The notes beneath the pieces were generated by a model, which saw only the letters and a program-made list of their open reading frames with translations, did not search any database and was not told the origin of the DNA. A stretch of 64,000 nucleotides of DNA from assembly GCF_009363615.1 (NCBI RefSeq), contig NZ_CP045385.1, forward strand, positions 310,001 to 374,000, written 5' to 3'. The number at the start of each line of letters is the position of its first letter. Position 1 is the first letter of the stretch. Both the position numbers and the translations under genes were made by a program. Below are positions 1 to 64,000 of this stretch, piece after piece. The DNA is from Ruegeria sp. THAF33. Lineage in GTDB: Bacteria > Pseudomonadota > Alphaproteobacteria > Rhodobacterales > Rhodobacteraceae.

Positions 1-137
1 GGCGGATGAAGACCGAAGCCAGCGGTAATGTGACGTTGGATCGGGTTGCATCAATTGCGGCGGCTGGGGTCGATTACATCTCGTCCGGGGCGCTGACGCA
101 TTCCGCCCGAACCGTTGATCTGGGTCTTGATTTCTGA
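1..137 (+). CDS. nadC: nicotinate-nucleotide pyrophosphorylase, C-terminal end (partial)
   Basis: The window opens inside a reading frame (first full codon at base 3) that ends at TGA 135-137. About 44 residues remain. They include the EASGNV-L-R and GVDYIS-GALTHS motifs of the phosphoribosyltransferase barrel of quinolinate phosphoribosyltransferase, which turns quinolinate and PRPP into nicotinate mononucleotide in NAD synthesis. The ending LDLGLDF-like tail is also typical. The upstream part lies outside the window, so the rest of the nad operon cannot be judged. Confidence 0.85.
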
Positions 138-210
138 AAAATTTCTGAAAAGCGCGGCATTTCCGCTTGATTTGGGATCGTTTGCGCCAACACGGTTGCG
201 CCTTCAGGTT

Positions 211-220
211 TTATCGATAA
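211..220. promoter_or_regulatory. BioR operator box 1 upstream of bioB
   Basis: TTATCGATAA is a perfect palindrome and matches the published BioR consensus TTATMKATAA. It overlaps a possible -10 element (GATAAT, 216-221). BioR is a GntR-family repressor of biotin genes in Alphaproteobacteria. No bioR gene is visible in the window, so the regulator would act from elsewhere. Confidence 0.85.
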
Positions 221-252
221 TAAATCCACGGCAACGCAAGCTGCAGGAAGTT

Positions 253-262
253 TTATAGATAA
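253..262. promoter_or_regulatory. BioR operator box 2, adjacent to the bioB start codon
   Basis: TTATAGATAA fits TTATMKATAA and ends one base before the bioB ATG at 264. Together with the box at 211-220 it makes a tandem pair 42 bp apart (start to start), as described for the Agrobacterium bio operon. The box sits between a possible ribosome site (AGGAAG, 245-250) and the ATG, so it forms part of the translated leader. Confidence 0.85.
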
Positions 263-263
263 A

Positions 264-1244
264 ATGATCATCCCTCATTCCGGCTGGACCCGAAAGTCTG
301 CGCAAGCTGTTCATGACCTCCCGTTGATGGACCTTCTGTTCCGGGCACAGACCGTGCACCGCGAGAACTTTGATCCGAACAAGATCCAGACCTCTAAGCT
401 GCTGTCGATCAAAACCGGCGGGTGCGCCGAGGATTGCGCCTATTGCTCGCAATCGGCCCGCAACGGATCCACCCTGCCTGCATCGAAGCTGATCGAGGTT
501 CAGCGTGTACTGGCCGAGGCCAAAAAGGCCCGCGACGGTGGCGCGACCCGGTTCTGCATGGGGGCCGCCTGGCGCGAGCCCAAGCCGCGCGATATGCCTG
601 CCCTGATTGCCATGGTGGAAGGCGTCAAGGCGATGGGCATGGAAACCTGCATGACGCTGGGCATGCTGGATGACACCCAGGTGGTTCAACTGCGCGATGC
701 CGGGTTGGACTATTACAACCACAATATCGACACGTCCGAACGCTATTATTCCGAAGTGATCACCACCCGTACTTTCGCGGACCGGATCGACACGATGAAC
801 CGGGTGCAGGAAGCCGGAATCAAGGTCTGCTCGGGTGGTATTCTGGGGATGGGTGAACACACTGGTGACCGTATCGATATGTTGCTGACTTTGGCCAACA
901 TGACCCCGCCGCCAGATTCGGTGCCGATCAACATGCTGATGCCACAGGCTGATACCCCGCTGGCTGATGCGGAACCTGTTGATCCAATCGACTTTGTGCG
1001 GATCATCGCAACCGCTCGCATCCTGATGCCTAAAGCCTATGTTCGGTTGTCCGCCGGGCGCAGCGACATGAGCGACGAGATGCAGGCGATGTGCTTCTTC
1101 GCCGGAGCAAATTCCATCTTTGTCGGTGAAACTCTTTTGACGGCGGAAAACCCCGAAGAAGACACCGACTCGATCCTGTTTGCAAAACTTGGCCTTCAGG
1201 CCGAAACGGCTGAAGACCATAAGCGCACGGAAGCCGCCGAATGA
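264..1244 (+). CDS. bioB: biotin synthase
   Basis: This radical-SAM enzyme inserts sulfur into dethiobiotin in the last step of biotin synthesis. The 326-residue length is normal for BioB. The CxxxCxxC cluster ligands are Cys54, Cys58 and Cys61, in the [13 protein letters not shown] context. The [10 protein letters not shown] and NHNIDTS motifs, which help hold the substrate and the second Fe-S cluster, are present. The ATG at 264 follows directly after a BioR box; AGGAAG lies about 13 bases upstream, a slightly long ribosome-site spacing. The stop overlaps the bioF start (ATGA), so it is the first gene of a coupled bioBFDAGC operon. Confidence 0.97.
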
Positions 1245-2374
1245 AAGCAGTCGAACGACTGGAATCCATGCTGGGTGCGCTGGAAGCCAGGCACCGCCGC
1301 CGGGTTTTGATCCCGGCGCGCGGGCTGGATTTTGCGTCCAACGACTATTTGGGCTTGGCCGGGTCAAGCCTGTTGCAAGAGGCCGCACAGGCGGCGCTGG
1401 CCCGCGGCGTGCCCGTAGGCTCGGGCGGCTCGCGGCTGCTGCGGGGAAATCACCCAGAGCATGAGGCGCTGGAACACGAAGCAGCTGCGTTCTTTGGGGC
1501 CGAGGCCGCATTGTTCATGGGGGGAGGGTTTCAGGCCAATCAGGCAATCTTTTCCACCCTTCCGGCTGCCGAGGATCTGGTTTTGTATGACGAACTGGTT
1601 CACGCCAGCGCCCATGAGGGGATGCGCACCAGCCGAGCGGACCTGCGCGCTTTTCGTCACAACGACGTCGCGGATGCGCGCAACGTTCTGACCGAATGGC
1701 GATCCGCTGGTGGGTCGGGTCAGGTGTGGGTCGCCGTTGAAAGCGTCTATTCCATGGAGGGCGATCTGGCTCCGCTGGAAGATTTGTCATGTTTGGCGCG
1801 TGAAGCCCAAGCTGTTCTGATCGTGGATGAGGCGCACGCCACCGGCGTTTTCGGGGCAAATGGCAAAGGTTTGGCGCATGATCTGAACGCTGACCTTCTG
1901 ACCCTGCACACCTGCGGCAAGGGGCTTGGAGTTTCCGGCGGGCTGATCTGTGGCCCGCGGGCGATGATCGATACCCTGATCAACCGCGCACGGCCCTTTA
2001 TCTTTGCAACGGCGCCGTCCCCTCTGAATGCTGCGCTGGTACGGGCTGTCCTGCGTGAATTGGCCGGGAATGACGATTTGGTCACTGCTGCACGCAAACG
2101 TCTGCGCCATGCACATGAGGCGGCCCGCGAAACAGGGTTGCCTGACGCGGCCTTGAACAGCCAGATCATTCCCGTCGTTCTTGGGGACGAGGTCCGCACG
2201 ATGGCGATGGCACAGGCATTGCAACATCAGGGGTTCGACATTCGCGGCATTCGCCCGCCCACCGTTCCAAAAGGTACATCCCGTCTGCGCGTCTCGATCA
2301 CCGGGAATGTCAGTCCTGAGGACATTTCGGCCCTGTTTGCAACCATCTCCAGCCATCAGTCGGAGGCCGCATGA
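1241..2374 (+). CDS. bioF: 8-amino-7-oxononanoate synthase
   Basis: This PLP enzyme condenses pimeloyl-ACP (or pimeloyl-CoA) with L-alanine to give 8-amino-7-oxononanoate. The 377-residue protein has the alpha-oxoamine synthase features: [10 protein letters not shown] near residue 31, the cofactor motif DEAHATG at 196-202, and the Schiff-base lysine at Lys227 in HTCGKGLG. The start overlaps the end of bioB by four bases and the stop overlaps bioD by four bases, which indicates translational coupling. Confidence 0.95.
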
Positions 2375-2991
2375 GCGCTCTGGTCATTGTCGGAACCGAC
2401 ACGGGCGTCGGAAAAACAGTTTTTTCGGCTGGCCTGACGGCGGCCCTGAACGCCACTTACTGGAAGCCGGTTCAATCGGGGCTCGAGGATGCGACGGACA
2501 CGGAAACCGTCTGCACCTTGTCCGGTGTGGACGTGTTGCCCGAGGCGTATCGCCTGAACATGCCTGCCTCACCCCATCTTTCTGCCGAGGATATGGGCAT
2601 AGAGATCGATCTGTCCCGGCTCGCGCTGCCGCAAGTTGACGGGCCGCTGGTTGTGGAAGGGGCAGGGGGGCTGATGGTGCCTCTGAACCGCAAATCCTAC
2701 TATCTGGATCTGATTGCCCAATGGCAGGCCCCGGTCGTTCTGGTCGCACGCACGGCGTTGGGAACGATCAACCACACCACGTTGTCCTTGATGGCGCTTC
2801 GAAGCGCTGGGTGCGAGGTGGTCGGCGTTGCCTTTGTCGGAGATCCGGAGCCCGACGTGGAACAAACCATCGTCGAAATGAGCAAGGTGCGACACCTCGG
2901 ACGTCTGCCTTATCTTGGCGACCTGACGCAGCAGGGTTTGTCAGATGCCTTCTCGTCCATAGACGTGGCGACCATACGGAGGTTTCTGTGA
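2371..2991 (+). CDS. bioD: dethiobiotin synthetase
   Basis: This ATP-dependent carboxylase closes the ureido ring of dethiobiotin. The 206-residue protein has the P-loop GTDTGVGKT at residues 8-16, VVEGAGGLMVP for metal and nucleotide binding, and a conserved Lys in the YWKPVQSG segment near residue 30. It overlaps bioF by four bases at the start and the bioA GTG start at its end. Confidence 0.95.
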   Translation: MSALVIVGTDTGVGKTVFSAGLTAALNATYWKPVQSGLEDATDTETVCTLSGVDVLPEAYRLNMPASPHLSAEDMGIEIDLSRLALPQVDGPLVVEGAGGLMVPLNRKSYYLDLIAQWQAPVVLVARTALGTINHTTLSLMALRSAGCEVVGVAFVGDPEPDVEQTIVEMSKVRHLGRLPYLGDLTQQGLSDAFSSIDVATIRRFL

Positions 2992-4274
2992 CCCCGCTGG
3001 AGTTTGACGCCCGCCACCTTTGGCATCCCTATACCAACGTGGCCGATCCCGGTGCGATGCATCTCATCGACCGGGCCGAGGGCGTGTATCTTTACCGGGA
3101 GGACGGCGCAAAGATGATAGACGCCATGTCGTCATGGTGGTGCGCCATTCACGGCCACAAGCATCCCGAAATTACGTCCGCCATGCAGTCCCAGCTGGAA
3201 AAGATGCCTCATGTGATGTTCGGGGGGCTGACACACCATCCGGCCATTGATCTGGGGCGCAGGATGGTCGACATGTTGCCCGAGGGGCTGGATCGCATTT
3301 TCTATTGCGACAGTGGGTCTGTTTCGGTCGAAGTGTCGATGAAGATGGCGGTGCAGTATCAAATGGCCCATGGCCGCATCCGCAAATTCGAATTTGCCAC
3401 AATTCGGGGCGGCTATCACGGTGACACGTGGAAAGCGATGAGCGTCTGTGACCCAGTGACGGGTATGCACGGGCTGTTCCGAGGGGCTTTGTCGATCCAG
3501 CACTTCCTGCCGCGTCCCCAAGTTCGGTTGGGGGATGACTGGCCCGAAGATCCGGCGCTGAACGGATTAGAGGCGCTGGAGCGACTGTTGGCCGACAAGG
3601 GCGATCACCTCGCGGCCCTGATCCTTGAGCCCGTGGTTCAAGGTGCCGGGGGCATGTATTTCTATCATCCCCAATGGCTGCGCGCGGCACGCGCCATGTG
3701 CGATGCCCATGACGTGCTGATCATTTTTGACGAGATCGCAACCGGATTTGGCCGAACCGGCAAGCTGTTCGCCACCGATCATGCGGGCATAACCCCGGAT
3801 ATAATGTGTCTGGGCAAGGCATTGACCGGGGGGCATATCTCGTTTGCTGCTACCGTGACCAGCAAGCAGGTGGCGTATGGCATTGGCAACAGTGAGGCCG
3901 GAGTGTTCATGCACGGCCCGACCTATATGGCCAACCCTCTGGCCTGTGCCGCTGGTTCGGCCAGCCTCAGACTGCTGGCCGAGGGGGACTGGCAGCGCCA
4001 GGTGGCCGATATCGAAGACCAGATGCGGACCGAACTGGAGCCAGCGCGCAGTTTGCCGGGCGTTGCAGATGTCAGGGTTCTTGGCGCTATTGGCGTTATC
4101 GAAATGAAGGAAACGGTTGATCCTTCGGTTGCTCATCGGCTGGCCCCTGAAACCGGAGTGTGGCTGCGCCCCTTTGCGCGAAACATCTATTGTATGCCGC
4201 CTTACATTGTTTCACCTGATGAGCTCGGCCGGATCACCAGCGCGATGGTCGCTTTAGCCGGGGGGCAGCAATGA
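2988..4274 (+). CDS. bioA: adenosylmethionine--8-amino-7-oxononanoate aminotransferase
   Basis: This PLP aminotransferase makes 7,8-diaminononanoate using SAM as amino donor. I place the start at GTG 2988. A strong ribosome site GGAGG (2978-2982) precedes it, and the protein then begins at the family's usual LEFDARHLWHPYT motif and has 428 residues. The frame is open further upstream, but that part only shadows bioD. Visible landmarks are MSSWWCAIHGH, DEI-TGFGRTG with Asp248, and the Schiff-base Lys277 in LGKALTGG. The stop overlaps bioG by four bases. Confidence 0.94.
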   Translation: MTPLEFDARHLWHPYTNVADPGAMHLIDRAEGVYLYREDGAKMIDAMSSWWCAIHGHKHPEITSAMQSQLEKMPHVMFGGLTHHPAIDLGRRMVDMLPEGLDRIFYCDSGSVSVEVSMKMAVQYQMAHGRIRKFEFATIRGGYHGDTWKAMSVCDPVTGMHGLFRGALSIQHFLPRPQVRLGDDWPEDPALNGLEALERLLADKGDHLAALILEPVVQGAGGMYFYHPQWLRAARAMCDAHDVLIIFDEIATGFGRTGKLFATDHAGITPDIMCLGKALTGGHISFAATVTSKQVAYGIGNSEAGVFMHGPTYMANPLACAAGSASLRLLAEGDWQRQVADIEDQMRTELEPARSLPGVADVRVLGAIGVIEMKETVDPSVAHRLAPETGVWLRPFARNIYCMPPYIVSPDELGRITSAMVALAGGQQ

Positions 4275-4891
4275 AACACCAGTGGCTGGCGCAATCGGAT
4301 GACAGCAAGCTGACACTGGTCTTCGGGGGGTGGGCGCTGGGTGCTGCCCCGTTCCGCGGGCTGACCGGAGGCGGATCTGTTCTGCTGGTGGATGACTATA
4401 CCCGGCTCGATGATCCCTTGCCCGATCTGGCCGGGTTTGACCGCGTCGAAATGCTTGCGTTTTCCTTCGGTGTCGCATCCGCGGCCCATTGGCTGGCCAG
4501 CACAGGGTTTCGCCCTGACCGGCTGGTTGCCGTCAGCGGTACGTTGCATCCTGCCTGCGCAGACCGGGGCATCGCGCCCGATATTGTCCGGGCCACGGCG
4601 GATCAGCTGTCATCGGCAAGTTTCGTCAAGTTTTGCCGACGCGCCGGACTGTCTGCTGACATACCTGAACTGGACATCGAGCGGGCAAGAAAGGAACTTC
4701 ACGCGGTCATCGAACGTGGCTCGGCGCCTGATCCCGGCTTTGATCGGGTTTGGATATCAGAGCGGGACCGGATCATTCCGACCAATGCTCAGAGGGCGGC
4801 CTGGGCCGCAACCCCGGATGTGGTCAAGGGCGTTGCCGCTCCGCACGTGCCATTTGAACCGGGCCAAAGCTGGGCGGAGTGGATGTCATGA
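4271..4891 (+). CDS. bioG: pimeloyl-ACP methyl ester esterase, BioG type
   Basis: BioG releases pimeloyl-ACP from its methyl ester, closing the BioC-started detour through fatty-acid synthesis. The 206-residue protein resembles the DUF452/BioG family: an N-terminal VFGGWALG strand-loop, a compact alpha/beta-hydrolase core with nucleophile Ser65 in AFSFGV, a likely acid Asp166 and base His192 in APHVPF. It sits directly before bioC with overlapping ends, the expected partnership. Family assignment rests on motif spacing and context. BioH-like activity is the same chemistry, so the role is fairly secure. Confidence 0.85.
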   Translation: MKHQWLAQSDDSKLTLVFGGWALGAAPFRGLTGGGSVLLVDDYTRLDDPLPDLAGFDRVEMLAFSFGVASAAHWLASTGFRPDRLVAVSGTLHPACADRGIAPDIVRATADQLSSASFVKFCRRAGLSADIPELDIERARKELHAVIERGSAPDPGFDRVWISERDRIIPTNAQRAAWAATPDVVKGVAAPHVPFEPGQSWAEWMS

Positions 4892-5643
4892 CGGCGCAAT
4901 TGGCGGACAAGGTTCAGCGAAGCTTCAGCCGAAGCTTCCAGACTTACAACGATACAGCCAGCCAGCAGGCCTGGGTTGCTCGCAAGCTGGTTTCCGAGAT
5001 GCGCCGGGTTGGCGCGCCGAACCGGTTTGATGTGGCCTTCGAGCTGGGATGCGGCACTGGCCATCTGACCCGGTTGCTGCGGCAGAACTTTGACCTTCCC
5101 GATCTTCACCTGAACGATATCGCGCCGCAGGCTCGGGCGACGGCAGATGCGGAAAATGCGGCCTTCATTGCCGGAGACGCCCGCCTGGTCGAATGGCCCG
5201 CAAAGCTGGATTTGGTCGCATCGGCCTCGATGATCCAATGGATGGAGGATCCGGCCGGTTTGCTGCAACAGGTTGCCGAGGCGCTTGAACCCGGAGGATG
5301 GCTGGCGATTTCCGGGTTCGGTCCATTGCAATATCAAGAGCTTGCGCAAATCGGATCGACAGCCCGTGCACCGGGCCTATTCCTGCCTGACACCTTTGCA
5401 ACCGCCATAGATGGGCAGTTTAAGATTCTGACGGTTGGCCAAAGTGTTCGGCCATCCTATTTTGACACGCCCAGAGATGTACTGAAACATTTGCGCAGTA
5501 CAGGGGTAAATGGCCGGGCTCAGGGTGCATGGACCCGGTCCACCTTGGCCCGGTTCGAAGCTGACTACGTTCAGAAGTTCGGAGCTGACGGCAGGGTTCC
5601 TCTGACTTACCACCCGGTGTGGGTCATTGCCGAAAAGCGTTAG
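4888..5643 (+). CDS. bioC: malonyl-ACP O-methyltransferase
   Basis: BioC methylates malonyl-ACP to disguise it as a fatty-acid primer, the first committed step to pimelate. The ATG at 4888 is preferred over an in-frame GTG at 4879 because GGGCGGAG (4872-4879) is then a well-placed ribosome site. The 251-residue product starts with the typical V-RSFSRSFQTYND segment and carries SAM motif I (ELGCGTGH, residues 52-59) and the NDIAP acidic loop. It ends the bio operon, only four bases from the convergent regulator gene. Confidence 0.93.
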   Translation: MTAQLADKVQRSFSRSFQTYNDTASQQAWVARKLVSEMRRVGAPNRFDVAFELGCGTGHLTRLLRQNFDLPDLHLNDIAPQARATADAENAAFIAGDARLVEWPAKLDLVASASMIQWMEDPAGLLQQVAEALEPGGWLAISGFGPLQYQELAQIGSTARAPGLFLPDTFATAIDGQFKILTVGQSVRPSYFDTPRDVLKHLRSTGVNGRAQGAWTRSTLARFEADYVQKFGADGRVPLTYHPVWVIAEKR

Positions 5644-5647
5644 GCGC

Positions 5648-6421
5648 TTATTCGGCGACGACAAGGTCGATTTCATTCGCCGATAGCATCTGGCAGATAT
5701 CCTCGGGCGGGATCACATCGGTAAAGAACAGATTGATCTTGTCGGCAGGTTCCAATGTGACCGGCGCGCGCTTTCCCAGCTTTTCGCCATCGGCCACGAC
5801 AATGCGGACCTGTGCGTTTTGAATGGCGACGCGGGCCAAGTTTGCTTCTTGCAGGTCGTGCAGCATAAAGCCCGGGTCCGCGTTGACCGCCCCGACTGAA
5901 AGAACGGCGAAACGGACGTTCAAACGTTTGATCAGGTCCTGAGCTTCAACGCCGAATGCGCCCCCATCGTGCGACCGCAGCTCGCCACCAGCCATGAACA
6001 CCCGGTTGTTGTTTCGTGAAGCCAATGCCTGAGCGACAAAAACCGAGTTCGTCACGACAAAGAGATCGCTGTGGTTGCAAAGCGCCTGCGCCACATAAGC
6101 GGTAGTAGAGCCGATATCGAGGAAAACGGAGTCGCCGTTACTAATGACCTCGGCAACCGCCTTCGCCAGCTTCTCTTTCGCGTCAACCTTCTTGTCCAGG
6201 CGGCTTTGCAGCGACGGTTCCAGAATGTCTTCGAGAAGATGAACCCCGCCATGGACCTTGCGCACGATGCCGCGTTCTTCCAGATTGCGGACGTTTCGCC
6301 GAATGGTTTCCAGGCTGACCCCAAGTTCATTCGCCAGAACGCTTACCCGGCACGACCCGCCCGCGCGAAAAAGGGCGCGCAGGATTTCTTCTTCTCGTTG
6401 GTTTGTGGTTGGCAGGTTCAT
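5648..6421 (-). CDS. DeoR-family transcriptional regulator
   Basis: The 257-residue protein has an N-terminal DeoR winged helix (about residues 6-60, with LGVSLETIRRNVRNLEERG). The C-terminal DeoRC sensor domain shows FLDIGSTT, VVTNS, GA-N-DPGF and VADGEKLGK. The start at 6421 gives this canonical HTH position; 22 more in-frame codons upstream have no support. DeoR sensors usually bind phosphorylated metabolites. The gene diverges from the betaine-transporter operon, which also encodes a kinase (10670-11551), so it probably controls that operon in response to a phosphorylated intermediate; this is inference. Confidence 0.85.
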   Translation of the reverse strand: MNLPTTNQREEEILRALFRAGGSCRVSVLANELGVSLETIRRNVRNLEERGIVRKVHGGVHLLEDILEPSLQSRLDKKVDAKEKLAKAVAEVISNGDSVFLDIGSTTAYVAQALCNHSDLFVVTNSVFVAQALASRNNNRVFMAGGELRSHDGGAFGVEAQDLIKRLNVRFAVLSVGAVNADPGFMLHDLQEANLARVAIQNAQVRIVVADGEKLGKRAPVTLEPADKINLFFTDVIPPEDICQMLSANEIDLVVAE

Positions 6422-6638
6422 GTTTCGCGCTCTGATGGCATTGTCATAAGGGACGTTAAGCCATACCACAATACCCACATAAAGCAACGCTGCACGAGAG
6501 AAAGGCTTAAAAAACTTGCCTTGATCAGGAAAAAGTGTGGCTTTACGTGGTTTTTATTGACACAAAACCCCACGATGTGGTCGTCTGTACTCAATACCAC
6601 CGATTCATCGAAAAAAATCACGACAGGGAGAAGGTGTT
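6422..6638. promoter_or_regulatory. divergent control region between the deoR-type gene and the betaine operon
   Basis: The 217-bp region contains a perfect CCAC-GAT-GTGG palindrome (6570-6580) just after a TTGACA (6557-6562). Several more CCAC or GTGG half-sites are scattered between 6460 and 6600. These are candidate DeoR operators. AGGGAGAAGG (6626-6635) is the ribosome site of the plus-strand gene. No convincing -10 could be paired with the TTGACA at 17 bp, so the promoter itself is uncertain. Confidence 0.55.
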
Positions 6639-7583
6639 ATGAATTGTAAAATGGGAATTTCCGCGCTGGCCATCATGGCCGCCGGAGCCGCAACAACTGC
6701 ATGGGCTGTTGAGTCCACGGACCCAATCAAACTGACGCTGCACGACTGGTCGGGGCAGTTGATCAATACCAAGATCATGGGTTCGATCCTGGAAGAAGCC
6801 GGGTACAACGTTGAATATGTTCAGGCGGATTACATTGCTCAGTTCGCCGGTCTGAAAACGGGTGACCTGCATCTGGCAATGGAAATCTGGGAAACGACCG
6901 GACGCGAAGCGCTGGACGAGGCAACCGGCACCGGCAAGGTCGTCAATGTCGGCGAAACCGGCCTGATGGCGATCGAAGAATGGTGGTATCCCAGCTACAT
7001 GAAGGAACGGTGCCCGGGATTGCCGAATTGGGAGGCGCTGAAAGACTGCGCCGAGGAATTCGCGACGGCGGAAACTGCTCCGAACGGGCGTTATGTCGGC
7101 GGCCCGGTGACCTGGGGCGGCTTCGATGACGAGCGTGTCGAAGCGCTTGAACTGGATTTCGAAGTCGTCCATGCGGGCACCGACGCGGCCCTGTTCGCAG
7201 AATTGGAATCCGCTTATCAAAGACAGGATCCAATTGTTCTGTGGGTCTACGTCCCGCATTGGGCGCCGGCGAAATACGAAGGCGAGTTTGTCGAGTTCCC
7301 GCCATTTACGCCAGAGTGTTACAGCGACCCTTCTGTCGGCGTGAACCCGAACATGGCCTATGATTGCGGCAAACCGCGTGGCCCGATCTGGAAAGCAGCC
7401 TGGTCTGGCCTGCAAGAAAAATGGCCGGGCGCTTATGACATCATCGAAGCCTACAAAATCAACAATGATGAAATGAGCGCCTTGGTTGGCAAGGCCGACC
7501 TGGACGGCGTGGAAATCGACAGCGTTGTTGCAGAGTGGATGGAGACCAACAAAGACCGCTGGTCTGGTTGGATCTCGAAGTAA
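6639..7583 (+). CDS. ABC transporter substrate-binding protein, glycine betaine/proline (OpuAC) family
   Basis: The 314-residue protein is predicted to be periplasmic: a signal peptide of about 23 residues ends at TTAWA. The mature part has OpuAC/ProX features, including ADYIAQFAGLKTGDLHLAMEIW and several Trp/Tyr residues (EEWWYPSYM, WVYVPHW) suited to an aromatic cage for a quaternary amine. It is the first gene of a transporter operon and is followed by a terminator-like hairpin. Ligands could be glycine betaine, choline or a related methylated amine. The dehydrogenase downstream argues for a compound degraded by N-demethylation. Confidence 0.85.
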   Translation: MNCKMGISALAIMAAGAATTAWAVESTDPIKLTLHDWSGQLINTKIMGSILEEAGYNVEYVQADYIAQFAGLKTGDLHLAMEIWETTGREALDEATGTGKVVNVGETGLMAIEEWWYPSYMKERCPGLPNWEALKDCAEEFATAETAPNGRYVGGPVTWGGFDDERVEALELDFEVVHAGTDAALFAELESAYQRQDPIVLWVYVPHWAPAKYEGEFVEFPPFTPECYSDPSVGVNPNMAYDCGKPRGPIWKAAWSGLQEKWPGAYDIIEAYKINNDEMSALVGKADLDGVEIDSVVAEWMETNKDRWSGWISK

Positions 7584-7589
7584 TCCACT

Positions 7590-7634
7590 GGCCAGAGCGG
7601 GCCTGTCGCTCTCTCGGACCGCTCTGGCCTTTTT
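7590..7634 (+). terminator. terminator-like hairpin between binding-protein and ATPase genes
   Basis: GGCCAGAGCGG (7590-7600) pairs perfectly with CCGCTCTGGCC (7619-7629), and five T follow. Sitting seven bases after the binding-protein stop and just before the ATPase gene, it is best read as a partial terminator that lets the binding protein be made in excess. Confidence 0.8.
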
Positions 7635-7639
7635 CGCGA

Positions 7640-8680
7640 ATGAACCGGACCACCCTGATGCCCCCCAAGACCAAACTGTCGTGCCGAAACGTCTGGAAGC
7701 TTTATGGCCCCAACGCAGATCGGTTGCTGCGGACAACCCCCGAACCTACGGCAGAAGAAATTCGCAAGGCAGGCGTGATCGGCGCAGTGCGCAACGCCAA
7801 TATCGAGATCTCGGAAGGTGAGATTTTCGTCATCATGGGCCTGTCGGGGTCCGGCAAATCCACTCTGGTTCGGTGTTTGTCTCGGTTGATCGAACCAACC
7901 GCCGGAGAAGTTCTGTTCGACGATGCTGACCTCTTGCGTGCCAGCGAGAATGAGCTGATCGAAATCCGGCGTCACAAGATGGGCATGGTGTTCCAGCATT
8001 TCGCGTTGCTGCCGCATTTGACCGTTTTGCAGAATGTGATGTTTCCGTTGACGATTCAGGCCACACCCAAACCCGAAGCCGGCGCCAAGGCCCGCGAGGT
8101 GGTGGAACTGGTCGGTTTGAAAGGGCGCGAGGATTATTACCCGCGTGAGCTGTCCGGGGGCCAACAACAGCGCGTCGGCATCGCCCGTTCCTTGGTGACC
8201 GAGCCTGATCTATGGTTTCTGGACGAGCCGTTCTCGGCCCTCGATCCGCTGATCCGGCGCGAGATGCAGGATGAATTCCTTAGGTTGCAGGAGCGGTTGC
8301 ACAAGACCATCGTTTTCATCACCCATGATTTCGAAGAGGCCGTTCGCCTGGCCGACCGCATCGCCATCATGAAGGACGGAGAGGTGATCCAGATCGCCAC
8401 GCCGGAAGAGCTGGTGATGCACCCGGCCACAGACTATGTGGCTGAATTCACGAAACATATTCCCCGTTCAAAGGTCCTGACCGTCGGCGGTGTCATGACC
8501 TACGGCGCTGTGGGCGAGGGCGATCCGATCTCTCAATCCACACGCATCTCGGACGTGGCGGAACGGATTATCGCGGCAGATGCGCCGATCGCCGTCGTGG
8601 ATGCAGAGGGCCAACCCGTCGGAGCGATTGACCGCAAGGCCGTTGCGCATGTGCTGTTCGGCGGCGGAGACACGGCATGA
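7640..8680 (+). CDS. ABC transporter ATP-binding protein, glycine betaine/proline (ProV/OpuAA) type
   Basis: The 346-residue ATPase energises the betaine-type importer. Walker A is at residues 67-75 (GLSGSGKST), the signature is LSGGQQQRVGIARS and Walker B is LWFLDEPFSALDP. The long insert before Walker A and a short CBS-like C-terminal region are typical of the ProV family. ATG 7640 is chosen because the open frame further upstream runs through the preceding hairpin. ATG 7658 is an alternative, and neither has a clear ribosome site. The stop overlaps the permease start. Confidence 0.9.
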   Translation: MNRTTLMPPKTKLSCRNVWKLYGPNADRLLRTTPEPTAEEIRKAGVIGAVRNANIEISEGEIFVIMGLSGSGKSTLVRCLSRLIEPTAGEVLFDDADLLRASENELIEIRRHKMGMVFQHFALLPHLTVLQNVMFPLTIQATPKPEAGAKAREVVELVGLKGREDYYPRELSGGQQQRVGIARSLVTEPDLWFLDEPFSALDPLIRREMQDEFLRLQERLHKTIVFITHDFEEAVRLADRIAIMKDGEVIQIATPEELVMHPATDYVAEFTKHIPRSKVLTVGGVMTYGAVGEGDPISQSTRISDVAERIIAADAPIAVVDAEGQPVGAIDRKAVAHVLFGGGDTA

Positions 8681-10668
8681 TCCGCCTGACCCGCAGCCAG
8701 ATGGCAATTCTGCTGCTTGTTCTGATCACCATCGTGCTTGGCTATTTCGGTCGTGATTTGAGCAAGGCGCTGGATGCGCGCTGGTTGACCAAGTTCCCTT
8801 CGGCCTGGGTGATCCCGTTCAAAACCTACATTTCCTCGGCGATGACATGGCTGATCGAGGATGCCGCCATCGGGCCGGTGTCCTTCACCGATGTCACCCG
8901 CGCCATCGCGTGGTTGATCGAGCAGCCCTACAATCTGGTATTGGCCCTGCTGGCCGACGGCTTTGTCAGCGGTCAGGGAAATGACGCGCAGGTCATCCTG
9001 CCTGCGATCAGCTGGATCGTGGTCATCACCGCCGTTGTCGCCTTGGGTCAATATTGCCGTGACTGGGGATTGGCCGCTCTGGTCGGGGCCTGCTTCGTCT
9101 ATCTTGCAGTTTTCGGACAATGGGACAGCGCCATGGTGACGCTGGCCTCGGTCCTGATCGCGGTGCCGATTGGAGCGGGCGGCGGGTTGCTGTTGGGCAT
9201 TCTCGCCTATCGCCATCCGCTTTTTGAAAAGATCATCTCACCAATCCTGGACCTGATGCAGACGATCCCGATCTTTGCCTATCTGGTGCCGATCCTGTTC
9301 ATGTTTGGCTTTGGCCCGATCTCTGCCTTGGTCGCGACGATCATCTATGCGACCCCGCCGATGGTGCGGATCACAACGCTGGCGCTGAAAGGTGTGGATC
9401 CTGAGATTCTGGATTTCGGACGCATGGCGGGCACGACCCGGCGGCAGTTGATGTGGCGTGTGCTTGTGCCCTCGGCCAGCCACAGCCTGATGGTGGGCGT
9501 CAATCAGGTGATCATGCTGACCCTGAACATGGTCATCATCGCCTCGATGATCGGGGCTGGGGGGCTGGGCTTTGACGTCCTCGCCGCGCTCCGCCGTCTG
9601 GACATTGGGGCAGGGTTCGAAGCCGGCATCGCCATCGTGGTACTGGCCATCGCCGTCGACCGTCTGAGCCAGGCCTTTGCCGAACGGATGGGGCAGGTGC
9701 ATCATGAGGTCCCCGGCTCGTGGATCGCGCGTCATCGGCGGACGGTTCTGGTTGTGGTCCTGATGCTGCTGACCTGGGTGCTGGGACAGTTCTCGCCTCT
9801 GTTGCTGGAATATCCTGAAAGTCAGACCATTACCACCGGCGCGTTCTGGGACAACACGGTCGAATACCTGAACGTCAACTATTTCGACACGTTCGAGGCC
9901 ATCAAGGTTTTCTTCCTGACCTGGTTCATGATCCCGATCAAAACTGTTCTGCTGGGCATCCCGTGGCCATGGGCCATCGCGATGCTGTTCCTGTTGGGCT
10001 GGCACGCAGGCGGTTGGCGGCTGGCGTTGCTGTGTGGCGGAATGGCCTCGCTGATACTTGTGTCGGGCCTGTGGTCAAAGGCGATGGTGACAGTGTATCT
10101 GTGCGGCGCATCTGTCATTCTGGCGACGCTGATCGGGGTGCCTCTGGGTGTTCTGGCGGCACTGAACAAACGCGCTGGAACGGCCATCAACCTGCTGATC
10201 GACACGCTGCAAACCCTGCCCAGCTTTGTTTATCTGATCCCTGTCGTCATGCTGTTCCGGGTCGGCGATTTCACCGCCCTGATTGCCATCGTTCTCTATG
10301 CGCTGGCCCCGGCGGTCCGTTATGCCGCCCATGGTGTGCGCTCGGTAAGTGAGGAACTGATCGAGGCGGGTCTGGTTTCGGGCTGCACCCGCAAACAACT
10401 GCTGCGCCATATCCGCCTGCCGATGGCGTTGCCTGAAATCCTGCTGGGCGTCAATCAGACGATCATGCTGGCGCTGTCGATGCTGGTGATCACCGCCCTC
10501 GTCGGCACCCGCGATCTGGGGCAGGAGGTCTATATCGCCCTGACCAAGGCCGATACCGGCCGCGGTCTGGTGGCCGGCCTGTCGATTGCCTTCATCGCCA
10601 TCATCGCTGATCGGTTGATCAATGCCAGTGCCCGCCAGGCCCGCATCCGCTTTGGACTGGAGAGTTGA
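8677..10668 (+). CDS. ABC permease with two fused permease domains, betaine/proline type
   Basis: At 663 residues this is about twice a normal ProW. It contains two copies of the permease core: the first EAA-type loop is around residues 245-290 (GRMAGTTRRQLMWRVLVP, then IGAGGLG) and the second around 565-615 (GLVSGCTRKQLLRHIRLP, then VGTRDLG). Each half has its own hydrophobic segments and a VNQ-IML motif. A single chain could therefore supply both halves of the pore. It is coupled to the ATPase gene by a four-base overlap and followed at once by the kinase-like gene. Confidence 0.9.
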   Translation: MIRLTRSQMAILLLVLITIVLGYFGRDLSKALDARWLTKFPSAWVIPFKTYISSAMTWLIEDAAIGPVSFTDVTRAIAWLIEQPYNLVLALLADGFVSGQGNDAQVILPAISWIVVITAVVALGQYCRDWGLAALVGACFVYLAVFGQWDSAMVTLASVLIAVPIGAGGGLLLGILAYRHPLFEKIISPILDLMQTIPIFAYLVPILFMFGFGPISALVATIIYATPPMVRITTLALKGVDPEILDFGRMAGTTRRQLMWRVLVPSASHSLMVGVNQVIMLTLNMVIIASMIGAGGLGFDVLAALRRLDIGAGFEAGIAIVVLAIAVDRLSQAFAERMGQVHHEVPGSWIARHRRTVLVVVLMLLTWVLGQFSPLLLEYPESQTITTGAFWDNTVEYLNVNYFDTFEAIKVFFLTWFMIPIKTVLLGIPWPWAIAMLFLLGWHAGGWRLALLCGGMASLILVSGLWSKAMVTVYLCGASVILATLIGVPLGVLAALNKRAGTAINLLIDTLQTLPSFVYLIPVVMLFRVGDFTALIAIVLYALAPAVRYAAHGVRSVSEELIEAGLVSGCTRKQLLRHIRLPMALPEILLGVNQTIMLALSMLVITALVGTRDLGQEVYIALTKADTGRGLVAGLSIAFIAIIADRLINASARQARIRFGLES

Positions 10669-10669
10669 T

Positions 10670-11551
10670 ATGAGCCATCCCGACCTGATGACCCGCATCC
10701 GCGCTCTGCCGATCTGGCAGGGAGAGATCGAGGCCACTCCGCTGACCGGTGGCATCACCAATGTGAACTACAAGGTCACGGACGGCAGCGGGTCTTATGT
10801 GGTTCGTGTGGGCGACGACATCCCCCTGCATCAGGTGATGCGGTTCAATGAGCTGGCCGCCAGCAAAGCAGCCAATGCGGCGGGTCTGTCGCCTGCCGTG
10901 CTGCATTCCTCGGGCGATTTGACAGTGCTGGAATTCATCGAAAGCCGCACATTGACGGAAGAAGATGTACGCCACCCGAACATGCTGCCCCGAGTTCTGG
11001 AATTGGTGAAGGCCTGTCATGTCGAAGTGCCGAAACACCTGCGCGGGCCGTCGCTGGTATTCTGGGTGTTCCATGTCATCCAGGACTATGCCGCAACGCT
11101 AACCGAAAATGACAGCGCCCATGCAAAGCTGATCCCCGATCTGATAGACGCAGGCACGCTGCTGGAACGTGAGGCAAGGCCGTATGACATCGTGTTCGGC
11201 CATAACGACCTGCTCTGCGGCAATTTTCTGGACGACGGCAACCGCCTTTGGCTGATCGATTTCGACTATGCCGGGTTCAATTCTCCGCTGTTCGATCTGG
11301 GCGGGCTGGCGTCGAACAATGGCCTGTCGTCTGAACAGGAAGACTGGGTGTTGGAGAGCTATTTTGAAGCCCCGGTCACCGACGATCTGCGCCACCGCTA
11401 TGCGGCGATGAAATGTGCCTCGCTGCTGCGGGAAACCATGTGGAGCATGGTGTCCGAGATCACCTCGGATATCGACTTTGATTACGCAGCCTACACAGCT
11501 GAAAACCTGGCGCGGTTCCGCGCGGCCCTTACCGATTTCAAAAATACCTGA
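10670..11551 (+). CDS. choline/ethanolamine kinase-like phosphotransferase
   Basis: The 293-residue protein belongs to the APH/choline kinase fold. It shows GGITNVNYKV (nucleotide loop, near residue 27), the catalytic FGHNDLLCGN (His178, Asp180) and the metal motif LIDFDYAG (Asp197). The ATG at 10670 has GGAGAG seven bases upstream. Position inside a betaine-transporter/demethylase operon suggests that it phosphorylates choline, ethanolamine or another transported amino-alcohol. It may also generate the ligand of the divergent DeoR regulator. Substrate is inference. Confidence 0.8.
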   Translation: MSHPDLMTRIRALPIWQGEIEATPLTGGITNVNYKVTDGSGSYVVRVGDDIPLHQVMRFNELAASKAANAAGLSPAVLHSSGDLTVLEFIESRTLTEEDVRHPNMLPRVLELVKACHVEVPKHLRGPSLVFWVFHVIQDYAATLTENDSAHAKLIPDLIDAGTLLEREARPYDIVFGHNDLLCGNFLDDGNRLWLIDFDYAGFNSPLFDLGGLASNNGLSSEQEDWVLESYFEAPVTDDLRHRYAAMKCASLLRETMWSMVSEITSDIDFDYAAYTAENLARFRAALTDFKNT

Positions 11552-11559
11552 GGACAGAC

Positions 11560-14004
11560 ATGACCGACCTTCCGACAACAGCCAAAGCCGTCATTATCGG
11601 TGGCGGGATCATCGGCTGCTCGACCGCGTATCACCTGGCCAAGCTGGGCTGGACGGATACGGTGCTGCTGGAGCGCAAGAAGCTGACCTCGGGCACCACC
11701 TTCCACGCCGCGGGTCTGGTGGGGCAGTTGCGTTCGAACGCCAATATCACGCAATTGCTGGGTTATTCCGTCGATCTGTACAACAAGATCGAAGAGGAAA
11801 CAGGGCTTGGCACTGGCTGGAAGATGAACGGCGGCTTGCGTCTGGCCTGCAACGAAGAGCGCTGGACCGAGGTGAAACGCCAGGCCACTACGGCGCATTC
11901 CTTTGGTCTGGACATGCAGCTTCTGACCCCATCCGAGGCGCAGCAGCTTTGGCCCTTGATGGATGTCTCTGACGTGATCGGCGCGGCTTATCTGCCGACA
12001 GACGGTCAGGCGAACCCGTCAGATATCACGCAGGCATTGGCCAAGGGCGCCCGCATGGCCGGGGCGAAGATATTCGAAGATACCAAAGTCACCGATATCG
12101 AAATCGAAGATGGCAAAATTCGTGCGGTAATCACCGAGCAAGGTCGGATCGAGTGTGAAAAGGTGATCTGCTGCGCCGGGCAATGGTCCCGCACCTTTGC
12201 CAGCCGCTTTGGCGTCAACGTTCCTCTGGTTCCGATGGAGCACCAGTACATGGTGACTGAACCTTTCGACGTGCCCGGCAATCTGCCCACTCTGCGCGAT
12301 CCCGACCGGCTGACCTACTACAAGGAAGAAGTCGGAGGTCTGGTCATGGGCGGCTATGAGCCGAACCCGATCCCCTGGGCCACCAAGGGGATTCCGCAAG
12401 GTTTCCACTATACCCTTCTCGACAGCAACTTCGATCATTTCGAACAGCTTATGGAACTTGCGCTGGGTCGCGTGCCCGCGCTGGAAAACGCCGGCGTCAA
12501 GACGCTGACCAACGGGCCGGAAAGCTTCACGCCCGACGGCAATTTCATCATCGGCGAAGCGCCCGAGTTGAGGAATTTCTTCGTCGGTGCGGGCTTCAAT
12601 GCCTTTGGCATCGCGGCTGGCGGTGGTGCGGGCATGGCGCTGGCAGAATGGGTGCACAAGGGTGAGCCGCCCTTCGATTTGTGGTCTGCCGATATCCGCC
12701 GCTTTGGCCGCCCGCATTTCGACACCGACTGGGTTCGCACCCGTACCGTCGAGGCATATGGCAAACACTACACAATGGGTTGGCCGCATGAGGAACATGA
12801 CTCGGGCCGCCCCTGCCGAAAATCGCCGCTTTATGACACGCTGAAAAAGCAGGGCGCTTGTTTTGGCGAGAAACTGGGCTGGGAACGCCCCAACTGGTAC
12901 GCGGACGCGTCAAAGGGCGAGGTGCCCAAGGATGAATACAGCTTTGGCCGCCAGAACTGGTTTGATGCCGTCGGGCGGGAACATAAAGCGGCACGTGAAG
13001 CGGCTGTGTTGTTCGATCAGACCTCTTTCGCCAAATTCGCCCTCAAGGGCCCCGATGCTTTGGCAGCGATGAACTGGATCTGCGCCAATGATGTGGACAA
13101 GCCGGTTGGCGCGCTTGTCTATACCCAAATGCTGAACGACAAGGGCGGGATCGAGTGTGACCTGACCGTTGGGCGCGTGGCCCATGATGAGTTCTATATC
13201 GTCACCGGCACCGGCTATGCCACCCATGACTTCGACTGGATCAACCGCAGCATTCCCGAGGGCATGAATTGCCAGCTTTTCGATATCACCTCATCGAATG
13301 CGGTTCTGTCATTGATGGGGCCAAAATCACGTGAGATTCTGGCGCCGGTGACGCGCGATGACGTCTCGAACAGCGGGTTCAAGTTTGGCACGATCCGCAC
13401 CATCGGCATCGCCGGGTGCCCGGTTAAGGCGCTGCGCGTGACTTATGTGGGTGAACTGGGCTGGGAACTGCACCTGCCGGTGGAATATGCACAGACCGTG
13501 TATGACGCCTTGATGGAGGCAGGGCGCCCGCATGGATTGATCAATGCGGGCTACAGGGCGATTGAATCGCTGCGTCTTGAAAAAGGCTATCGCGCCTGGG
13601 GCTCGGATATCGGGCCGGATCATACGCCGTTCGAAAGCGGCTTGGGCTGGGCCGTGAAACTCCGGAAAAATATTGATTTCAAAGGGCGCGCCGCCTCTGA
13701 GGCGCAAAAAACCGGCGGCGTAAAGAAGATGCTGGCATGTTTCACGGTTGACCCCGAGGTTGTTCTTCTGGGGCGTGAAACAATCTATCGGAATGGCGAA
13801 AGGGTCGGATGGCTGACTTCGGGCGGCTATGGTTACACCGTCGAAAAGTCGATCGGCTACGGTTACATCCGAAACGCCAACGGTGTCGACGCACAATACG
13901 TCACATCAGGGACATATGAATTGGATGTCGCCACTCAGAGGGTTCCTTGCGAAGTGACGCTGCAACCGCTTTACGACCCGCAGATGAGCCGGGTGAAGAC
14001 CTGA
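11560..14004 (+). CDS. FAD-dependent dimethylglycine/sarcosine dehydrogenase-like protein with GcvT domain
   Basis: The 814-residue protein has an N-terminal Rossmann FAD motif (VIIGGGIIGCSTAYHL, residues 11-26) and TSGTTFHAAG, where His49 matches the histidine that carries covalent FAD in sarcosine and dimethylglycine dehydrogenases. The C-terminal half is an aminomethyltransferase (GcvT) fold with GPKSREIL and LRVTYVGELGWELH. Such enzymes oxidise an N-methyl group and pass it to tetrahydrofolate. It ends the transporter operon, so the imported compound is probably demethylated here; dimethylglycine and sarcosine are the obvious candidates but not proven. Confidence 0.87.
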   Translation: MTDLPTTAKAVIIGGGIIGCSTAYHLAKLGWTDTVLLERKKLTSGTTFHAAGLVGQLRSNANITQLLGYSVDLYNKIEEETGLGTGWKMNGGLRLACNEERWTEVKRQATTAHSFGLDMQLLTPSEAQQLWPLMDVSDVIGAAYLPTDGQANPSDITQALAKGARMAGAKIFEDTKVTDIEIEDGKIRAVITEQGRIECEKVICCAGQWSRTFASRFGVNVPLVPMEHQYMVTEPFDVPGNLPTLRDPDRLTYYKEEVGGLVMGGYEPNPIPWATKGIPQGFHYTLLDSNFDHFEQLMELALGRVPALENAGVKTLTNGPESFTPDGNFIIGEAPELRNFFVGAGFNAFGIAAGGGAGMALAEWVHKGEPPFDLWSADIRRFGRPHFDTDWVRTRTVEAYGKHYTMGWPHEEHDSGRPCRKSPLYDTLKKQGACFGEKLGWERPNWYADASKGEVPKDEYSFGRQNWFDAVGREHKAAREAAVLFDQTSFAKFALKGPDALAAMNWICANDVDKPVGALVYTQMLNDKGGIECDLTVGRVAHDEFYIVTGTGYATHDFDWINRSIPEGMNCQLFDITSSNAVLSLMGPKSREILAPVTRDDVSNSGFKFGTIRTIGIAGCPVKALRVTYVGELGWELHLPVEYAQTVYDALMEAGRPHGLINAGYRAIESLRLEKGYRAWGSDIGPDHTPFESGLGWAVKLRKNIDFKGRAASEAQKTGGVKKMLACFTVDPEVVLLGRETIYRNGERVGWLTSGGYGYTVEKSIGYGYIRNANGVDAQYVTSGTYELDVATQRVPCEVTLQPLYDPQMSRVKT

Positions 14005-14270
14005 CCCGAGGGTGCAAGAGCAGATCTACCGACACACGCACGGCGATCGGAACACATGGGGAAAGCATGCAAACAGGGCAAATCCGCCCCGAGTGTCCGA
14101 ATGTTCGTCGAATCTGACGGATTTCGATCCATAAGCCATTGATAAAGTTTCAGTATTGTCACACCTCATGCCCATCTGAAAACTGAACTGCAAGACTTCT
14201 CATTCAGCTTTCAGGGCAAACAACCTTTCATCCGTCGGAGATTGGATGACTTCAGCCGAAAGGACCGGAA

Positions 14271-15050
14271 ATGGTAACCCCAGATGCGTTGACTGAGCAT
14301 GCGATGAAGATTGCTGATATTACCTCGGAGTCCGCGATGCGGTTTTTTCGGGGGTCTTTGGGCATTGAATTCAAACAGGATGAAAGCCCGGTGACGCAGG
14401 CCGACAAGGCAGTTGAGGCAGAAGTACGCTCTTACCTGAAACAGCATTTTCCCGGACACGGCATCTTTGGCGAAGAGCACGGGCAAGAAGCAGGCGACGG
14501 GCTTCATATGTGGGTGATTGACCCGATTGACGGAACCCGTTCGTTTCTGTCCGGCCATCCTTTGTTCGGGTTCCTTTTGGCGCACCTTGTGGATGGGCGC
14601 CCTCGGTTGGGCCTAGTCGGAATGCCGGCCTTACATGAGACCTATTTGGGTGTGGTCGGTGACGGCGCCAGCCTGAACGGGCAACCGATAGAGGTGTCGA
14701 ACACCACGCGTCTGGATCAATCGGTTTTGTACGTGAATGAAGGCGACAAAATTTATCGCGATCATCCTGACCTGTTCAGCCGGCTGATGAATGCAGGGCA
14801 GACGCGCCGATTTGCCTATGATTGTTATCCCCATGCCTTGCTTGCTTCGGGCCATGTCGATGCTGTGGTGGATTACGATCTGCAACCTTATGACTATCTG
14901 GCGCTCTCACCTCTGATCACGGCTGCTGGCGGAGTGATGACCGATTGGCACGGGCATGCGTTAACCCTCGATTCAGATGGCGCGGTCGTTTCCGCCGCAA
15001 CCCCTGAACTGCATGCTGAACTGCTTGACCTCATCAATGTCGAAAAATGA
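14271..15050 (+). CDS. inositol monophosphatase-family phosphatase (possible histidinol-phosphatase, HisN type)
   Basis: The 259-residue protein carries the Mg2+ site of the IMPase superfamily: GEEH (Glu68-Glu69), DPIDGT (Asp84, Asp87) and a C-terminal PYDYLALSPLITAAGG. HisN-type histidinol-phosphatases look like this, but so do 3'-phosphoadenosine and inositol phosphatases, and no histidine gene is nearby. AAAGGA precedes the ATG. The 266-bp gap before it (14005-14270) holds no gene I can support. It converges with the cobalamin transporter operon. Confidence 0.75.
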   Translation: MVTPDALTEHAMKIADITSESAMRFFRGSLGIEFKQDESPVTQADKAVEAEVRSYLKQHFPGHGIFGEEHGQEAGDGLHMWVIDPIDGTRSFLSGHPLFGFLLAHLVDGRPRLGLVGMPALHETYLGVVGDGASLNGQPIEVSNTTRLDQSVLYVNEGDKIYRDHPDLFSRLMNAGQTRRFAYDCYPHALLASGHVDAVVDYDLQPYDYLALSPLITAAGGVMTDWHGHALTLDSDGAVVSAATPELHAELLDLINVEK

Positions 15051-15073
15051 CAGTGTTGCGCAACCTTGGAAAA

Positions 15074-16084
15074 CTATCTCCCGCGATCAGATTTGAACAA
15101 ATACAAAAAGACAAAAAGTGATCCTATCGACGTTGTGACGATTCCCACGGGCAACTCCTGCGGAGCCAGAAGAAGGCGTGACAAGATATCGGACAATGTC
15201 AGCAGAATCGCGCCCACGATCGCCGAGACGATCAACAGGTTTCGGTGCAGAGTTCCGGCGATGCCGCGTGCAATATGAGGCACCATCAGCCCGACAAAGC
15301 CGATGACACCGGCAACGGAAACGAAACTGGCGGTCGCCAATGCGGCAACGAAAAACATGCTGAACCGCAGTCCTTGAACGGGAATACCCAGTGACGAGGC
15401 TGTGAAATCCCCGGTCAGCAGCGCGTCAAGCCACCGGCTGCGGTAAAGTGAATAGCTCAGGATCAGGCCCAGTCCGATCAGGACAAGCGGGAATGTTTCC
15501 CATCTTGCCAGTCCCAGGCCGCCAAGCATCCAGAATATCACCGAATGAGCAGCGCGATTGTCGCCAGAGAAAATCAGGTAGTTGGTGATCGCGGAAAACA
15601 GAAAGGACACCGCCAGGCCAGCCAGGATCAGTTTTTCGGGTGCGCTTGTACGCAAGCCCTGAACCAGCGCCAGAACAATGCCGGAGGCGATCAGACCACC
15701 GCAAAATGCTGCCAACGGTAACGTCCAGATTCCCAGAACATCACCCGTGACGGTGATCACCAGAACGGCGCCGGCAGCAGCACCCGAGGACAGACCGAAC
15801 AGAAACGGATCTGCCAGGTCGTTTCGCGTCGTTGTTTGCAAAACGACACCAACGACGCCCAGTCCCGCACCAATCACGGCGGCAAACAAGGCACGGGGCA
15901 GGCGAAGGTCGAAGACGATCCGGTGCAAGGGCGACATGTCTCCTTCCACCAGACCGGTTCCGAGGCCGATGGCCGAAAAAACTTCGCGTATGGGGATTGG
16001 GGTGGTCCCGTAGACGATCGACAACAGCAAAAGGGCGGTCAGAACAACCGCCCCCAGCACTATCAAACGGCCCAATCGGACCAT
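15074..16084 (-). CDS. btuC: ABC permease, FecCD/BtuC family, probably cobalamin
   Basis: The 336-residue, very hydrophobic protein has the BtuC/FecCD landmarks: LRLPRALFAAVIGAGLGVVGVVLQ near residue 60, a conserved ADPFLFGLSSGA loop and GFVGLMVPHIAR near residue 265. About ten membrane segments are expected. It is the last gene of an operon led by a cobalamin riboswitch, so B12 or cobinamide is the likely cargo rather than ferric siderophores, which use the same family. The gap to the binding-protein gene is one base. Confidence 0.85.
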   Translation of the reverse strand: MVRLGRLIVLGAVVLTALLLLSIVYGTTPIPIREVFSAIGLGTGLVEGDMSPLHRIVFDLRLPRALFAAVIGAGLGVVGVVLQTTTRNDLADPFLFGLSSGAAAGAVLVITVTGDVLGIWTLPLAAFCGGLIASGIVLALVQGLRTSAPEKLILAGLAVSFLFSAITNYLIFSGDNRAAHSVIFWMLGGLGLARWETFPLVLIGLGLILSYSLYRSRWLDALLTGDFTASSLGIPVQGLRFSMFFVAALATASFVSVAGVIGFVGLMVPHIARGIAGTLHRNLLIVSAIVGAILLTLSDILSRLLLAPQELPVGIVTTSIGSLFVFLYLFKSDRGR

Positions 16085-16085
16085 A

Positions 16086-17036
16086 TCAGTTGGTCTCCGG
16101 GTGCATCGCCTTCGCCATCTTCTCGATCGCCTCGATATTTGCCGGGCCGGGCGTCAGTTCCTCGTAACGCAGGCCAATCCAGCGCTCGTTCTTTACCGCG
16201 TCCGTTTGTGACATCACCGGGTGATCCTTGAGGAACTGAAAGGTGTCCTCTGCGCCGTTGCCGGACTGATAATCGAGCAGCACCAGAAATTCCGGGTTGG
16301 CCGCTGCCACGGCCTCCCACGACGTGCGGCCCCAGCTGGTATCCAGATCATGCGTCACGTTCGCGCCACCCGCCGCTGTGATCATCGCATCGGGAATGGC
16401 GAACTTGCCGGCGGTGAATGGAGCATCGGCCGGTCCGTCCAACAGGAATACGCGGGGCTTTGCCAGATCGGCTGTTTTTGCTTCGATGGCTGACAATTTG
16501 TCTTTCCAGCCGGCAACCAGCGCCTCGGCCTTGTCTTCGACATGCATGACCTTGCCCAGACGCAGAACGTCATCAAACAACAGGTTCATGCTGGCCTCGG
16601 GGCGATCCTTGTCCAGATGCACGCAGCTTTCGGTCAGGATCATGGTCTTGATACCAAAAGGTTCCAGTGTGTCGGGCGTGACGTCACCGCCGGGTTTCAT
16701 GCCATAGTACCAACCGGCAAAAAACAGATCGGGTTCGACGGCCACAAGGTTTTCAATGGTCGGGTATTTGGGGGCAAGCTCTGGGATATCGCCACGCTGA
16801 GCATCAAAATCAGGGCTTGTTTTGTACCAGCCGGTAATTCCGGTAAGCCCCACGATCTTGTCCTGAAGGCCGAGCGCAAAGGCCATATCCGCCATGTTCA
16901 TGTCATGTACGACCAGGCGTTCCGGCGCCGAGTCAAAAACCAGCGGTTCACCGCAATTGTCCACGGTGACGGCTTCCGCTGCCGCGCCACCTGCCAAGCC
17001 AGCGAAAACAACCACCGGCCAAAGTTTCTGCATCAT
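16086..17036 (-). CDS. btuF: periplasmic binding protein, BtuF-like (cobalamin or cobinamide)
   Basis: The 316-residue protein has an N-terminal signal peptide (about 19 residues, ending GGAAAEA) and a helical-backbone class III binding-protein fold: PERLVVHDMNMADMAFALGL, IENLVAVEPDLFFAG and a C-terminal W-AV-A-NPE-LVLLDYQ. Class III proteins bind B12, haem or siderophores. Riboswitch control of the operon favours B12. Two Cys residues (mature region start and ESCVH) might form a disulfide. Confidence 0.82.
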   Translation of the reverse strand: MMQKLWPVVVFAGLAGGAAAEAVTVDNCGEPLVFDSAPERLVVHDMNMADMAFALGLQDKIVGLTGITGWYKTSPDFDAQRGDIPELAPKYPTIENLVAVEPDLFFAGWYYGMKPGGDVTPDTLEPFGIKTMILTESCVHLDKDRPEASMNLLFDDVLRLGKVMHVEDKAEALVAGWKDKLSAIEAKTADLAKPRVFLLDGPADAPFTAGKFAIPDAMITAAGGANVTHDLDTSWGRTSWEAVAAANPEFLVLLDYQSGNGAEDTFQFLKDHPVMSQTDAVKNERWIGLRYEELTPGPANIEAIEKMAKAMHPETN

Positions 17037-17049
17037 ATTTAAGTTCCTG

Positions 17050-17826
17050 TTATTGTGACAATTTCCGTTTTCGGATATCCAGTGCGGGGATCATGCGGCC
17101 TTCGTGCTGAAAGCACAGATAATCCACGCCGAATGTCTCACGTACCCGGTCTGGGGTCAGAACTTCGACAACAGGCCCGAACCCCGTCAGACGCGTGGCT
17201 TTCATCAGCGCCACATGGGTGGCGAATTCCGGGATCATGACCAGATCATGGACGATCATGACGACCGTTACCCCCAGATCAGCAACCAGAGACAGCATGT
17301 GCCCCTTGGCATCGGGGTCCAGATGGTTGGTTGGCTCGTCTAGAAACAGCAAGGACGGGTTCTGGGCCAACGCGCGCGCGATATGTGCGCGCTGACGTTC
17401 TCCGCCGGACAGTTGACCCATCGTTTTGTTGGCAAAATGCGACAGCTCGGTCGTCGTCAGAACCCGTTCCAGATCAGCCTTGTGCTGAGCCATCGAACGT
17501 TCGCCCTGAATCGGGATTTGCCCCAGCGCAACATAGTCTTGCAGGCGCATCCGCCCGTCAGGCATTTCCTGCTGCCCGACCACAGCAATGGAGCGGGCAC
17601 GTTGGCGGGCGGACAGGGTCCGAAGGCTTTGGCCTTCTATCCAAACATCACCCAAGATAACCCGTTCGATCCCGCACAGCAGTTTCAGCAGAGTGGTCTT
17701 GCCGGCGCCGTTCGGCCCGGCGATTGCCAGAATTGATCCTTCTTCCAGGCGAAAGGACACATCCTGCAACAGGACATCGCCATTGAGCGCGTAGTACTCC
17801 AAATTCTCTGCAACCAGAAAGCTCAT
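17050..17826 (-). CDS. btuD: ABC ATPase of the BtuD/FecE type
   Basis: The 258-residue ATPase has Walker A GPNGAGKTT (about residues 36-44), Q-loop VGQQEMPDG, signature LSGGERQRAHIARAL and Walker B LLFLDEPTNHLD. The order and length match iron/B12 importers. The start overlaps the end of the DUF1636-type gene by four bases, and the binding-protein gene follows after 13 bases, so the four genes form one transcription unit. Confidence 0.88.
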   Translation of the reverse strand: MSFLVAENLEYYALNGDVLLQDVSFRLEEGSILAIAGPNGAGKTTLLKLLCGIERVILGDVWIEGQSLRTLSARQRARSIAVVGQQEMPDGRMRLQDYVALGQIPIQGERSMAQHKADLERVLTTTELSHFANKTMGQLSGGERQRAHIARALAQNPSLLFLDEPTNHLDPDAKGHMLSLVADLGVTVVMIVHDLVMIPEFATHVALMKATRLTGFGPVVEVLTPDRVRETFGVDYLCFQHEGRMIPALDIRKRKLSQ

Positions 17827-18179
17827 GATACCCCCCCGGACGGCAATGCGGGTATGCGCGACAAGGTCTTTGCGAAAAGGGCAGGGGGGCGGTCCGAGGC
17901 GCTGGTCCAGCCATCGTCACTGTCGCCGAACTGGGTCGCGAATTCGACCAGGGCGGACAGGTCGTGTGATGTCGTGATATCGCCAAACAGGTACTGCGCT
18001 TTTCCCGGGGCCTGAAATCCGACGGTCATGGCCCGTTCACAACCTGCCATGCACGCCACCATTCGGGTTTCAAAACCGTCAGGCAACCGGGCATTCAGCA
18101 CGTCTTGCGCGGCCTCGGCAGACATCGCCCCCTGACATGTTGAACAGATCAGAACGTAGTGATCAGAATAGCAGGTCAT
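17823..18179 (-). CDS. DUF1636-like cysteine-rich putative metal-binding protein
   Basis: I choose ATG 18179 (118 residues) because ACGGAG lies six bases upstream; an ATG two codons earlier sits directly on that ribosome site. Cysteines at 3, 12, 15, 43 and 47 form a CSTC...CMAGC pattern like thioredoxin-fold [2Fe-2S] proteins, and the family is annotated as metal-binding. It is the first full-size gene after a cobalamin riboswitch and is coupled to the B12-type ATPase, so a role in B12 uptake, cobalt handling or corrinoid reduction is plausible. No function is established from sequence. Confidence 0.7.
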   Translation of the reverse strand: MTCYSDHYVLICSTCQGAMSAEAAQDVLNARLPDGFETRMVACMAGCERAMTVGFQAPGKAQYLFGDITTSHDLSALVEFATQFGDSDDGWTSASDRPPALFAKTLSRIPALPSGGVS

Positions 18180-18246
18180 AGCCATCTCCGTCGTTTGCCA
18201 GACGCAGACAGAGGGCACATACCCAGATATTACGCAAACGCGCCAT
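18163..18246 (-). CDS. 27-residue small ORF between the cobalamin riboswitch and the DUF1636-like gene
   Basis: ATG 18246-18244 is preceded by an almost ideal ribosome site (AAGGAGG, five bases away) and runs 27 codons to TGA at 18165-18163. The peptide starts MARLRNIW and has a VCALCLRL stretch with two Cys three apart. It overlaps the start of the DUF1636-like gene in another frame, so its translation could couple to that gene. Nothing else uses the ribosome site, which is the best in this leader. It could be a leader peptide or a short protein; I recognise no family. Confidence 0.5.
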   Translation of the reverse strand: MARLRNIWVCALCLRLANDGDGYDLLF

Positions 18247-18294
18247 CAAGCCTCCTTCCGAGACGCCCCGCCTCGGGTTGGTTTATAGTGCGAT

Positions 18295-18458
18295 GGCAGG
18301 TCTCCTGACTTGCGGGTCGTTGCTTGGCCGACCTTCCCAACCCATGCGGGTCAGTGGTGAAGTGGCGTCGCTCACCGCTTACAGTTGCGGGGGCAGTCAC
18401 GGACTTGGCACATTCCAGCGCCGCACCGTGTTCCCATTTTCATCCCTTACGGAACCAT
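18295..18458 (-). ncRNA. cobalamin riboswitch
   Basis: Read on the minus strand, the leader contains GGGAACACGGTGC, then the core CTGCCCCCGCAACTGTAAGC and, at 18310-18295, the B12 box AGTCAGGAGACCTGCC. These are the conserved blocks, in the right order and spacing, of the AdoCbl-type riboswitch. The 3' end is 48 bases before the first start codon (18246), leaving room for an expression platform that masks the AAGGAGG site. It indicates repression of the downstream uptake operon by cobalamin. Confidence 0.95.
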
Positions 18459-18465
18459 CCCGCTC

Positions 18466-18494
18466 AGCTAGTCCGGCAATGCCAGACTTGTCAA
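18466..18494 (-). promoter_or_regulatory. promoter of the cobalamin uptake operon
   Basis: On the minus strand TTGACA (18494-18489) is followed, after 17 bp, by CTAGCT (18471-18466). Transcription would begin near 18459, right at the first conserved bases of the riboswitch. The -35 is perfect and the -10 weak, so the call rests on position as much as on motif. Confidence 0.6.
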
Positions 18495-18574
18495 GCGGCA
18501 GACGAACGCGTTGGTAGATGGAATTGCAATAGCCGCGCCAGCTGTCCTGCTGCGCCAGCCCGGACCGAACGGTG

Positions 18575-19239
18575 TCAATAGTCTGGTACAAGAAGGAAAT
18601 CCGGCTCGAGAATCTTTCTCGACCTTTGAAAACCGTGGAATTGGCTTTTCAAACCCAATGTCGGTGCGGTCGTTATTCACGGTCGATACCTCGCCAATAA
18701 GGCAATCGCCGCGCTCGGCCCAAAAAGCGTGCCAGATGCCGGGCATCAGAGTTACGCTTTGCCTCGGCTTCAGCCGCACGTACTCTTGGGGTTGCAAGGT
18801 TACAGGGCAGGCATCGCTGGGGACCGTCACCGGGTTGTCGCGGTCGACGCCACCGTTTGGATCCGACGCATGAATTTCCAGAACGAGATCGCCGCCGCCC
18901 CGGTTGATGATGTCTTCTGCCTTGATAATATGCCGGTGCAACGGAGAAAGCTGATTGTCTTTCGAGATCAACAGTTTTCTGCACAGAGCATCCCACGCCC
19001 GGATTTCAGATCCTTCGTCTAAACCAGTGCGTAGAGTGAACGGGAATAGGTAATGTTCGTCGAAATGGCCTTGTGCGTAATCGGTAATATCCCAGCCCGC
19101 GGCTGCGGATCGTTTTGGCCAGAGGGCTGCGCATTTTCTCGGGCGACCAATCCGCAAAGGGTGGCAACACGGCGCCGAAGGATTGAATGAACGCCTGTGC
19201 CTAGGGCTTGATGTGGTTGATTTCGGATCGTTTCATCAT
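18575..19239 (-). pseudogene. D-lyxose isomerase, frameshifted and interrupted
   Basis: Pieces of a D-lyxose/D-mannose isomerase (cupin fold) are spread over three frames. The start reads MMKRSEINHIKP, then TAG (19203-19201), then AQAFIQSFGAVLPPFADWSP and SRGLG in the same frame. The frame changes to WDITDYAQGHFDE, shifts back for DLKSGRGMLCAE, returns for KLLISKDNQLSPLHRHIIKAED and LMPGIWHAFWAE, and shifts again to finish DFLLVPDY-stop at 18577-18575. One shift sits in an A run (GCAGAAAACTG). One stop plus at least four frame changes make an active enzyme very unlikely. It follows the PfkB gene by 13 bases, so it was once part of that operon. Confidence 0.88.
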
Positions 19240-19252
19240 ACCATCCCGCAGA

Positions 19253-20179
19253 TCACAGTTCGTGCGACCAAGGGGGCTCCGCCCCGGCTCGGGAAACGGT
19301 CACGGCCGCGACGTCAGCGCCCAGTTCCATGGCTGCTTGCAGGCTTTCAACCGTCAATCCGCGCAGACCTGACTTGGTCAGATGCCCTGCGCGGCTGAGC
19401 TCGGTCAGAACGCCGGCGTTGAACGTGTCACCTGCGCCGATCGTATCGACCACTTCAACGGGTTTCACAGGAACCGAGACTTCGGAACCATCCGCCAGGT
19501 AACCGTGCGCCCCGTCACTGCCACGCGTGACGATGACAACGGAAGGACCCGCCTGCAACAGCACAGACGCTTTTGCGGATTCGGATTCAGCGCCCGGAAT
19601 GATCCAGTCCAGGTCCTCGTCTGAAACCTTGACGATATCCGCACGCGAGATCATGCGGTTCAAACGCGTCCGAAATCGGGTTTGATCCTTGATGAAATCC
19701 GGGCGGATATTCGGGTCCAGCATCACTGCCCGGTTGGAACCGTGGCGGTCCAGAAGGGCGGCATATGCATCTGCGCAAGGTTCACACGCAAGGCTGATTC
19801 CACCGAGATACAGGGCAGAGACGGCTGGAAGCTGATCGGGCATGTCTTCGGGCAGCAACATCCTGCCTGCGGTGTTTTCATCAACAAAGCTGTAAGACGC
19901 GTGTCCATCCGAGAGCTGCACAAAGGCAAGCGTGGTGGGACGGTCCGAGGTGATCACATGTGTCGTGTCCACATGGCTCGCTTTCAGCGCATCGATCAAT
20001 TGCTGGCCGAACATGTCCGATGACAAACCTGTCAGCATCCCAACCGGAACACCCAGACGTCCCATCGCGACGGCTGTGTTCAGAACTGCACCACCAGTAT
20101 GTGGCACAAAGCCCAGTGCACCCGATGCGGTCGGTTCTGAAATCATATCTATCAGCGCTTCACCACAGCACAGGATCAT
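19253..20179 (-). CDS. PfkB-family sugar kinase, probably fructokinase
   Basis: The 308-residue ribokinase-fold protein has the N-terminal substrate motif CCGEALIDMI, G-VLNTAVAMGRLG, and the C-terminal catalytic and anion-hole motif DTIGAGDTFNAGV near residue 250. Fructokinases are the closest well-known members. It lies between the GH1::glucokinase gene and the decayed lyxose/mannose isomerase. The old operon could have routed mannose to fructose to fructose-6-phosphate. The first codons give MILCCGEA; no longer start is needed. Confidence 0.82.
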   Translation of the reverse strand: MILCCGEALIDMISEPTASGALGFVPHTGGAVLNTAVAMGRLGVPVGMLTGLSSDMFGQQLIDALKASHVDTTHVITSDRPTTLAFVQLSDGHASYSFVDENTAGRMLLPEDMPDQLPAVSALYLGGISLACEPCADAYAALLDRHGSNRAVMLDPNIRPDFIKDQTRFRTRLNRMISRADIVKVSDEDLDWIIPGAESESAKASVLLQAGPSVVIVTRGSDGAHGYLADGSEVSVPVKPVEVVDTIGAGDTFNAGVLTELSRAGHLTKSGLRGLTVESLQAAMELGADVAAVTVSRAGAEPPWSHEL

Positions 20180-20209
20180 GTCTTGGTCCTTTTAGGTAAG
20201 AAACTTCGG

Positions 20210-22546
20210 TTAGTCTGGTTGCTGTCTCAGCGCGTTCTTGCAGAAGTTGTTTGCGCCGATGATCCCGAACTCTGCCTGTTCAGACACGTAAAGGTTCAGG
20301 GAGCGGCGCAAATCGCTGAAGCGGCCGCCGCCGTTGAACGCATCCTTGAAGTTGTCACTGAATAGCCAGCGGTTTTTCTCGGCAACGCCGCCGACGAGGA
20401 AAACGCCCCCCTCCGGCATCAAGGTGACCGCCAGATCACCCATCAAAGCACCCAGATGGGTGGTAAAAATCTGCGCGGCTTTTTCGGCGACCAGATCGGT
20501 GCCGTTACGGGCATCGTTCAGAATGTCCTTTGCAGAGCGCGCCTGAGTTCGCGCTTGACCGGCTGCCAATTCAACTGCCTGATACAGGATCGGCAGGCCG
20601 GTTCCGCTTAGGAACATTTCTGCTTCCAGCGCTAGGCTGTCCCCAAAGAAACAGCCCGGTGCGATGCGACGTGCCGCCTCAAAGATATCAACTTCGTCGC
20701 GATGGCGCGGGTACAGGCCCACGTGCCCGCCTTCGCCGGAAACCGTGTGATACCTGCCTTCGGAATATAGCAACGCACCAACGCCAAGCCCGGTTCCGGG
20801 CCCTACAACCAGCCGTGTGCCTGCGGGCGGCGTTGCCTGACCCTGCAAGACCGCAACATCCGACCGGGTCACCTCGGCCACCGACCACGCCGCAGCGGTG
20901 AAATCATTTATGACAAAGGTGCGCTCTGCTCCTGTTGCTTTCGCCAACTCGGTTTCCGAAAGATCCAGGTTTGCGTTTGTCAGCTGAATCGTTCCGTCCC
21001 TGACCGGCCCGGCTCCGGCTGCTACGACGGCCTGTGGGTTGGTTCCGATTTCGTCCCTAAGGTCATGGAACGCCTCCAGCAGATCTTCCAATGTACCTGT
21101 CGGGTGTTTCCGAAGGTCTGCCAACTCTCCGTTCGTGACGACGCCCAGACGTGTGTTCGTACCGCCGATATCCGCGACCAGATTCCAATGCTCATGCACG
21201 GCACCGAATGGTTGCGCTAACGGCTGAGAGACGCTCTGACCCCCGGACAGGGCGGATTTCAGCGCCATGAAAGACGCTTTGGGCGTTCTCGCAAGTGTTT
21301 CGAAATCCACGTCCACCAGTCCAAACCTCTTCTCGTACCCGAAGGCCCATTCATAATTGTCCAGCAGCGACCAGACAAAATAGCCATTCACCGGAACACC
21401 TTGTGCCAAAGCGTCCAGCACGGCCGCAAGGTGCTTGTCGAGATAATCGATACGATCATCGTCCTGCACGCGCTCCTCACTCGCCATACCGTTTTCGGTG
21501 ATATAGATTGGCAACGCGCCCGTATAGTCTTTCCTTGTTCTGACAAGAAAGCGGGTAAGGGCAGAGGGATCGATTTCCCATCCCATCTGCGTTTTGGGTA
21601 ACGGTCCGGGAACCTCTTGCAGGCTGGGCCAGGCGGCGTCCGCCGGGGCAATCAATTTTCGGGTATAGTAGTTCAACCCGCACCAATCGACCTGTGTGCC
21701 GATGGTTTCAAAGTCGTTCTGCCAGCCCTTGGGCAAGTGCGGCTCCAACCCCTCCAGGGCTGTTTGGGGATATTCCTTGTTGAAAACACCGCCAAGGAAG
21801 AATCGGTTGTAGATCGCATCGTAGCGATCTGCCGCAAGCCGCGCTTCCGCGCTGTCATCTGCTGGCTCGGACCATTCGAGGTTGAACACAGCACCCAGAT
21901 TGCCCATCCCAAGACTGCGCATGGCCTGAATCGCCCGCCCGTGGGCCAACAAAACGTGATGCATTGCTCGGGCCGCGGCGCGGATATCGCGCAGACCGGG
22001 CGCATGGTGGCCTTCAAAATGGCTAAGCCAACTGACACACCAGGGTTCGTTGATCGGCGCGGCACTGAACATCCGGTCTCCGATCCGACCCATGATGACC
22101 TGCGTATAATCCGCGAACCAATCCGCGATATCGCGATTGCACCATCCGCCCTGATCCGCAAGCGCTGACGGCAGTTCCCAATGATAAAGCGTCACGCAGG
22201 GGCGGATACCGCGTTCCAGCAGGGCGTCCGCCAATCGGTCATAATAGTCCAGCCCGGTCTGATTGACCTGACTACGCCCGTCCGGCAGAACGCGTGCCCA
22301 GCTGGTCGAAAAACGATAACAGTCAAACCCGGCCTCGCGCACCAGATCGAAATCCTGCTCGAACCGGTTCAGGTGATCGCAGGCGACGTCTCCGTTTTCC
22401 CCGCGCACCACGTTGCCCGGCGACGCCGCAAAGGTATCCCAATGAGTTCGCCCCGCCCCGCCCTGCGCGTGTCCTTCAATCTGGTACGCAGAGGTGGCAA
22501 CACCAAAGAGAAAATCTTTGGGAAAATCAGCGCGTGCGTGTTTCAT
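20210..22546 (-). CDS. GH1 beta-glucosidase fused to glucokinase
   Basis: The 778-residue protein has two complete enzyme modules. Residues 1 to about 432 are a GH1 glycosidase with acid/base Glu167 (INEP), nucleophile Glu351 (ITENG) and DNYEWAFGY of the aglycone site. After a roughly 20-residue linker rich in Gln, Ser and Pro, residues about 455-778 form a Glk-type glucokinase with DIGGTNTRLG, catalytic Asp549 in INDFTA, VGPGTGLGVG and GEGGHVGLYPR. No signal peptide is present, so it is cytoplasmic. The fusion would hydrolyse an imported beta-glucoside and phosphorylate the glucose released. It overlaps the lacI gene by four bases. Confidence 0.93.
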   Translation of the reverse strand: MKHARADFPKDFLFGVATSAYQIEGHAQGGAGRTHWDTFAASPGNVVRGENGDVACDHLNRFEQDFDLVREAGFDCYRFSTSWARVLPDGRSQVNQTGLDYYDRLADALLERGIRPCVTLYHWELPSALADQGGWCNRDIADWFADYTQVIMGRIGDRMFSAAPINEPWCVSWLSHFEGHHAPGLRDIRAAARAMHHVLLAHGRAIQAMRSLGMGNLGAVFNLEWSEPADDSAEARLAADRYDAIYNRFFLGGVFNKEYPQTALEGLEPHLPKGWQNDFETIGTQVDWCGLNYYTRKLIAPADAAWPSLQEVPGPLPKTQMGWEIDPSALTRFLVRTRKDYTGALPIYITENGMASEERVQDDDRIDYLDKHLAAVLDALAQGVPVNGYFVWSLLDNYEWAFGYEKRFGLVDVDFETLARTPKASFMALKSALSGGQSVSQPLAQPFGAVHEHWNLVADIGGTNTRLGVVTNGELADLRKHPTGTLEDLLEAFHDLRDEIGTNPQAVVAAGAGPVRDGTIQLTNANLDLSETELAKATGAERTFVINDFTAAAWSVAEVTRSDVAVLQGQATPPAGTRLVVGPGTGLGVGALLYSEGRYHTVSGEGGHVGLYPRHRDEVDIFEAARRIAPGCFFGDSLALEAEMFLSGTGLPILYQAVELAAGQARTQARSAKDILNDARNGTDLVAEKAAQIFTTHLGALMGDLAVTLMPEGGVFLVGGVAEKNRWLFSDNFKDAFNGGGRFSDLRRSLNLYVSEQAEFGIIGANNFCKNALRQQPD

Positions 22547-23580
22547 AGTTGCACCCTGTTGGGCGCAGGGCCGGTTGACCTGCCCACGACCAGCTCGGCC
22601 TCCAGCAGCCTGGTTTTGACGGGATCATTCGGGGATTTGATGCGCTGGATCAACATGTCAGCCGCCATTTCACCCGCCTGACGGACGGATGAGCGTGTTG
22701 CCGTGAAAATCGGAACATCCTGCCCGTTCTTCAAATAGGACAGGTCGTCGTCATGGGCGATCACTGACACATCCGTACCCATCTCAAGCCCGTTTTCGGA
22801 CAGCGCACGCCGTACGCCGATGGCAGAGATCATCGATGAACACAAAATAGCGGTCGGGGGGGACTCCAGGCGCAACATGTTCTGCGTTTCGTGATGGCCG
22901 TAAACCTCTGTCATTTCAGCGCTGCGCATCAGATCGGCATCGGGCGCAAGCCCGGCCTGACTAAGCGCCTCAAGATATCCGTCGCGGCGGCGTTGGGCAA
23001 AATCCATATCTTCCAGACCGTTGATCAGAGCGATACGGCGATGGCCAAGGTCAATCAGAAAGCGTGTGGCGCGCATGAACGAACTTTTGTTGTTGACGTC
23101 GATCCAGTCATATTGAGCGTCGACGCCGGTCGAGCGTCCGTGCACGATGAATGGGACGCCCATGCGGGTCAGGACTTCGATCCGTGGTTCGTTCACTTTG
23201 GGGCCTTGCAGCACGACTCCGTCCACCGCGCCGCGCTGAAAGAGGCTCCGATACGCCTCTTCAATCGAAGTGTCGTCGGCGTTGGTGAACATCATGTCAT
23301 AGCCATGTTCAGCGTATTTCTTTGCGGCACCGGCGACGAAATCCCCGAAGATCGGGTTGACCATTTCATGTTGGGACGAGCTGGGAATGACGTGGCCGAT
23401 CACCATCGATCGTCCTGTCGCAAGCCCTTTGGCGCGACTGTTCGGCCGGTACCCGTGTTTGCGCGCCGCGGCTTGAACGCGCGCACGTGTGTCCTCGCTC
23501 ACTTCGGGGTACCCGTTCAGCGCCCGGCTGACCGTAGTTTGCGAAAGGCCCAGAACTTCCGAGAGCTGCTTCAGGTTCAT
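22543..23580 (-). CDS. aglR: LacI-family regulator of the agl/GH1 locus
   Basis: The 345-residue repressor starts MNLKQLSEVLGLSQTTVSRALNG, a canonical LacI helix-turn-helix plus hinge, followed by a periplasmic-binding-protein-like sugar sensor. The frame is open 66 codons further upstream, but ATG 23580 puts the HTH at the N-terminus as in all relatives. It diverges from aglE, as aglR does in Sinorhizobium. Candidate operators flank it on both sides (23590-23601 and 23746-23757), suggesting self-control and control of aglEFGAK. The symbol is by synteny. Confidence 0.87.
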   Translation of the reverse strand: MNLKQLSEVLGLSQTTVSRALNGYPEVSEDTRARVQAAARKHGYRPNSRAKGLATGRSMVIGHVIPSSSQHEMVNPIFGDFVAGAAKKYAEHGYDMMFTNADDTSIEEAYRSLFQRGAVDGVVLQGPKVNEPRIEVLTRMGVPFIVHGRSTGVDAQYDWIDVNNKSSFMRATRFLIDLGHRRIALINGLEDMDFAQRRRDGYLEALSQAGLAPDADLMRSAEMTEVYGHHETQNMLRLESPPTAILCSSMISAIGVRRALSENGLEMGTDVSVIAHDDDLSYLKNGQDVPIFTATRSSVRQAGEMAADMLIQRIKSPNDPVKTRLLEAELVVGRSTGPAPNRVQL

Positions 23581-23589
23581 ATTACGATT

Positions 23590-23601
23590 CAAAGCGCCTT
23601 C
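23590..23601. promoter_or_regulatory. candidate LacI operator before the lacI gene
   Basis: CAAAGCGCCTTC matches nine of twelve bases of the perfect operator at 23746-23757 and lies ten bases upstream of the regulator start codon, a position fit for autoregulation. Confidence 0.5.
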
Positions 23602-23706
23602 AATTGAGTGGCTCTTTTTTGTTTTGTGAGCAAATACGGCATCCGTCAACTTGTTTTGCGTTGAAAGCAGAAAATATAATTTATTTTGGCGCTGGGAAGC
23701 AAAATA

Positions 23707-23735
23707 TTGACAGGGCGCCAATGTTAGCGGATAAC
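23707..23735 (+). promoter_or_regulatory. aglE promoter
   Basis: TTGACA (23707-23712), a 17-bp spacer and GATAAC (23730-23735) form a good sigma-70-type promoter. The expected start, near 23742, lies just before the palindromic operator. Confidence 0.7.
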
Positions 23736-23745
23736 ACACATCATC

Positions 23746-23757
23746 CAAAGCGCTTTG
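23746..23757. promoter_or_regulatory. LacI-type operator at the aglE transcription start
   Basis: CAAAGCGCTTTG is a perfect 12-bp palindrome with the central CG usual for LacI-family sites. It lies about ten bases after the aglE -10 element, so a bound repressor would block transcription of the agl operon. Confidence 0.75.
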
Positions 23758-23800
23758 AAAGCGAGTTTTTGAATACATGAAAGCTTGGGAGGAGGATTTG

Positions 23801-25159
23801 ATGAAACACGGGCTTTACGCAGGTGCGGCGGCACTCGCCCTGATGGCCGGATCAGTTCAGGCAGAGGGTGAGATGATCCATGCCGTCGGCGAGGGCAGTT
23901 TTGACTGGGATGGGTTTCAGGCCTTTGCCGAAGCGAATGATCTGTCCGGCGAAAGCCTGACCATTTTCGGCCCCTGGCTGGCTGGCGAGGGCAAGTCCTT
24001 CGAAAACCTCGTGGCCTATTTCGATGAGGCAACAGGCGCGAATTCCAGCTATGTGGGTTCGGATTCTCTGGAACAGCAGATCCTGATTGATGCGGCCGCA
24101 GGCTCGGCGCCGAATCTGACTGTTTTCCCGCAGCCTGGTCTGGCGGCAAACCTCGCAAAACAGGGCTATCTGACGCCATTGGCCGAAGGCACTGCGGACT
24201 GGATCAAGGAAAACTTCGCCGCCGGTCAATCCTGGGTCGATCTGGGTACGTTTGAGAACGCGGAAGGGTCTCACGATTTTTACGGGTTCTTCTTCAATGT
24301 GAACGTCAAATCGCTGGTTTGGTACGTGCCCGAAAACTTCGAAGACTTTGGGTATGAAGTGCCCGAAACCATGGAAGAGTTCAAAACTCTGATGGATCAG
24401 ATGGTCGAGGACGGCGAAACGCCCTTGTGCGTCGGTCTGGCCTCGGGCGGCGCAACGGGCTGGCCCGCAACGGACTGGGTCGAGGATCTTATGCTGCGTA
24501 CGCAACCACCTGAAGTCTATGACCAATGGGTGTCGAACGAAATGAAGTTCGATGATCCCCGCGTCATAGCCGCGATTGAGGAATATGGCAGCTTTACCCG
24601 CAATGACGACTATGTGGTAGGTGACGCAGACGACACAGCGGCAATCGATTTCCGTGACAGCCCCAAAGGTCTTTTCGATAGCCCGCCCGCTTGCATGATG
24701 CATCGTCAGGCTTCGTTTATTCCCGCCTATTTTCCAGAAGGCACGGAATTGGGGGTGGATGCTGATTTCTTCTACTTCCCGGCTTATGCCGAAAAAGACC
24801 TGGGGACACCGGTGCTTGGGGCAGGGACATTGTTCACAATCACCAACGCAAACCCCGCAGCCGAAGCCTTTCTGGAGTTCCTCAAGACACCTTTCGCCCA
24901 TGAGATCATGATGTCGCAGGATGGTTTCCTGACGCCCCATCTGGGTGCAGATCCCGCGAACTATTCGAATGATTCACAGCGCGGACAGGGCGAAATTCTG
25001 ACCAACGCAACGACCTTCCGCTTTGACGGGTCCGACCTGATGCCCGGTGCAGTCGGGGCGGGTACGTTTTGGACCGGGATGGTCGATTACTCGTCGGGTG
25101 CAAAAGATGCAGCCACCGTGGCACGTGAAATCCAGGCATCCTGGGACGCAGCCAAGTGA
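23801..25159 (+). CDS. aglE: alpha-glucoside ABC transporter, substrate-binding protein
   Basis: ATG 23801 is chosen because GGAGGAGG (23788-23796) precedes it and a signal peptide (ending GSVQAEG) then starts at residue 1. The 452-residue mature-plus-signal protein looks like AglE of the alpha-glucoside systems, with LTIFGPW near the mature N-terminus and a long aromatic-rich body (KSLVWYVPENFEDFGYEVP). Its position, first gene of aglEFGAK next to a divergent lacI gene, matches the Sinorhizobium agl locus. Expected ligands are trehalose, sucrose, maltose or other alpha-glucosides. Confidence 0.9.
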   Translation: MKHGLYAGAAALALMAGSVQAEGEMIHAVGEGSFDWDGFQAFAEANDLSGESLTIFGPWLAGEGKSFENLVAYFDEATGANSSYVGSDSLEQQILIDAAAGSAPNLTVFPQPGLAANLAKQGYLTPLAEGTADWIKENFAAGQSWVDLGTFENAEGSHDFYGFFFNVNVKSLVWYVPENFEDFGYEVPETMEEFKTLMDQMVEDGETPLCVGLASGGATGWPATDWVEDLMLRTQPPEVYDQWVSNEMKFDDPRVIAAIEEYGSFTRNDDYVVGDADDTAAIDFRDSPKGLFDSPPACMMHRQASFIPAYFPEGTELGVDADFFYFPAYAEKDLGTPVLGAGTLFTITNANPAAEAFLEFLKTPFAHEIMMSQDGFLTPHLGADPANYSNDSQRGQGEILTNATTFRFDGSDLMPGAVGAGTFWTGMVDYSSGAKDAATVAREIQASWDAAK

Positions 25160-25168
25160 CCAACTTAT

Positions 25169-25190
25169 GGGGCGGTCCCGGGGCCGCCCC
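25169..25190 (+). other. GC-rich hairpin after aglE
   Basis: GGGGCGG (25169-25175) pairs with CCGCCCC (25184-25190) ten bases after the aglE stop. There is no T tract, so it is more likely an mRNA-stabilising or processing hairpin than a terminator. Confidence 0.65.
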
Positions 25191-25214
25191 ACTTGCCAAA
25201 CGGATGGGCGCACC

Positions 25215-26222
25215 ATGACACCCGCACTTCAAGGCCTGCTGACGATCGCCATCGGCGTGTCGGGTTGCGTGGGCTACTTCTATCTTTCCAACCAGATTCT
25301 GGACAAAATCCTGTTTCCGCCGCGCGGTCCGAATGCGGGCCGAAACATCAACCGCGCGAACTTGATCCGTCCATGGTTGTTCCTGTTCCCGGCGCTTGCC
25401 GCGCTGGGGCTTTATCTAGCGTATCCGGTGGTCGAAACCTTGCGCCTTTCACTGACAGAGCGCGTGCCCGGTGGCGGATACCGATGGGTTGGCCTGGACA
25501 ATTATACCCAAATGGCGGCTGAGCCGAAGTTTTGGGAAGCCATGCGCAACAACATGTTCTGGCTGATCGTCGTGCCAGCCATGTCAACGGCTTTTGGTCT
25601 TCTCGTGGCGCAACTGACCGACCGAATCCGTTGGGGAAACTTTGCCAAGTCCCTGATTTTCATGCCGATGGCCATTTCATTTGTTGGTGCATCGGTGATC
25701 TGGAAACTGGTTTATGACGCGCGACCAGCTGAACAAGACCAGATAGGCATCCTGAACGCGCTGTACATCTTCTTCGGCGGCAGTGAACCCAACACGTGGT
25801 TAACAATTCCATTCTGGAACAGTTTCTTTCTGATGGTTGTCCTGATCTGGATTCAGACGGGTTTCGCCATGGTGATCCTGTCGGCGGCCTTGCGCGGTAT
25901 TCCCGAAGAAACCATCGAGGCGGCCATCTTGGACGGGGCCAATCCCTTTCAGATCTTCTTCAAGATCAAGGTGCCGCAGATCAAAACCACAATCCTTGTT
26001 GTTTGGACGACGATCACGATCACCGTTCTCAAAGTGTTCGACATCGTCTTTGCAATGACCAATGGCCAGTGGGAGACGCAGGTGCTGGCAAACTACATGT
26101 ATGACAAGCTTTTCCGCGCCAATGACTGGGGTGTCGGGTCGGCCTCGGCCATGGTGATCATGCTGCTTGTTGCACCGATCCTCGTCTGGAACGTGCGCAA
26201 CGCGCGCAAAGAGATGGAGTAA
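25215..26222 (+). CDS. aglF: alpha-glucoside ABC transporter permease
   Basis: The 335-residue permease (start ATG 25215; the longer open frame overlaps aglE and the hairpin) has an N-terminal membrane segment, then a MalF-like core with a second start of helices at IRPWLFLFPALAALGLYLAYP. The ATPase-contact loop is EETIEAAILDGANPFQIFFKIKVPQI near residue 235. It pairs with AglG to form the pore and ends three bases before aglG. Confidence 0.9.
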   Translation: MTPALQGLLTIAIGVSGCVGYFYLSNQILDKILFPPRGPNAGRNINRANLIRPWLFLFPALAALGLYLAYPVVETLRLSLTERVPGGGYRWVGLDNYTQMAAEPKFWEAMRNNMFWLIVVPAMSTAFGLLVAQLTDRIRWGNFAKSLIFMPMAISFVGASVIWKLVYDARPAEQDQIGILNALYIFFGGSEPNTWLTIPFWNSFFLMVVLIWIQTGFAMVILSAALRGIPEETIEAAILDGANPFQIFFKIKVPQIKTTILVVWTTITITVLKVFDIVFAMTNGQWETQVLANYMYDKLFRANDWGVGSASAMVIMLLVAPILVWNVRNARKEME

Positions 26223-26225
26223 GCC

Positions 26226-27374
26226 ATGAGCGATATCGCCGGAACCAAACCCGCGCTCAGATGGGTGGTGCATCTGTCAGTCGTCTTTCTTGTGACCCTT
26301 TGGGTCATCCCCACGCTTGGCTTGCTGATTTCGTCTTTTCGGACGGCAGATCAGATATCGTCCAGCGGCTGGTGGCGGTCGCTGTTTCCCTCCGAGCAAA
26401 ATCTGACCCTTCGCAGTGCCGCGCCCGATACGCAGGTGCTGGAAAACGGAGTGTATGTCATTCAGGGGGCGTTGTTCGGCGAAGATGAGCAAGCAACGAT
26501 TTCCAGATGGGGTATCAGTTCGCGCGAGGTAGATGCATTTGAACCGGGCCAAACAGCAGAACTGCGCCGAGGTGGTACGATCACGGTGGATGCGGCCGGC
26601 AACTACCGGATGGAAAACACCGAGGAGTTCACCGGAAAACGTGGCGTGCGCATCTTTGTTACGGCCGAATTGCCGCCCGAGTTCACCTTGGAAAACTACC
26701 AAAAGGTTCTTCTGGATCAAAGCAGTACGGACAGCATGGCCAAGGCGTTCTTCAACACGCTGACCGTAACCATCCCGGCGACCATAATTCCGATTTTGGT
26801 TGCCGCCTTTGCAGCTTATGCACTGGCTTGGATGGATTTCCCCGGACGCGCCTTGCTGATCGCGGCTGTTGTTGGTCTTTTGGTCGTGCCGCTTCAATTG
26901 GCCTTGATCCCGTTGCTGAAGTTTCACCTCAATATCGGGATCGGCAAAGGCTATCTGGGTGTCTGGCTTGCGCATACAGGGTTTGGGATGCCCCTGGCGA
27001 TTTACCTGCTGCGCAACTACATGGCCGGATTGCCACGAGATCTGATCGAAAACGCCCGCGTCGACGGTGCCACCGAGTTTCAGATCTTCACCAAACTGAT
27101 CCTGCCACTCAGCTTCCCGGCGCTGGCGTCTTTCGCGATCTTCCAGTTCCTGTGGACATGGAATGACCTGCTTGTCGCCAAGGTTTTCCTGATCGACGCG
27201 ACCGGCCAGACAACCGTGATGACGAACCGCATCGTCGAGCTGCTGGGTACGCGTGGCGGCAACTGGGAAATCCTTGCGACCGCTGCCTTTGTCTCGATCT
27301 TCGTGCCGCTGGTCGTCTTCTTCGCAATGCAAAAATACCTGGTCCGCGGCCTGTTGGCCGGATCTGTCAAATAG
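26226..27374 (+). CDS. aglG: alpha-glucoside ABC transporter permease
   Basis: The 382-residue MalG-type permease has a first membrane segment, then a soluble, probably periplasmic stretch of about 110 residues (roughly 45-155), then five more segments. The EAA loop is DLIENARVDGATEFQIFTKLILPL near residue 275. The large first loop is known for AglG-type proteins and sets it apart from ordinary MalG. It is expected to pair with AglF. Confidence 0.9.
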   Translation: MSDIAGTKPALRWVVHLSVVFLVTLWVIPTLGLLISSFRTADQISSSGWWRSLFPSEQNLTLRSAAPDTQVLENGVYVIQGALFGEDEQATISRWGISSREVDAFEPGQTAELRRGGTITVDAAGNYRMENTEEFTGKRGVRIFVTAELPPEFTLENYQKVLLDQSSTDSMAKAFFNTLTVTIPATIIPILVAAFAAYALAWMDFPGRALLIAAVVGLLVVPLQLALIPLLKFHLNIGIGKGYLGVWLAHTGFGMPLAIYLLRNYMAGLPRDLIENARVDGATEFQIFTKLILPLSFPALASFAIFQFLWTWNDLLVAKVFLIDATGQTTVMTNRIVELLGTRGGNWEILATAAFVSIFVPLVVFFAMQKYLVRGLLAGSVK

Positions 27375-27383
27375 AGGCGTCTG

Positions 27384-29039
27384 ATGAACGTGCAGAACAA
27401 CCTTGAACAATACAAAGCAACGAAACTGTCTTCGGACTGGTGGCGCGGGGGGGTGATCTATCAGATCTACCCACGCAGTTTTCAGGACAGCAACGGGGAT
27501 GGGATCGGCGATCTGAGGGGCATCACTGCGCGACTGGATTACATCGCCTCGCTGGGCGTTGATGCGATCTGGATCTCGCCGTTTTTCAAATCGCCGATGA
27601 AGGATTTTGGCTACGATGTCAGTGATTACCGCGATGTCGATCCCATGTTCGGGTCGTTGGCGGATTTCAAAGCGCTTCTGGATCAGGCCCATGCGAAGGG
27701 TCTGAGGATCATGATTGATCTGGTTCTGTCGCATACATCCGATCAGCACCCTTGGTTCAGCGAAAGCCGCAGCAGTCGGGAAAACCCGAAATCCGATTGG
27801 TATGTTTGGGCGGATCCCAAACCGGATGGCACGCCACCGAACAACTGGCTTTCGATCTTCGGCGGCTCGGCCTGGCAATGGGATGCCCGACGGCTGCAAT
27901 ATTATCTGCACAACTTCCTGACATCGCAGCCGGATCTGAATTTCCACTGCCCGGATGTTCAGGATGCGTTGCTGGACGTAGCGCGGTTCTGGCTTGATCT
28001 GGGGGTGGATGGCTTTCGGCTGGATACCATCAATTTCTATTTCCACGACAAGGCGCTTCGCGACAATCCTGCGCTGCCGATGGATCAACGCAACGCCACG
28101 ATCGCACCGGCCGTGAACCCCTACAACCATCAGGACCACCTGTTTTCAAAAAGCCAGCCCGAGAACATCGCCTTCCTCGAAAGACTGCGGGCCTTGACGG
28201 ACGAATATGAAGGCCGGGCTTGTCTGGGCGAGGTCGGAGATGCGCAGCGTGGGCTAGAGATCATGGGCGAATACACATCCGGGGATAAGCGGATGCACAT
28301 GTGTTATGCCTTCGAGTTCCTGGAAAAACGTGCATTGACAGCCACTTACACAAAGCACGTTTTTGACCAGCTGGAAGCGAAGGCAGGTGACGCATGGCCA
28401 TGTTGGGCATTTTCCAACCACGACGTGCAACGTCACGTCTCGCGCTGGAATTTGGATGTCGCGGCAGCCCGCCAGCACGCGGTTCTCATGATGTGCCTGC
28501 GCGGCTCTGCCTGCCTGTATCAGGGCGAGGAGTTGGGCCTGCACGAAGCGGATGTGCCGTTCGAGAAACTGCAAGACCCCTATGGCATCGAGTTCTGGCC
28601 CGAATACAAGGGCCGCGACGGCTGCCGCACACCGATGGTTTGGGCAGCACAAGATGAACAATCGGGTTTCAGCACCGCAGAGCCCTGGCTGCCGGTAAGC
28701 GCACAGCAGGCCGGGCAGGCGGTGGACCGATTGGAGGCGGATCCAAGCTCGATGTTGAACCACTATCGTCGCGCCATCGCCTTGCGGCATGCGCATCCTG
28801 CTTTGGCAAACGGGGCGCAGACCGGCATGACGGAAACGGGTTCGATTCTGTCTTTTGTGCGTGAGGATTCGCATGAGCAGATATTCTGCGCCTTCAATCT
28901 GGGCACGGATTCTGCCGCGTTCAAGCTGCCCGAAGGCAGTTGGCAGGTGATGGGTCAGGACCTCGGCGGTGTCGAAGGAAGCGGCAACGTTGTCCTGAAC
29001 GCGGCGCAGTTCATCCTGATGTACAGGAAAAAGGGATAA
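27384..29039 (+). CDS. aglA: alpha-glucosidase, GH13
   Basis: The 551-residue cytoplasmic enzyme has the four GH13 regions: DLVLSHTSD (near 112), GFRLDTINF with nucleophile Asp214, LGEVGD with acid/base Glu283, and FSNHDVQR with Asp347. The N-terminus reads [25 protein letters not shown], as in oligo-alpha-1,6-glucosidase and trehalose/sucrose hydrolases. It releases glucose from sugars brought in by AglEFGK. The glucokinase half of the neighbouring fusion protein could use that glucose. Confidence 0.92.
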   Translation: [551 protein letters not shown]

Positions 29040-29042
29040 AGC

Positions 29043-30125
<1,083 letters not shown>

Positions 30126-30130
30126 CAGCG

Positions 30131-30159
30131 AAACGCAGTTCTTGACAGAATTGCGTTTT
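30131..30159 (+). terminator. agl operon terminator
   Basis: AAACGCAGTTCT (30131-30142) pairs with AGAATTGCGTTT (30147-30158), a 12-bp stem with one G-U and a TGAC loop, followed by a T-rich stretch. It begins five bases after the aglK stop. The TTGACA within it is part of the hairpin and probably not a promoter element. Confidence 0.8.
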
Positions 30160-30172
30160 GTGTTTCACCATA

Positions 30173-30188
30173 ATTGAAACGTTTCAAT
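30173..30188. promoter_or_regulatory. LacI-type operator of the 30197-36436 operon
   Basis: ATTGAAACGTTTCAAT is a perfect 16-bp palindrome with central CG, eight bases before the ATG at 30197. A GTTTCA (30162-30167) can also pair with the left TGAAAC half-site. The second gene of the operon is a LacI-family regulator, the natural candidate to bind here. The site differs from the CAAAGCGCTTTG site of the agl locus, so the two regulators should not cross-talk. Confidence 0.75.
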
Positions 30189-30196
30189 GGTGAAAA

Positions 30197-30946
30197 ATGC
30201 GGGTATCGGCGCAGCTTTACACGGTTCGGCAATGCGGTGACCTCACGGACCAACTGAAGTTGGTTTCTGCTTGCGGGTTTTCGGATATCGAAACCACCGG
30301 TCTGCATGACATGACACCGCAAGAGATGGCGCGCATCGTCCATCAATCAGGTCTTATCCTTCGTTCTGCACATTTCGATTGGGAGGAGTTCCACGAGCGT
30401 TTCGATGACATCGTTGAAGTACTTCACCTTTTGGAATGCCAGGTGGCGGTCATGCCTTGGCTGGCGCCACAGGCGCGGCCCGGCACTGTCGAGGGATGGA
30501 AGGCAGTGTCGGGCCAGTTGTCCGATTGGGCGGATCGACTGAGGGATCACGGCGTAAGTCTTGCCTATCACAACCACGATTTTGATCTGTTCGGGGCGCC
30601 GGGAAAAACGCCTCTTGAACAGATTCTGGCGCAAGAAAACATCTATTGGCAACCTGATATCGGTTGGATCGTCGCGGCTGGTCAGGACGCGGCTGACCTG
30701 CTGGCGCGCCATGCGGATCGCATCCTGTCTGTTCATGCAAAGGACGTGGACCCGCAGAGCGGATCAGGCGACAGGCGCTGGCGCAATCCGGGTGAGGGTG
30801 TTGTCGATTGGGACGCCACGATACGAGCCCTTTCAACCACCAAGTGCACCGACCTTTTCGTCGAGCATGATGAAACCGCCGATCACAGGCGCACCTTGCA
30901 AACGGGGCGGTCGTTTTTGACTGAACGGCTTGGGGGTATCGGCTGA
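30197..30946 (+). CDS. sugar phosphate isomerase/epimerase-like TIM-barrel protein
   Basis: The 249-residue protein belongs to the xylose-isomerase-like TIM barrels (AP endonuclease 2 family). It shows QLYTVRQCGDL near the start, LAYHNHDFD with the metal-binding His/Asp/Glu pattern, LEQIL-QENIYWQPDIGWIVAAG, SVHAKDV and a terminal LFVEHDE. Such proteins isomerise or epimerise free or keto sugars. The substrate cannot be read from sequence. It heads an operon with a LacI regulator, a transporter and a GH42 enzyme, and its stop overlaps the regulator start by one base. Confidence 0.75.
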   Translation: MRVSAQLYTVRQCGDLTDQLKLVSACGFSDIETTGLHDMTPQEMARIVHQSGLILRSAHFDWEEFHERFDDIVEVLHLLECQVAVMPWLAPQARPGTVEGWKAVSGQLSDWADRLRDHGVSLAYHNHDFDLFGAPGKTPLEQILAQENIYWQPDIGWIVAAGQDAADLLARHADRILSVHAKDVDPQSGSGDRRWRNPGEGVVDWDATIRALSTTKCTDLFVEHDETADHRRTLQTGRSFLTERLGGIG

Positions 30947-31992
30947 TGGCGCGGGCAACGATCAAATCGATCGCCCGTATGACCGGCTATTCAGTCGGCA
31001 CGGTTTCAAACGCACTGCGCGGCGCTTCTTCGGTAAAACGGGAAACGCGGGAGGAGATCCAAAAGGCGGCGTCCGAGCTTGGGTATCGGGTCAATCTGGA
31101 TGGCCTGAAACTGCGCACCAATAAATCCTACAGGATTGCGGTATTGGTCAGCGTTTCGGGCAGTGCCGCTGAAGAGTGGGAGGGTGTGGAGTTTACCCGG
31201 ATTCTGGCCGGAATATCCGACGCGGTTCAAGGGTCACGCTATGAGTTGAGCGTCTTCAGTGTACGAGATGTTGAAGCCGCATTGCAGACCCTACATTCCA
31301 TCGTGCAGGAAGGGTTGGCAGACGGCGTGATCTTTTCCGGAACTCGCGTGAATGACCCGCGTATCGCCTATCTGCAAGATAAAGGTTTTCCGTTTGTCAC
31401 ATACGGGATGAGTGACAGTGCCCAACCACATCCTTACGTGGATCTCGACAGTCAGGCTGCTGCTTTTGATGCAACGGCTCGGCTGCTGGCATTGGGGCAC
31501 AGGCGGATAGCGCTTATCAACCCGCCGGATGACCTGATCTATGCCCGTCAACGTCGCCAGGGATATTCAGATGCTCTGACAGCAGGTAGCATGGAATTTG
31601 ACCCGGCCCTTGTTCTTCCCGGCCCGACCACGGCGAAGACCGGGCAAAGGGCCTTTGCGGCGCTCATGCGAATGCACAACCGGCCAAGCGCCATCATTTG
31701 CGCGAACGAGGCGATGACCCTTGGCGCCTTGTCCGCTGCGGCCGACATGGGCGTTCAGGTCGGCAGGGATGTCGTTGTCATTTCAAACGACGATCTGAAA
31801 CTTAGCCAGTATTTCATACCCCCGCCCAGCACCTACTATTTGCCGATAGGCGAGACCAGCCGCAAGCTTGGGGAATTCATGCTTAAAGCACTGGACGGCG
31901 TTGATCCGTCGGAAACTCAAAAAAAGATCAGGGCCACGTTGATCGAGCGGCAACCTGACACCCCGGCGCCGGGTATGGCGCAGACCAACTGA
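30946..31992 (+). CDS. LacI-family transcriptional regulator
   Basis: The 348-residue protein has the LacI HTH at residues 3-25 (TIKSIARMTGYSVGTVSNALRG), the hinge and a sugar-binding sensor with DGVIFSGTRVNDPRIAYL and AIICANEAMTLGAL. It is co-transcribed inside the operon it presumably controls, through the palindrome at 30173-30188. It shares only general family traits with the LacI protein at 22543-23580. Confidence 0.87.
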   Translation: MARATIKSIARMTGYSVGTVSNALRGASSVKRETREEIQKAASELGYRVNLDGLKLRTNKSYRIAVLVSVSGSAAEEWEGVEFTRILAGISDAVQGSRYELSVFSVRDVEAALQTLHSIVQEGLADGVIFSGTRVNDPRIAYLQDKGFPFVTYGMSDSAQPHPYVDLDSQAAAFDATARLLALGHRRIALINPPDDLIYARQRRQGYSDALTAGSMEFDPALVLPGPTTAKTGQRAFAALMRMHNRPSAIICANEAMTLGALSAAADMGVQVGRDVVVISNDDLKLSQYFIPPPSTYYLPIGETSRKLGEFMLKALDGVDPSETQKKIRATLIERQPDTPAPGMAQTN

Positions 31993-32014
31993 GCCAACAG
32001 AGGAGAAACCGAAC

Positions 32015-32764
32015 ATGTTCAAAAATCTATTTGCCGTTGCAACGCTTGCAATGCTGACAGCGCCGGCGGCCTTTGCCGCCGATCTGGAAGGTCGCGTTCT
32101 CAAGATCGGAACGGATGCGACCTATCCCCCGATGGAAACCGTCGACGAAACAACCGGTGAAATCGTAGGCTTTGATGTCGATGTGATGAATGCAATCTGT
32201 GAAAAGATCAATTGCGTTCCGAATTTCGTAAACACCGCTTGGGACGGTATCTTTGCGGCGCTTCAACAGGGTGAGTTCGACCTGGTCATCTCGGGCGTAT
32301 CGGTCACGCCCGAACGTGAAGAAACTATGGACTTTTCCGAACCGTACATCGTTGTCAGCCAGGCCATTTTGCTGCAAGTCGACAACGCGGATATGACGCT
32401 TGAGGATTTCAAAGCGGGTGGCCAGAAACTGGCGGCACAAACAGCGACGACCAACGCCCAACTGGCGGAAGAGCTTGTAGGGCGCGAGAATGTCAGCCTC
32501 TACGACAACTTCTCGGCGGCTATTCTGGCGCTTCAAAACGCAGACGTGCAAGGGGTGATCATCGATGGCACCTCTGCCGCGGCCTACGAGCAGGAGTTTG
32601 CCGGAGAACTGACCGTGGGCATCACAGGCCTGCAATCGGATCCATTGGGAATCGTGTTTCAGGAAGGTGACCCGACGGTGGATGCAATCAATGCCGGTCT
32701 CGCCGCCATTCAGGAAGACGGCACGCTGGACGCGCTGAAGGCCAAATACTGGGGCACAAACTGA
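32015..32764 (+). CDS. ABC substrate-binding protein, polar amino acid (family 3) type
   Basis: The 249-residue protein has a signal peptide (cleavage after PAAFAA) and the SBP family 3 pattern: LKIGTDATYPPMET, IVGFDVDVMNAICEK, WDGIFAALQQGEFDLVISGVSVTPEREETMDFSEPY. The family normally binds amino acids or opines. Here it sits between a LacI regulator and a beta-galactosidase, so the ligand may be a sugar-linked or unusual compound. GAGGAGA precedes the ATG. Confidence 0.85.
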   Translation: MFKNLFAVATLAMLTAPAAFAADLEGRVLKIGTDATYPPMETVDETTGEIVGFDVDVMNAICEKINCVPNFVNTAWDGIFAALQQGEFDLVISGVSVTPEREETMDFSEPYIVVSQAILLQVDNADMTLEDFKAGGQKLAAQTATTNAQLAEELVGRENVSLYDNFSAAILALQNADVQGVIIDGTSAAAYEQEFAGELTVGITGLQSDPLGIVFQEGDPTVDAINAGLAAIQEDGTLDALKAKYWGTN

Positions 32765-32781
32765 TCCTTCAAGCCTTTCTG

Positions 32782-32807
32782 GGCCCGGGGGCTAAGGCTG
32801 CCGGGCC
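32782..32807 (+). other. GC-rich hairpin after the family-3 binding-protein gene
   Basis: GGCCCGG (32782-32788) pairs with CCGGGCC (32801-32807), and the inner bases can pair further. It lies between the binding-protein stop and the permease start, with no T tract. Confidence 0.65.
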
Positions 32808-32828
32808 ATGTTTCAGCGGAGAAGTTCC

Positions 32829-34475
32829 ATGTCGCGTCTCAGCACGATCCGCCCGAGCAATCTTGTATTGCTCGCAGCCGCTCCCTTCATCATCTATCTG
32901 TTCGCCACGTCCTCGAAATATCTGCGATCTCTGATCGCAATTCTGGGGATAGGCAACAATGCAGGGCCGATTTTCGTCGGCTTTCTGCTGATCGTCTCGG
33001 TTGCAATCCTTGGATATCTCTGCGCCCGGCATGCACGTTTTACCAATCACGCCCCCGGCTGGTTGCGGGTTTCGGCCCTTGCGGCGCTGCCCGCGTCAGT
33101 TGCGCTTTTGGTCATGAGCTTTGTATCTCCACAGCTTTTGATGCCCTTCGCGGAATCCGTTTTCTTTCATGCGCTCAGCGAGAACACATCAACCCTGATC
33201 GACCGGTCCAGTCAGACGTGGGTGTTGTATCCCGAAGTCGTGACCCAGGTTCAAACAGGACTGCAAGTTCTTCTGGCCGCATACACAGCTGTTGTCGCCT
33301 TGAGCCTGCTGTCCGCGGCGTTGCAACCCCCTTGGCGCGGCCGCGTTCTTTTGGGGCTGGAATGCCTTACAGGTGCGGTTTTGTTCTATCTGATGTTCAT
33401 GGCCTACTGGCAGTTCGCGACGGGCGTTGCCATTACGTTCCGCGCAGCCATCTTCGCCTATATCTTCTCGGCCATTCTGGGCCTGATCTGGGTGGGGCTG
33501 CAATCGTTCAAACCACGGGCGCGCACCACGATCCTGTATGGTTCCATCAGCCTGTCATTGCTTGCGATATCAGCCTTTTTCTTCGTGCAGCCGCAGGTCA
33601 GTTACGTTCTGGTCGGAAGCACCGAAGGGCGCATCGCCATTGTGCGCGGCACGCCACAGGCGCAGGCTGACATCATCCGGTTTGGAGAGTTCGACGGTGC
33701 CGGCGAACAACAATACCGCATACGCAGCGCCACTGATGCAGCGGCCGCCCTGGAGCAGATTGAAACCGTAGACAGCGTTTCCGGAGCGTTTGTTCCCGTG
33801 GATGCTCATTCACAAGGCTATCCGGTTCTGTGGCAGACCAGTTTCTTGCCTGACAAATACCGGAATCCCGCTCTGGCTTTTGCTGTTTTCGGCTTTCTGC
33901 TGCTGACGCTGACCATTGGCGGCGCACAGCACAAGCTGCATCCCTTGGCGGTCGGGGCCGAATTTTTCGTGGACACGATACGCGGCATTCCGATGTTGGT
34001 GATCATTCTTTACATCGGCCTGCCCTTGGCGGGCGCGGTCAAGGATGCCACGGGCGGCGGCATTGATATGACCAACATGACACGCGGGATCATCGCGATT
34101 TCGGTCGGGTATTCGGCCTATATGGCTGAAATTTTCCGATCTGGGATCGAGGCCATCCCGAAAGGGCAGCTGGAAGCAGGCAGTTCGCTGGGCTTGTCGC
34201 GCTGGCAGACGGCGCGGCTGATCGTTCTGCCACAAGCCCTGCGGATCGTCACCCCGCCATTGGGCAACGAATTTATCGCGATGATCAAGGATACCTCGTT
34301 GCTGTCCATCCTGTCCGTCCGCGACATGACCCAAAGGATGCGAGAGTTTCAGGCAGCTAGCTTTCTGCCTTTTGCGCCGTTCAATACGGCAGCAATTCTG
34401 TACGTGGTACTCACCCTCTGTTGCGCAAGCTTCCTGAAATGGATCGAACGGCGCACGGCAAAGGACAACCGATGA
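32829..34475 (+). CDS. oversized ABC permease, polar amino acid type
   Basis: The 548-residue protein is more than twice the usual size. Residues about 1-240 hold five to seven hydrophobic segments of unknown role. Residues about 250-345 form a soluble stretch with mixed charge (GRIAIVRGTPQAQADIIRFG onward). The last 200 residues are a standard HisM/GlnP permease core with FVDTIRGIPMLVIILYIGLP and an EAA-like loop GQLEAGSSLGLSRWQTARLI. No ATPase gene is adjacent. The start at ATG 32829 has an upstream CGGAGAAG. The stop overlaps the GH42 start (ATGA). Confidence 0.82.
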   Translation: MSRLSTIRPSNLVLLAAAPFIIYLFATSSKYLRSLIAILGIGNNAGPIFVGFLLIVSVAILGYLCARHARFTNHAPGWLRVSALAALPASVALLVMSFVSPQLLMPFAESVFFHALSENTSTLIDRSSQTWVLYPEVVTQVQTGLQVLLAAYTAVVALSLLSAALQPPWRGRVLLGLECLTGAVLFYLMFMAYWQFATGVAITFRAAIFAYIFSAILGLIWVGLQSFKPRARTTILYGSISLSLLAISAFFFVQPQVSYVLVGSTEGRIAIVRGTPQAQADIIRFGEFDGAGEQQYRIRSATDAAAALEQIETVDSVSGAFVPVDAHSQGYPVLWQTSFLPDKYRNPALAFAVFGFLLLTLTIGGAQHKLHPLAVGAEFFVDTIRGIPMLVIILYIGLPLAGAVKDATGGGIDMTNMTRGIIAISVGYSAYMAEIFRSGIEAIPKGQLEAGSSLGLSRWQTARLIVLPQALRIVTPPLGNEFIAMIKDTSLLSILSVRDMTQRMREFQAASFLPFAPFNTAAILYVVLTLCCASFLKWIERRTAKDNR

Positions 34476-36436
34476 GCAAACTGGAGCTTGGGGTTTGCTA
34501 CTACCCCGAACAATGGGACCCGTCCCAGTGGCGCAGTGACGCCGCGCGGATGGCCGGGATGGGTTTGGATTGGGTTCGGATCGCCGAGTTCACCTGGGGT
34601 CTGATTGAACCGGAACGCGGGCGGTTTCACTGGGACTGGTTGGATGACGTCATCGAGATTCTGGGGCGGGCCGGTCTGCGGATTATGATGTCGACTCCAA
34701 CGGCTGCGCCACCCAAGTGGCTGATTGATGAGCACCCCGAAATTCTGCCGGTTGGCCCGGACGGCCGGGTCAGGGGTTATGGTTCCCGCAGACATTATTG
34801 TTTTTCCAGTGACGTGTACCTGGCCGAGGCGCAAAGGATCGCCACGGAATATGCCGCCAGGTATGGCCAGAACCCTCATGTCCATGCCTGGCAGATCGAC
34901 AATGAGTACAATGACCACGACACCGTTCTCAGCTATTCCGATGCCGCACGGGCGGGATTTCGGCGATGGCTGGCAAAACGATACGGTACAATTGACGCAT
35001 TGAACGAGGCCTGGGGGACCGTGTTCTGGGGGAGCCTCTATTCCGGCTTTGACCAGATTGAACTGCCCAATGGTTTGGTTGCTACACCCAACCCCACCCA
35101 TGCCCTTGATTTCAGGCGCTATTCTTCGGACCGGGTGCGGTTGTTCAACAAGACACAGGTGGACGTGCTGCGCGAACATGCGCCGGGTCGAGATATCACG
35201 CACAACTTCATGGCCGGTAGTTTCGAATTTGATCACCACGCAGTGGCCGCCGATCTGGATATCGTCGGCTTTGACAGCTACCCGCTGGGTAATCTGATGG
35301 GCTCAACCCTGTCAGAGAAGGAAAAGCGCCGTTATCTGCGAACCGGCGCGCCTGATTATCAGGGGTTTCATTGCGACTTGTATCGCAGTCAGGGGCGGGG
35401 GCGGGTATGGGTGTTGGAACAGCAGCCGGGGCCGGTGGACTGGGCGGCACAAAACCCTTCCCCAGCCGAAGGGATGGTTCGGCTTTGGACCTGGGCCGCA
35501 TATGCACACGGCGCGCAAGCTGTGATGTTTTTTCGATGGCGCCAGGCAAAGTTCGCGCAGGAACAATACCATACAGCCTTGCTGCGCTCGGATGACAGTC
35601 TGGATCAAGCCGCGCTCGAACTGGCTCAGATTGTGAAGGATCGCGAAAACCTGCCGTCAACGACGCGCGTTAAAGCCTCGGTGGCGATGATGCTGGATTA
35701 CGCTTCGATCTGGGCGGCCGATATTCTGCCGCATGATGATGACTTCCCCAATTCCCATATCTTCCGCGAATGGTACACCGCCTTGCGCTGTCTGGGGGTG
35801 GACATTGATTTTGTGGGTCCCGAGGATGGTTTGGAAGGTTACGCACTGATCGTGCTGCCGCAAAGCATGATCGTGACCCCAGATCTGGCCGCAAGACTTG
35901 AGGTTTCGGGGGCAAAGCTTTTGATTGGTGCCCGATCCGGCAGCATGACACCTCAAATGCAAACCCCTTCGAATCTGGCGCCGGGTGCGTTGGCGGATCT
36001 GACCGGCGTCCGTGTCGTCCGTGTCGAATCGCTCCCGGATATTGCAAGGGAATCCGTGCAGTTGCAGAACGGTCAGCTTTTTGGCTTTGGCGGTTGGCGT
36101 GAAATCGTCGAGACCGAGGCAAATGTCCTGGCGCGCTTCAAAAGTGCCTATTGCGACGCCAGCCCAGCGGTCGTCCGGTCGGATCGTGCGACATATCTGG
36201 CAATGGTACCCGGCGGTGCGCTCGTGCACGAGATTATGCGCGATGTCTTGGAATGGGCAGGGCTGAAGCCTCTGGACTGCGATCCAGACCTACGCGTAAC
36301 CCGACTCGGTACGTTGCATTTTGCTTTCAATTTTGGTGACATGTCCAAACCCCTGCCTGGTGGTGGATCACGACGAATTTTGATCGGCTCGGATCCGGTT
36401 GGCGCGCGCGATTTTACCGTATGGCAGGTAAACTAA
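34472..36436 (+). CDS. beta-galactosidase, GH42 (first copy)
   Basis: The 654-residue cytoplasmic enzyme has the GH42 TIM barrel: GVCYYPEQWDPSQW at the start, acid/base Glu145 in QIDNEYN and nucleophile Glu316 in VLEQQPG. A trimerisation/beta-galactosidase-like middle and a C-terminal beta domain follow. ATG 34472 overlaps the permease stop. It is a clear paralogue of the second GH42 gene at 41179-43095, but is regulated with a different transporter. It likely cleaves beta-galactosides delivered by that transporter. Confidence 0.9.
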   Translation: MSKLELGVCYYPEQWDPSQWRSDAARMAGMGLDWVRIAEFTWGLIEPERGRFHWDWLDDVIEILGRAGLRIMMSTPTAAPPKWLIDEHPEILPVGPDGRVRGYGSRRHYCFSSDVYLAEAQRIATEYAARYGQNPHVHAWQIDNEYNDHDTVLSYSDAARAGFRRWLAKRYGTIDALNEAWGTVFWGSLYSGFDQIELPNGLVATPNPTHALDFRRYSSDRVRLFNKTQVDVLREHAPGRDITHNFMAGSFEFDHHAVAADLDIVGFDSYPLGNLMGSTLSEKEKRRYLRTGAPDYQGFHCDLYRSQGRGRVWVLEQQPGPVDWAAQNPSPAEGMVRLWTWAAYAHGAQAVMFFRWRQAKFAQEQYHTALLRSDDSLDQAALELAQIVKDRENLPSTTRVKASVAMMLDYASIWAADILPHDDDFPNSHIFREWYTALRCLGVDIDFVGPEDGLEGYALIVLPQSMIVTPDLAARLEVSGAKLLIGARSGSMTPQMQTPSNLAPGALADLTGVRVVRVESLPDIARESVQLQNGQLFGFGGWREIVETEANVLARFKSAYCDASPAVVRSDRATYLAMVPGGALVHEIMRDVLEWAGLKPLDCDPDLRVTRLGTLHFAFNFGDMSKPLPGGGSRRILIGSDPVGARDFTVWQVN

Positions 36437-36583
36437 CGCTCTGAAATTCAACCGAAACGTGTCAAGAACAAAAACTGGACATAAGAATTCCGTAAACTGT
36501 CACTTTTGGACTGACGAACGGGCACAGAAAGTCCTATGAATAAAAATACAAAAACAAACTCATCCAACAATGGGAGATCACCT

Positions 36584-37708
36584 ATGGCTAAACATTCTTC
36601 ATTTTCGAGACGCTCTGTGTTGAAAGGCGCAGGTGCCGCGGCACTTGCGGCACCCCTTTACAGCAAGAGCGCTCTGGCTTCGTCGGGCGAAATCAACATT
36701 CTGATGTGGTCGGACTACCTGCCGCCCAGCTTCATCGAAGAGTTTGAGACGCTTACTGGAATCAAGGTGAACTATACCGGTATCGGCTCGAACGAAGAGA
36801 TCATCAACAAGATGAAGGCCACCAAGGGCCAGGGTTTTGATATCGTTTCACCGACCAACAACCGGTCGTTGCAGTGGGAACCGCTGGAGCTGCTCCAGCC
36901 TTTCGACATGAACAAGGTTCCGATCGATCTGGTGAATCCTGCCATGGCCAAGATTGGTACTGATGCGTGGAACTTTGGCGATTCAGGTGCGCACTGGCTG
37001 CCGCATATCTGGGGTACAGAAGGTATCGCTTACCGTACTGACCTGTGGCTACCGGATGGTGATGCGCCGTCCTATGGCGACGTGTGGTCGGAAGCGAACG
37101 CCGGGAAAACCATGGGCCGCGCGCATTCCATGATGCTAGGCGCCGGCCTTTATATGGAACGCGCTGGCGAGATGGAGCCGGGTTCGGTTTGGGCGGCATA
37201 TGGTGATGAAGACACCATGCGTAAGGTTTGGGGCCAGATCACCGATTGGTGCGTTGCACGCAAGGACCGCATCAAACTGATCTGGAACGACGCCGACACA
37301 CAGAAGAACGGTCTTCTGAACGAAGGCGTTATTGTTGGCCAAACCTGGGACGGCCCACCCCTTGCACTGAAATCCGCAGGCGAGCCAGTACACTATCAGG
37401 CGCCTGTCGAAGGTGCGATGGCTTGGGTGGATGGTATGTCCATGCCGACTGGTGCCGCGAATATCGATCAGGTTTACGCTTTCATCGACTTTGCCTATCA
37501 GGCCAAGCCGGCCGGTGTTGCGATTGACAGCCACGGCTACAACTCGCCGGTATTGGGAGCCGACCAGTATTCCGGCGACACCTACAAGAAGAACTTTGCC
37601 GAGGCCTATCCGGGCGACTCGCTGGCCAATCTCAATCCGTGGCCTGCAGAAGCGCCGTGGTATGCTGAAACCCGGACCGAGTTCGTCAACAAGTTCAAGA
37701 GCGCTTAA
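36584..37708 (+). CDS. ABC substrate-binding protein, spermidine/putrescine (PotD) family, Tat-exported
   Basis: ATG 36584 gives a Tat signal: SRRSVLKGAGAAALAAP, with twin Arg at residues 9-10 and a cleavage region near ALASSG. Upstream in-frame codons (from 36536) only add a polar, Asn-rich run. The 374-residue protein has the PotD-like start EINILMWSDYLPPSFIEEFE. It is the first gene of a four-gene polyamine-type operon. Possible ligands are putrescine, spermidine or a related polyamine; the family is broad. Confidence 0.85.
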   Translation: MAKHSSFSRRSVLKGAGAAALAAPLYSKSALASSGEINILMWSDYLPPSFIEEFETLTGIKVNYTGIGSNEEIINKMKATKGQGFDIVSPTNNRSLQWEPLELLQPFDMNKVPIDLVNPAMAKIGTDAWNFGDSGAHWLPHIWGTEGIAYRTDLWLPDGDAPSYGDVWSEANAGKTMGRAHSMMLGAGLYMERAGEMEPGSVWAAYGDEDTMRKVWGQITDWCVARKDRIKLIWNDADTQKNGLLNEGVIVGQTWDGPPLALKSAGEPVHYQAPVEGAMAWVDGMSMPTGAANIDQVYAFIDFAYQAKPAGVAIDSHGYNSPVLGADQYSGDTYKKNFAEAYPGDSLANLNPWPAEAPWYAETRTEFVNKFKSA

Positions 37709-37724
37709 GCGTTCCGAACCTTCG

Positions 37725-37745
37725 CCCTCCGCATCCTGCGGGGGG
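37725..37745 (+). other. hairpin after the PotD-like gene
   Basis: CCCTCCGCA (37725-37733) pairs with TGCGGGGGG (37737-37745), nine pairs including one T-G, with a three-base loop. It stands 17 bases after the binding-protein stop and has no T tract. Confidence 0.65.
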
Positions 37746-37824
37746 CACCCATCTGCGCGCCGTCCCGGCGTGGCGGACACTAATACTGTGTGGTGACAAC
37801 ACGCACCTCAGGGAGAAACCAAAA

Positions 37825-38937
37825 ATGAGTGCAGGGGTCGGAGTCGATCTGGAAAACCTGTGGATCCGTTTCGGCGACTTCGTCGCCGTGCGCGATGCAA
37901 ACGTCAACATCAACGGGGGCGATTTCTTTTCGTTCCTCGGGCCATCGGGCTGCGGAAAAACAACCATTCTGAGGGCAGTGTCCGGCTTTCTTGAACCAAG
38001 CGAAGGCAACGTCCTGATTGGTGGCAACAATATGCGCGGTATCGGGCCCAACAAGCGCCCGACGGCGCTGATCTTTCAGAACCTCGCATTGTTCCCGCTG
38101 ATGAAGGTCTGGGAAAACATCACGTTTTCCATGGAAATCAAAGGGGCCAGTGCCGCCGAACGCCGCAGGCGCGCCGATGAGCTTCTGGACATGATTGCGT
38201 TACCGGGGCAAGGGGACAAGCTGCCAAGCGAATTGTCAGGCGGTCAACGTCAGCGTGTTGCTATTGCCCGGGCACTCTGCGCTGAGCCAGACGTGTTGTT
38301 GCTGGACGAGCCCCTTTCGGCACTTGACCTGAAGCTGCGCCAGCACATGCGGACCGAGTTGCGTGAAATTCAGCAGCGCGTGGGCATTACCTTCATCTAC
38401 ATCACACACGACCAGGGCGAAGCGCTGACCATGTCGGACAATATCGCCGTCATGCGTGCCGGTGTGATTGATCAAATCGCCGACGGGAAGACGATTTACA
38501 ACGATCCCAACACGGCTTTCGCGGCTTCATTCGTCGGCGAAAACAATGTGTTCCGCGGTAAAATCAAGCAAGTGATGGGCAAGGAAGCTTTGATCGCGAC
38601 CAACCGTTCGGGTGATCTGGTGGCAAGGATTTCGACGGCCAATCAGGGCAAAATGAAAGAAGGTGATGACGCGATGATGTTCATCCGTCCCGAGGCCTTT
38701 GCGATTGCCCCAGATGGCGCAACGGGCGATCACTTCGTCACCGCCCGGGTCAATCATGAAGAGTTCGAGGGCAACGTCTTTAACATCTTCACAGAAGGTG
38801 AAGGCGGAAAAGAAATCAAGGTCTCGATCCCCAACCATGGGCAATCTTTCGAGGACCACACCGGACAGAACATCACGCTGGAATACGAGACGCATAACGC
38901 GGTCATCGTTCCTGCCGGTGAACTGGCAGCGGAATAG
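37825..38937 (+). CDS. ABC ATP-binding protein, PotA type
   Basis: The 370-residue ATPase has Walker A GPSGCGKTT (near 39), signature LSGGQRQRVAIARAL, Walker B LLLDEPLSALDLKLR and a C-terminal TOBE region with FIRPEAFAIAP. PotA proteins drive polyamine uptake. GGGAGAAA precedes the ATG. The 116-bp gap to the binding-protein gene carries the hairpin, and the permease genes follow closely. Confidence 0.88.
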   Translation: MSAGVGVDLENLWIRFGDFVAVRDANVNINGGDFFSFLGPSGCGKTTILRAVSGFLEPSEGNVLIGGNNMRGIGPNKRPTALIFQNLALFPLMKVWENITFSMEIKGASAAERRRRADELLDMIALPGQGDKLPSELSGGQRQRVAIARALCAEPDVLLLDEPLSALDLKLRQHMRTELREIQQRVGITFIYITHDQGEALTMSDNIAVMRAGVIDQIADGKTIYNDPNTAFAASFVGENNVFRGKIKQVMGKEALIATNRSGDLVARISTANQGKMKEGDDAMMFIRPEAFAIAPDGATGDHFVTARVNHEEFEGNVFNIFTEGEGGKEIKVSIPNHGQSFEDHTGQNITLEYETHNAVIVPAGELAAE

Positions 38938-38949
38938 GGGGACGATCTC

Positions 38950-39870
38950 ATGCCCCGATTTCTGAAAGAATTCTTCAATCGCAACGGCACCGGTATGGGC
39001 TTGGCGATCCTGGGTCTGGTTCTGTTCTGGACCATCGGCCTTATCATCCTGCCGCAGCTGTCGATGCTGGATTTCTCGTTCCGTCCAAACCTCCCGCCTC
39101 CAGAGATTGGCGGGCCGAAGGACGTCTATACGCTGGAGAACTACAAGTACCTGGTATACGGCCCTGAAGGCGGCAGTCAGGATTACAACACGGTTGACCT
39201 GCGGGTGTTCTTCCGCACCCTCGTGGCGGCCGTTTGCGTCACGATTTTCAACCTGATCATCTGCTATCCGATCGCCTACTATCTGGGGCAGTCCGAAGGC
39301 AGCCATATCCGCATCTTCGCGATCATGCTGATCATCCCTTACTGGATCAACGAAATCCTGCGCGCCTTTGCGTTGCGCATTATCTTCGGTGAAACCGGTG
39401 TTCTGAACACGTTGTTCGTGGGGCTGGGGGTCTGGGATACGCCGTTCGACTTCATCCGGAACGATATCGCGCTCTATGCCGGGCTGGGCTATGCCTATAT
39501 TCTGCTGATGATCTTCCCAATGTATAACGTCATAGAAAGCCTGGACAAAAATCAGATCGAAGCCGCGCGCGACCTTGGTGCGCCGTGGTGGCGGATACAT
39601 TGGCGTGTGGTCATTCCTTATGCCAAGCCAGGGATCAGTTCGGGCTGTACGATGGTGTTCATGCTGTCTGCAGGCGCGCTGGCGGCACCGCAGATCTTGG
39701 GCGGGCCGTCGTCGCTGTGGTTCACACAGCTGATCTATCAGCAGTTCAACGATAACAACGACTGGCCGCAAGGGGCTGCTTACGCGATCGTCCTGCTGGT
39801 GACCTGTATCCTGTTCGTGCTGGCCATGATGCGCCTGTTCAAAGTGAACATGGGGGATATCGGGAAATGA
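38950..39870 (+). CDS. ABC permease, PotB type
   Basis: The 306-residue membrane protein has an N-terminal segment (LGLVLFWTIGLIILPQLSML), a periplasmic loop with PPEIGGPKDVYTLENYKYL, and a core with the EAA loop DKNQIEAARDLGAPWWRIHWRVVIP near residue 200. It pairs with the next gene. Its stop overlaps that start by four bases. Confidence 0.87.
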   Translation: MPRFLKEFFNRNGTGMGLAILGLVLFWTIGLIILPQLSMLDFSFRPNLPPPEIGGPKDVYTLENYKYLVYGPEGGSQDYNTVDLRVFFRTLVAAVCVTIFNLIICYPIAYYLGQSEGSHIRIFAIMLIIPYWINEILRAFALRIIFGETGVLNTLFVGLGVWDTPFDFIRNDIALYAGLGYAYILLMIFPMYNVIESLDKNQIEAARDLGAPWWRIHWRVVIPYAKPGISSGCTMVFMLSAGALAAPQILGGPSSLWFTQLIYQQFNDNNDWPQGAAYAIVLLVTCILFVLAMMRLFKVNMGDIGK

Positions 39871-41138
39871 ACAATTCCTTCCTCCGCATAAGCATCTGGG
39901 TCTATCTGGCGATTTTCTTCCTGTATCTGCTGGGACCGCTTGTGATCATGTCGATCACCGCGTTCAACTCGTCCGGCTTCCCACGGATGAGCCCGTGGGA
40001 ATGTCTGACCTTCCAGTGGTTTGGCGAGCTGTTTCAGGATCAGCGCATCCTGAACGGCATCAAGAACTCGCTGATCATCGGGATCGGCACGGTCATCCTG
40101 TCAGTGGCCATGGGTCTGGCGGGTGCACTGATGCTGACCCAGATCTGGCCAAAACTGCGGGCGACTTACTATACGATCATTATCGCTCCGATCCTGATCC
40201 CGGGTGTTGTTCTGGGTATCTCGACGCTGGTGTTCTGGGATCGTATCAACCGGATGCTGGGACTGGGGGCGGACAGCTTCCTGTCAAATGGCATTTTTCT
40301 GACGGTGATCGGCCAATCAACCTTTATCGCCAGCTACTGCATGCTGGTGTTGGTGGCACGCTTGCAGCGCTACGACGTTGCCTTGACCGAGGCTGCGCTG
40401 GACCTTGGTGCCAGCCACGCACAGGCCTTCCGCAAGATCCTGTTGCCGTTCATGCGCCCGGCGATTGCATCGGCAGCGGTGTTGGCGTTCCTCGCATCGT
40501 TCGAAAACTACAACACCACCACCTTTACCTTCGGTGAATACCCGACGTTGACGATCGAACTGGCCCAAAAGGTCCGTTATGGCATCACACCCGCGATCTC
40601 GGCGCTGGCCTTCATCATCGTGGCGCTGACAGTGTTCTTCGCTCTGCTGAACGAAGCCAAGCTGAAACGTCAGGAACTGGTGGCAGCGGCGCGCAAGAAC
40701 GCGACGGTTGAAGAGCTGGCCGGCAAGATCAAACTGCCCAGCTTCTTTTCCGGCAACATGGCAGCGGTTCTGCTGGTTGTATTTGCCGTCGCAACGATCA
40801 CAGTTGTCGGCACTGCGGCCACCTACAATCCGGCGCAGTGTATCGCCGATGTCCGCGAGCAGAAGAAGCTGGAAGCGGAACAGCGTATTCAAGAGTTGCG
40901 CAAACAGCGTGAAGAACGCCTCAAGCAACGCGAAGCTGAAGAAGCGGAACAGGGCGGTGTTCAAACCACCCCGAAACCGTCGAACAACAGCGGCTTTGGC
41001 AATGTTTTTGCACCGAACTCTTTAGGGGGCGACGAAAAAGAAGGCGCAGATGGTGGGTCTGACTCCGAAAGCGCTCCGTCCAACAACAGTGGTTTCGGCG
41101 GGGTGTTTGACCCCAATAGCCTGCAAAGCGACGAATAG
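39867..41138 (+). CDS. ABC permease, PotC type, with an unusual charged and repeated C-terminal tail
   Basis: The first 270 or so residues of this 423-residue protein are a normal PotC permease, with EAALDLGASHAQAFRKILLPF as the ATPase-contact loop. A sixth or seventh hydrophobic segment (GNMAAVLLVVFAVATITVVG, near 295-315) follows. After it comes a soluble tail of about 100 residues: a Glu/Lys/Arg/Gln-rich helix (about 325-360), then two near-identical 16-residue units, SNNSGFG-VF-PNSL. Usual PotC proteins are about 260-280 residues long, so the extra helix and tail are added parts. Confidence 0.85.
   Translation: MNNSFLRISIWVYLAIFFLYLLGPLVIMSITAFNSSGFPRMSPWECLTFQWFGELFQDQRILNGIKNSLIIGIGTVILSVAMGLAGALMLTQIWPKLRATYYTIIIAPILIPGVVLGISTLVFWDRINRMLGLGADSFLSNGIFLTVIGQSTFIASYCMLVLVARLQRYDVALTEAALDLGASHAQAFRKILLPFMRPAIASAAVLAFLASFENYNTTTFTFGEYPTLTIELAQKVRYGITPAISALAFIIVALTVFFALLNEAKLKRQELVAAARKNATVEELAGKIKLPSFFSGNMAAVLLVVFAVATITVVGTAATYNPAQCIADVREQKKLEAEQRIQELRKQREERLKQREAEEAEQGGVQTTPKPSNNSGFGNVFAPNSLGGDEKEGADGGSDSESAPSNNSGFGGVFDPNSLQSDE
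40977..41123 (+). repeat. two 48-base coding repeats in the PotC-like tail
   Basis: Bases 40977-41024 and 41076-41123 encode PSNNSGFGNVFAPNSL and PSNNSGFGGVFDPNSL. Fourteen of sixteen residues are the same while many third codon positions differ, so the duplication is not recent and the amino-acid sequence has been kept. Confidence 0.8.
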
Positions 41139-41178
41139 CAGCGCAGCTTCCTAATCTCGGCACCCGCCCGGATTGACC

Positions 41179-43095
41179 TCAGGTCGGTTCGGGCGGATTG
41201 CGTTTCAGGATTTTGACGTCACAACCTTCAACGGTGAGCCCGTTCCAATCCACCGGCCCGGCGTTGTAGTTGATCAGGAAGTCATGATTGGCCGTCTCGC
41301 GCAGTCGCAGGCCTTGCGGCATCCTGCGCAATGTCAATTCGGCTTCTTCCGCCGCCATGGCTATCACGCGGTCCCAAAGGTCTGCATCGGGGAAGCCGGC
41401 CAAGTACCAGATTCCGTCCCCTGCCTTGAGAGCAGGTGTTCCGTCTTCGAAACTCAGCAGGTCTTTGGCCGTTCCAGACAATCGGTCGATCCAATGCCGC
41501 GCCGTGCCGCCACCCTTGACCGTGCGTTCAACCGTGGGCGGCAGAGTTTCGACCAGATCGACATCGCAACCGATCCTGCTCAGACCGGGTCTGCCCTTTT
41601 CAGGAATTTGAAAATCGCAGGTGATCGCGCCGCTACGCGGTCCCAGAATGGCAAGATCGCATCTCTCTGCCAGGCGTTGTTCCAAATCAGGATCCATTGT
41701 GGCCAAACCGGGGGCAAAGATCACCGAGTAATCACCGGGAATGTCCTTCGCCGAAACAAAGTCTACCGACAGACCGGCCCGTCGCAGCGCGCGATATGCG
41801 GAAAAAACCAATCGGAAATAGTCAAATCCCGCGCCTTGTGGTTGTGTGGACCACGCCCAGTCCGAGGCGTAATCAAACAGAATGGCCACTTTGGCCTGTA
41901 TCTGTTGCACCGCACCCAACGAGTTCAGGTCATCTGCGGTCTGGCGGGCTTCTGCCAGTGCAGCAGCAGGGTGATTGTTCGACGTCAGCAAGCCGGCATG
42001 CATTTGCTCTTGCGCAAACGGGGCTTGCCGCCATCGGAAATAACTCACCACCTCGGCGCCATGAGCAACGGCCTCCAATGACCAAAGCCGCACCATTCCG
42101 GGCAGCGGCGCCGGATTATACGGTGCCCAATTCACCGGGCCGGGTTGTTGTTCCATCACCCACCAACGGCCGCGCCCGACCGCCCGGTAGAGATCATGAT
42201 GAAACGCCTGCATGTCCGGATCGCCCTGTTGCAAAAAGGCGGTCTTGTGCGCGTCGTCGGCGTCCAGGCGGTCCGACAGAAAACCGATCGGATAACTGTC
42301 CCAGGTAGCGATATCCAGATCCGCGCCAACTTTGAAATGGTCGAAGTCCAGAATACGGCCCATGTAATTGTGCAAGAGCGGCGCATCGGTCAACGGCCGC
42401 AGCGCATCCACCTGTGCTTTGTTGAAACCCGCGACCTGATCCGAACTGAAGCGCCGGAATGCCAGTACATGAGCCGGGTTAGGCTCGGTCACGGTTTGAT
42501 TGGGCAGGTCGACTTCGCTGAAGTTGCGATATTCCATCGACCAGAACACATTGCCCCACGCTTGGTTCAGCGTTTCAATTGTTCCATACCGTTCGGCCAG
42601 CCAATGGCGAAACGCCTGTTGGGCAGCAGCGCTGTAGCTGAGAGTGGTGTCGTGACACCCGTATTCATTGTCAATCTGCCACGCGACCACATGCGGGTTC
42701 TTACCGTACCGTTCACCCAATATCCGCACGATGCGGGTAGATTCGTCGATATAGCTTTGATGGCTAAAACAGTAATGCCGCCGTGATCCGAACTTGCGCA
42801 GGTTGCCGTTTTCATCGGCGGCCAGCATGTCCGGGTGTTTGTCCAACATCCAGCGCGGCGGCGTTGCGGTTGGCGTGCCCAGCACGACCTTCAATCCGGC
42901 TCCACCGAGTGTCTCAATCGCGCGATCCAGCCATTCGAATTTAAAAACGCCGGATTGCGGCTCGATGCGGCTCCACGCGAACTCGCCAATACGCACCCAT
43001 GTCAGGCCTGTTTCGACCATTTGCGCGGCATCGTCGGCCCACATCGTCTCTGGCCAATGTTCAGGATAATAACAAACGCCCAGTTCCGGCTTCAT
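41179..43095 (-). CDS. beta-galactosidase, GH42 (second copy)
   Basis: The 638-residue protein has GVCYYPEHWPETMW at the start, acid/base Glu144 in QIDNEYG and nucleophile Glu315 in VMEQQPG. It is the last gene of the galactoside operon and overlaps the SMP-30 gene by four bases. With the alpha-galactosidase of the same operon it would let the cell open both alpha- and beta-linked galactosides. A GC-rich inverted repeat (about 41162-41194) straddles its 3' end and might help termination. Confidence 0.9.
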   Translation of the reverse strand: MKPELGVCYYPEHWPETMWADDAAQMVETGLTWVRIGEFAWSRIEPQSGVFKFEWLDRAIETLGGAGLKVVLGTPTATPPRWMLDKHPDMLAADENGNLRKFGSRRHYCFSHQSYIDESTRIVRILGERYGKNPHVVAWQIDNEYGCHDTTLSYSAAAQQAFRHWLAERYGTIETLNQAWGNVFWSMEYRNFSEVDLPNQTVTEPNPAHVLAFRRFSSDQVAGFNKAQVDALRPLTDAPLLHNYMGRILDFDHFKVGADLDIATWDSYPIGFLSDRLDADDAHKTAFLQQGDPDMQAFHHDLYRAVGRGRWWVMEQQPGPVNWAPYNPAPLPGMVRLWSLEAVAHGAEVVSYFRWRQAPFAQEQMHAGLLTSNNHPAAALAEARQTADDLNSLGAVQQIQAKVAILFDYASDWAWSTQPQGAGFDYFRLVFSAYRALRRAGLSVDFVSAKDIPGDYSVIFAPGLATMDPDLEQRLAERCDLAILGPRSGAITCDFQIPEKGRPGLSRIGCDVDLVETLPPTVERTVKGGGTARHWIDRLSGTAKDLLSFEDGTPALKAGDGIWYLAGFPDADLWDRVIAMAAEEAELTLRRMPQGLRLRETANHDFLINYNAGPVDWNGLTVEGCDVKILKRNPPEPT

Positions 43096-43952
43096 AAGAT
43101 GACCTTGTGTTCTGCCTGACCCTGACCTGCGTTTCGCGCGGCAAAGGTCATGCCGTTGGTCGGTTGGCTGTCTATTGCTTCTGCGCTCAATCCCTGACGG
43201 GCCGTTGTGCAGAAAAGCGTATTCAGTTCATTGCCCCCGAAAGCGGGACATGACGTATGGGATGCGTCAAATGCAACGGCCTTCAGAAACATGCCGTCGG
43301 CCGTGTATGCCGCAATCCGGCTGGCACCCCATTGTGCAATCCAGATATTCCCCTGGGCATCAATGACCGCACCATCCGGGTTCAGACCTTCTTTGCGCAA
43401 ATCCAGAAAAACTGCGCTGTCGCCTTCCGGCCACCCGGTTTCGGCGTTCAGACGCCAGTGCCTGACTTGTTTCGTTGCGGTGTCGCAGAAATAGGCCACC
43501 GAACGATCGGGGGCAAAACAGATCGCGTTTGAGATTGTTACATCTGGAACCAATCGCCTCAACTCGCCTCTCCAGAAGCGATAGATTGATCCGGCGCCGG
43601 GTTCCGCTTGCTTGCCCATTGTGCCGATCCAAAACCCACCCCAAGGATCAGCGCGGCCATCGTTTGAACGGGTGACGGGGTTGTCGGCTTCCAGAGGCGT
43701 GATCAAGTTCCGCTTTCCGGATTGCAAATCAAAACGCCACAGCCCCGTTTCCGACGCCATAAGAAGCGTATCGCGATCCACCCAGCCCGCGGCCGAGACA
43801 TGTTCATCGAAGCTCCAGCTTTTTGGCGCGTCCCGCTCGCGGGTCATCAGACGTTTGCCTATGATATCGAACCAGAAAAGCTGACGCCTTTCAGGATGCC
43901 ACAACGGGCCTTCGCCCAACTCGCAGGGGCGGTCGTCAAAGATGGTGCTCAT
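43092..43952 (-). CDS. SMP-30/gluconolactonase-family lactonase, probably galactonolactonase
   Basis: The 286-residue six-bladed propeller protein has the metal ligands of the SMP-30 family: Glu14 in LGEGPLWH, Asn in SNDGRADPWGGFWIGTMG and Asp in LNPDGAVIDAQGNIW. Such enzymes open sugar lactones. Between a galactose-dehydrogenase-like SDR and sugar-acid genes, D-galactono-lactone is the likely substrate. Confidence 0.85.
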   Translation of the reverse strand: MSTIFDDRPCELGEGPLWHPERRQLFWFDIIGKRLMTRERDAPKSWSFDEHVSAAGWVDRDTLLMASETGLWRFDLQSGKRNLITPLEADNPVTRSNDGRADPWGGFWIGTMGKQAEPGAGSIYRFWRGELRRLVPDVTISNAICFAPDRSVAYFCDTATKQVRHWRLNAETGWPEGDSAVFLDLRKEGLNPDGAVIDAQGNIWIAQWGASRIAAYTADGMFLKAVAFDASHTSCPAFGGNELNTLFCTTARQGLSAEAIDSQPTNGMTFAARNAGQGQAEHKVIL

Positions 43953-44554
43953 CCGGCGGCCTCGTCATAGGCCGTAACGATATGCCGGGCGCGCTCGGCG
44001 ATTTCGGCGACATCCATCCCGGGTTTGTAAAGTGCAGAGCCTATCCCAAAGCCATCTGCGCCCGCTTTGATCCACTGCCCGAAATTGTCGGGTCCGGCAC
44101 CGCCAACAGCAAAAACAAGCGAGCCTATGGGCAAAACCGGTCGTAAGGCGGCCAAACCCGCCGGACCAGCCATCACCCCGGGGAACAGCTTCAAACCGGT
44201 GGCACCGGCCTTGAGGGCCGCAAAAGCTTCGGTCGGGGTGTAAACCCCCGGCCAGCTTTGCAGGCCCAACGCGACGGAACGCTTGATGACCTCGGCGTCA
44301 TAGTTGGGCGATACGATCAACTTGCCTCCGGCGGCCGACACAGCGTCCACCTGATCGACTGTCAAAACAGTGCCCGCGCCGATCAGGGCCTGGTTTCCAA
44401 ACGCATCAACCAAAGTGCTGATACTGTCGAGCGGATCCGGAGAATTGAGCGGCACTTCGATCCGGTCGATGCCGGCATCGATAATGGCGCGGCCAACGGC
44501 TTTGGCTTCGTGTGGTTGCAAGCCACGCAATATGGCGATGATGGGACGGCTCAT
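43949..44554 (-). CDS. dgoA: 2-dehydro-3-deoxy-6-phosphogalactonate aldolase
   Basis: The 201-residue KDPG/KDPGal-type aldolase has Glu33 in RIEVPLNSP and Schiff-base Lys122 in GLKLFPG. It splits KDPGal to pyruvate and glyceraldehyde-3-phosphate. ATG 44554 begins at the family start MSRPIIAILRG; the longer open frame shadows dgoK. It overlaps dgoK by four bases, the usual partner. Confidence 0.92.
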   Translation of the reverse strand: MSRPIIAILRGLQPHEAKAVGRAIIDAGIDRIEVPLNSPDPLDSISTLVDAFGNQALIGAGTVLTVDQVDAVSAAGGKLIVSPNYDAEVIKRSVALGLQSWPGVYTPTEAFAALKAGATGLKLFPGVMAGPAGLAALRPVLPIGSLVFAVGGAGPDNFGQWIKAGADGFGIGSALYKPGMDVAEIAERARHIVTAYDEAAG

Positions 44555-45444
44555 GCGGTTTGCCTTGTCATGTTTCGGGCCAGCGCAAGTCCGGCCAGAG
44601 TTGCCTCGGTGGCGTTTGCGGTTTCCACGAACGCGCCTTGCCGTTGCAGGGCTGCTGCATATGTCTGCGACACGCCTTCCGCCCCGATAATGGCCAGTTG
44701 CTGCCCCAGCCAATAGGGCCGCGTCGCGGCCAGTTCGGCACCGATCAACATTCCGGAAAGGCGCGCACGCGCGGTGGCTTTGGCCTGACCTTGCAGCAAG
44801 TCCGCCGCTCGCAAGTTAAAGAGACGCGCAGCCAATTGTTCGGGCTTTGACAACGTATCCGCAACCGCCTCGGCGAAGGCGTCTTCGTCCCAGCCCGGGC
44901 CTACAGAGTGCCGCAGCACGGACTGACCACATAGCAGGTCGAACAACTCACCCGTCATGAAGGTACGAAAGCTTACAACCTCGCCAGCGCTTACCTGAAC
45001 CCATTTCGTGTGGGTTCCGGGCAGGCAGATGACGCCATCCCAATTCTGGCGCGTGCCCAGAAATCCGGCAATCTGGGTTTCCTCACCCCGCATCACATCC
45101 GGTGGGGTTGTCTGTTTCAGACCAGGTATGACAAAGGCCCGAATGCGCGGGTCTGATCCGGGTACGCGGATCGGGACATCCGGCAAGGGTTCCGACGGCA
45201 CGGTCGAATAAGGGGCTTCCACCCAGCCCTGTCGTGCGCCGACCATTCCGCAAGCGACCACATCTACCGGCGCGCCGGGCAACCAGTTTTCGATCAAATC
45301 CAGCAGGGCGGCTTGAAACCCGTCAGGCCCGACATGCGCCATGCCCTTGTCGGATTGCGCATGGTCCAGCGCAGTCGAACCCTGCATGGCCCAGGCCCGT
45401 AAATGAGATGTTCCCCAGTCGACCGCGATCCATTCAGTATTCAT
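44551..45444 (-). CDS. dgoK: 2-dehydro-3-deoxygalactonokinase
   Basis: The 297-residue kinase has the DgoK pattern: VDWGTSHLRAW near the start, GEETQIAGFL, LPGTHTKWV and EALFA-like helices toward the end. It phosphorylates 2-keto-3-deoxygalactonate for the aldolase encoded next. ATG 45444 fits the family N-terminus; a start 11 codons upstream would run into the SDR gene. Confidence 0.92.
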   Translation of the reverse strand: MNTEWIAVDWGTSHLRAWAMQGSTALDHAQSDKGMAHVGPDGFQAALLDLIENWLPGAPVDVVACGMVGARQGWVEAPYSTVPSEPLPDVPIRVPGSDPRIRAFVIPGLKQTTPPDVMRGEETQIAGFLGTRQNWDGVICLPGTHTKWVQVSAGEVVSFRTFMTGELFDLLCGQSVLRHSVGPGWDEDAFAEAVADTLSKPEQLAARLFNLRAADLLQGQAKATARARLSGMLIGAELAATRPYWLGQQLAIIGAEGVSQTYAAALQRQGAFVETANATEATLAGLALARNMTRQTA

Positions 45445-45448
45445 AACA

Positions 45449-46213
45449 TCACCCCGAAACCACAACGCCGCCATCAACAGCTATACATTGCCCGGTCATC
45501 GCATGACTGGCCCTGGACGCCAGAAAAAGTGTTGGTGCTATCATATCCTCGGGCTTCAGGTGCTCTTTCAGACATTGCCGGTCCAAATGGGCCGCCAGAT
45601 CCTCGGGCGTGGCCCATTTATCCAACTGTTTTTGCGTCAGAACCCAGCCGGGGGCCAGAGCGTTTACCCGGATTTTCCTAGGCCCCAGTTCTCGTGCCAA
45701 TGACCGTGTCATCCCCGTGATCCCGGCATTCGAGGTCGTATAGATCGGATAGCCAGCATTGCCCATCATGTAACTGATCGAGCTGAAATTGATGATCGAC
45801 CCGCCATCTTTCATTTGCCGGGCGGCTTCCTGACACGCGAAATAATAGGCTTTCAGGTTCACCTCGATCATCCAGTCCCAGAATTCCGTCGTGGATTCCT
45901 CAAGCGTATGACGTTGGTCGTTGGCCGCATTGTTTACCAAAACGTTCAAAGGGCCATGAGCCTCGGCAGCTTTGACCATCGTCGCGTGCAGCAGTTCGGT
46001 ATCCGTCATGTCGCCTTGCAGGAACAGCGGCGCGCGGCCGTGCTTGTCGCGCATCTCTTCGACAAACCCGCTGGCATCCGACCGACCAATGAAGGCCACA
46101 TTGGCCCCCTGTGCCATGAATCCATCTGTCAGCGCCGCACCAACACCCGAGCCACCGCCGGTGATATAGACGGAGGCCCCGTTGAGATCGTGGAATGTAG
46201 CTGGTTGGGTCAT
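45449..46213 (-). CDS. SDR-family sugar dehydrogenase, probably galactose 1-dehydrogenase
   Basis: The 254-residue classical SDR has GGGSGVG (residues 19-25), NNAAND near 94 and active-site Ser145 and Tyr158. The lysine normally four residues after the Tyr is Asn162 (YTTSN); the codon reads AAT without ambiguity. It would oxidise D-galactose (or a similar aldose) to the lactone with NAD(P). It shares one base with the dehydratase gene (TGATG). Confidence 0.82.
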   Translation of the reverse strand: MTQPATFHDLNGASVYITGGGSGVGAALTDGFMAQGANVAFIGRSDASGFVEEMRDKHGRAPLFLQGDMTDTELLHATMVKAAEAHGPLNVLVNNAANDQRHTLEESTTEFWDWMIEVNLKAYYFACQEAARQMKDGGSIINFSSISYMMGNAGYPIYTTSNAGITGMTRSLARELGPRKIRVNALAPGWVLTQKQLDKWATPEDLAAHLDRQCLKEHLKPEDMIAPTLFLASRASHAMTGQCIAVDGGVVVSG

Positions 46214-47919
46214 CAGTGGCTCTCTCTGGTCACGAGGCGGGTGTCTTTGCCAACAAGGAAATCCAGATCCGCCCCCTGATCCGCTTGCAGCACGTGGTCG
46301 ATGTAAAGTTTTGCATATCCGCGTGTGTAGTGCGGATCATCCGGTTGCCACGCGGCGCGGCGGGCGTTCAGTTCGTTTTCGTTGACAAGCAGTTCCAGTT
46401 CGCCACTGCTGGCTGAAACACGGATGCGGTCTCCGGTTTTGACCAGCGCCAGCGTGCCACCCGCCTGTGCTTCGGGGCTGACATGCAAAATGACGGTGCC
46501 ATAGGCTGTTCCCGACATGCGGGCATCCGAGATCCGGATCATGTCTCGTACACCCTCTTTCACCAATTTCGCCGGAATTGGCATGTTGCCGACCTCGGGC
46601 ATGCCCGGATACCCTTTGGGGCCACACCCTTTGAGCACTAGGATGCTCTTGGCCGTGACCGGCAGGTCTTCACGGTCGATATTGGCCTTCAGGTCTTCGA
46701 TGCTGTCGAACACGAAAGCCTCGCCCTCGGTTTCAAGAAGCGCGTCAGCGGCCGCCGAAGGCTTGATGATGGCCCCATTCGGCGCAAGGTTGCCGCGCAG
46801 AACACGCAGGCCCGCAGCGGGCTTTAAAGGATCATCGAAGGGACGGATGACGTCGGTATTGAAACACTCGGCTCCTTCGAAGTGAGCCGAGATATCCTTG
46901 TTCAGAACCGTCTTTGCCGGGCGCAGGAACGATTTGAGTTCATTCAGTACAACCGGCATGCCGCCTGCGTAGCAGAAGTCTTCCATCAGGTATTTGCCCG
47001 ACGGCATGCAGTTGACCAGCAGTGGTATTTCGGATCCGATTTCAAAGTCTTTCAGGGTCAAGTCAACCCCGACACGCCCCGCCAGCGCCAGAAGGTGAAC
47101 CACCGCATTGGTCGAGCCTCCTACGGCCGCGTTGGCGAGGATGGCGTTCTCAAACGCCTCTTTGGTCAGGATGTCCGAGGGCTTGAGGTCTTCGTCGACC
47201 ATCTCGACGATGCGCCGGCCGGTCATGTGTGCCAGCGCCATGCGGCGAGCGTCGACCGCCGGAAGCGCGGCATTGGTGGGCAGGCTCATGCCCATCGCCT
47301 CGACCAGCGACGCCATGGTGGACGCGGTGCCCATGGTCATGCAGACGCCAGCGCTGCGCGACATGCCGGATTCGGCGTTCATGAAATCCTGCAAGGTCAT
47401 TTCGCCGGCCCGAACCGCTTCGGAAAACTTCCAGACATCGGTGCCGGATCCGATATCCTGCCCGCGGTATTTACCGTTCAGCATCGGGCCTGAACTGACG
47501 ACGATCGAAGGCAGATCGACTGACGCTGCCCCCATCAACTGCCCCGGCGTGGTCTTGTCGCAGCCGCCCAACAGAACGACCCCGTCAATACCATAGGCGC
47601 GGATCGATTCCTCGACATCCATGGCCAGCAGGTTGCGGAACAGCATCGCAGTGGGTTTCATCTGGGTTTCGCCCAGCGACATGACGGGGAATTCTACCGG
47701 AAAGCCGCCCGCCTCCCACACGCCGCGTTTTACGCCCTCGGCCAGATCGCGCAGGCCCGAGTTGCAGGGGGTCAGTTCCGACCAGGTGTTGCAGATGCCA
47801 ATTATGGGTCGTCCGTCAAAAGCGTGGTCGGGAAAGCCCTGGTTTTTCATCCACGACCGGTGGATGAAGCCATCCTTGTCGAGTTTTCCATACCAATGTT
47901 GTGAGCGGCGTTTTGTCAT
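46213..47919 (-). CDS. IlvD/Edd-family sugar-acid dehydratase, probably galactonate dehydratase
   Basis: The 568-residue Fe-S dehydratase has GICNTWSELTPCN (Cys43, Cys52), GGCDKTTPG near 118 and GVCMTMGTAST near 192, like L-arabinonate/D-xylonate dehydratases rather than leucine-pathway IlvD. In this operon it should turn D-galactonate into 2-keto-3-deoxygalactonate, a job done by unrelated DgoD in E. coli. Fuconate or arabinonate are alternatives. Confidence 0.87.
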   Translation of the reverse strand: MTKRRSQHWYGKLDKDGFIHRSWMKNQGFPDHAFDGRPIIGICNTWSELTPCNSGLRDLAEGVKRGVWEAGGFPVEFPVMSLGETQMKPTAMLFRNLLAMDVEESIRAYGIDGVVLLGGCDKTTPGQLMGAASVDLPSIVVSSGPMLNGKYRGQDIGSGTDVWKFSEAVRAGEMTLQDFMNAESGMSRSAGVCMTMGTASTMASLVEAMGMSLPTNAALPAVDARRMALAHMTGRRIVEMVDEDLKPSDILTKEAFENAILANAAVGGSTNAVVHLLALAGRVGVDLTLKDFEIGSEIPLLVNCMPSGKYLMEDFCYAGGMPVVLNELKSFLRPAKTVLNKDISAHFEGAECFNTDVIRPFDDPLKPAAGLRVLRGNLAPNGAIIKPSAAADALLETEGEAFVFDSIEDLKANIDREDLPVTAKSILVLKGCGPKGYPGMPEVGNMPIPAKLVKEGVRDMIRISDARMSGTAYGTVILHVSPEAQAGGTLALVKTGDRIRVSASSGELELLVNENELNARRAAWQPDDPHYTRGYAKLYIDHVLQADQGADLDFLVGKDTRLVTRESH

Positions 47920-47977
47920 TTCTGGCTTTGTTTTTCTTGGCGGAAGTTGGATCTGAGTATTTGTGAAAAGATGAAGA

Positions 47978-49318
47978 TCAGGCGGCGCGGGCCGGGCGGC
48001 ACCAGTCGGGCAGCCAATCGTTGTGGGCCGTCAGCAGATCCGTGACAACGTTGCGGATCTGGCGCAGGTCCAGTTCGGCGGCGGTGTGCGGATCCATCAT
48101 CGCGGCGTGATAGATATATTCGGGGTTCTGTTCTGTCAGGGCCCGAACAGTCAGTTCCTGTACGTTGATCTGGGTGCGCATCAGGGCAATCAACTGCGGC
48201 GGGATGTCGGTCACGACAGAAGGCTGTACGCCGTTGCTGTCGACCAGGCAGGGGGTTTCGACTGCCGCGCCCATGGGCAGTTGCGGGATCTGGCCGGTGT
48301 TGGGCAGGTTGCCATAGGCCATGTAGGGCGTGTTCGTAACGATCGCGTTCATCAGGTCGGCCGCGAATTCGTGGCTGCGCGTGACATCGATATTGCGCCC
48401 GTCGGTCAGGGTCTTGGCCTGTTCCTTCCACATCTCGACCTGCTCGATGCAGCGGGTGGGGTATTCGTCCAGCGGGATGGAAAATTCCTCGATCAGGTCC
48501 TGTCGCCCTTCCTTGATGAACCACGGCACGTATTCGGCCAGGTGTTCCGAGCTTTCTGTGCAGAAATAGCCCAGGTGATCCATCACCTCGTACCGCACCT
48601 TGTTGGGGCAGCGCGGCATCAGCAGCGGTGCCTTCGGGAATTTCCCCGTGTGATAGCCCTGGCGCAGTGCCGGATACAGGTCGCGGCCTTGATGTTCCAG
48701 TTTCAGAAAGAATGCGACGTGATTGACGCCCGCGACTTTGTAGCGGAACTCATCCTTTGGCAGATCCAGATCGTGGGCCAGTTCCTCGACTGTATTTTGA
48801 ACCGAGTGACAAAGACCCACATGTTTCAGGGTCGGGAAGCGTTCGGCCAGTGCCCAGGTGTTGATGGCCATCGGATTTACGTATTGTAGCAATGTCGCGT
48901 TCGGACAGAGTTGCATCATGTCCCCTGCGACATCCCAAAGCACCGGAACCGTGCGCAGGCCTCGCATGATCCCTCCGACGCCCAGCGTATCAGCGATGGT
49001 TTGACGCAAGCCATACTGCTTGGGGATCTCGAAATCGGTGATCGTGCAGGGCTTGTATCCCCCCACCTGAAACGCGGTGATGACGAAATCGGCCCCGTCC
49101 AGCGCCGCGCGGCGGTCGGTATGGGTCGAGACTGTCGCCCCGGCCCCGACCGAGCGGATCATGGAGCGCGCAACTGCTTCGCTTTCCGCAAGGCGCTGGG
49201 GGTCGATATCCATAAGCGCAAAGTGACTGTCGGCCAGTGCAGGGGTTAACAGAGCATCCCCAACGATGTTCTGCATGAAAATTGTGGACCCGGCACCGAT
49301 AAAGGTAATTTTGGTCAT
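47978..49318 (-). CDS. GH4 alpha-galactosidase, MelA type
   Basis: The 446-residue enzyme has the GH4 NAD site FIGAGSTIF (6-14), YVNPMAINTWA near 146 and the metal-binding CHSVQ (Cys170-Gln174), whose sequence marks alpha-galactosidases among GH4 enzymes. VNHVAFFLKL follows. GH4 enzymes use NAD+ and Mn2+ and an oxidation-elimination mechanism. It follows the sugar permease genes with a four-base overlap, so melibiose-like or galactosyl-glycerol substrates imported by this system are likely. Confidence 0.9.
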   Translation of the reverse strand: MTKITFIGAGSTIFMQNIVGDALLTPALADSHFALMDIDPQRLAESEAVARSMIRSVGAGATVSTHTDRRAALDGADFVITAFQVGGYKPCTITDFEIPKQYGLRQTIADTLGVGGIMRGLRTVPVLWDVAGDMMQLCPNATLLQYVNPMAINTWALAERFPTLKHVGLCHSVQNTVEELAHDLDLPKDEFRYKVAGVNHVAFFLKLEHQGRDLYPALRQGYHTGKFPKAPLLMPRCPNKVRYEVMDHLGYFCTESSEHLAEYVPWFIKEGRQDLIEEFSIPLDEYPTRCIEQVEMWKEQAKTLTDGRNIDVTRSHEFAADLMNAIVTNTPYMAYGNLPNTGQIPQLPMGAAVETPCLVDSNGVQPSVVTDIPPQLIALMRTQINVQELTVRALTEQNPEYIYHAAMMDPHTAAELDLRQIRNVVTDLLTAHNDWLPDWCRPARAA

Positions 49319-50163
49319 TTCACAGCTCCGAGGGTCAAACCCGCAATGAAGTGTTTCTGCATCAGGAAGAACATGGCCACCGGTGGCAGAGCCGCCACGA
49401 TGGAGCCCGCGCTCATCAATTGATAAGCGGCGCGGAATTGTGCGTTGAAACTGGTGATTCCGGCAGTTACAGGCTGGCTTTCTGCGCCTTGCGTCAGGAC
49501 GACGGCCCAGAAATAGTCGTTCCAGATGAAGGTGAAGATCAGCACGCTGAGCGCGGCGATCGCGGGCTTCATCAGCGGCAGGACCACGTACCAGAAGATG
49601 CGCCATTCGCTGATACCCTCGACCCGTGCGGCCTCGATCAGTTCAAAGGGCAGGGCGCGGATGAAGTTGCGCATGAACAGGGTGCAGAACCCGGTCTGAA
49701 ATGCGATGTGGAACAGGACCAGCCCGGTCTTGGTGTTGTAGAGCCCAAGTTGCAGGGTCAGGTCGCGAACCGGCACCATCAGGATCTGGAAGGGCACGAA
49801 GTTCCCGGCCACGAACATGAAAAATATCCAGAGGTTCGACTTGAACTTGTAGATGCCAAGCGCGAAGCCGGTCATGCAACTGAGGGCCACCGCTCCGATC
49901 ACGGTAGGGACGGTGATCATAAATGAATTCAGCAGGTAGCGCGGCATGTCCGAATTGAAGAACACCTGACCATAGTTGAAGGCGCCCTCAAAGCTGGACG
50001 GCATCCCCCAGTAATTCGCGTTGGTGAAGTCAGCAGCAGGTTTTACCGAGAAAAGAGCAACCGCCAGCAGGGGCCCCAGCCAAAACAGAAGGGCCAATGG
50101 AAGCATGGCTTGATACGTGATCTGCGCCGCGCGGGGTTGTTTTTCGATGGGTTTGGGAAACAT
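49315..50163 (-). CDS. sugar ABC permease, MalG type
   Basis: The 282-residue permease has six expected membrane segments and the EAA loop ELIEAARVEGISEWRIFWYVVLP near residue 185. ATG 50163 lies one base after the stop of the partner permease. It completes the inner-membrane pore of the galactoside importer. Confidence 0.88.
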   Translation of the reverse strand: MFPKPIEKQPRAAQITYQAMLPLALLFWLGPLLAVALFSVKPAADFTNANYWGMPSSFEGAFNYGQVFFNSDMPRYLLNSFMITVPTVIGAVALSCMTGFALGIYKFKSNLWIFFMFVAGNFVPFQILMVPVRDLTLQLGLYNTKTGLVLFHIAFQTGFCTLFMRNFIRALPFELIEAARVEGISEWRIFWYVVLPLMKPAIAALSVLIFTFIWNDYFWAVVLTQGAESQPVTAGITSFNAQFRAAYQLMSAGSIVAALPPVAMFFLMQKHFIAGLTLGAVK

Positions 50164-50164
50164 C

Positions 50165-51091
50165 TCAGCGCCCCTTCTCTTCACGGTACATCGACCACAG
50201 GAAGTAGGCGATGAAGCACAACATGATCAGGAAAAGGATCACGGCGATGGCTGCGCCATAACCCATGCGGAAGCCATATTCGGACAGCGCGACCTCGAAC
50301 ATGTAATAGGCCAGCACGCGGGAGGATCCGAAAGGTCCGCCTTGTGTCATGATTGAGATCAGGTCGAAAGACCGTAATGCGCCGATGATCGTCACGACAA
50401 ACGCGATAAAGGTTGCGGGCCGCAATTGTGGAATGATGATGTGCCAAAGCATCTTCCAACCCTTGGCCCCGTCCAGGCGTCCTGCTTCGATCTGTTCCGG
50501 GTCTACAGCGTTCAGGCCGGTAAGGTACAGGATCATGCAATAGGCGGTTTGTGGCCAGAGGCCGGCGAAGATGATGCCATAGGTCACGAAACGCTCATCG
50601 CCCAACACGTTTACCGGGCCGAGGCCGAAGAAGCCGAGGAATTCGTTCAGCAACCCGAAGGTCGGATCGTAGAACCAGGTGAACACGAGCCCCACCACGA
50701 CCTGAGAAATCACGAAAGGAAAGAAAAACAGGGACTTATACAGGCGGATGCCCCAAACGGTCTGATTCAGGAACAGGGCGATGAACAAACCTGCCGGAAT
50801 CGCAGCCAGGTAAAGGATCAGCCAGATCAGGTTGTTTTTCATCGAGATGTAGAAAGCATCCCGATCCACCCACTCCCAATAAAGGTCTTCGTAGTTACGA
50901 AAGCCAACGTATTCGGCAGCGCCCAGGCCGTCCCACTCGTAAAGAGACAGGTTGAAGGACTGGAATACCGGGATAATCACATAGACCAAAAAGAACAGCA
51001 TCCCAGGGGTCAGAAACAGCCAGGGTGCGATGCGTTGTTGGTTGCGATGGAACCAGCTTTCCTGTTCTGAGGCGTCGGCTGCAACTGTCAT
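50165..51091 (-). CDS. sugar ABC permease, MalF type
   Basis: The 308-residue permease starts with a short cytoplasmic stretch, then WLFLTPGMLFFLVYVIIPVFQSF, and carries the EAA loop PEQIEAGRLDGAKGWKMLWHIIIPQL near residue 215. The longer open frame upstream enters the hairpin region after the binding-protein gene, so ATG 51091 is used. Confidence 0.88.
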   Translation of the reverse strand: MTVAADASEQESWFHRNQQRIAPWLFLTPGMLFFLVYVIIPVFQSFNLSLYEWDGLGAAEYVGFRNYEDLYWEWVDRDAFYISMKNNLIWLILYLAAIPAGLFIALFLNQTVWGIRLYKSLFFFPFVISQVVVGLVFTWFYDPTFGLLNEFLGFFGLGPVNVLGDERFVTYGIIFAGLWPQTAYCMILYLTGLNAVDPEQIEAGRLDGAKGWKMLWHIIIPQLRPATFIAFVVTIIGALRSFDLISIMTQGGPFGSSRVLAYYMFEVALSEYGFRMGYGAAIAVILFLIMLCFIAYFLWSMYREEKGR

Positions 51092-51116
51092 GGGAAACTC
51101 GGGTCTGTTGGAGCAA

Positions 51117-51175
51117 GGCGGGTCGGAACCCGCCCTACGATTCAAAGGAGCGTGGGCCGGGCTTTGGCCCGACCC
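51117..51175 (-). other. two hairpins between binding-protein and permease genes
   Basis: A stem of GGCGGGT (51117-51123) with ACCCGCC (51128-51134), and a nine-position stem with one mismatch from 51154 to 51175 (GGGCCGGGC against GCCCGACCC), lie in the 92-bp gap. In the minus direction the larger stands nine bases after the binding-protein stop. No T tract follows. Confidence 0.7.
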
Positions 51176-51183
51176 TGGACTGG

Positions 51184-52443
51184 TCAGTTATCGTAAATAC
51201 GCTCGCGCGCGCGTTCGAGTTTGGCCAGTATCCGGTCCAAGTTGTCGGGTTTGACCATGAATTCCTGGAAACCTTCCATGGACACTTTGGCCATTTCCGC
51301 AGGCGCGTCGCGGTCCCAGAACTGGGCTACCCCACCGGGGCTGTTGGACGAAAGCATTTCAAAGCCCTGTTGCAGGAACTTGTCGTCATCCACGGCGGAT
51401 TGCGCGTTGACCGGCAATTGGCCGAGATTTGCGCCGTTGTTGATTTCGGTCTGTTCATCAGCAGAGACCACGAAACGCAGGAATTCGCGAGCAGCTTCCT
51501 TGTTCGAAGCATTGGCCGGGATGTGGAACGTGTCGGTCGGGGCGTCTTCGGCCAGCTCAACATCGGGATTGATCGCGACGAACTGGTAGAAATCCAGCTG
51601 GTCATCCGTCAGGCCCGCATCGCGTAACGGTGCCACTGCGAAGTTGCCCATCAGATAGGCTGCTGCCTCACCATTGACCATGAAGGGCAGGGCTTCCTGC
51701 CAGCTATACGTCTGGTGATTGTCGATGAAGGCGCCCATGTCGATCAACTGTTTCCAGTTGGCGAAAGTCTGTTTTACCCGATCATCTTCCCAGCTGACTT
51801 CGCCGTTGGCGAGTTGCTGGTGGAAGTCGAAACCATTGGTCCGCATGTTCAGATAATCAAACCAGCCACCGGCGGTCCAAAGGAACTTGGTGCCAATAGT
51901 ATAGCAGGCGCGTCCAGAATCGACGATTTTCTGGCAGTTGGACAGTTCTTCTTCCCAAGTGGTCGGCTCGCTCAGGCCTAGCTCGTCAAAGATGTCTTTG
52001 CGATAGTAGACACCCCACTGATAATAGGTATAGGGCACGCCCCATTGCTTGCCGTCGATTGTCAACGCGCCTTTGGTCGAAGCGAGGTTGTCTGCGATCT
52101 CGGGCTCGGCCCATAAATCTGAAACATCCTCGAACAGACCCGCCTCGACATATGGTTTCATACGGTTGGCCGCGTACCACGTAGCCACATCCGGGGTGTC
52201 GGCCGTCAGGAAGTTCCGGATCTGTGTTTTATAGGCTTCGCGGTCGATGACGGTTGTTTCGATTTCCAACCCCGGATGCTGTGCCCCAAACCGTTCGATC
52301 ATCGCCTCCATCGTCGCGCGTGGCGCCGGGTTCGATGTGTCCAGAAAAATCCGCAGATCTCCGGTGAGTTCCGCAGCAGCTGGCGCTGCCATCGCGACAC
52401 CAAGCGCCAGCGCAGCCGTCGTGCGCTTGAAAGTTGAATACAT
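51184..52443 (-). CDS. sugar ABC substrate-binding protein (family 1)
   Basis: The 419-residue protein has a signal peptide ending MAAPAAAEL and a MalE-type fold with ADTPDVATWYAANRM, WGVPYTYYQWGVYYRKDIFDELG and a KEAAREFLRFV C-terminal lobe. GGAGGAAACC precedes ATG 52443. It is the first gene of the galactoside operon and should determine which sugar enters; the downstream enzymes suggest alpha- or beta-galactosides. Confidence 0.88.
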   Translation of the reverse strand: MYSTFKRTTAALALGVAMAAPAAAELTGDLRIFLDTSNPAPRATMEAMIERFGAQHPGLEIETTVIDREAYKTQIRNFLTADTPDVATWYAANRMKPYVEAGLFEDVSDLWAEPEIADNLASTKGALTIDGKQWGVPYTYYQWGVYYRKDIFDELGLSEPTTWEEELSNCQKIVDSGRACYTIGTKFLWTAGGWFDYLNMRTNGFDFHQQLANGEVSWEDDRVKQTFANWKQLIDMGAFIDNHQTYSWQEALPFMVNGEAAAYLMGNFAVAPLRDAGLTDDQLDFYQFVAINPDVELAEDAPTDTFHIPANASNKEAAREFLRFVVSADEQTEINNGANLGQLPVNAQSAVDDDKFLQQGFEMLSSNSPGGVAQFWDRDAPAEMAKVSMEGFQEFMVKPDNLDRILAKLERARERIYDN

Positions 52444-52491
52444 GGTTTCCTCCCTGTTGGTCTCCTGCAAAGTTCCAAATAATGAAACCTT

Positions 52492-52537
52492 GTTTTATAT
52501 ATTGAAAACTACACATCGACTCGGTTACTGTTGTCAA
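52492..52537 (-). promoter_or_regulatory. promoter and possible IclR site of the galactoside operon
   Basis: On the minus strand TTGACA (52537-52532) is followed after 18 bp by TGTAGT, a weak -10. Just downstream, 52492-52509 has GTTTT and AAAAC arms around an eight-base A/T-rich centre, a loose palindrome of the type IclR proteins use. Both lie in the gap between the divergent operon and the iclR gene. Confidence 0.45.
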
Positions 52538-52584
52538 GACCCTCGTGAGGATGGCGAGGGATAATCGGAGGAGAATGATGGCCC

Positions 52585-53391
52585 GTGTCAGGTGACGGAA
52601 CTATAGGCAAAGCATGTGATGTGCTGGATCATGTAGCGTCGTTCGAGCGCCCAGTTCGATTCGCTGAACTTTTGGAAAACAGCGATTTTCCAAAGGCGAC
52701 CCTGTACCGATTTCTGCAATCCCTGACCAACCAGGGAATGCTGTCTTATGACCGCGACAGGCAGACCTATGCGCCCGGGATGCGGTTGGTTCGGTTGGCC
52801 CATGCGGCATGGACGCAAAGCTCATTGGCCCCGATAGCGCGGCCTTTTCTGGATGCCCTCAGCCAAGAAACCGGTGAAACCGTGCATCTGGCGCAGCTTG
52901 ATTCCAGTCAGGTTCTTTACGTCGACAAACGCAACGCCGCACAACCGATCGAGATGTACTCTCAGGCTGGAAAAGTTGGCCCGGCCTACTGCACGGGGGT
53001 CGGCAAGGCGATGCTGGCCTTCTTGGACGAAGATGCGCTGAACAAGGCGGTGTCGCAGCAAAGCTATCACCGCTTCACCGACAAAACTCTGACATCCGAA
53101 AAGATGTTGCGGGCTGATCTTGACAGAATTCGCAGCCGGGGATTTGCCGTCGATGATGAAGAGCACGAGCCTGGCATCATATGCATCGCCTGCCCAGTTC
53201 TGACGTCGAACGGTCGGATGCTTGGGGCGATTTCGATAACCGGGTCCACCGAACGAATGGATTTCGATCAACTCGAAGCCTGGGTGCCGCGCCTGCGGCG
53301 TGTGGCCGAACAAATTGGAACCGAGGCACAAGCCTGGCGGTTTCCCGAAACAGGCCAAAGTTCCAAAAACGACAGGATGCTGATGACATGA
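52585..53391 (+). CDS. IclR-family transcriptional regulator
   Basis: The 268-residue protein has a winged helix in residues 5-65 (FPKATLYRFLQSLTNQGML) and the IclR effector domain with ETVHLAQLD, VGKAMLAFLDE and DDEEHEPGIICIA. The start is GTG 52585, with GGAGGAG about 11 bases upstream; the nearer ATGs at 52575 and 52578 stop after a few codons. It overlaps the ATPase gene by four bases and diverges from the galactoside operon it presumably controls. Confidence 0.85.
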   Translation: MSGDGTIGKACDVLDHVASFERPVRFAELLENSDFPKATLYRFLQSLTNQGMLSYDRDRQTYAPGMRLVRLAHAAWTQSSLAPIARPFLDALSQETGETVHLAQLDSSQVLYVDKRNAAQPIEMYSQAGKVGPAYCTGVGKAMLAFLDEDALNKAVSQQSYHRFTDKTLTSEKMLRADLDRIRSRGFAVDDEEHEPGIICIACPVLTSNGRMLGAISITGSTERMDFDQLEAWVPRLRRVAEQIGTEAQAWRFPETGQSSKNDRMLMT

Positions 53392-54446
53392 CAGGTGTAA
53401 CTCTGAATCGGGCAATCAAACGGTATGGTCAGACACAGGTCATTCATGGGATCGATCTGCAAATCGAAGATGGAGAGTTCTGCGTTTTTGTAGGGCCTTC
53501 AGGGTGCGGAAAATCCACGTTGTTGCGGATGATCGCAGGGCTGGAAGAAACCTCGGAAGGTGAGATTCACATCGGATCGCGCGAGGTGACACATATGGAC
53601 CCGGCCAAGCGCGGCGTGGCGATGGTGTTTCAGACTTATGCGCTCTACCCGCACATGTCAGTGGCGGAAAACATGGGATTTGGCCTGCGCATGAACGGTG
53701 TCCCAAAAGCCGAGATCGACCAGAAGGTGCAGGAGGCTTCGAGCATTCTGAAGCTAGATCCTTATCTCAAGCGCAAACCCAAGGCCCTGTCCGGGGGGCA
53801 ACGGCAAAGGGTCGCGATCGGGCGGGCGATTGTACGCGGGCCCGAGGTTTTTCTGTTCGACGAACCCCTATCCAACCTGGATGCTGAATTGCGTGTCGAG
53901 ATGCGCGTCGAAATCGCGCGTCTGCATCAGGAAATCGGTGCAACCATGATCTATGTGACCCATGATCAGGTCGAAGCCATGACGATGGCCGACAAGATTG
54001 TGGTGCTGCGCGATGGCCGGATCGAACAGGTCGGCGCCCCGATGGATCTGTACCGTGATCCTAACAACCGGTTTGTTGCAGGTTTCATCGGTTCGCCCGC
54101 GATGAACTTCCTTGATTGCGAATATACTGACGGCCATGTCACCCATCCCGCTTTGGGCCAGCCATTGCCGGTCTCGGCAGCTGTTCCTGCCGGAACGGAC
54201 AAGGTGACATTGGGGATGCGCCCTGAACATATTCACATCGACCGGTCTGCGGACATCTGCACTGTGGACCTGACTGAAGCGCTTGGGGGTGTATCCTACT
54301 CGTATTTGCTGACGCCAAATGGCGACAAACTGATCGTCGAAGAGCGAGATGACCAGCGCAGCAAAACCGGCGACCGGATTGGCATATCCATTCAACCTGA
54401 CCGTGCCATGGTATTTGATCCCGAGACAGGGCAGAGATTTCGGTAA
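53388..54446 (+). CDS. sugar ABC ATP-binding protein, MalK/UgpC type
   Basis: The 352-residue ATPase has Walker A GPSGCGKST (near 37), signature LSGGQRQRVAIGRAI, Walker B FLFDEPLSNLDA and a TOBE domain with GMRPEHIHI. The importer genes across the divergent promoter lack an ATPase, so this is their motor. It closely resembles the AglK protein at 29043-30125. Confidence 0.9.
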   Translation: MTGVTLNRAIKRYGQTQVIHGIDLQIEDGEFCVFVGPSGCGKSTLLRMIAGLEETSEGEIHIGSREVTHMDPAKRGVAMVFQTYALYPHMSVAENMGFGLRMNGVPKAEIDQKVQEASSILKLDPYLKRKPKALSGGQRQRVAIGRAIVRGPEVFLFDEPLSNLDAELRVEMRVEIARLHQEIGATMIYVTHDQVEAMTMADKIVVLRDGRIEQVGAPMDLYRDPNNRFVAGFIGSPAMNFLDCEYTDGHVTHPALGQPLPVSAAVPAGTDKVTLGMRPEHIHIDRSADICTVDLTEALGGVSYSYLLTPNGDKLIVEERDDQRSKTGDRIGISIQPDRAMVFDPETGQRFR

Positions 54447-54764
54447 TCCTTGGCCGCAACCCGAAAAACTTCGTGGGACAAGCCGTACAGTTTCATGGAA
54501 AACACTTGGCGTGACCTGAAGGGAAACGCCAGAGACAGGTGGGTGAAACGTTGAGCTGATGACATCAAAAGCCATCCACGCCCAGCCCGTGGCAAAACGC
54601 GCGGGCACAGATCATTGATTCCCAGCGCAACGTGATTTAAGGGAGGCCCTGTCAAAACAGAGTCACCCAGGGGCGGTATCGTGATCGCGCCCCTCCCGCG
54701 CCACGCTGAAGTGGCTTCAACTCTTGGATCGCACGCCCCGAAAGGCTTAAAAAGGTAAAAGAAT
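54447..54764. other. 318-bp gap before isocitrate dehydrogenase, no supported gene
   Basis: I see no convincing gene. A hairpin GGGGCG...CGCCCC (about 54670-54693) lies 72 bases before the icd start and could belong to its leader. A short frame ending at 54540 reads WRDLKGNARDRW, faintly like CsbD-type peptides, but has only 19 codons from its ATG and a frame that continues back through the previous stop. Confidence 0.5.
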
Positions 54765-56978
54765 ATGGCAGATAAATCGAACTTCGACATATTGTATACC
54801 ATTGTAGACGAAGCGCCCGAACTGGCCAGCGCCTCGTTCCTGCCCATCATTCGCAAGTTCGCTTCGGCTGCTGGCGTCAGCGTGGGCACCAAGGACATTT
54901 CACTGGCCGGGCGCATTCTGGCAGCCTTCCCCGAGAACCTGACGGATGAGCAGCGTGTCTCGGACGATCTGGCGGCATTGGGTGAGCTGGTAAAGACCCC
55001 GGACGCCAATGTGATCAAGCTGCCGAACATCTCGGCATCGGTTCCGCAACTGGTTGCCGCCATCGAAGAGTTGCAGTCGCAAGGCTATAATATCCCGGCC
55101 TATCCCGAAGAACCTTCGACCGACGAAGAAAAGGCGATCCGTGCGCGTTATGATGCCATCAAAGGCTCGGCCGTGAACCCGGTTCTGCGTGAAGGTAACA
55201 GTGACCGCCGTGCGGCGCGGGCTGTCAAAAACTATGCCCGCAACAACCCGCATTCCATGGGCGAATGGACCTCGGACAGCAAAACCAAAGTCTCGTCCAT
55301 GTCGGGCAACGATTTTTACGCCAATGAGAAATCGGCCACCATCACCGCTGCCCAGGTAGGCGATGCAAGGATCGAGTTTGTCGGCAAAGACGGCAGTGCG
55401 ACTGTCCTGAAGGACGCGTGGACGCTGGAAGAAGGCACCGTGGCGGATGCGACCTTCATGTCGGTCAAAGCACTGTCATCCTTTCTTGCAGAGGCCATCG
55501 AGGACACCAAGAAAGACGGCACAATGTTCTCGTTGCACCTGAAAGCCACGATGATGAAGGTCTCGGACCCGATCATCTTTGGCTATGCGGTCAAGGCGTG
55601 GTTGGCGCCGGTTTTCGAAAAATACGGTGCGGAACTGGATGCGCTGGGTGTGAATCCGAACTCGGGTCTTGGCGACTTGCTTGAGCGGGTACAAAACAAT
55701 GCCGAGATCGTCGCTGCAATAAACGCGATCAAGGCTGATCGTCCATCCATGTATATGGTGGATAGCGACAAGGGCATTACCAACCTGCATGTACCTTCCG
55801 ACGTGATCATTGATGCATCGATGCCAGCGGTGATCCGCGCGGGCGGCAAGGGTTGGGATGAGACCGGTGCCAAGGGTGATACAAATTGCGTCATCCCCGA
55901 CCGGTGCTACGCAACTGTTTATGATGAAAGCATCAAGTTCTTCAAAGCCAACGGTGCATTGAATCCCTCCACTGCCGGTGCGGTCGCAAACGTTGGCCTT
56001 ATGGCGCAGAAGGCCGAGGAGTACGGCAGCCACCCGACTACCTTCGAGGCGCCCGCAGACGGCACAATGCGCATCGTTCTTGCCAATGGCGAGACCCTGC
56101 ATTCGCACGAGGTCGAAAAGGGTGACATCTGGCGGGCCTGCACCGTCAAGAAGGCGCCGATCGAGAACTGGATCCAACTGGCGATGGACCGTCAGCGCCT
56201 GACCGGATCCGAGGCGATCTTCTGGCTGGATGCGAACCGCGCCCATGACGCCGAGCTGATCAAATACGTGGAACCGGCGCTCAAGGCTGCGGGCGTGGCT
56301 GACAAGTTCCAGATCATGGCCCCGCGCGAGGCAACCCGCCAGACGCTGGAAACCATCACCGCCGGAAAGGACAGCATCGCCATCACCGGCAACGTGCTGC
56401 GTGACTATCTGACCGACCTGTTCCCGATCCTCGAACTGGGAACCTCGGCCAAGATGCTGTCGATCGTCAAGCTTATGAATGGCGGCGGCCTGTTCGAAAC
56501 CGGGGCAGGGGGCTCGGCACCGAAACACGTGCAGCAACTGGTCGAGGAAAATCACCTGCGCTGGGATTCGATGGGCGAATTCTGCGCGCTTGGGGAATCC
56601 CTGAACTTCCTGGCCGACGTCAAAGGAAACGCGAAGGCAGGTGTTCTTGGCGCTGCGGCAGAGGCCGCAACTCAGGGCATTCTGGACAACAACCGGTCGC
56701 CAAGTCGAAAAGTCGGCGAACCGGACAACCGCGACAGCCACTACTGGTTCGCGCGCTACTGGGCCGAAGCCTTGGCAGCCCAATCTGACGATGCCGATCT
56801 GGCAGCTGAAATGGCACCACTTGCAAAAGAGCTGGCAGACAAAGAAGAGCAGATCTTGTCGGAGCTGGCCGCAGTCCAAGGACCGTCGGTGGATTTGGGC
56901 GGATACTATCACACTGACCCGGCCAAAACCGCCGCTGTGATGCGCCCCAGCGCTACGCTGAACGCAATCATCGGCTGA
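54765..56978 (+). CDS. icd: isocitrate dehydrogenase, NADP-dependent, monomeric type
   Basis: The 737-residue protein is the large single-chain isocitrate dehydrogenase, unrelated in length to the common 400-residue dimer. It shows [15 protein letters not shown] near 85, the SNSDRRA-like [13 protein letters not shown] near 142, [16 protein letters not shown] near 265, and a C-terminal [18 protein letters not shown]. It converts isocitrate to 2-oxoglutarate with NADP in the TCA cycle. It stands alone with its own terminator. Confidence 0.95.
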
Positions 56979-57025
56979 TCGCCGTCGAACAGGCGGGCGA
57001 GTTTCGTCCGACATCAAAACACGAA

Positions 57026-57050
57026 GGGACCGCCTTTGCGCGGTCCTTTT
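57026..57050 (+). terminator. icd terminator
   Basis: GGACCGC (57027-57033) pairs with GCGGTCC (57040-57046), a six-base loop lies between, and TTTT follows. It is 48 bases after the icd stop. Confidence 0.85.
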
Positions 57051-57415
57051 CATGGAACGCGGGATTGCCAAAAGACCCGCGCCGAAGCTTGCGCCTGACG
57101 ATCTGTAGCTTGCTGTGGCCACGCCGTTAAAACCAACCTTGTCAGGTTCTATGAACGACTTGCGCAATGTGTTCCCGGTAAACACCTGGGCATCAGTTTG
57201 GATTTCAGCGCGTGGCCGTCCGGACGCAGGCGCAAGTTTCGATCGCTTTCCTGAAACTGCGAACAGGGCGGTCAGCAAGGATCGAAAGATCCTGATTTTT
57301 GGAAAAAATTTAAGATTTACGGGATTCCCCCAATAGCGCCGGTTTTCAGTCCGCGTTAGGTATTTGGGGACAAAGAATTTCACTGGTGAGGCCTTAGGGC
57401 TATATCACTCACTCA
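57051..57415. other. gap between icd and the glycosyltransferase terminator, no supported gene
   Basis: The stretch has only short frames (the longest, 57115-57336, is 73 codons, Arg-rich, without a ribosome site) and an A/T-rich segment near 57295-57325. I cannot support a gene or RNA here. Confidence 0.5.
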
Positions 57416-57449
57416 GAAAAATGGCCAGCATTTGGGGTGCTGGCCATTT
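57416..57449 (-). terminator. terminator of the glycosyltransferase gene
   Basis: ATGGCCAGCA (57421-57430) pairs perfectly with TGCTGGCCAT (57438-57447). In the minus direction the hairpin is followed by a run of T (57420-57417), so it ends transcription of the gene at 57555-58616. Confidence 0.8.
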
Positions 57450-57554
57450 GCGTATCTGGTTCACCAAATCCTTGAACAACCAGCGTGTTCAGACGCTTAC
57501 GCGCGAACAGGCCGTTCATTTGCCTAGCATTGAACTGGGGGGGGGTGGTTCTGA

Positions 57555-58616
57555 TCAGCCAAATCGACGGGTTTGAGCCTCGACAAGCGATGGCTTGATT
57601 TGGTCAACGCCTGACGCAGCTACACCTTTGTGCTGCAAATATGACAGACGACGTGCTTCCCTACGGGCAAGAGCCAGAGATTCCAGAATCAAAGCGCAGA
57701 CGATGGACAACATTGTCGCAACAAAACCGGATACTGCGACGACGACAGACGGAATTCTATCGACAAGTCCTGTTTCCAAAAATTCCCGGAATACGGATAC
57801 AAACACAACGAGCGAAGGCAAAAACATCAACACGGCCAATGACAGGAAAAACGCAACGGGCTTTTCATCCTTGATCAACAAGCCGATCATTTTGAGAATC
57901 CGCCATCCGTCGGAAAACGTTGCCAGCTTGGAGTTCGAATCCGGCAGGCGTGACGAATATCTTGTTTGAACCTCACCGATTGGCATGCGCATCTGCATCG
58001 CATGAACTGTCAGCTCTGTTTCAATCTCGAACCCGTTTGATACTGCGGGGAAGCTTTTGACAAAGCGTCTGCTGAAAACGCGGTAACCCGAAAGCAGGTC
58101 GTTGATTTTGCTGTTGAAGAAGAATTTCACAAGCCAACTGAACAACGCGTTGCCAAATTTGTGGCCCCGCCGATAGGCTTCGGTTTCTTCATTCACCCGG
58201 GCGCCGTTGACCATATCCAGATTCTGCGAAACGAGCAGGTCGATCAATTCCGGCGCCGCCGCGCTGTCATAGGTCGCATCCCCGTCAGCCATAACGTAGA
58301 CATCCGCATCAACGTCGGCAAACATTCGACGGACCACGTTGCCTTTGCCCTGGTATGTTTCGGAATAGACTAGGGCGCCTGCCTCAAGCGCGACCTTGAC
58401 GGAGTCGTCGGTGGAATTGTTGTCATATACGTAAATCGTTGCGTCGGGCAGGGCTGCGCGGAATTGCCGAACGGTTTCACCTATGGCAACGGCCTCGTTG
58501 TAGCAGGGCAAGATCACTGCAACGTCCAAATCCGATCTGGTCGTGGACGACGGTGAGCTATTCTGAATATCGAAGGCGCCCTGTATCATATGCAAATCAC
58601 GCTCTTTCATTGGCAT
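57555..58616 (-). CDS. family 2 glycosyltransferase with C-terminal membrane segments
   Basis: The 353-residue protein has a GT2 (GT-A fold) catalytic domain in residues about 30-250: VAVILPCYNEAVAIGETV, VYDNNSTDDS, MADGDATYD as the DxD-like motif and GFEIETELTVHAM. Two hydrophobic segments near 262-285 and 298-320 anchor it in the membrane. It resembles dolichyl-phosphate-mannose-synthase-like and polyprenyl glycosyltransferases. ATG 58616 is used; ATG 58610 is also possible. It is a single gene with its own terminator and no sugar-polymer genes nearby. Confidence 0.85.
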   Translation of the reverse strand: MPMKERDLHMIQGAFDIQNSSPSSTTRSDLDVAVILPCYNEAVAIGETVRQFRAALPDATIYVYDNNSTDDSVKVALEAGALVYSETYQGKGNVVRRMFADVDADVYVMADGDATYDSAAAPELIDLLVSQNLDMVNGARVNEETEAYRRGHKFGNALFSWLVKFFFNSKINDLLSGYRVFSRRFVKSFPAVSNGFEIETELTVHAMQMRMPIGEVQTRYSSRLPDSNSKLATFSDGWRILKMIGLLIKDEKPVAFFLSLAVLMFLPSLVVFVSVFREFLETGLVDRIPSVVVAVSGFVATMLSIVCALILESLALARREARRLSYLQHKGVAASGVDQIKPSLVEAQTRRFG

Positions 58617-58730
58617 CAATTGAATGATGATCGTGCTTGGGGTTAGAAGGTGCTGCGCATTTGAGGCTGTTATGAAGCAGATAAGAGGCCAAAATTTGTC
58701 ATTGTGAAAAACCTCGTGTTTGACGCTGAC

Positions 58731-58760
58731 AAAAAAGGGGCCGATTGAAGAACCGGCCCC
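58731..58760 (-). terminator. terminator of the LysM/PP2C/FHA cluster
   Basis: GGGGCCG (58737-58743) pairs with CGGCCCC (58754-58760). In the minus direction six T follow (58736-58731). It lies 24 bases after the last gene of the cluster. Confidence 0.85.
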
Positions 58761-58783
58761 AAAGTTTCAGCTGAACCGAGGGA

Positions 58784-59893
58784 TCAGTTCGAAGCTGCCA
58801 TCAGTTTTTCGTTGTGCTCGCGCAGCGTGTCGGAGACGATCGCATACCATTCCCCGGTTTCGCGCATCTCGTTCAGGCCTTTGTTCAACATCGCCAGGTA
58901 TTGCTTGCCGAACGGATTGCTGCGGTGGCTGATAAAGCGCAGCGAGGACAGCGAGGTCACGTACGGGTTCTCAACCAGGTCGTTCTGGTTCAGTCCCATT
59001 TCAACCATTGTGTCCGAGAACAGCTGAACTTCAAAAGTTGCAACATCTGCGGTGCCGGTAAGGACCGCGTCCAGGCATTCACGTGCGGTGATCGGCTGCA
59101 TCAGCGTAATGGTTTCACCATTGTGCAGACCTTCCTGTTCCAGATCATGGATGAACCAGCCATCCATACGGCAGATGGTGGCGCCCTTCAGTTCTTCAAA
59201 GGTTGTCGCATTCGCATACTGGCTTTCCGGAATGGTGTAGAACCCGACGACAATGTCATAGACCGGAACAGATGAATCGAACTGTGTGCAGCGCACCTCG
59301 GTTTCCCAGGACCATTCGTAAGTGCGGTTGGTGCAATCTGGCATGTTCCACGCCATAGACACGTCAAAGGCGCCAAGAGGCAGAAGAGTTTCCAGGTGCG
59401 AGTTCCAGTCATCCACGAAGCTTACGGAATAGTCGCGCGCGTTGCCGCCGCGCTGCAAAGCCGTGGTGCCCAGACGGGTGATTGCTCCGCCACCGTTCAG
59501 CGATTCATCTGCGAAAGGTGCCCAGCCATTGCCGGTCACCAGCTTGATCGGCGGCTGGTAGACGCTCGAACGTTTTACGCTGGCTGCACGTTGTTCTTCA
59601 GCTGCGATGATTTCCTGCGCGCTCTGACCATTGGGCAGGCTGCCGTCTTCACAGGGAAGGGCCAGAACCAGACCTGGCTCCAGAGCGTTGGGGTTGGTGA
59701 TTTCGTTCCGGTTCGCGTTGAAGATCGGCTGATAGTTCGACGTGCCATAAGCTGCGATTGCAATGGTCGCCATGGTGTCACCGTCTTGGACGGTATAGTT
59801 GGTACAAGCTTCCTGCGCCGCAGCGGCGCCCGCACTCAGAGCAGTGATCGCGGTTGCTGAAAGCGCTACCTTCTTTATCTTCTCGTTAAACAT
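58784..59893 (-). CDS. secreted LysM domain protein with a family 3 solute-binding domain (copy A)
   Basis: The 369-residue protein has a signal peptide (ending AGAAAAQE), then a LysM-like domain (about 30-80: YTVQDGDTMATIAIAAYG...IFNANRNEITNPNALEPGLVL), a short linker and a binding-protein-type domain (about 115-365) with GNGWAPFADESLNGGG, DDWNSHLETLLPLGAFDVSMAW and GTADVATFEV. ATG 59893 is preferred over GTG 59899 because GGAGGA precedes it. It is a paralogue of the next gene. No permease or ATPase is encoded nearby, so the domain may sense or hold a ligand at the cell wall rather than feed an importer. Confidence 0.85.
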   Translation of the reverse strand: MFNEKIKKVALSATAITALSAGAAAAQEACTNYTVQDGDTMATIAIAAYGTSNYQPIFNANRNEITNPNALEPGLVLALPCEDGSLPNGQSAQEIIAAEEQRAASVKRSSVYQPPIKLVTGNGWAPFADESLNGGGAITRLGTTALQRGGNARDYSVSFVDDWNSHLETLLPLGAFDVSMAWNMPDCTNRTYEWSWETEVRCTQFDSSVPVYDIVVGFYTIPESQYANATTFEELKGATICRMDGWFIHDLEQEGLHNGETITLMQPITARECLDAVLTGTADVATFEVQLFSDTMVEMGLNQNDLVENPYVTSLSSLRFISHRSNPFGKQYLAMLNKGLNEMRETGEWYAIVSDTLREHNEKLMAASN

Positions 59894-59937
59894 GTCCACT
59901 TCCTCCAGACTTTAGTTTGTCAGGCCAGATCGGGGCC

Positions 59938-61200
59938 TTATCCATTTTCCATTTGATGACGCAGGGCGGTTGACACGATGTCGCGCCATTCGCCCGATTG
60001 CTGCATGATTGCCAGACCCTGATTCAGCGTCTCAAGGATCGCTTCCCCATCAGGATTATCTTTGTGGGTCATGACGTTAAGCGACTTGATGGCCGCAAGG
60101 TTGGGGTTTTCGATAATCCGGTGCTTGTACCCAAGCCGATCTATTGCCTCGGCTGCCAGATGTGCTTCGATGGCAACGATATCTGCGGTGCCTTCCATCA
60201 GAGCGTGAAAGCAATCATCCGGTGACGTTGGGCGCAGAAGTTTGATGACCGGTTCGTACAGGCTTACCGCGTCCATGTGAGACAAAGACCAACCTTCCGG
60301 CCGGCAGATCGTTGCACCGGCAAAGTCGGCATAGGTCAATGTCTCTTCATAGCCGGAACCTTCCCGGGCGAAGAACGTATCCACAACCTCGTAGAACGGG
60401 TTTGAGAAATTGTAGGTCTCGCACCGGTTGCGATCATCTTCCGACAGCGCAACGGCCTCTTCGCAATTGGGGCGCGACCAGGGGAAGGTGGCGTCAAATG
60501 CAAGCGTCGGCATCAACAGGTCCAGATGGGATGACCAGTCATTGACGAACTGAATCTTGTAGGCCTGTTCGGGAGCGGCACGAAACATCGCTGTCTCAAC
60601 CAGATGGGTATAGAGCCCCCGATTGGGCAGAGATTCATCGGTGAACGGAGCGTAGTTCCCACCGGTGATCAACAGCAATTGACGATCCCGGATTTCGGGC
60701 CGTTCACCCGTTCCGGCATTGCGGATCAAAGCAGCAGCTTCGGCGCGGGCGGCTTCGATTTCTTCCTTGGCAGCAGCCCGTGCTGCAACGACCGCGTCTT
60801 CACTCGCTTTCTTTGCCTCGGCTTCCGCTGCGGCAACACGTGCTTCTGCTTCGGCCACAGCTTTTTCAGCGCGTTCTTCTGCGGCTTTTACCAGCTCAGC
60901 CGCCATTTCCGCAGCCAGCCGCTCTGCCTCGGTATCAGCCAGCACCGGAGCGCGCCCGACATCTTCCAGACATGGCAGTTCCAGAACGTCGCCGACGCGG
61001 ATAATATTGGGGTTGGAACCGATAACATCCCGGTTCGCGTCGAAAATGATGCGAAAGTCTTCCGTCGCATACACTTCGATTGCCAATTCCCGTAAGCTAT
61101 CGCCGCGTTGAATTTCATAACTTGAACACGCCTCTTGCGCAGATGCCGCGCCCGTGGCGGCAGCAAGGGCAAGGCTTGATATGAGTAAGTGCTTTTTCAT
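59938..61200 (-). CDS. secreted LysM domain protein with coiled coil and family 3 solute-binding domain (copy B)
   Basis: The 420-residue protein has a signal peptide (ending GAASAQE), LysM-like region (about 25-78: YEIQRGDSLRELAIEVY...IRVGDVLELP), an Ala/Glu/Arg-rich helix of about 80 residues (90-170) that should form a coiled coil, and a binding-protein-type domain with GGNYAPFTDESLPNRG, DWSSHLDLLMPTLAFDATFPW and GTADIVAIEA. Copy A has the same layout but lacks the helix. The DESL and SHL-LLP motifs and two Cys pairs are shared, pointing to a common origin. Confidence 0.85.
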   Translation of the reverse strand: MKKHLLISSLALAAATGAASAQEACSSYEIQRGDSLRELAIEVYATEDFRIIFDANRDVIGSNPNIIRVGDVLELPCLEDVGRAPVLADTEAERLAAEMAAELVKAAEERAEKAVAEAEARVAAAEAEAKKASEDAVVAARAAAKEEIEAARAEAAALIRNAGTGERPEIRDRQLLLITGGNYAPFTDESLPNRGLYTHLVETAMFRAAPEQAYKIQFVNDWSSHLDLLMPTLAFDATFPWSRPNCEEAVALSEDDRNRCETYNFSNPFYEVVDTFFAREGSGYEETLTYADFAGATICRPEGWSLSHMDAVSLYEPVIKLLRPTSPDDCFHALMEGTADIVAIEAHLAAEAIDRLGYKHRIIENPNLAAIKSLNVMTHKDNPDGEAILETLNQGLAIMQQSGEWRDIVSTALRHQMENG

Positions 61201-61221
61201 GGGTCCTGTTGCTTTGCCTGT

Positions 61222-62004
61222 TTAGGTTCTTGTAAGTTTCGCCACTGCGATAGAAAGGTTGTCCTGATCCGGGTCGCCCTTGGCCTGCACGGCCCTCAGC
61301 AATGCTTCGGCAATGTCTTGTGCCAGACCCTGTTGATGATCCCGCAGAATGGCCTGAATTTCGGTGTCGCTGATGTACTGCAACCCATCACTTCCAAGGA
61401 TCAGGACATCGGCGGGCGACACGATCAATGGATCTTCCGGGCAATCCACTTTGGGAATGGCCCCGCCCGTAACCACGGACGTCAATTGATTGCTGTCCAT
61501 TTCCCGGGCCACCGCTTCGGTGATCTCGCCAGAAGCCACTTTCGACGCAATCACGGGTGCCATCGAGTGATCTTCGTTGACCTGCGTCAACGCTCCATCT
61601 CGAAACAGGTAAAGAGGGCTGTCGCCGATCGAAATCCAGAACACACGCCGCCCCAGAAGAAGGACACCCAACATGGTCGATCCCATGTTGAACCCCTGGC
61701 CCCGGGCCTCGGTGTAGTTGGCGATCGCGGCATTGGCTTGCATGGCGGCCAAAGGAAGCGCATCTATCGCGGATCCTTCGTTCAGGGTTTCTGCCTCAAG
61801 TTCTGCGTCCAGCGCGTCGCGCCAAGCGGCCACTACCATTTCCGAAGCTATTTCACCCGCCTCATGGCCACCCATACCGTCCGCAATCACAACATAGCCC
61901 GCGTCCGACGCGTCAAACATGCGGGCCGCAATCGCGTCTTCCTGCGTTTCCCGCTGACCTTGGTTCAGGATCAGCGCAACATCATATGCCGGAGTTGCCA
62001 GCAT
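61222..62004 (-). CDS. PP2C-family Ser/Thr protein phosphatase
   Basis: The 260-residue protein has the PP2C metal motifs: RETQEDA near the start, VIADGMGGHEAGEIAS (about 38-53), MGSTMLGVLLL, ISIGDSPLYLF, VLILGSDGLQ (near 200) and DPDQDNLSIAV at the end. No membrane segment is seen, so it acts in the cytoplasm. It starts three bases after the FHA gene, so the two are co-transcribed and may work on the same phosphothreonine signal. Confidence 0.93.
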   Translation of the reverse strand: MLATPAYDVALILNQGQRETQEDAIAARMFDASDAGYVVIADGMGGHEAGEIASEMVVAAWRDALDAELEAETLNEGSAIDALPLAAMQANAAIANYTEARGQGFNMGSTMLGVLLLGRRVFWISIGDSPLYLFRDGALTQVNEDHSMAPVIASKVASGEITEAVAREMDSNQLTSVVTGGAIPKVDCPEDPLIVSPADVLILGSDGLQYISDTEIQAILRDHQQGLAQDIAEALLRAVQAKGDPDQDNLSIAVAKLTRT

Positions 62005-62007
62005 TAA

Positions 62008-63048
62008 TCAGGAATCCCGCCAATCAAAACCGTCGTCACAGAAGGCCATGAACCGGATCGAGGTTTCGCTGATGCGGATCAGGTCTCCGCTGGACAGGGC
62101 CACGGTGCTGAGAACAGGTTTGCCGTTCAGACGTACAAGATTGGCCTTGCCGCCATGGCCCAAGTAACACTTCCGGTCTTCGGGATCATAGGCGATGACT
62201 GCATGGTTCGAGCGCGAAATGCCGGTATCGCCAAAATCCAACTGAATGGCCTGGTCATCGTTGCGTCCGATTTGCATTAGGCCTTCGGTCAGAGTAATGC
62301 TTGAACCCCGTCCCGGACCGGCTGTTACGACCAGCCAGCCCACCGGGAATGTCTCTTGCGCCGCTTCTGCTTTCGCTACGGGTTCGGAGGATTCGATCAG
62401 GTCCTGAACATGTGTATCGGCGCGCTCAAATCCCAGAAATGTCGTCTTGACCCGTGAACGGCGATCCTCGACCGGGGCGGGGGCTGGTGCAACCTGCTCA
62501 ATCACCGGCTCAGCGGTCTTTTCGACCTGCTTCGCTTCTGGGGCCGGAGCTTCCGCGACCTCAACCTCGACGACTTCCGGTTCGGTAGGTTCGGACACGA
62601 CCTCGGCCGTTGCTTCCTCTGGCGAAGTCTCGGCGGGTGTTTCCGTCACATGCAGGGTGACAACCTGCTCGACCTCAACCAGTTCTTCGACATGCTCTTC
62701 CACCAGAACGTTTTTCGGAGCGTCGTCCTCTTCCAAGTTGTCTTCTTCTTCCGAACTGTCTTCGGCGAAGATCGACTCCTCGGGGTCGGTCACTGCCTCC
62801 GGCTCGGCCTCGTCGAACTCGGGCATCTTTTCTTCGGGGATCAGTTCATCCGTTTCCTCATAGGATTCGGATGTCATGTTTCCACCAGCCAGGGCGGCGC
62901 GCAAAGCGTTGAAATCCGCAATGGGTTCCTGCTTTGCTTCTTCGCTTACGGCGCCGTCTACTGCGGCCGGTTTCTCGGCAACGTCTTCTTCTTTGGATTT
63001 GCCGGCACCTTCGAGAAGCCGGCTCAGAGGGCTTTTGTATTTGAACAT
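62008..63048 (-). CDS. FHA domain protein with a long acidic N-terminal region
   Basis: The 346-residue protein begins MFKYKSPLSRLLEGAGK. Residues about 20-210 are low in complexity and very rich in Glu, Pro, Ala and Val, probably disordered. Residues about 235-340 form an FHA domain: MQIGRNDDQAIQLDFGDTGISRSNHAVI contains the conserved Gly-Arg and Ser-Arg-x-His that bind phosphothreonine, followed by LVRLNGKPV and SGDLIRI. It probably docks phosphorylated partners in the pathway of the adjacent PP2C. Confidence 0.9.
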   Translation of the reverse strand: MFKYKSPLSRLLEGAGKSKEEDVAEKPAAVDGAVSEEAKQEPIADFNALRAALAGGNMTSESYEETDELIPEEKMPEFDEAEPEAVTDPEESIFAEDSSEEEDNLEEDDAPKNVLVEEHVEELVEVEQVVTLHVTETPAETSPEEATAEVVSEPTEPEVVEVEVAEAPAPEAKQVEKTAEPVIEQVAPAPAPVEDRRSRVKTTFLGFERADTHVQDLIESSEPVAKAEAAQETFPVGWLVVTAGPGRGSSITLTEGLMQIGRNDDQAIQLDFGDTGISRSNHAVIAYDPEDRKCYLGHGGKANLVRLNGKPVLSTVALSSGDLIRISETSIRFMAFCDDGFDWRDS

Positions 63049-63249
63049 GGTGTCGACACCTTCAAGTTAGTGACGCAGATAAGCCGCGTCGTAAGCTGCT
63101 ACTGTTCCCTGCACGTCAGCGCAGAGCCACTCAATGGATACCCATGGGAACTGGTACATTCTGCGGCGGGCCGGTTCCCGCCAGGGTGGCAAAACTTGAT
63201 ACCACCCTCAGCAAACACACACTGGCAGATCACTTTTGAACCGGTCAGA

Positions 63250-64000
63250 TTACTCCTGTGCAAGCTGCATGATTGCGGCCGTCTCGGCCCCATTGCGCAA
63301 CACTGTCAGATTTGCCTCGGGCTGCTCGCTTGAAACGAGTGCGGCCAGCATCTCATCAAGGCTTTCCGAGCCGTCAAATGTGATGCCGGAATGGCTTTCA
63401 TTCAGCAGGACATCGTCTTTTTGCAGGCTTCCTGCCGCGTCAGCCGGAACTGCGTTCACCGTGGTTTGCCATCCGCTATTGCCTTCGGCGCTAACGGTAA
63501 AGGTGTAACCATTTTCCAATCCAACGGATCGTATGGCGGGAAGGGCCAACAGACCATTTTGCGCCCGGGTCTGACCCAGCGGGCGATAGCGGGCAGCAAC
63601 CCTTGTGTACCCATCGGCGTCAACCTTCAGGTTATCCAGAACCTGCGCCGCAAAAGGAACATCCTGACGGACTGGGCTGCCATTCAGGGTATAGATGACA
63701 GCGCCACGCTGTACCCAATCGCCGATCACGCTCATGTCCTGATTGGCGTCCACCCCCGTAACTGCAATGGTGGCTCCGGTCGAGCCGCGGCGGCGGGATG
63801 TCTGGAAGGGGATATCGACATCCCAATGCGCAAACGCCACCTGCTGTTCCGCCGGAACTCCGGCGTTGGCAATTGCATCAGTCGCAGGTGTCTCGATCTC
63901 AGACACTGCTGCAATATCAGTCGCTTCTTCCGACTGTGCCGGAACTTCGGAACGTTCAGTGTCTGCGGAGGCTGTTTCTGTGGCAGCTGGCTCCGCAGGT
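63250..64000 (-). CDS. C-terminal part of a protein with PDZ-like repeats (partial)
   Basis: The frame runs from the window edge to TAA 63252-63250, so the N-terminus is missing. The first visible 40 or so residues are rich in Ala, Glu, Pro and Thr, like the FHA protein. Two stretches then look PDZ-like: VQRGAVIYTLNGSPV and, at the end, SLQKDDVLLNESHSGITF...LDEMLAALV...LTVLRNG. A GTG at 63906 is not a start, because the frame is open to the edge. The gene precedes the FHA gene by 201 bases that hold two GC hairpins and no T tract. A link to a Ser/Thr kinase or protease upstream is possible but not visible. Confidence 0.6.
   Translation of the reverse strand, partial: PAEPAATETASADTERSEVPAQSEEATDIAAVSEIETPATDAIANAGVPAEQQVAFAHWDVDIPFQTSRRRGSTGATIAVTGVDANQDMSVIGDWVQRGAVIYTLNGSPVRQDVPFAAQVLDNLKVDADGYTRVAARYRPLGQTRAQNGLLALPAIRSVGLENGYTFTVSAEGNSGWQTTVNAVPADAAGSLQKDDVLLNESHSGITFDGSESLDEMLAALVSSEQPEANLTVLRNGAETAAIMQLAQE

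Follow-up and report, generated by a model that had tools for sequence, protein, structure and literature searches.

Features of the cluster and the kinase across the window edge

Near one end of the window, the 64,000-nucleotide stretch of Ruegeria sp. THAF33 DNA analyzed here, LysM proteins with a binding-protein fold are encoded beside an FHA protein and a PP2C phosphatase. All five features named in the original prediction lie on the minus strand in the open reading frame list of the window (Table 1), and a codon-position test placed the differences to three orthologous loci mainly at third positions in all five genes. The open reading frames, Pfam and a profile of SBP1 relatives confirmed two LysM/binding-protein paralogues together with PP2C and FHA. 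A kinase, suggested as possibly lying upstream of the edge, is indeed encoded by the next gene, and the frame cut by the edge is its extracytoplasmic end. The "PDZ-like protein" listed as a fifth component thus keeps its PDZ character, as modeled, but not its independence, as it corresponds to residues 480-728 of the 728-residue kinase.

Table 1. Positions of the features in the window
Feature	Position	Strand	Evidence and remarks
LysM + solute-binding protein 2 (SBP2), 371 aa	58784..59899	-	ORF; LysM 1.7e-4 (Pfam); signal peptide by eye; six conserved cysteines
LysM + solute-binding protein 1 (SBP1), 420 aa	59938..61200	-	signal peptide by eye, LysM, Ala/Glu-rich spacer, amino-acid-type binding domain
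PP2C phosphatase, 260 aa	61222..62004	-	PP2C_2 5e-13 (Pfam)
FHA protein, 346 aa	62008..63048	-	FHA 6.7e-8 (Pfam); long low-complexity N-terminus, FHA domain C-terminal
R-x-K-T-T-x-L-G-F motif (Thr202), candidate kinase target	62428..62454	-	conserved; ahead of FHA domain
Ser/Thr kinase gene, 3' part	63250..64000	-	728 aa whole; runs past window edge to contig C2 position 375436
Kinase ectodomain, last 201 residues, tandem PDZ (predicted)	63250..63855	-	AF2 model
Terminator-like stem, 10 pairs, then six T	58737..58760	-	3' of last gene (SBP2)

Upstream of the kinase, on the same strand, follow four dynamin-like GTPases and three unknown proteins, giving 12 genes in total. As noted for the binding proteins, no permease or transport ATPase accompanies them among the 12 genes, nor is there a permease in the annotated AD91A cluster, and no known importer served by the binding domain was found. 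The prediction of one transcript with a clear terminator held in part: the stem GGGGCCGGTTCTTCAATCGGCCCC, followed by TTTTTT, stands directly after the last gene (window 58760-58737). However, a similar stem separates the kinase gene from the last GTPase gene (L001 9740-9717), so that a single transcript is only a candidate, and terminator-like sites across the 17.4-kb scan (23, versus a shuffled mean of 19.7) are near chance.

A membrane kinase with a predicted tandem PDZ ectodomain

The kinase frame (L001:7251-9437) matches Pkinase of Pfam with 1.1e-27, and the catalytic motifs are present in 99/99 distinct relatives. The protein has one membrane helix, with its hydrophobic segment at residues 398-416; none of the other 11 proteins has hydrophobic windows over the threshold, except for a single borderline window within the DLP1 GTPase fold. 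The AlphaFold2 model of the ectodomain is a tandem PDZ (pLDDT 92.6, pTM 0.83) and matches PDZ domains of the HtrA type, including those of DegP and of the stress sensor DegS. Pfam detected PDZ_2 in 7/17 relatives (best 4.3e-9) and none in the sequence of the window itself. No PASTA repeats were found in the kinase by Pfam.

Binding domains, FHA protein and phosphatase

Against SBP_bac_3 of Pfam, SBP1 obtained 1.7e-4 (21.8 bits, under the 26.4-bit cut-off) and SBP2 only 0.15. The Pfam search gave no LysM in SBP1, and the profile of its relatives matches the LysM of Kbp (7pvc, 1.8e-8) as well as amino-acid-binding proteins (4ymx, 6.2e-5). In a pocket comparison made by sequence profile only, Arg259 is kept in 42/44 SBP1 and 39/48 SBP2 proteins and an acid at position 345 (Glu345 in SBP1) in 43/44 and 46/48, respectively. 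Both domains are therefore putative amino-acid-type Venus flytraps with arginine and acid as candidate pocket residues. LysM/SBP relatives without a kinase exist, and related genes away from kinases were also placed on the SBP tree, from which 48 of 111 SBP rows had been left out beforehand. The C-termini of the binding proteins were set aside as candidate PDZ ligands, as these ends lack hydrophobic character in the alignments.

Distinct relatives of the FHA protein all carry SRxxHA (77/77), a loop with one residue more than the usual form SRxH. Ahead of the FHA domain, the threonine motif R-x-K-T-T-x-L-G-F is present in 77/77 FHA proteins and in no other cassette family, and Thr202 is kept in 37/37 aligned proteins. 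GarA-type proteins carry ETTS as N-terminal phosphothreonine motif, from which the motif found here differs, and Thr202 may be regarded as a candidate phosphosite. The search of the own genome with the Pfam FHA model gave 0 although hmmscan detects this protein, which marks a limit of its sensitivity. Among 75 distinct PP2C relatives, the motifs DGMGGH, GDS and SDG were found in 74, 75 and 74, and the last motif, as written, in 46.

Dynamin-like GTPases

Dynamin_N of Pfam is above its cut-off in all four GTPases, and the P-loop is retained in every distinct sequence (DLP1 72/72, DLP2 68/68, DLP3 29/29, DLP4 35/35). A match to 5owv was obtained as well, in the comparison with paired bacterial dynamin-like proteins such as Cj-DLP1/2. 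A WWxxWW patch in 65/72 DLP1 sequences may be taken as a hint of membrane remodeling. A search for solved relatives of g04 and of g05 gave none that was credible, nor did relatives of g04 yield a credible Pfam match; a roadblock-type fold for g04 would be a guess.

Conservation of the cluster and distribution of its parts

The 12-gene order is intact in 25/80 loci kept from the scan of named genomes and in each of the 10 genomes of the genus with an SBP1 match; the loss of neighborhood in relatives, which would have spoken against the original prediction, was not seen. The order also occurs on a 743-kb Ruegeria plasmid, and versions of the cluster reside on Leisingera plasmids of 33-179 kb. 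Importers that have their own binding proteins lie about 5 kb past either cluster end, a BMP-type importer at one and an importer with ugpC at the other. The four dynamin-like GTPases (the likely output arm), the 12-gene unit and an alternative binding protein, PBP-OmpA, had not been part of the earlier description.

LysM-SBPs occur within 9 kb of 46/69 kinases with the ectodomain versus 0/25 without it, in a set of 94 complete kinases from loci that were selected, non-randomly, by kinase similarity or by a missing ectodomain. Five contig-cut kinases (L087, L101, L117, L120, L122) had been dropped before this count, and the cut kinase of L154, under the score limit, stands outside it. Eight of the other 23 ectodomain kinases have a PBP-OmpA fusion (one a 69-aa fragment, four checked by Pfam) in the whole fetched locus, the wider limit applied to this kind; in L128, L133, L139 and L141 its distance to the kinase is some 10 kb or greater. 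For the remaining 15/69 (Yoonia/Loktanella group, L097, L115 and others), the fetched stretch shows no binding protein of either kind. On the kinase tree (84 rows, after removal of 10 near-identical kinases), the link between ectodomain and binding protein is supported by only three independent contrasts, too few to secure it (sign test, p 0.25-1).

In seven loci (L093, L094, L104, L110-L113), the kinase-SBP1-SBP2 set occurs without FHA, PP2C or dynamin genes in the fetched stretch, which indicates that the SBP pair is tied to the kinase. In 16/20 further loci, picked since their genomes gave no ectodomain match, STK-FHA-PP2C adjoins dynamin genes; three of the 20 hold dynamin arrays without a kinase, and in one other the 20 kb contain no kinase. 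Dynamin arrays without kinase and kinase-SBP sets without nearby dynamins make the output link look looser than the input link.

Proposed mechanism and alternatives

We lean towards transmembrane signaling, in which wall-anchored amino-acid-type SBPs act on a PDZ receptor kinase and, via an FHA/PP2C switch, on dynamin-like membrane remodeling. The two secreted SBPs would grip the wall via LysM and present their putative flytrap domains as ligand-sensing co-receptors of the membrane kinase, presumably by contact with its predicted periplasmic PDZ pair. Inside the cell, as conserved motifs and gene order suggest, the kinase would phosphorylate the FHA protein at the Thr202 motif, phospho-Thr202 would be read by the FHA domain in cis or in trans, and PP2C would erase the phosphate. 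Co-conservation suggests that this switch controls the adjacent GTPases, which would remodel or tether membrane. We infer ligand binding, SBP-kinase contact and phospho-relay, as well as the function of the cluster as a whole, which would couple a periplasmic ligand or the wall state to membrane remodeling. Weighing against this reading are the 15/69 ectodomain kinases with no binding protein in the fetched stretch, the small number of independent contrasts, the non-random choice of loci, the looser link to the dynamins, the FHA loop with its extra residue and the LysM/SBP relatives that have no kinase.

The model of the ectodomain also fits envelope-stress sensing, where the PDZ pair, like DegS, recognizes misfolded envelope proteins by their exposed C-termini, while the LysM-SBPs serve only to place the kinase at the wall. 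The matches to DegP and DegS and the 15/69 ectodomain kinases without a binding protein in the fetched stretch agree with this reading. However, two diverged SBP paralogues retained side by side are needless for placement alone, their binding domains appear to retain amino-acid-pocket residues, and a binding protein of another fold, PBP-OmpA, occurs at the same kinase family; we consider this explanation unlikely, though the strongest competitor. That the LysM-SBP pair works for an importer whose genes lie elsewhere, its cluster position being uninformative on signaling, is very improbable: the SBP_bac_3-type fold, the related SBP genes away from kinases and the importers near both cluster ends would suit it, but the binding proteins or ATPases of the flanking importers belong to other families, the kinase-SBP1-SBP2 set appears repeatedly in different genera, and the clusters here and in AD91A are devoid of a permease.

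Defense against phage or membrane attack, with a kinase that senses envelope damage and GTPases that reseal the membrane, as proposed for DynA, would account for weak and partial matches of the GTPases to LeoA/LeoBC (PADLOC, best 6e-10), and for the Leisingera plasmid versions; DynA is linked to phage resistance in PMC8844932. We give it little credence, since the gene order in all 10 matched same-genus genomes is unlike that of a patchy defense gene, PADLOC models match none of SBP2, PP2C, FHA, g04 and g05, the defense-model matches of the kinase look like generic kinase similarity, and the neighbors include an acyl-CoA dehydrogenase, an importer and isocitrate dehydrogenase, although the AD91A cluster also has a peptidase and an SOS-associated peptidase nearby.

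Extending the signaling reading, we tentatively propose, at somewhat below even chances, a new class of receptor kinase in which two unrelated kinds of wall-tethered flytraps (LysM-SBP and PBP-OmpA) are exchangeable ligand modules of a tandem-PDZ Ser/Thr kinase, whose FHA/PP2C switch drives dynamin-like GTPases, that is, ligand- or wall-gated membrane remodeling via threonine phosphorylation.

Comparison with known signaling systems

No paper describing the whole gene combination was found in the open-licence PMC literature, so the claim that no system of this make-up has been described holds for the complete set as far as that literature goes; the principle, however, has a precedent. In Actinobacteria, the available text of PMC6069109 reports that the binding protein GlnH controls the kinase PknG and the FHA protein GarA; it calls the activating stimuli of bacterial Ser/Thr kinases an outstanding question and suggests that binding proteins have a new role as sensors for such kinases. 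GlnH and GlnX are absent from PMC5448819. As in GlnH-GlnX-PknG-GarA/OdhI, an SBP encoded in a Ser/Thr kinase operon would be used for sensing and an FHA protein would be the phospho-target, and the likeness appears to extend to an amino-acid type of SBP with arginine and acid in the putative pocket and no permease. Whereas that system, as far as described there, employs a putative lipoprotein and the separate membrane protein GlnX, the cluster has paired SBPs with LysM wall anchors and, by hydrophobic windows, no GlnX-like separate membrane protein among its 12 proteins. PknG, in the same source, has TPR and rubredoxin domains and no membrane helix; the cluster kinase has its own helix and a predicted PDZ ectodomain and gave no such Pfam match. 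PP2C and four dynamin-like GTPases are further additions here.

The T6SS threonine-phosphorylation pathway PpkA-Fha-PppA, as far as set out in the accessible part of PMC12607579, likewise combines a membrane kinase that has a periplasmic domain with FHA and PP2C, and its envelope partner TssW counts as a shared trait; the PDZ ectodomain, the wall-anchored binding proteins and the GTPase neighbors set the present cluster apart. The sheath protein VipB/TssC (PF05943) had 0 matches in the own genome with a positive E. coli control, obtained with the same tool that missed the real FHA protein. PASTA kinases (PknB/Stk) differ as well, the PknB_PASTA model giving 132.8 bits, under its cut-off of 450. 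The predicted ectodomain fold resembles that of the HtrA family (DegP, DegS), but the cluster kinase lacks a protease domain and would connect its PDZ pair through the membrane helix to a cytoplasmic kinase. Cj-DLP1/2 (PMC6104087) are Dynamin_N GTPases likewise encoded as neighbors; the abstract does not mention kinase control, whereas the GTPases of this cluster are accompanied by STK-FHA-PP2C and by small proteins whose fold is unknown. The cluster represents a second candidate case of SBP sensing for a Ser/Thr kinase, this time from marine bacteria of the Gram-negative type. It groups the sensor with kinase, reader, eraser and a candidate output in one place, comes with natural alternatives of the sensor, and offers a testable regulator for bacterial dynamins.

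Gene content and transcription of the cluster

Open reading frame and Pfam analysis of the window (C2:310001-374000; genome of 4.63 Mb in five contigs) recovered all five features of the original prediction on the minus strand. The PDZ-like piece at the edge is real; however, it is not the separate protein proposed but forms the C-terminal end of a kinase of 728 aa, whose gene spans the window edge and is the Ser/Thr kinase that had been sought upstream of position 64000. Beyond the gene most distant from the window, g01, lie genes for an acyl-CoA dehydrogenase and an AraC-type regulator, then a BMP-type importer that has a binding protein of its own. Most differences to orthologues fall on third codon positions in all five window genes.

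Genes of the cluster (all on the same strand)
Gene	Position	Product
SBP2	58784-59899	LysM solute-binding protein, predicted secreted
SBP1	59938-61200	LysM solute-binding protein, predicted secreted
PP2C	61222-62004	PP2C
FHA	62008-63048	FHA protein
Kinase	63250-64000 (3' part)	Ser/Thr kinase
DLP4	upstream of kinase	dynamin-like GTPase, 428 aa
DLP3	upstream of DLP4	dynamin-like GTPase, 680 aa
g05	upstream of DLP3	299-aa protein
g04	upstream of g05	133-aa protein
DLP2	upstream of g04	GTPase, 583 aa
DLP1	upstream of DLP2	GTPase, 670 aa
g01	upstream of DLP1	small protein, ≤197 aa

A single transcript with a clear terminator had been claimed, and a terminator-like stem indeed follows the last gene; a second such stem precedes the kinase, however, and therefore two transcripts are possible. 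Downstream of the terminator, a family 2 glycosyltransferase gene (57555-58619, same strand) occupies the same place in only some Ruegeria loci.

Conservation, rearrangement and plasmid-borne copies

When named genomes were scanned with a kinase alignment, the best 80 of at least 568 confirmed candidates were used, and the gene order, whose conservation had been left to be checked, proved intact in 25 of them, with all 12 families on a single strand (L065-L086, L088, L089, L092; SBP2 of L089 is incomplete, near a contig end). These loci belong to Ruegeria, Roseovarius albus, Aliiroseovarius and one alphaproteobacterial bin, and among the matches listed all 10 same-genus genomes matching SBP1 had this order. 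SBP1 relatives occurred in 49 of 196 sampled genomes of the host's order (E 1e-10), and DLP1 in 75 of 295 of its family (E 1e-100) and 2 of 385 of its class (E 1e-40; both from the host's family). The kinase ectodomain had matches in 30 of the family's 295 sampled genomes (E 1e-6). Absences from a genome profile search can be false, since such a search with Pfam FHA missed the window's own FHA protein, which scores 6.7e-8 by hmmscan.

Rearranged clusters are present in Frigidibacter, where DLP3 was not seen, and in Defluviimonas and Actibacterium, where the GTPase arm lies on the opposite strand. Only kinase-SBP1-SBP2 was seen at the loci of Tabrizicola, Rhodobacter and one bin (L093, L094, L104, L110-L113), and Yoonia/Loktanella-type loci carry kinase-FHA-PP2C-DLP4-DLP1-DLP2-g04 without SBPs. 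Among 20 further DLP1 loci, selected for lying in genomes without an ectodomain match, kinase-FHA-PP2C adjoins the GTPases in 16, three are four-GTPase arrays without kinase, and one has no kinase in a 20-kb stretch. L162, L163 and L164, from the host's family, each hold four dynamin-like genes (DLP1-DLP2 type twice), with no kinase, FHA or PP2C match in the 20 kb covered. Neighbouring pairs of SBP-related genes in L049, L050 and L053 branch off separately in the SBP tree and have no kinase match in the roughly 20 kb covered.

The closest named relatives of the genome are Ruegeria, and a DLP1 98.1% identical to that of the cluster is encoded on a Ruegeria plasmid, which points to this genus for the host. 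Complete plasmids with DLP1 comprise four Ruegeria records of 389-787 kb (89-98% identity), 12 Leisingera records of 33-179 kb (40-44%) and a single Rhodobacter record; Leisingera sp. S132 has an SBP-less version on one plasmid and an SBP-bearing version on another. The Leisingera gene at the small-GTPase position of L166 (11628-12863), publicly annotated as 'zeta toxin family protein', is perhaps a misannotated P-loop GTPase.

Conserved motifs

Kinase motifs were present in all 99 distinct sequences and PP2C motifs in 74-75 of 75 (the last motif, as written, in 46). The FHA domain retains GR (76/77), SRxxHA (77/77) and NG (61/77). Little of the FHA protein's N-terminus is conserved apart from R-x-[KR]-T-x-x-x-G-[FLHY] (77/77), a motif absent from all other cassette families searched. 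By analogy with GarA/OdhI, Thr202 of this protein may be read as the residue that the kinase phosphorylates and the FHA domain then binds. DLP1, a relative of 5owv (the Campylobacter DLP) and of the bacterial dynamin-like protein 2j68, keeps its GTPase motifs in 72 of 72 sequences and WWxxWW, a possible membrane contact, in 65. The analysis shows gene content, order, conservation and motifs, together with the fold predicted for the ectodomain.

Kinase ectodomain and binding proteins

The last 201 residues of the kinase are predicted to fold as a tandem PDZ ectodomain. In a non-random sample of loci with 94 complete kinases, LysM-SBPs lay near (≤9 kb, centre to centre) 46 kinases, all with the ectodomain, and near none of the 25 kinases lacking it. 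Of the other 23 ectodomain kinases, eight share their locus with a PBP-OmpA fusion: those of L091, L114, L116, L121, L128, L133, L141 and L139, the last with no more than a 69-aa fragment where the locus ends. Pfam confirmed the domains in L114 (two genes), in L116 and in L121. For the remaining 15, neither a LysM-SBP within 9 kb nor a PBP-OmpA in the locus was found. The PDZ-kinase locus L119 has both a LysM-SBP and a fusion, which, like those of L091, L114, L116, L121, L128, L133 and L141, is of the PBP_like_2-OmpA type. OmpA-type domains bind peptidoglycan, and PBP-OmpA would thus be a second wall-anchored binding protein. L121, from an uncultured Ruegeria, carries a second kinase cluster, and CHASE2-cyclase and FecR-domain genes (5860-8324) are oriented divergently from it.

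In an 84-kinase tree, six changes are required to explain the OmpA label, at least four on supported branches, indicating that the association was gained or lost repeatedly. Ectodomain versus any binding protein gave only three independent contrasts on this tree (p 0.25-1). The kinase-binding protein link is regarded here as strong by gene order and suggestive by evolution.

Proposed mechanism and known systems

The cluster probably encodes a pathway in which wall-held flytraps, once bound to a ligand, would contact the PDZ ectodomain and determine how active the kinase is; phosphorylation of Thr202 and PP2C would set a switch, and this switch would act upon the GTPases. Ligand, contact, phosphorylation site and GTPase control are what we infer. 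The actinobacterial GlnH-GlnX-PknG-GarA system (PMC6069109) is closest in principle and the T6SS threonine-phosphorylation pathway PpkA-Fha-PppA (PMC12607579) closest in parts; relative to known binding-protein-to-Ser/Thr-kinase signalling, the dynamin neighbours are the new element.
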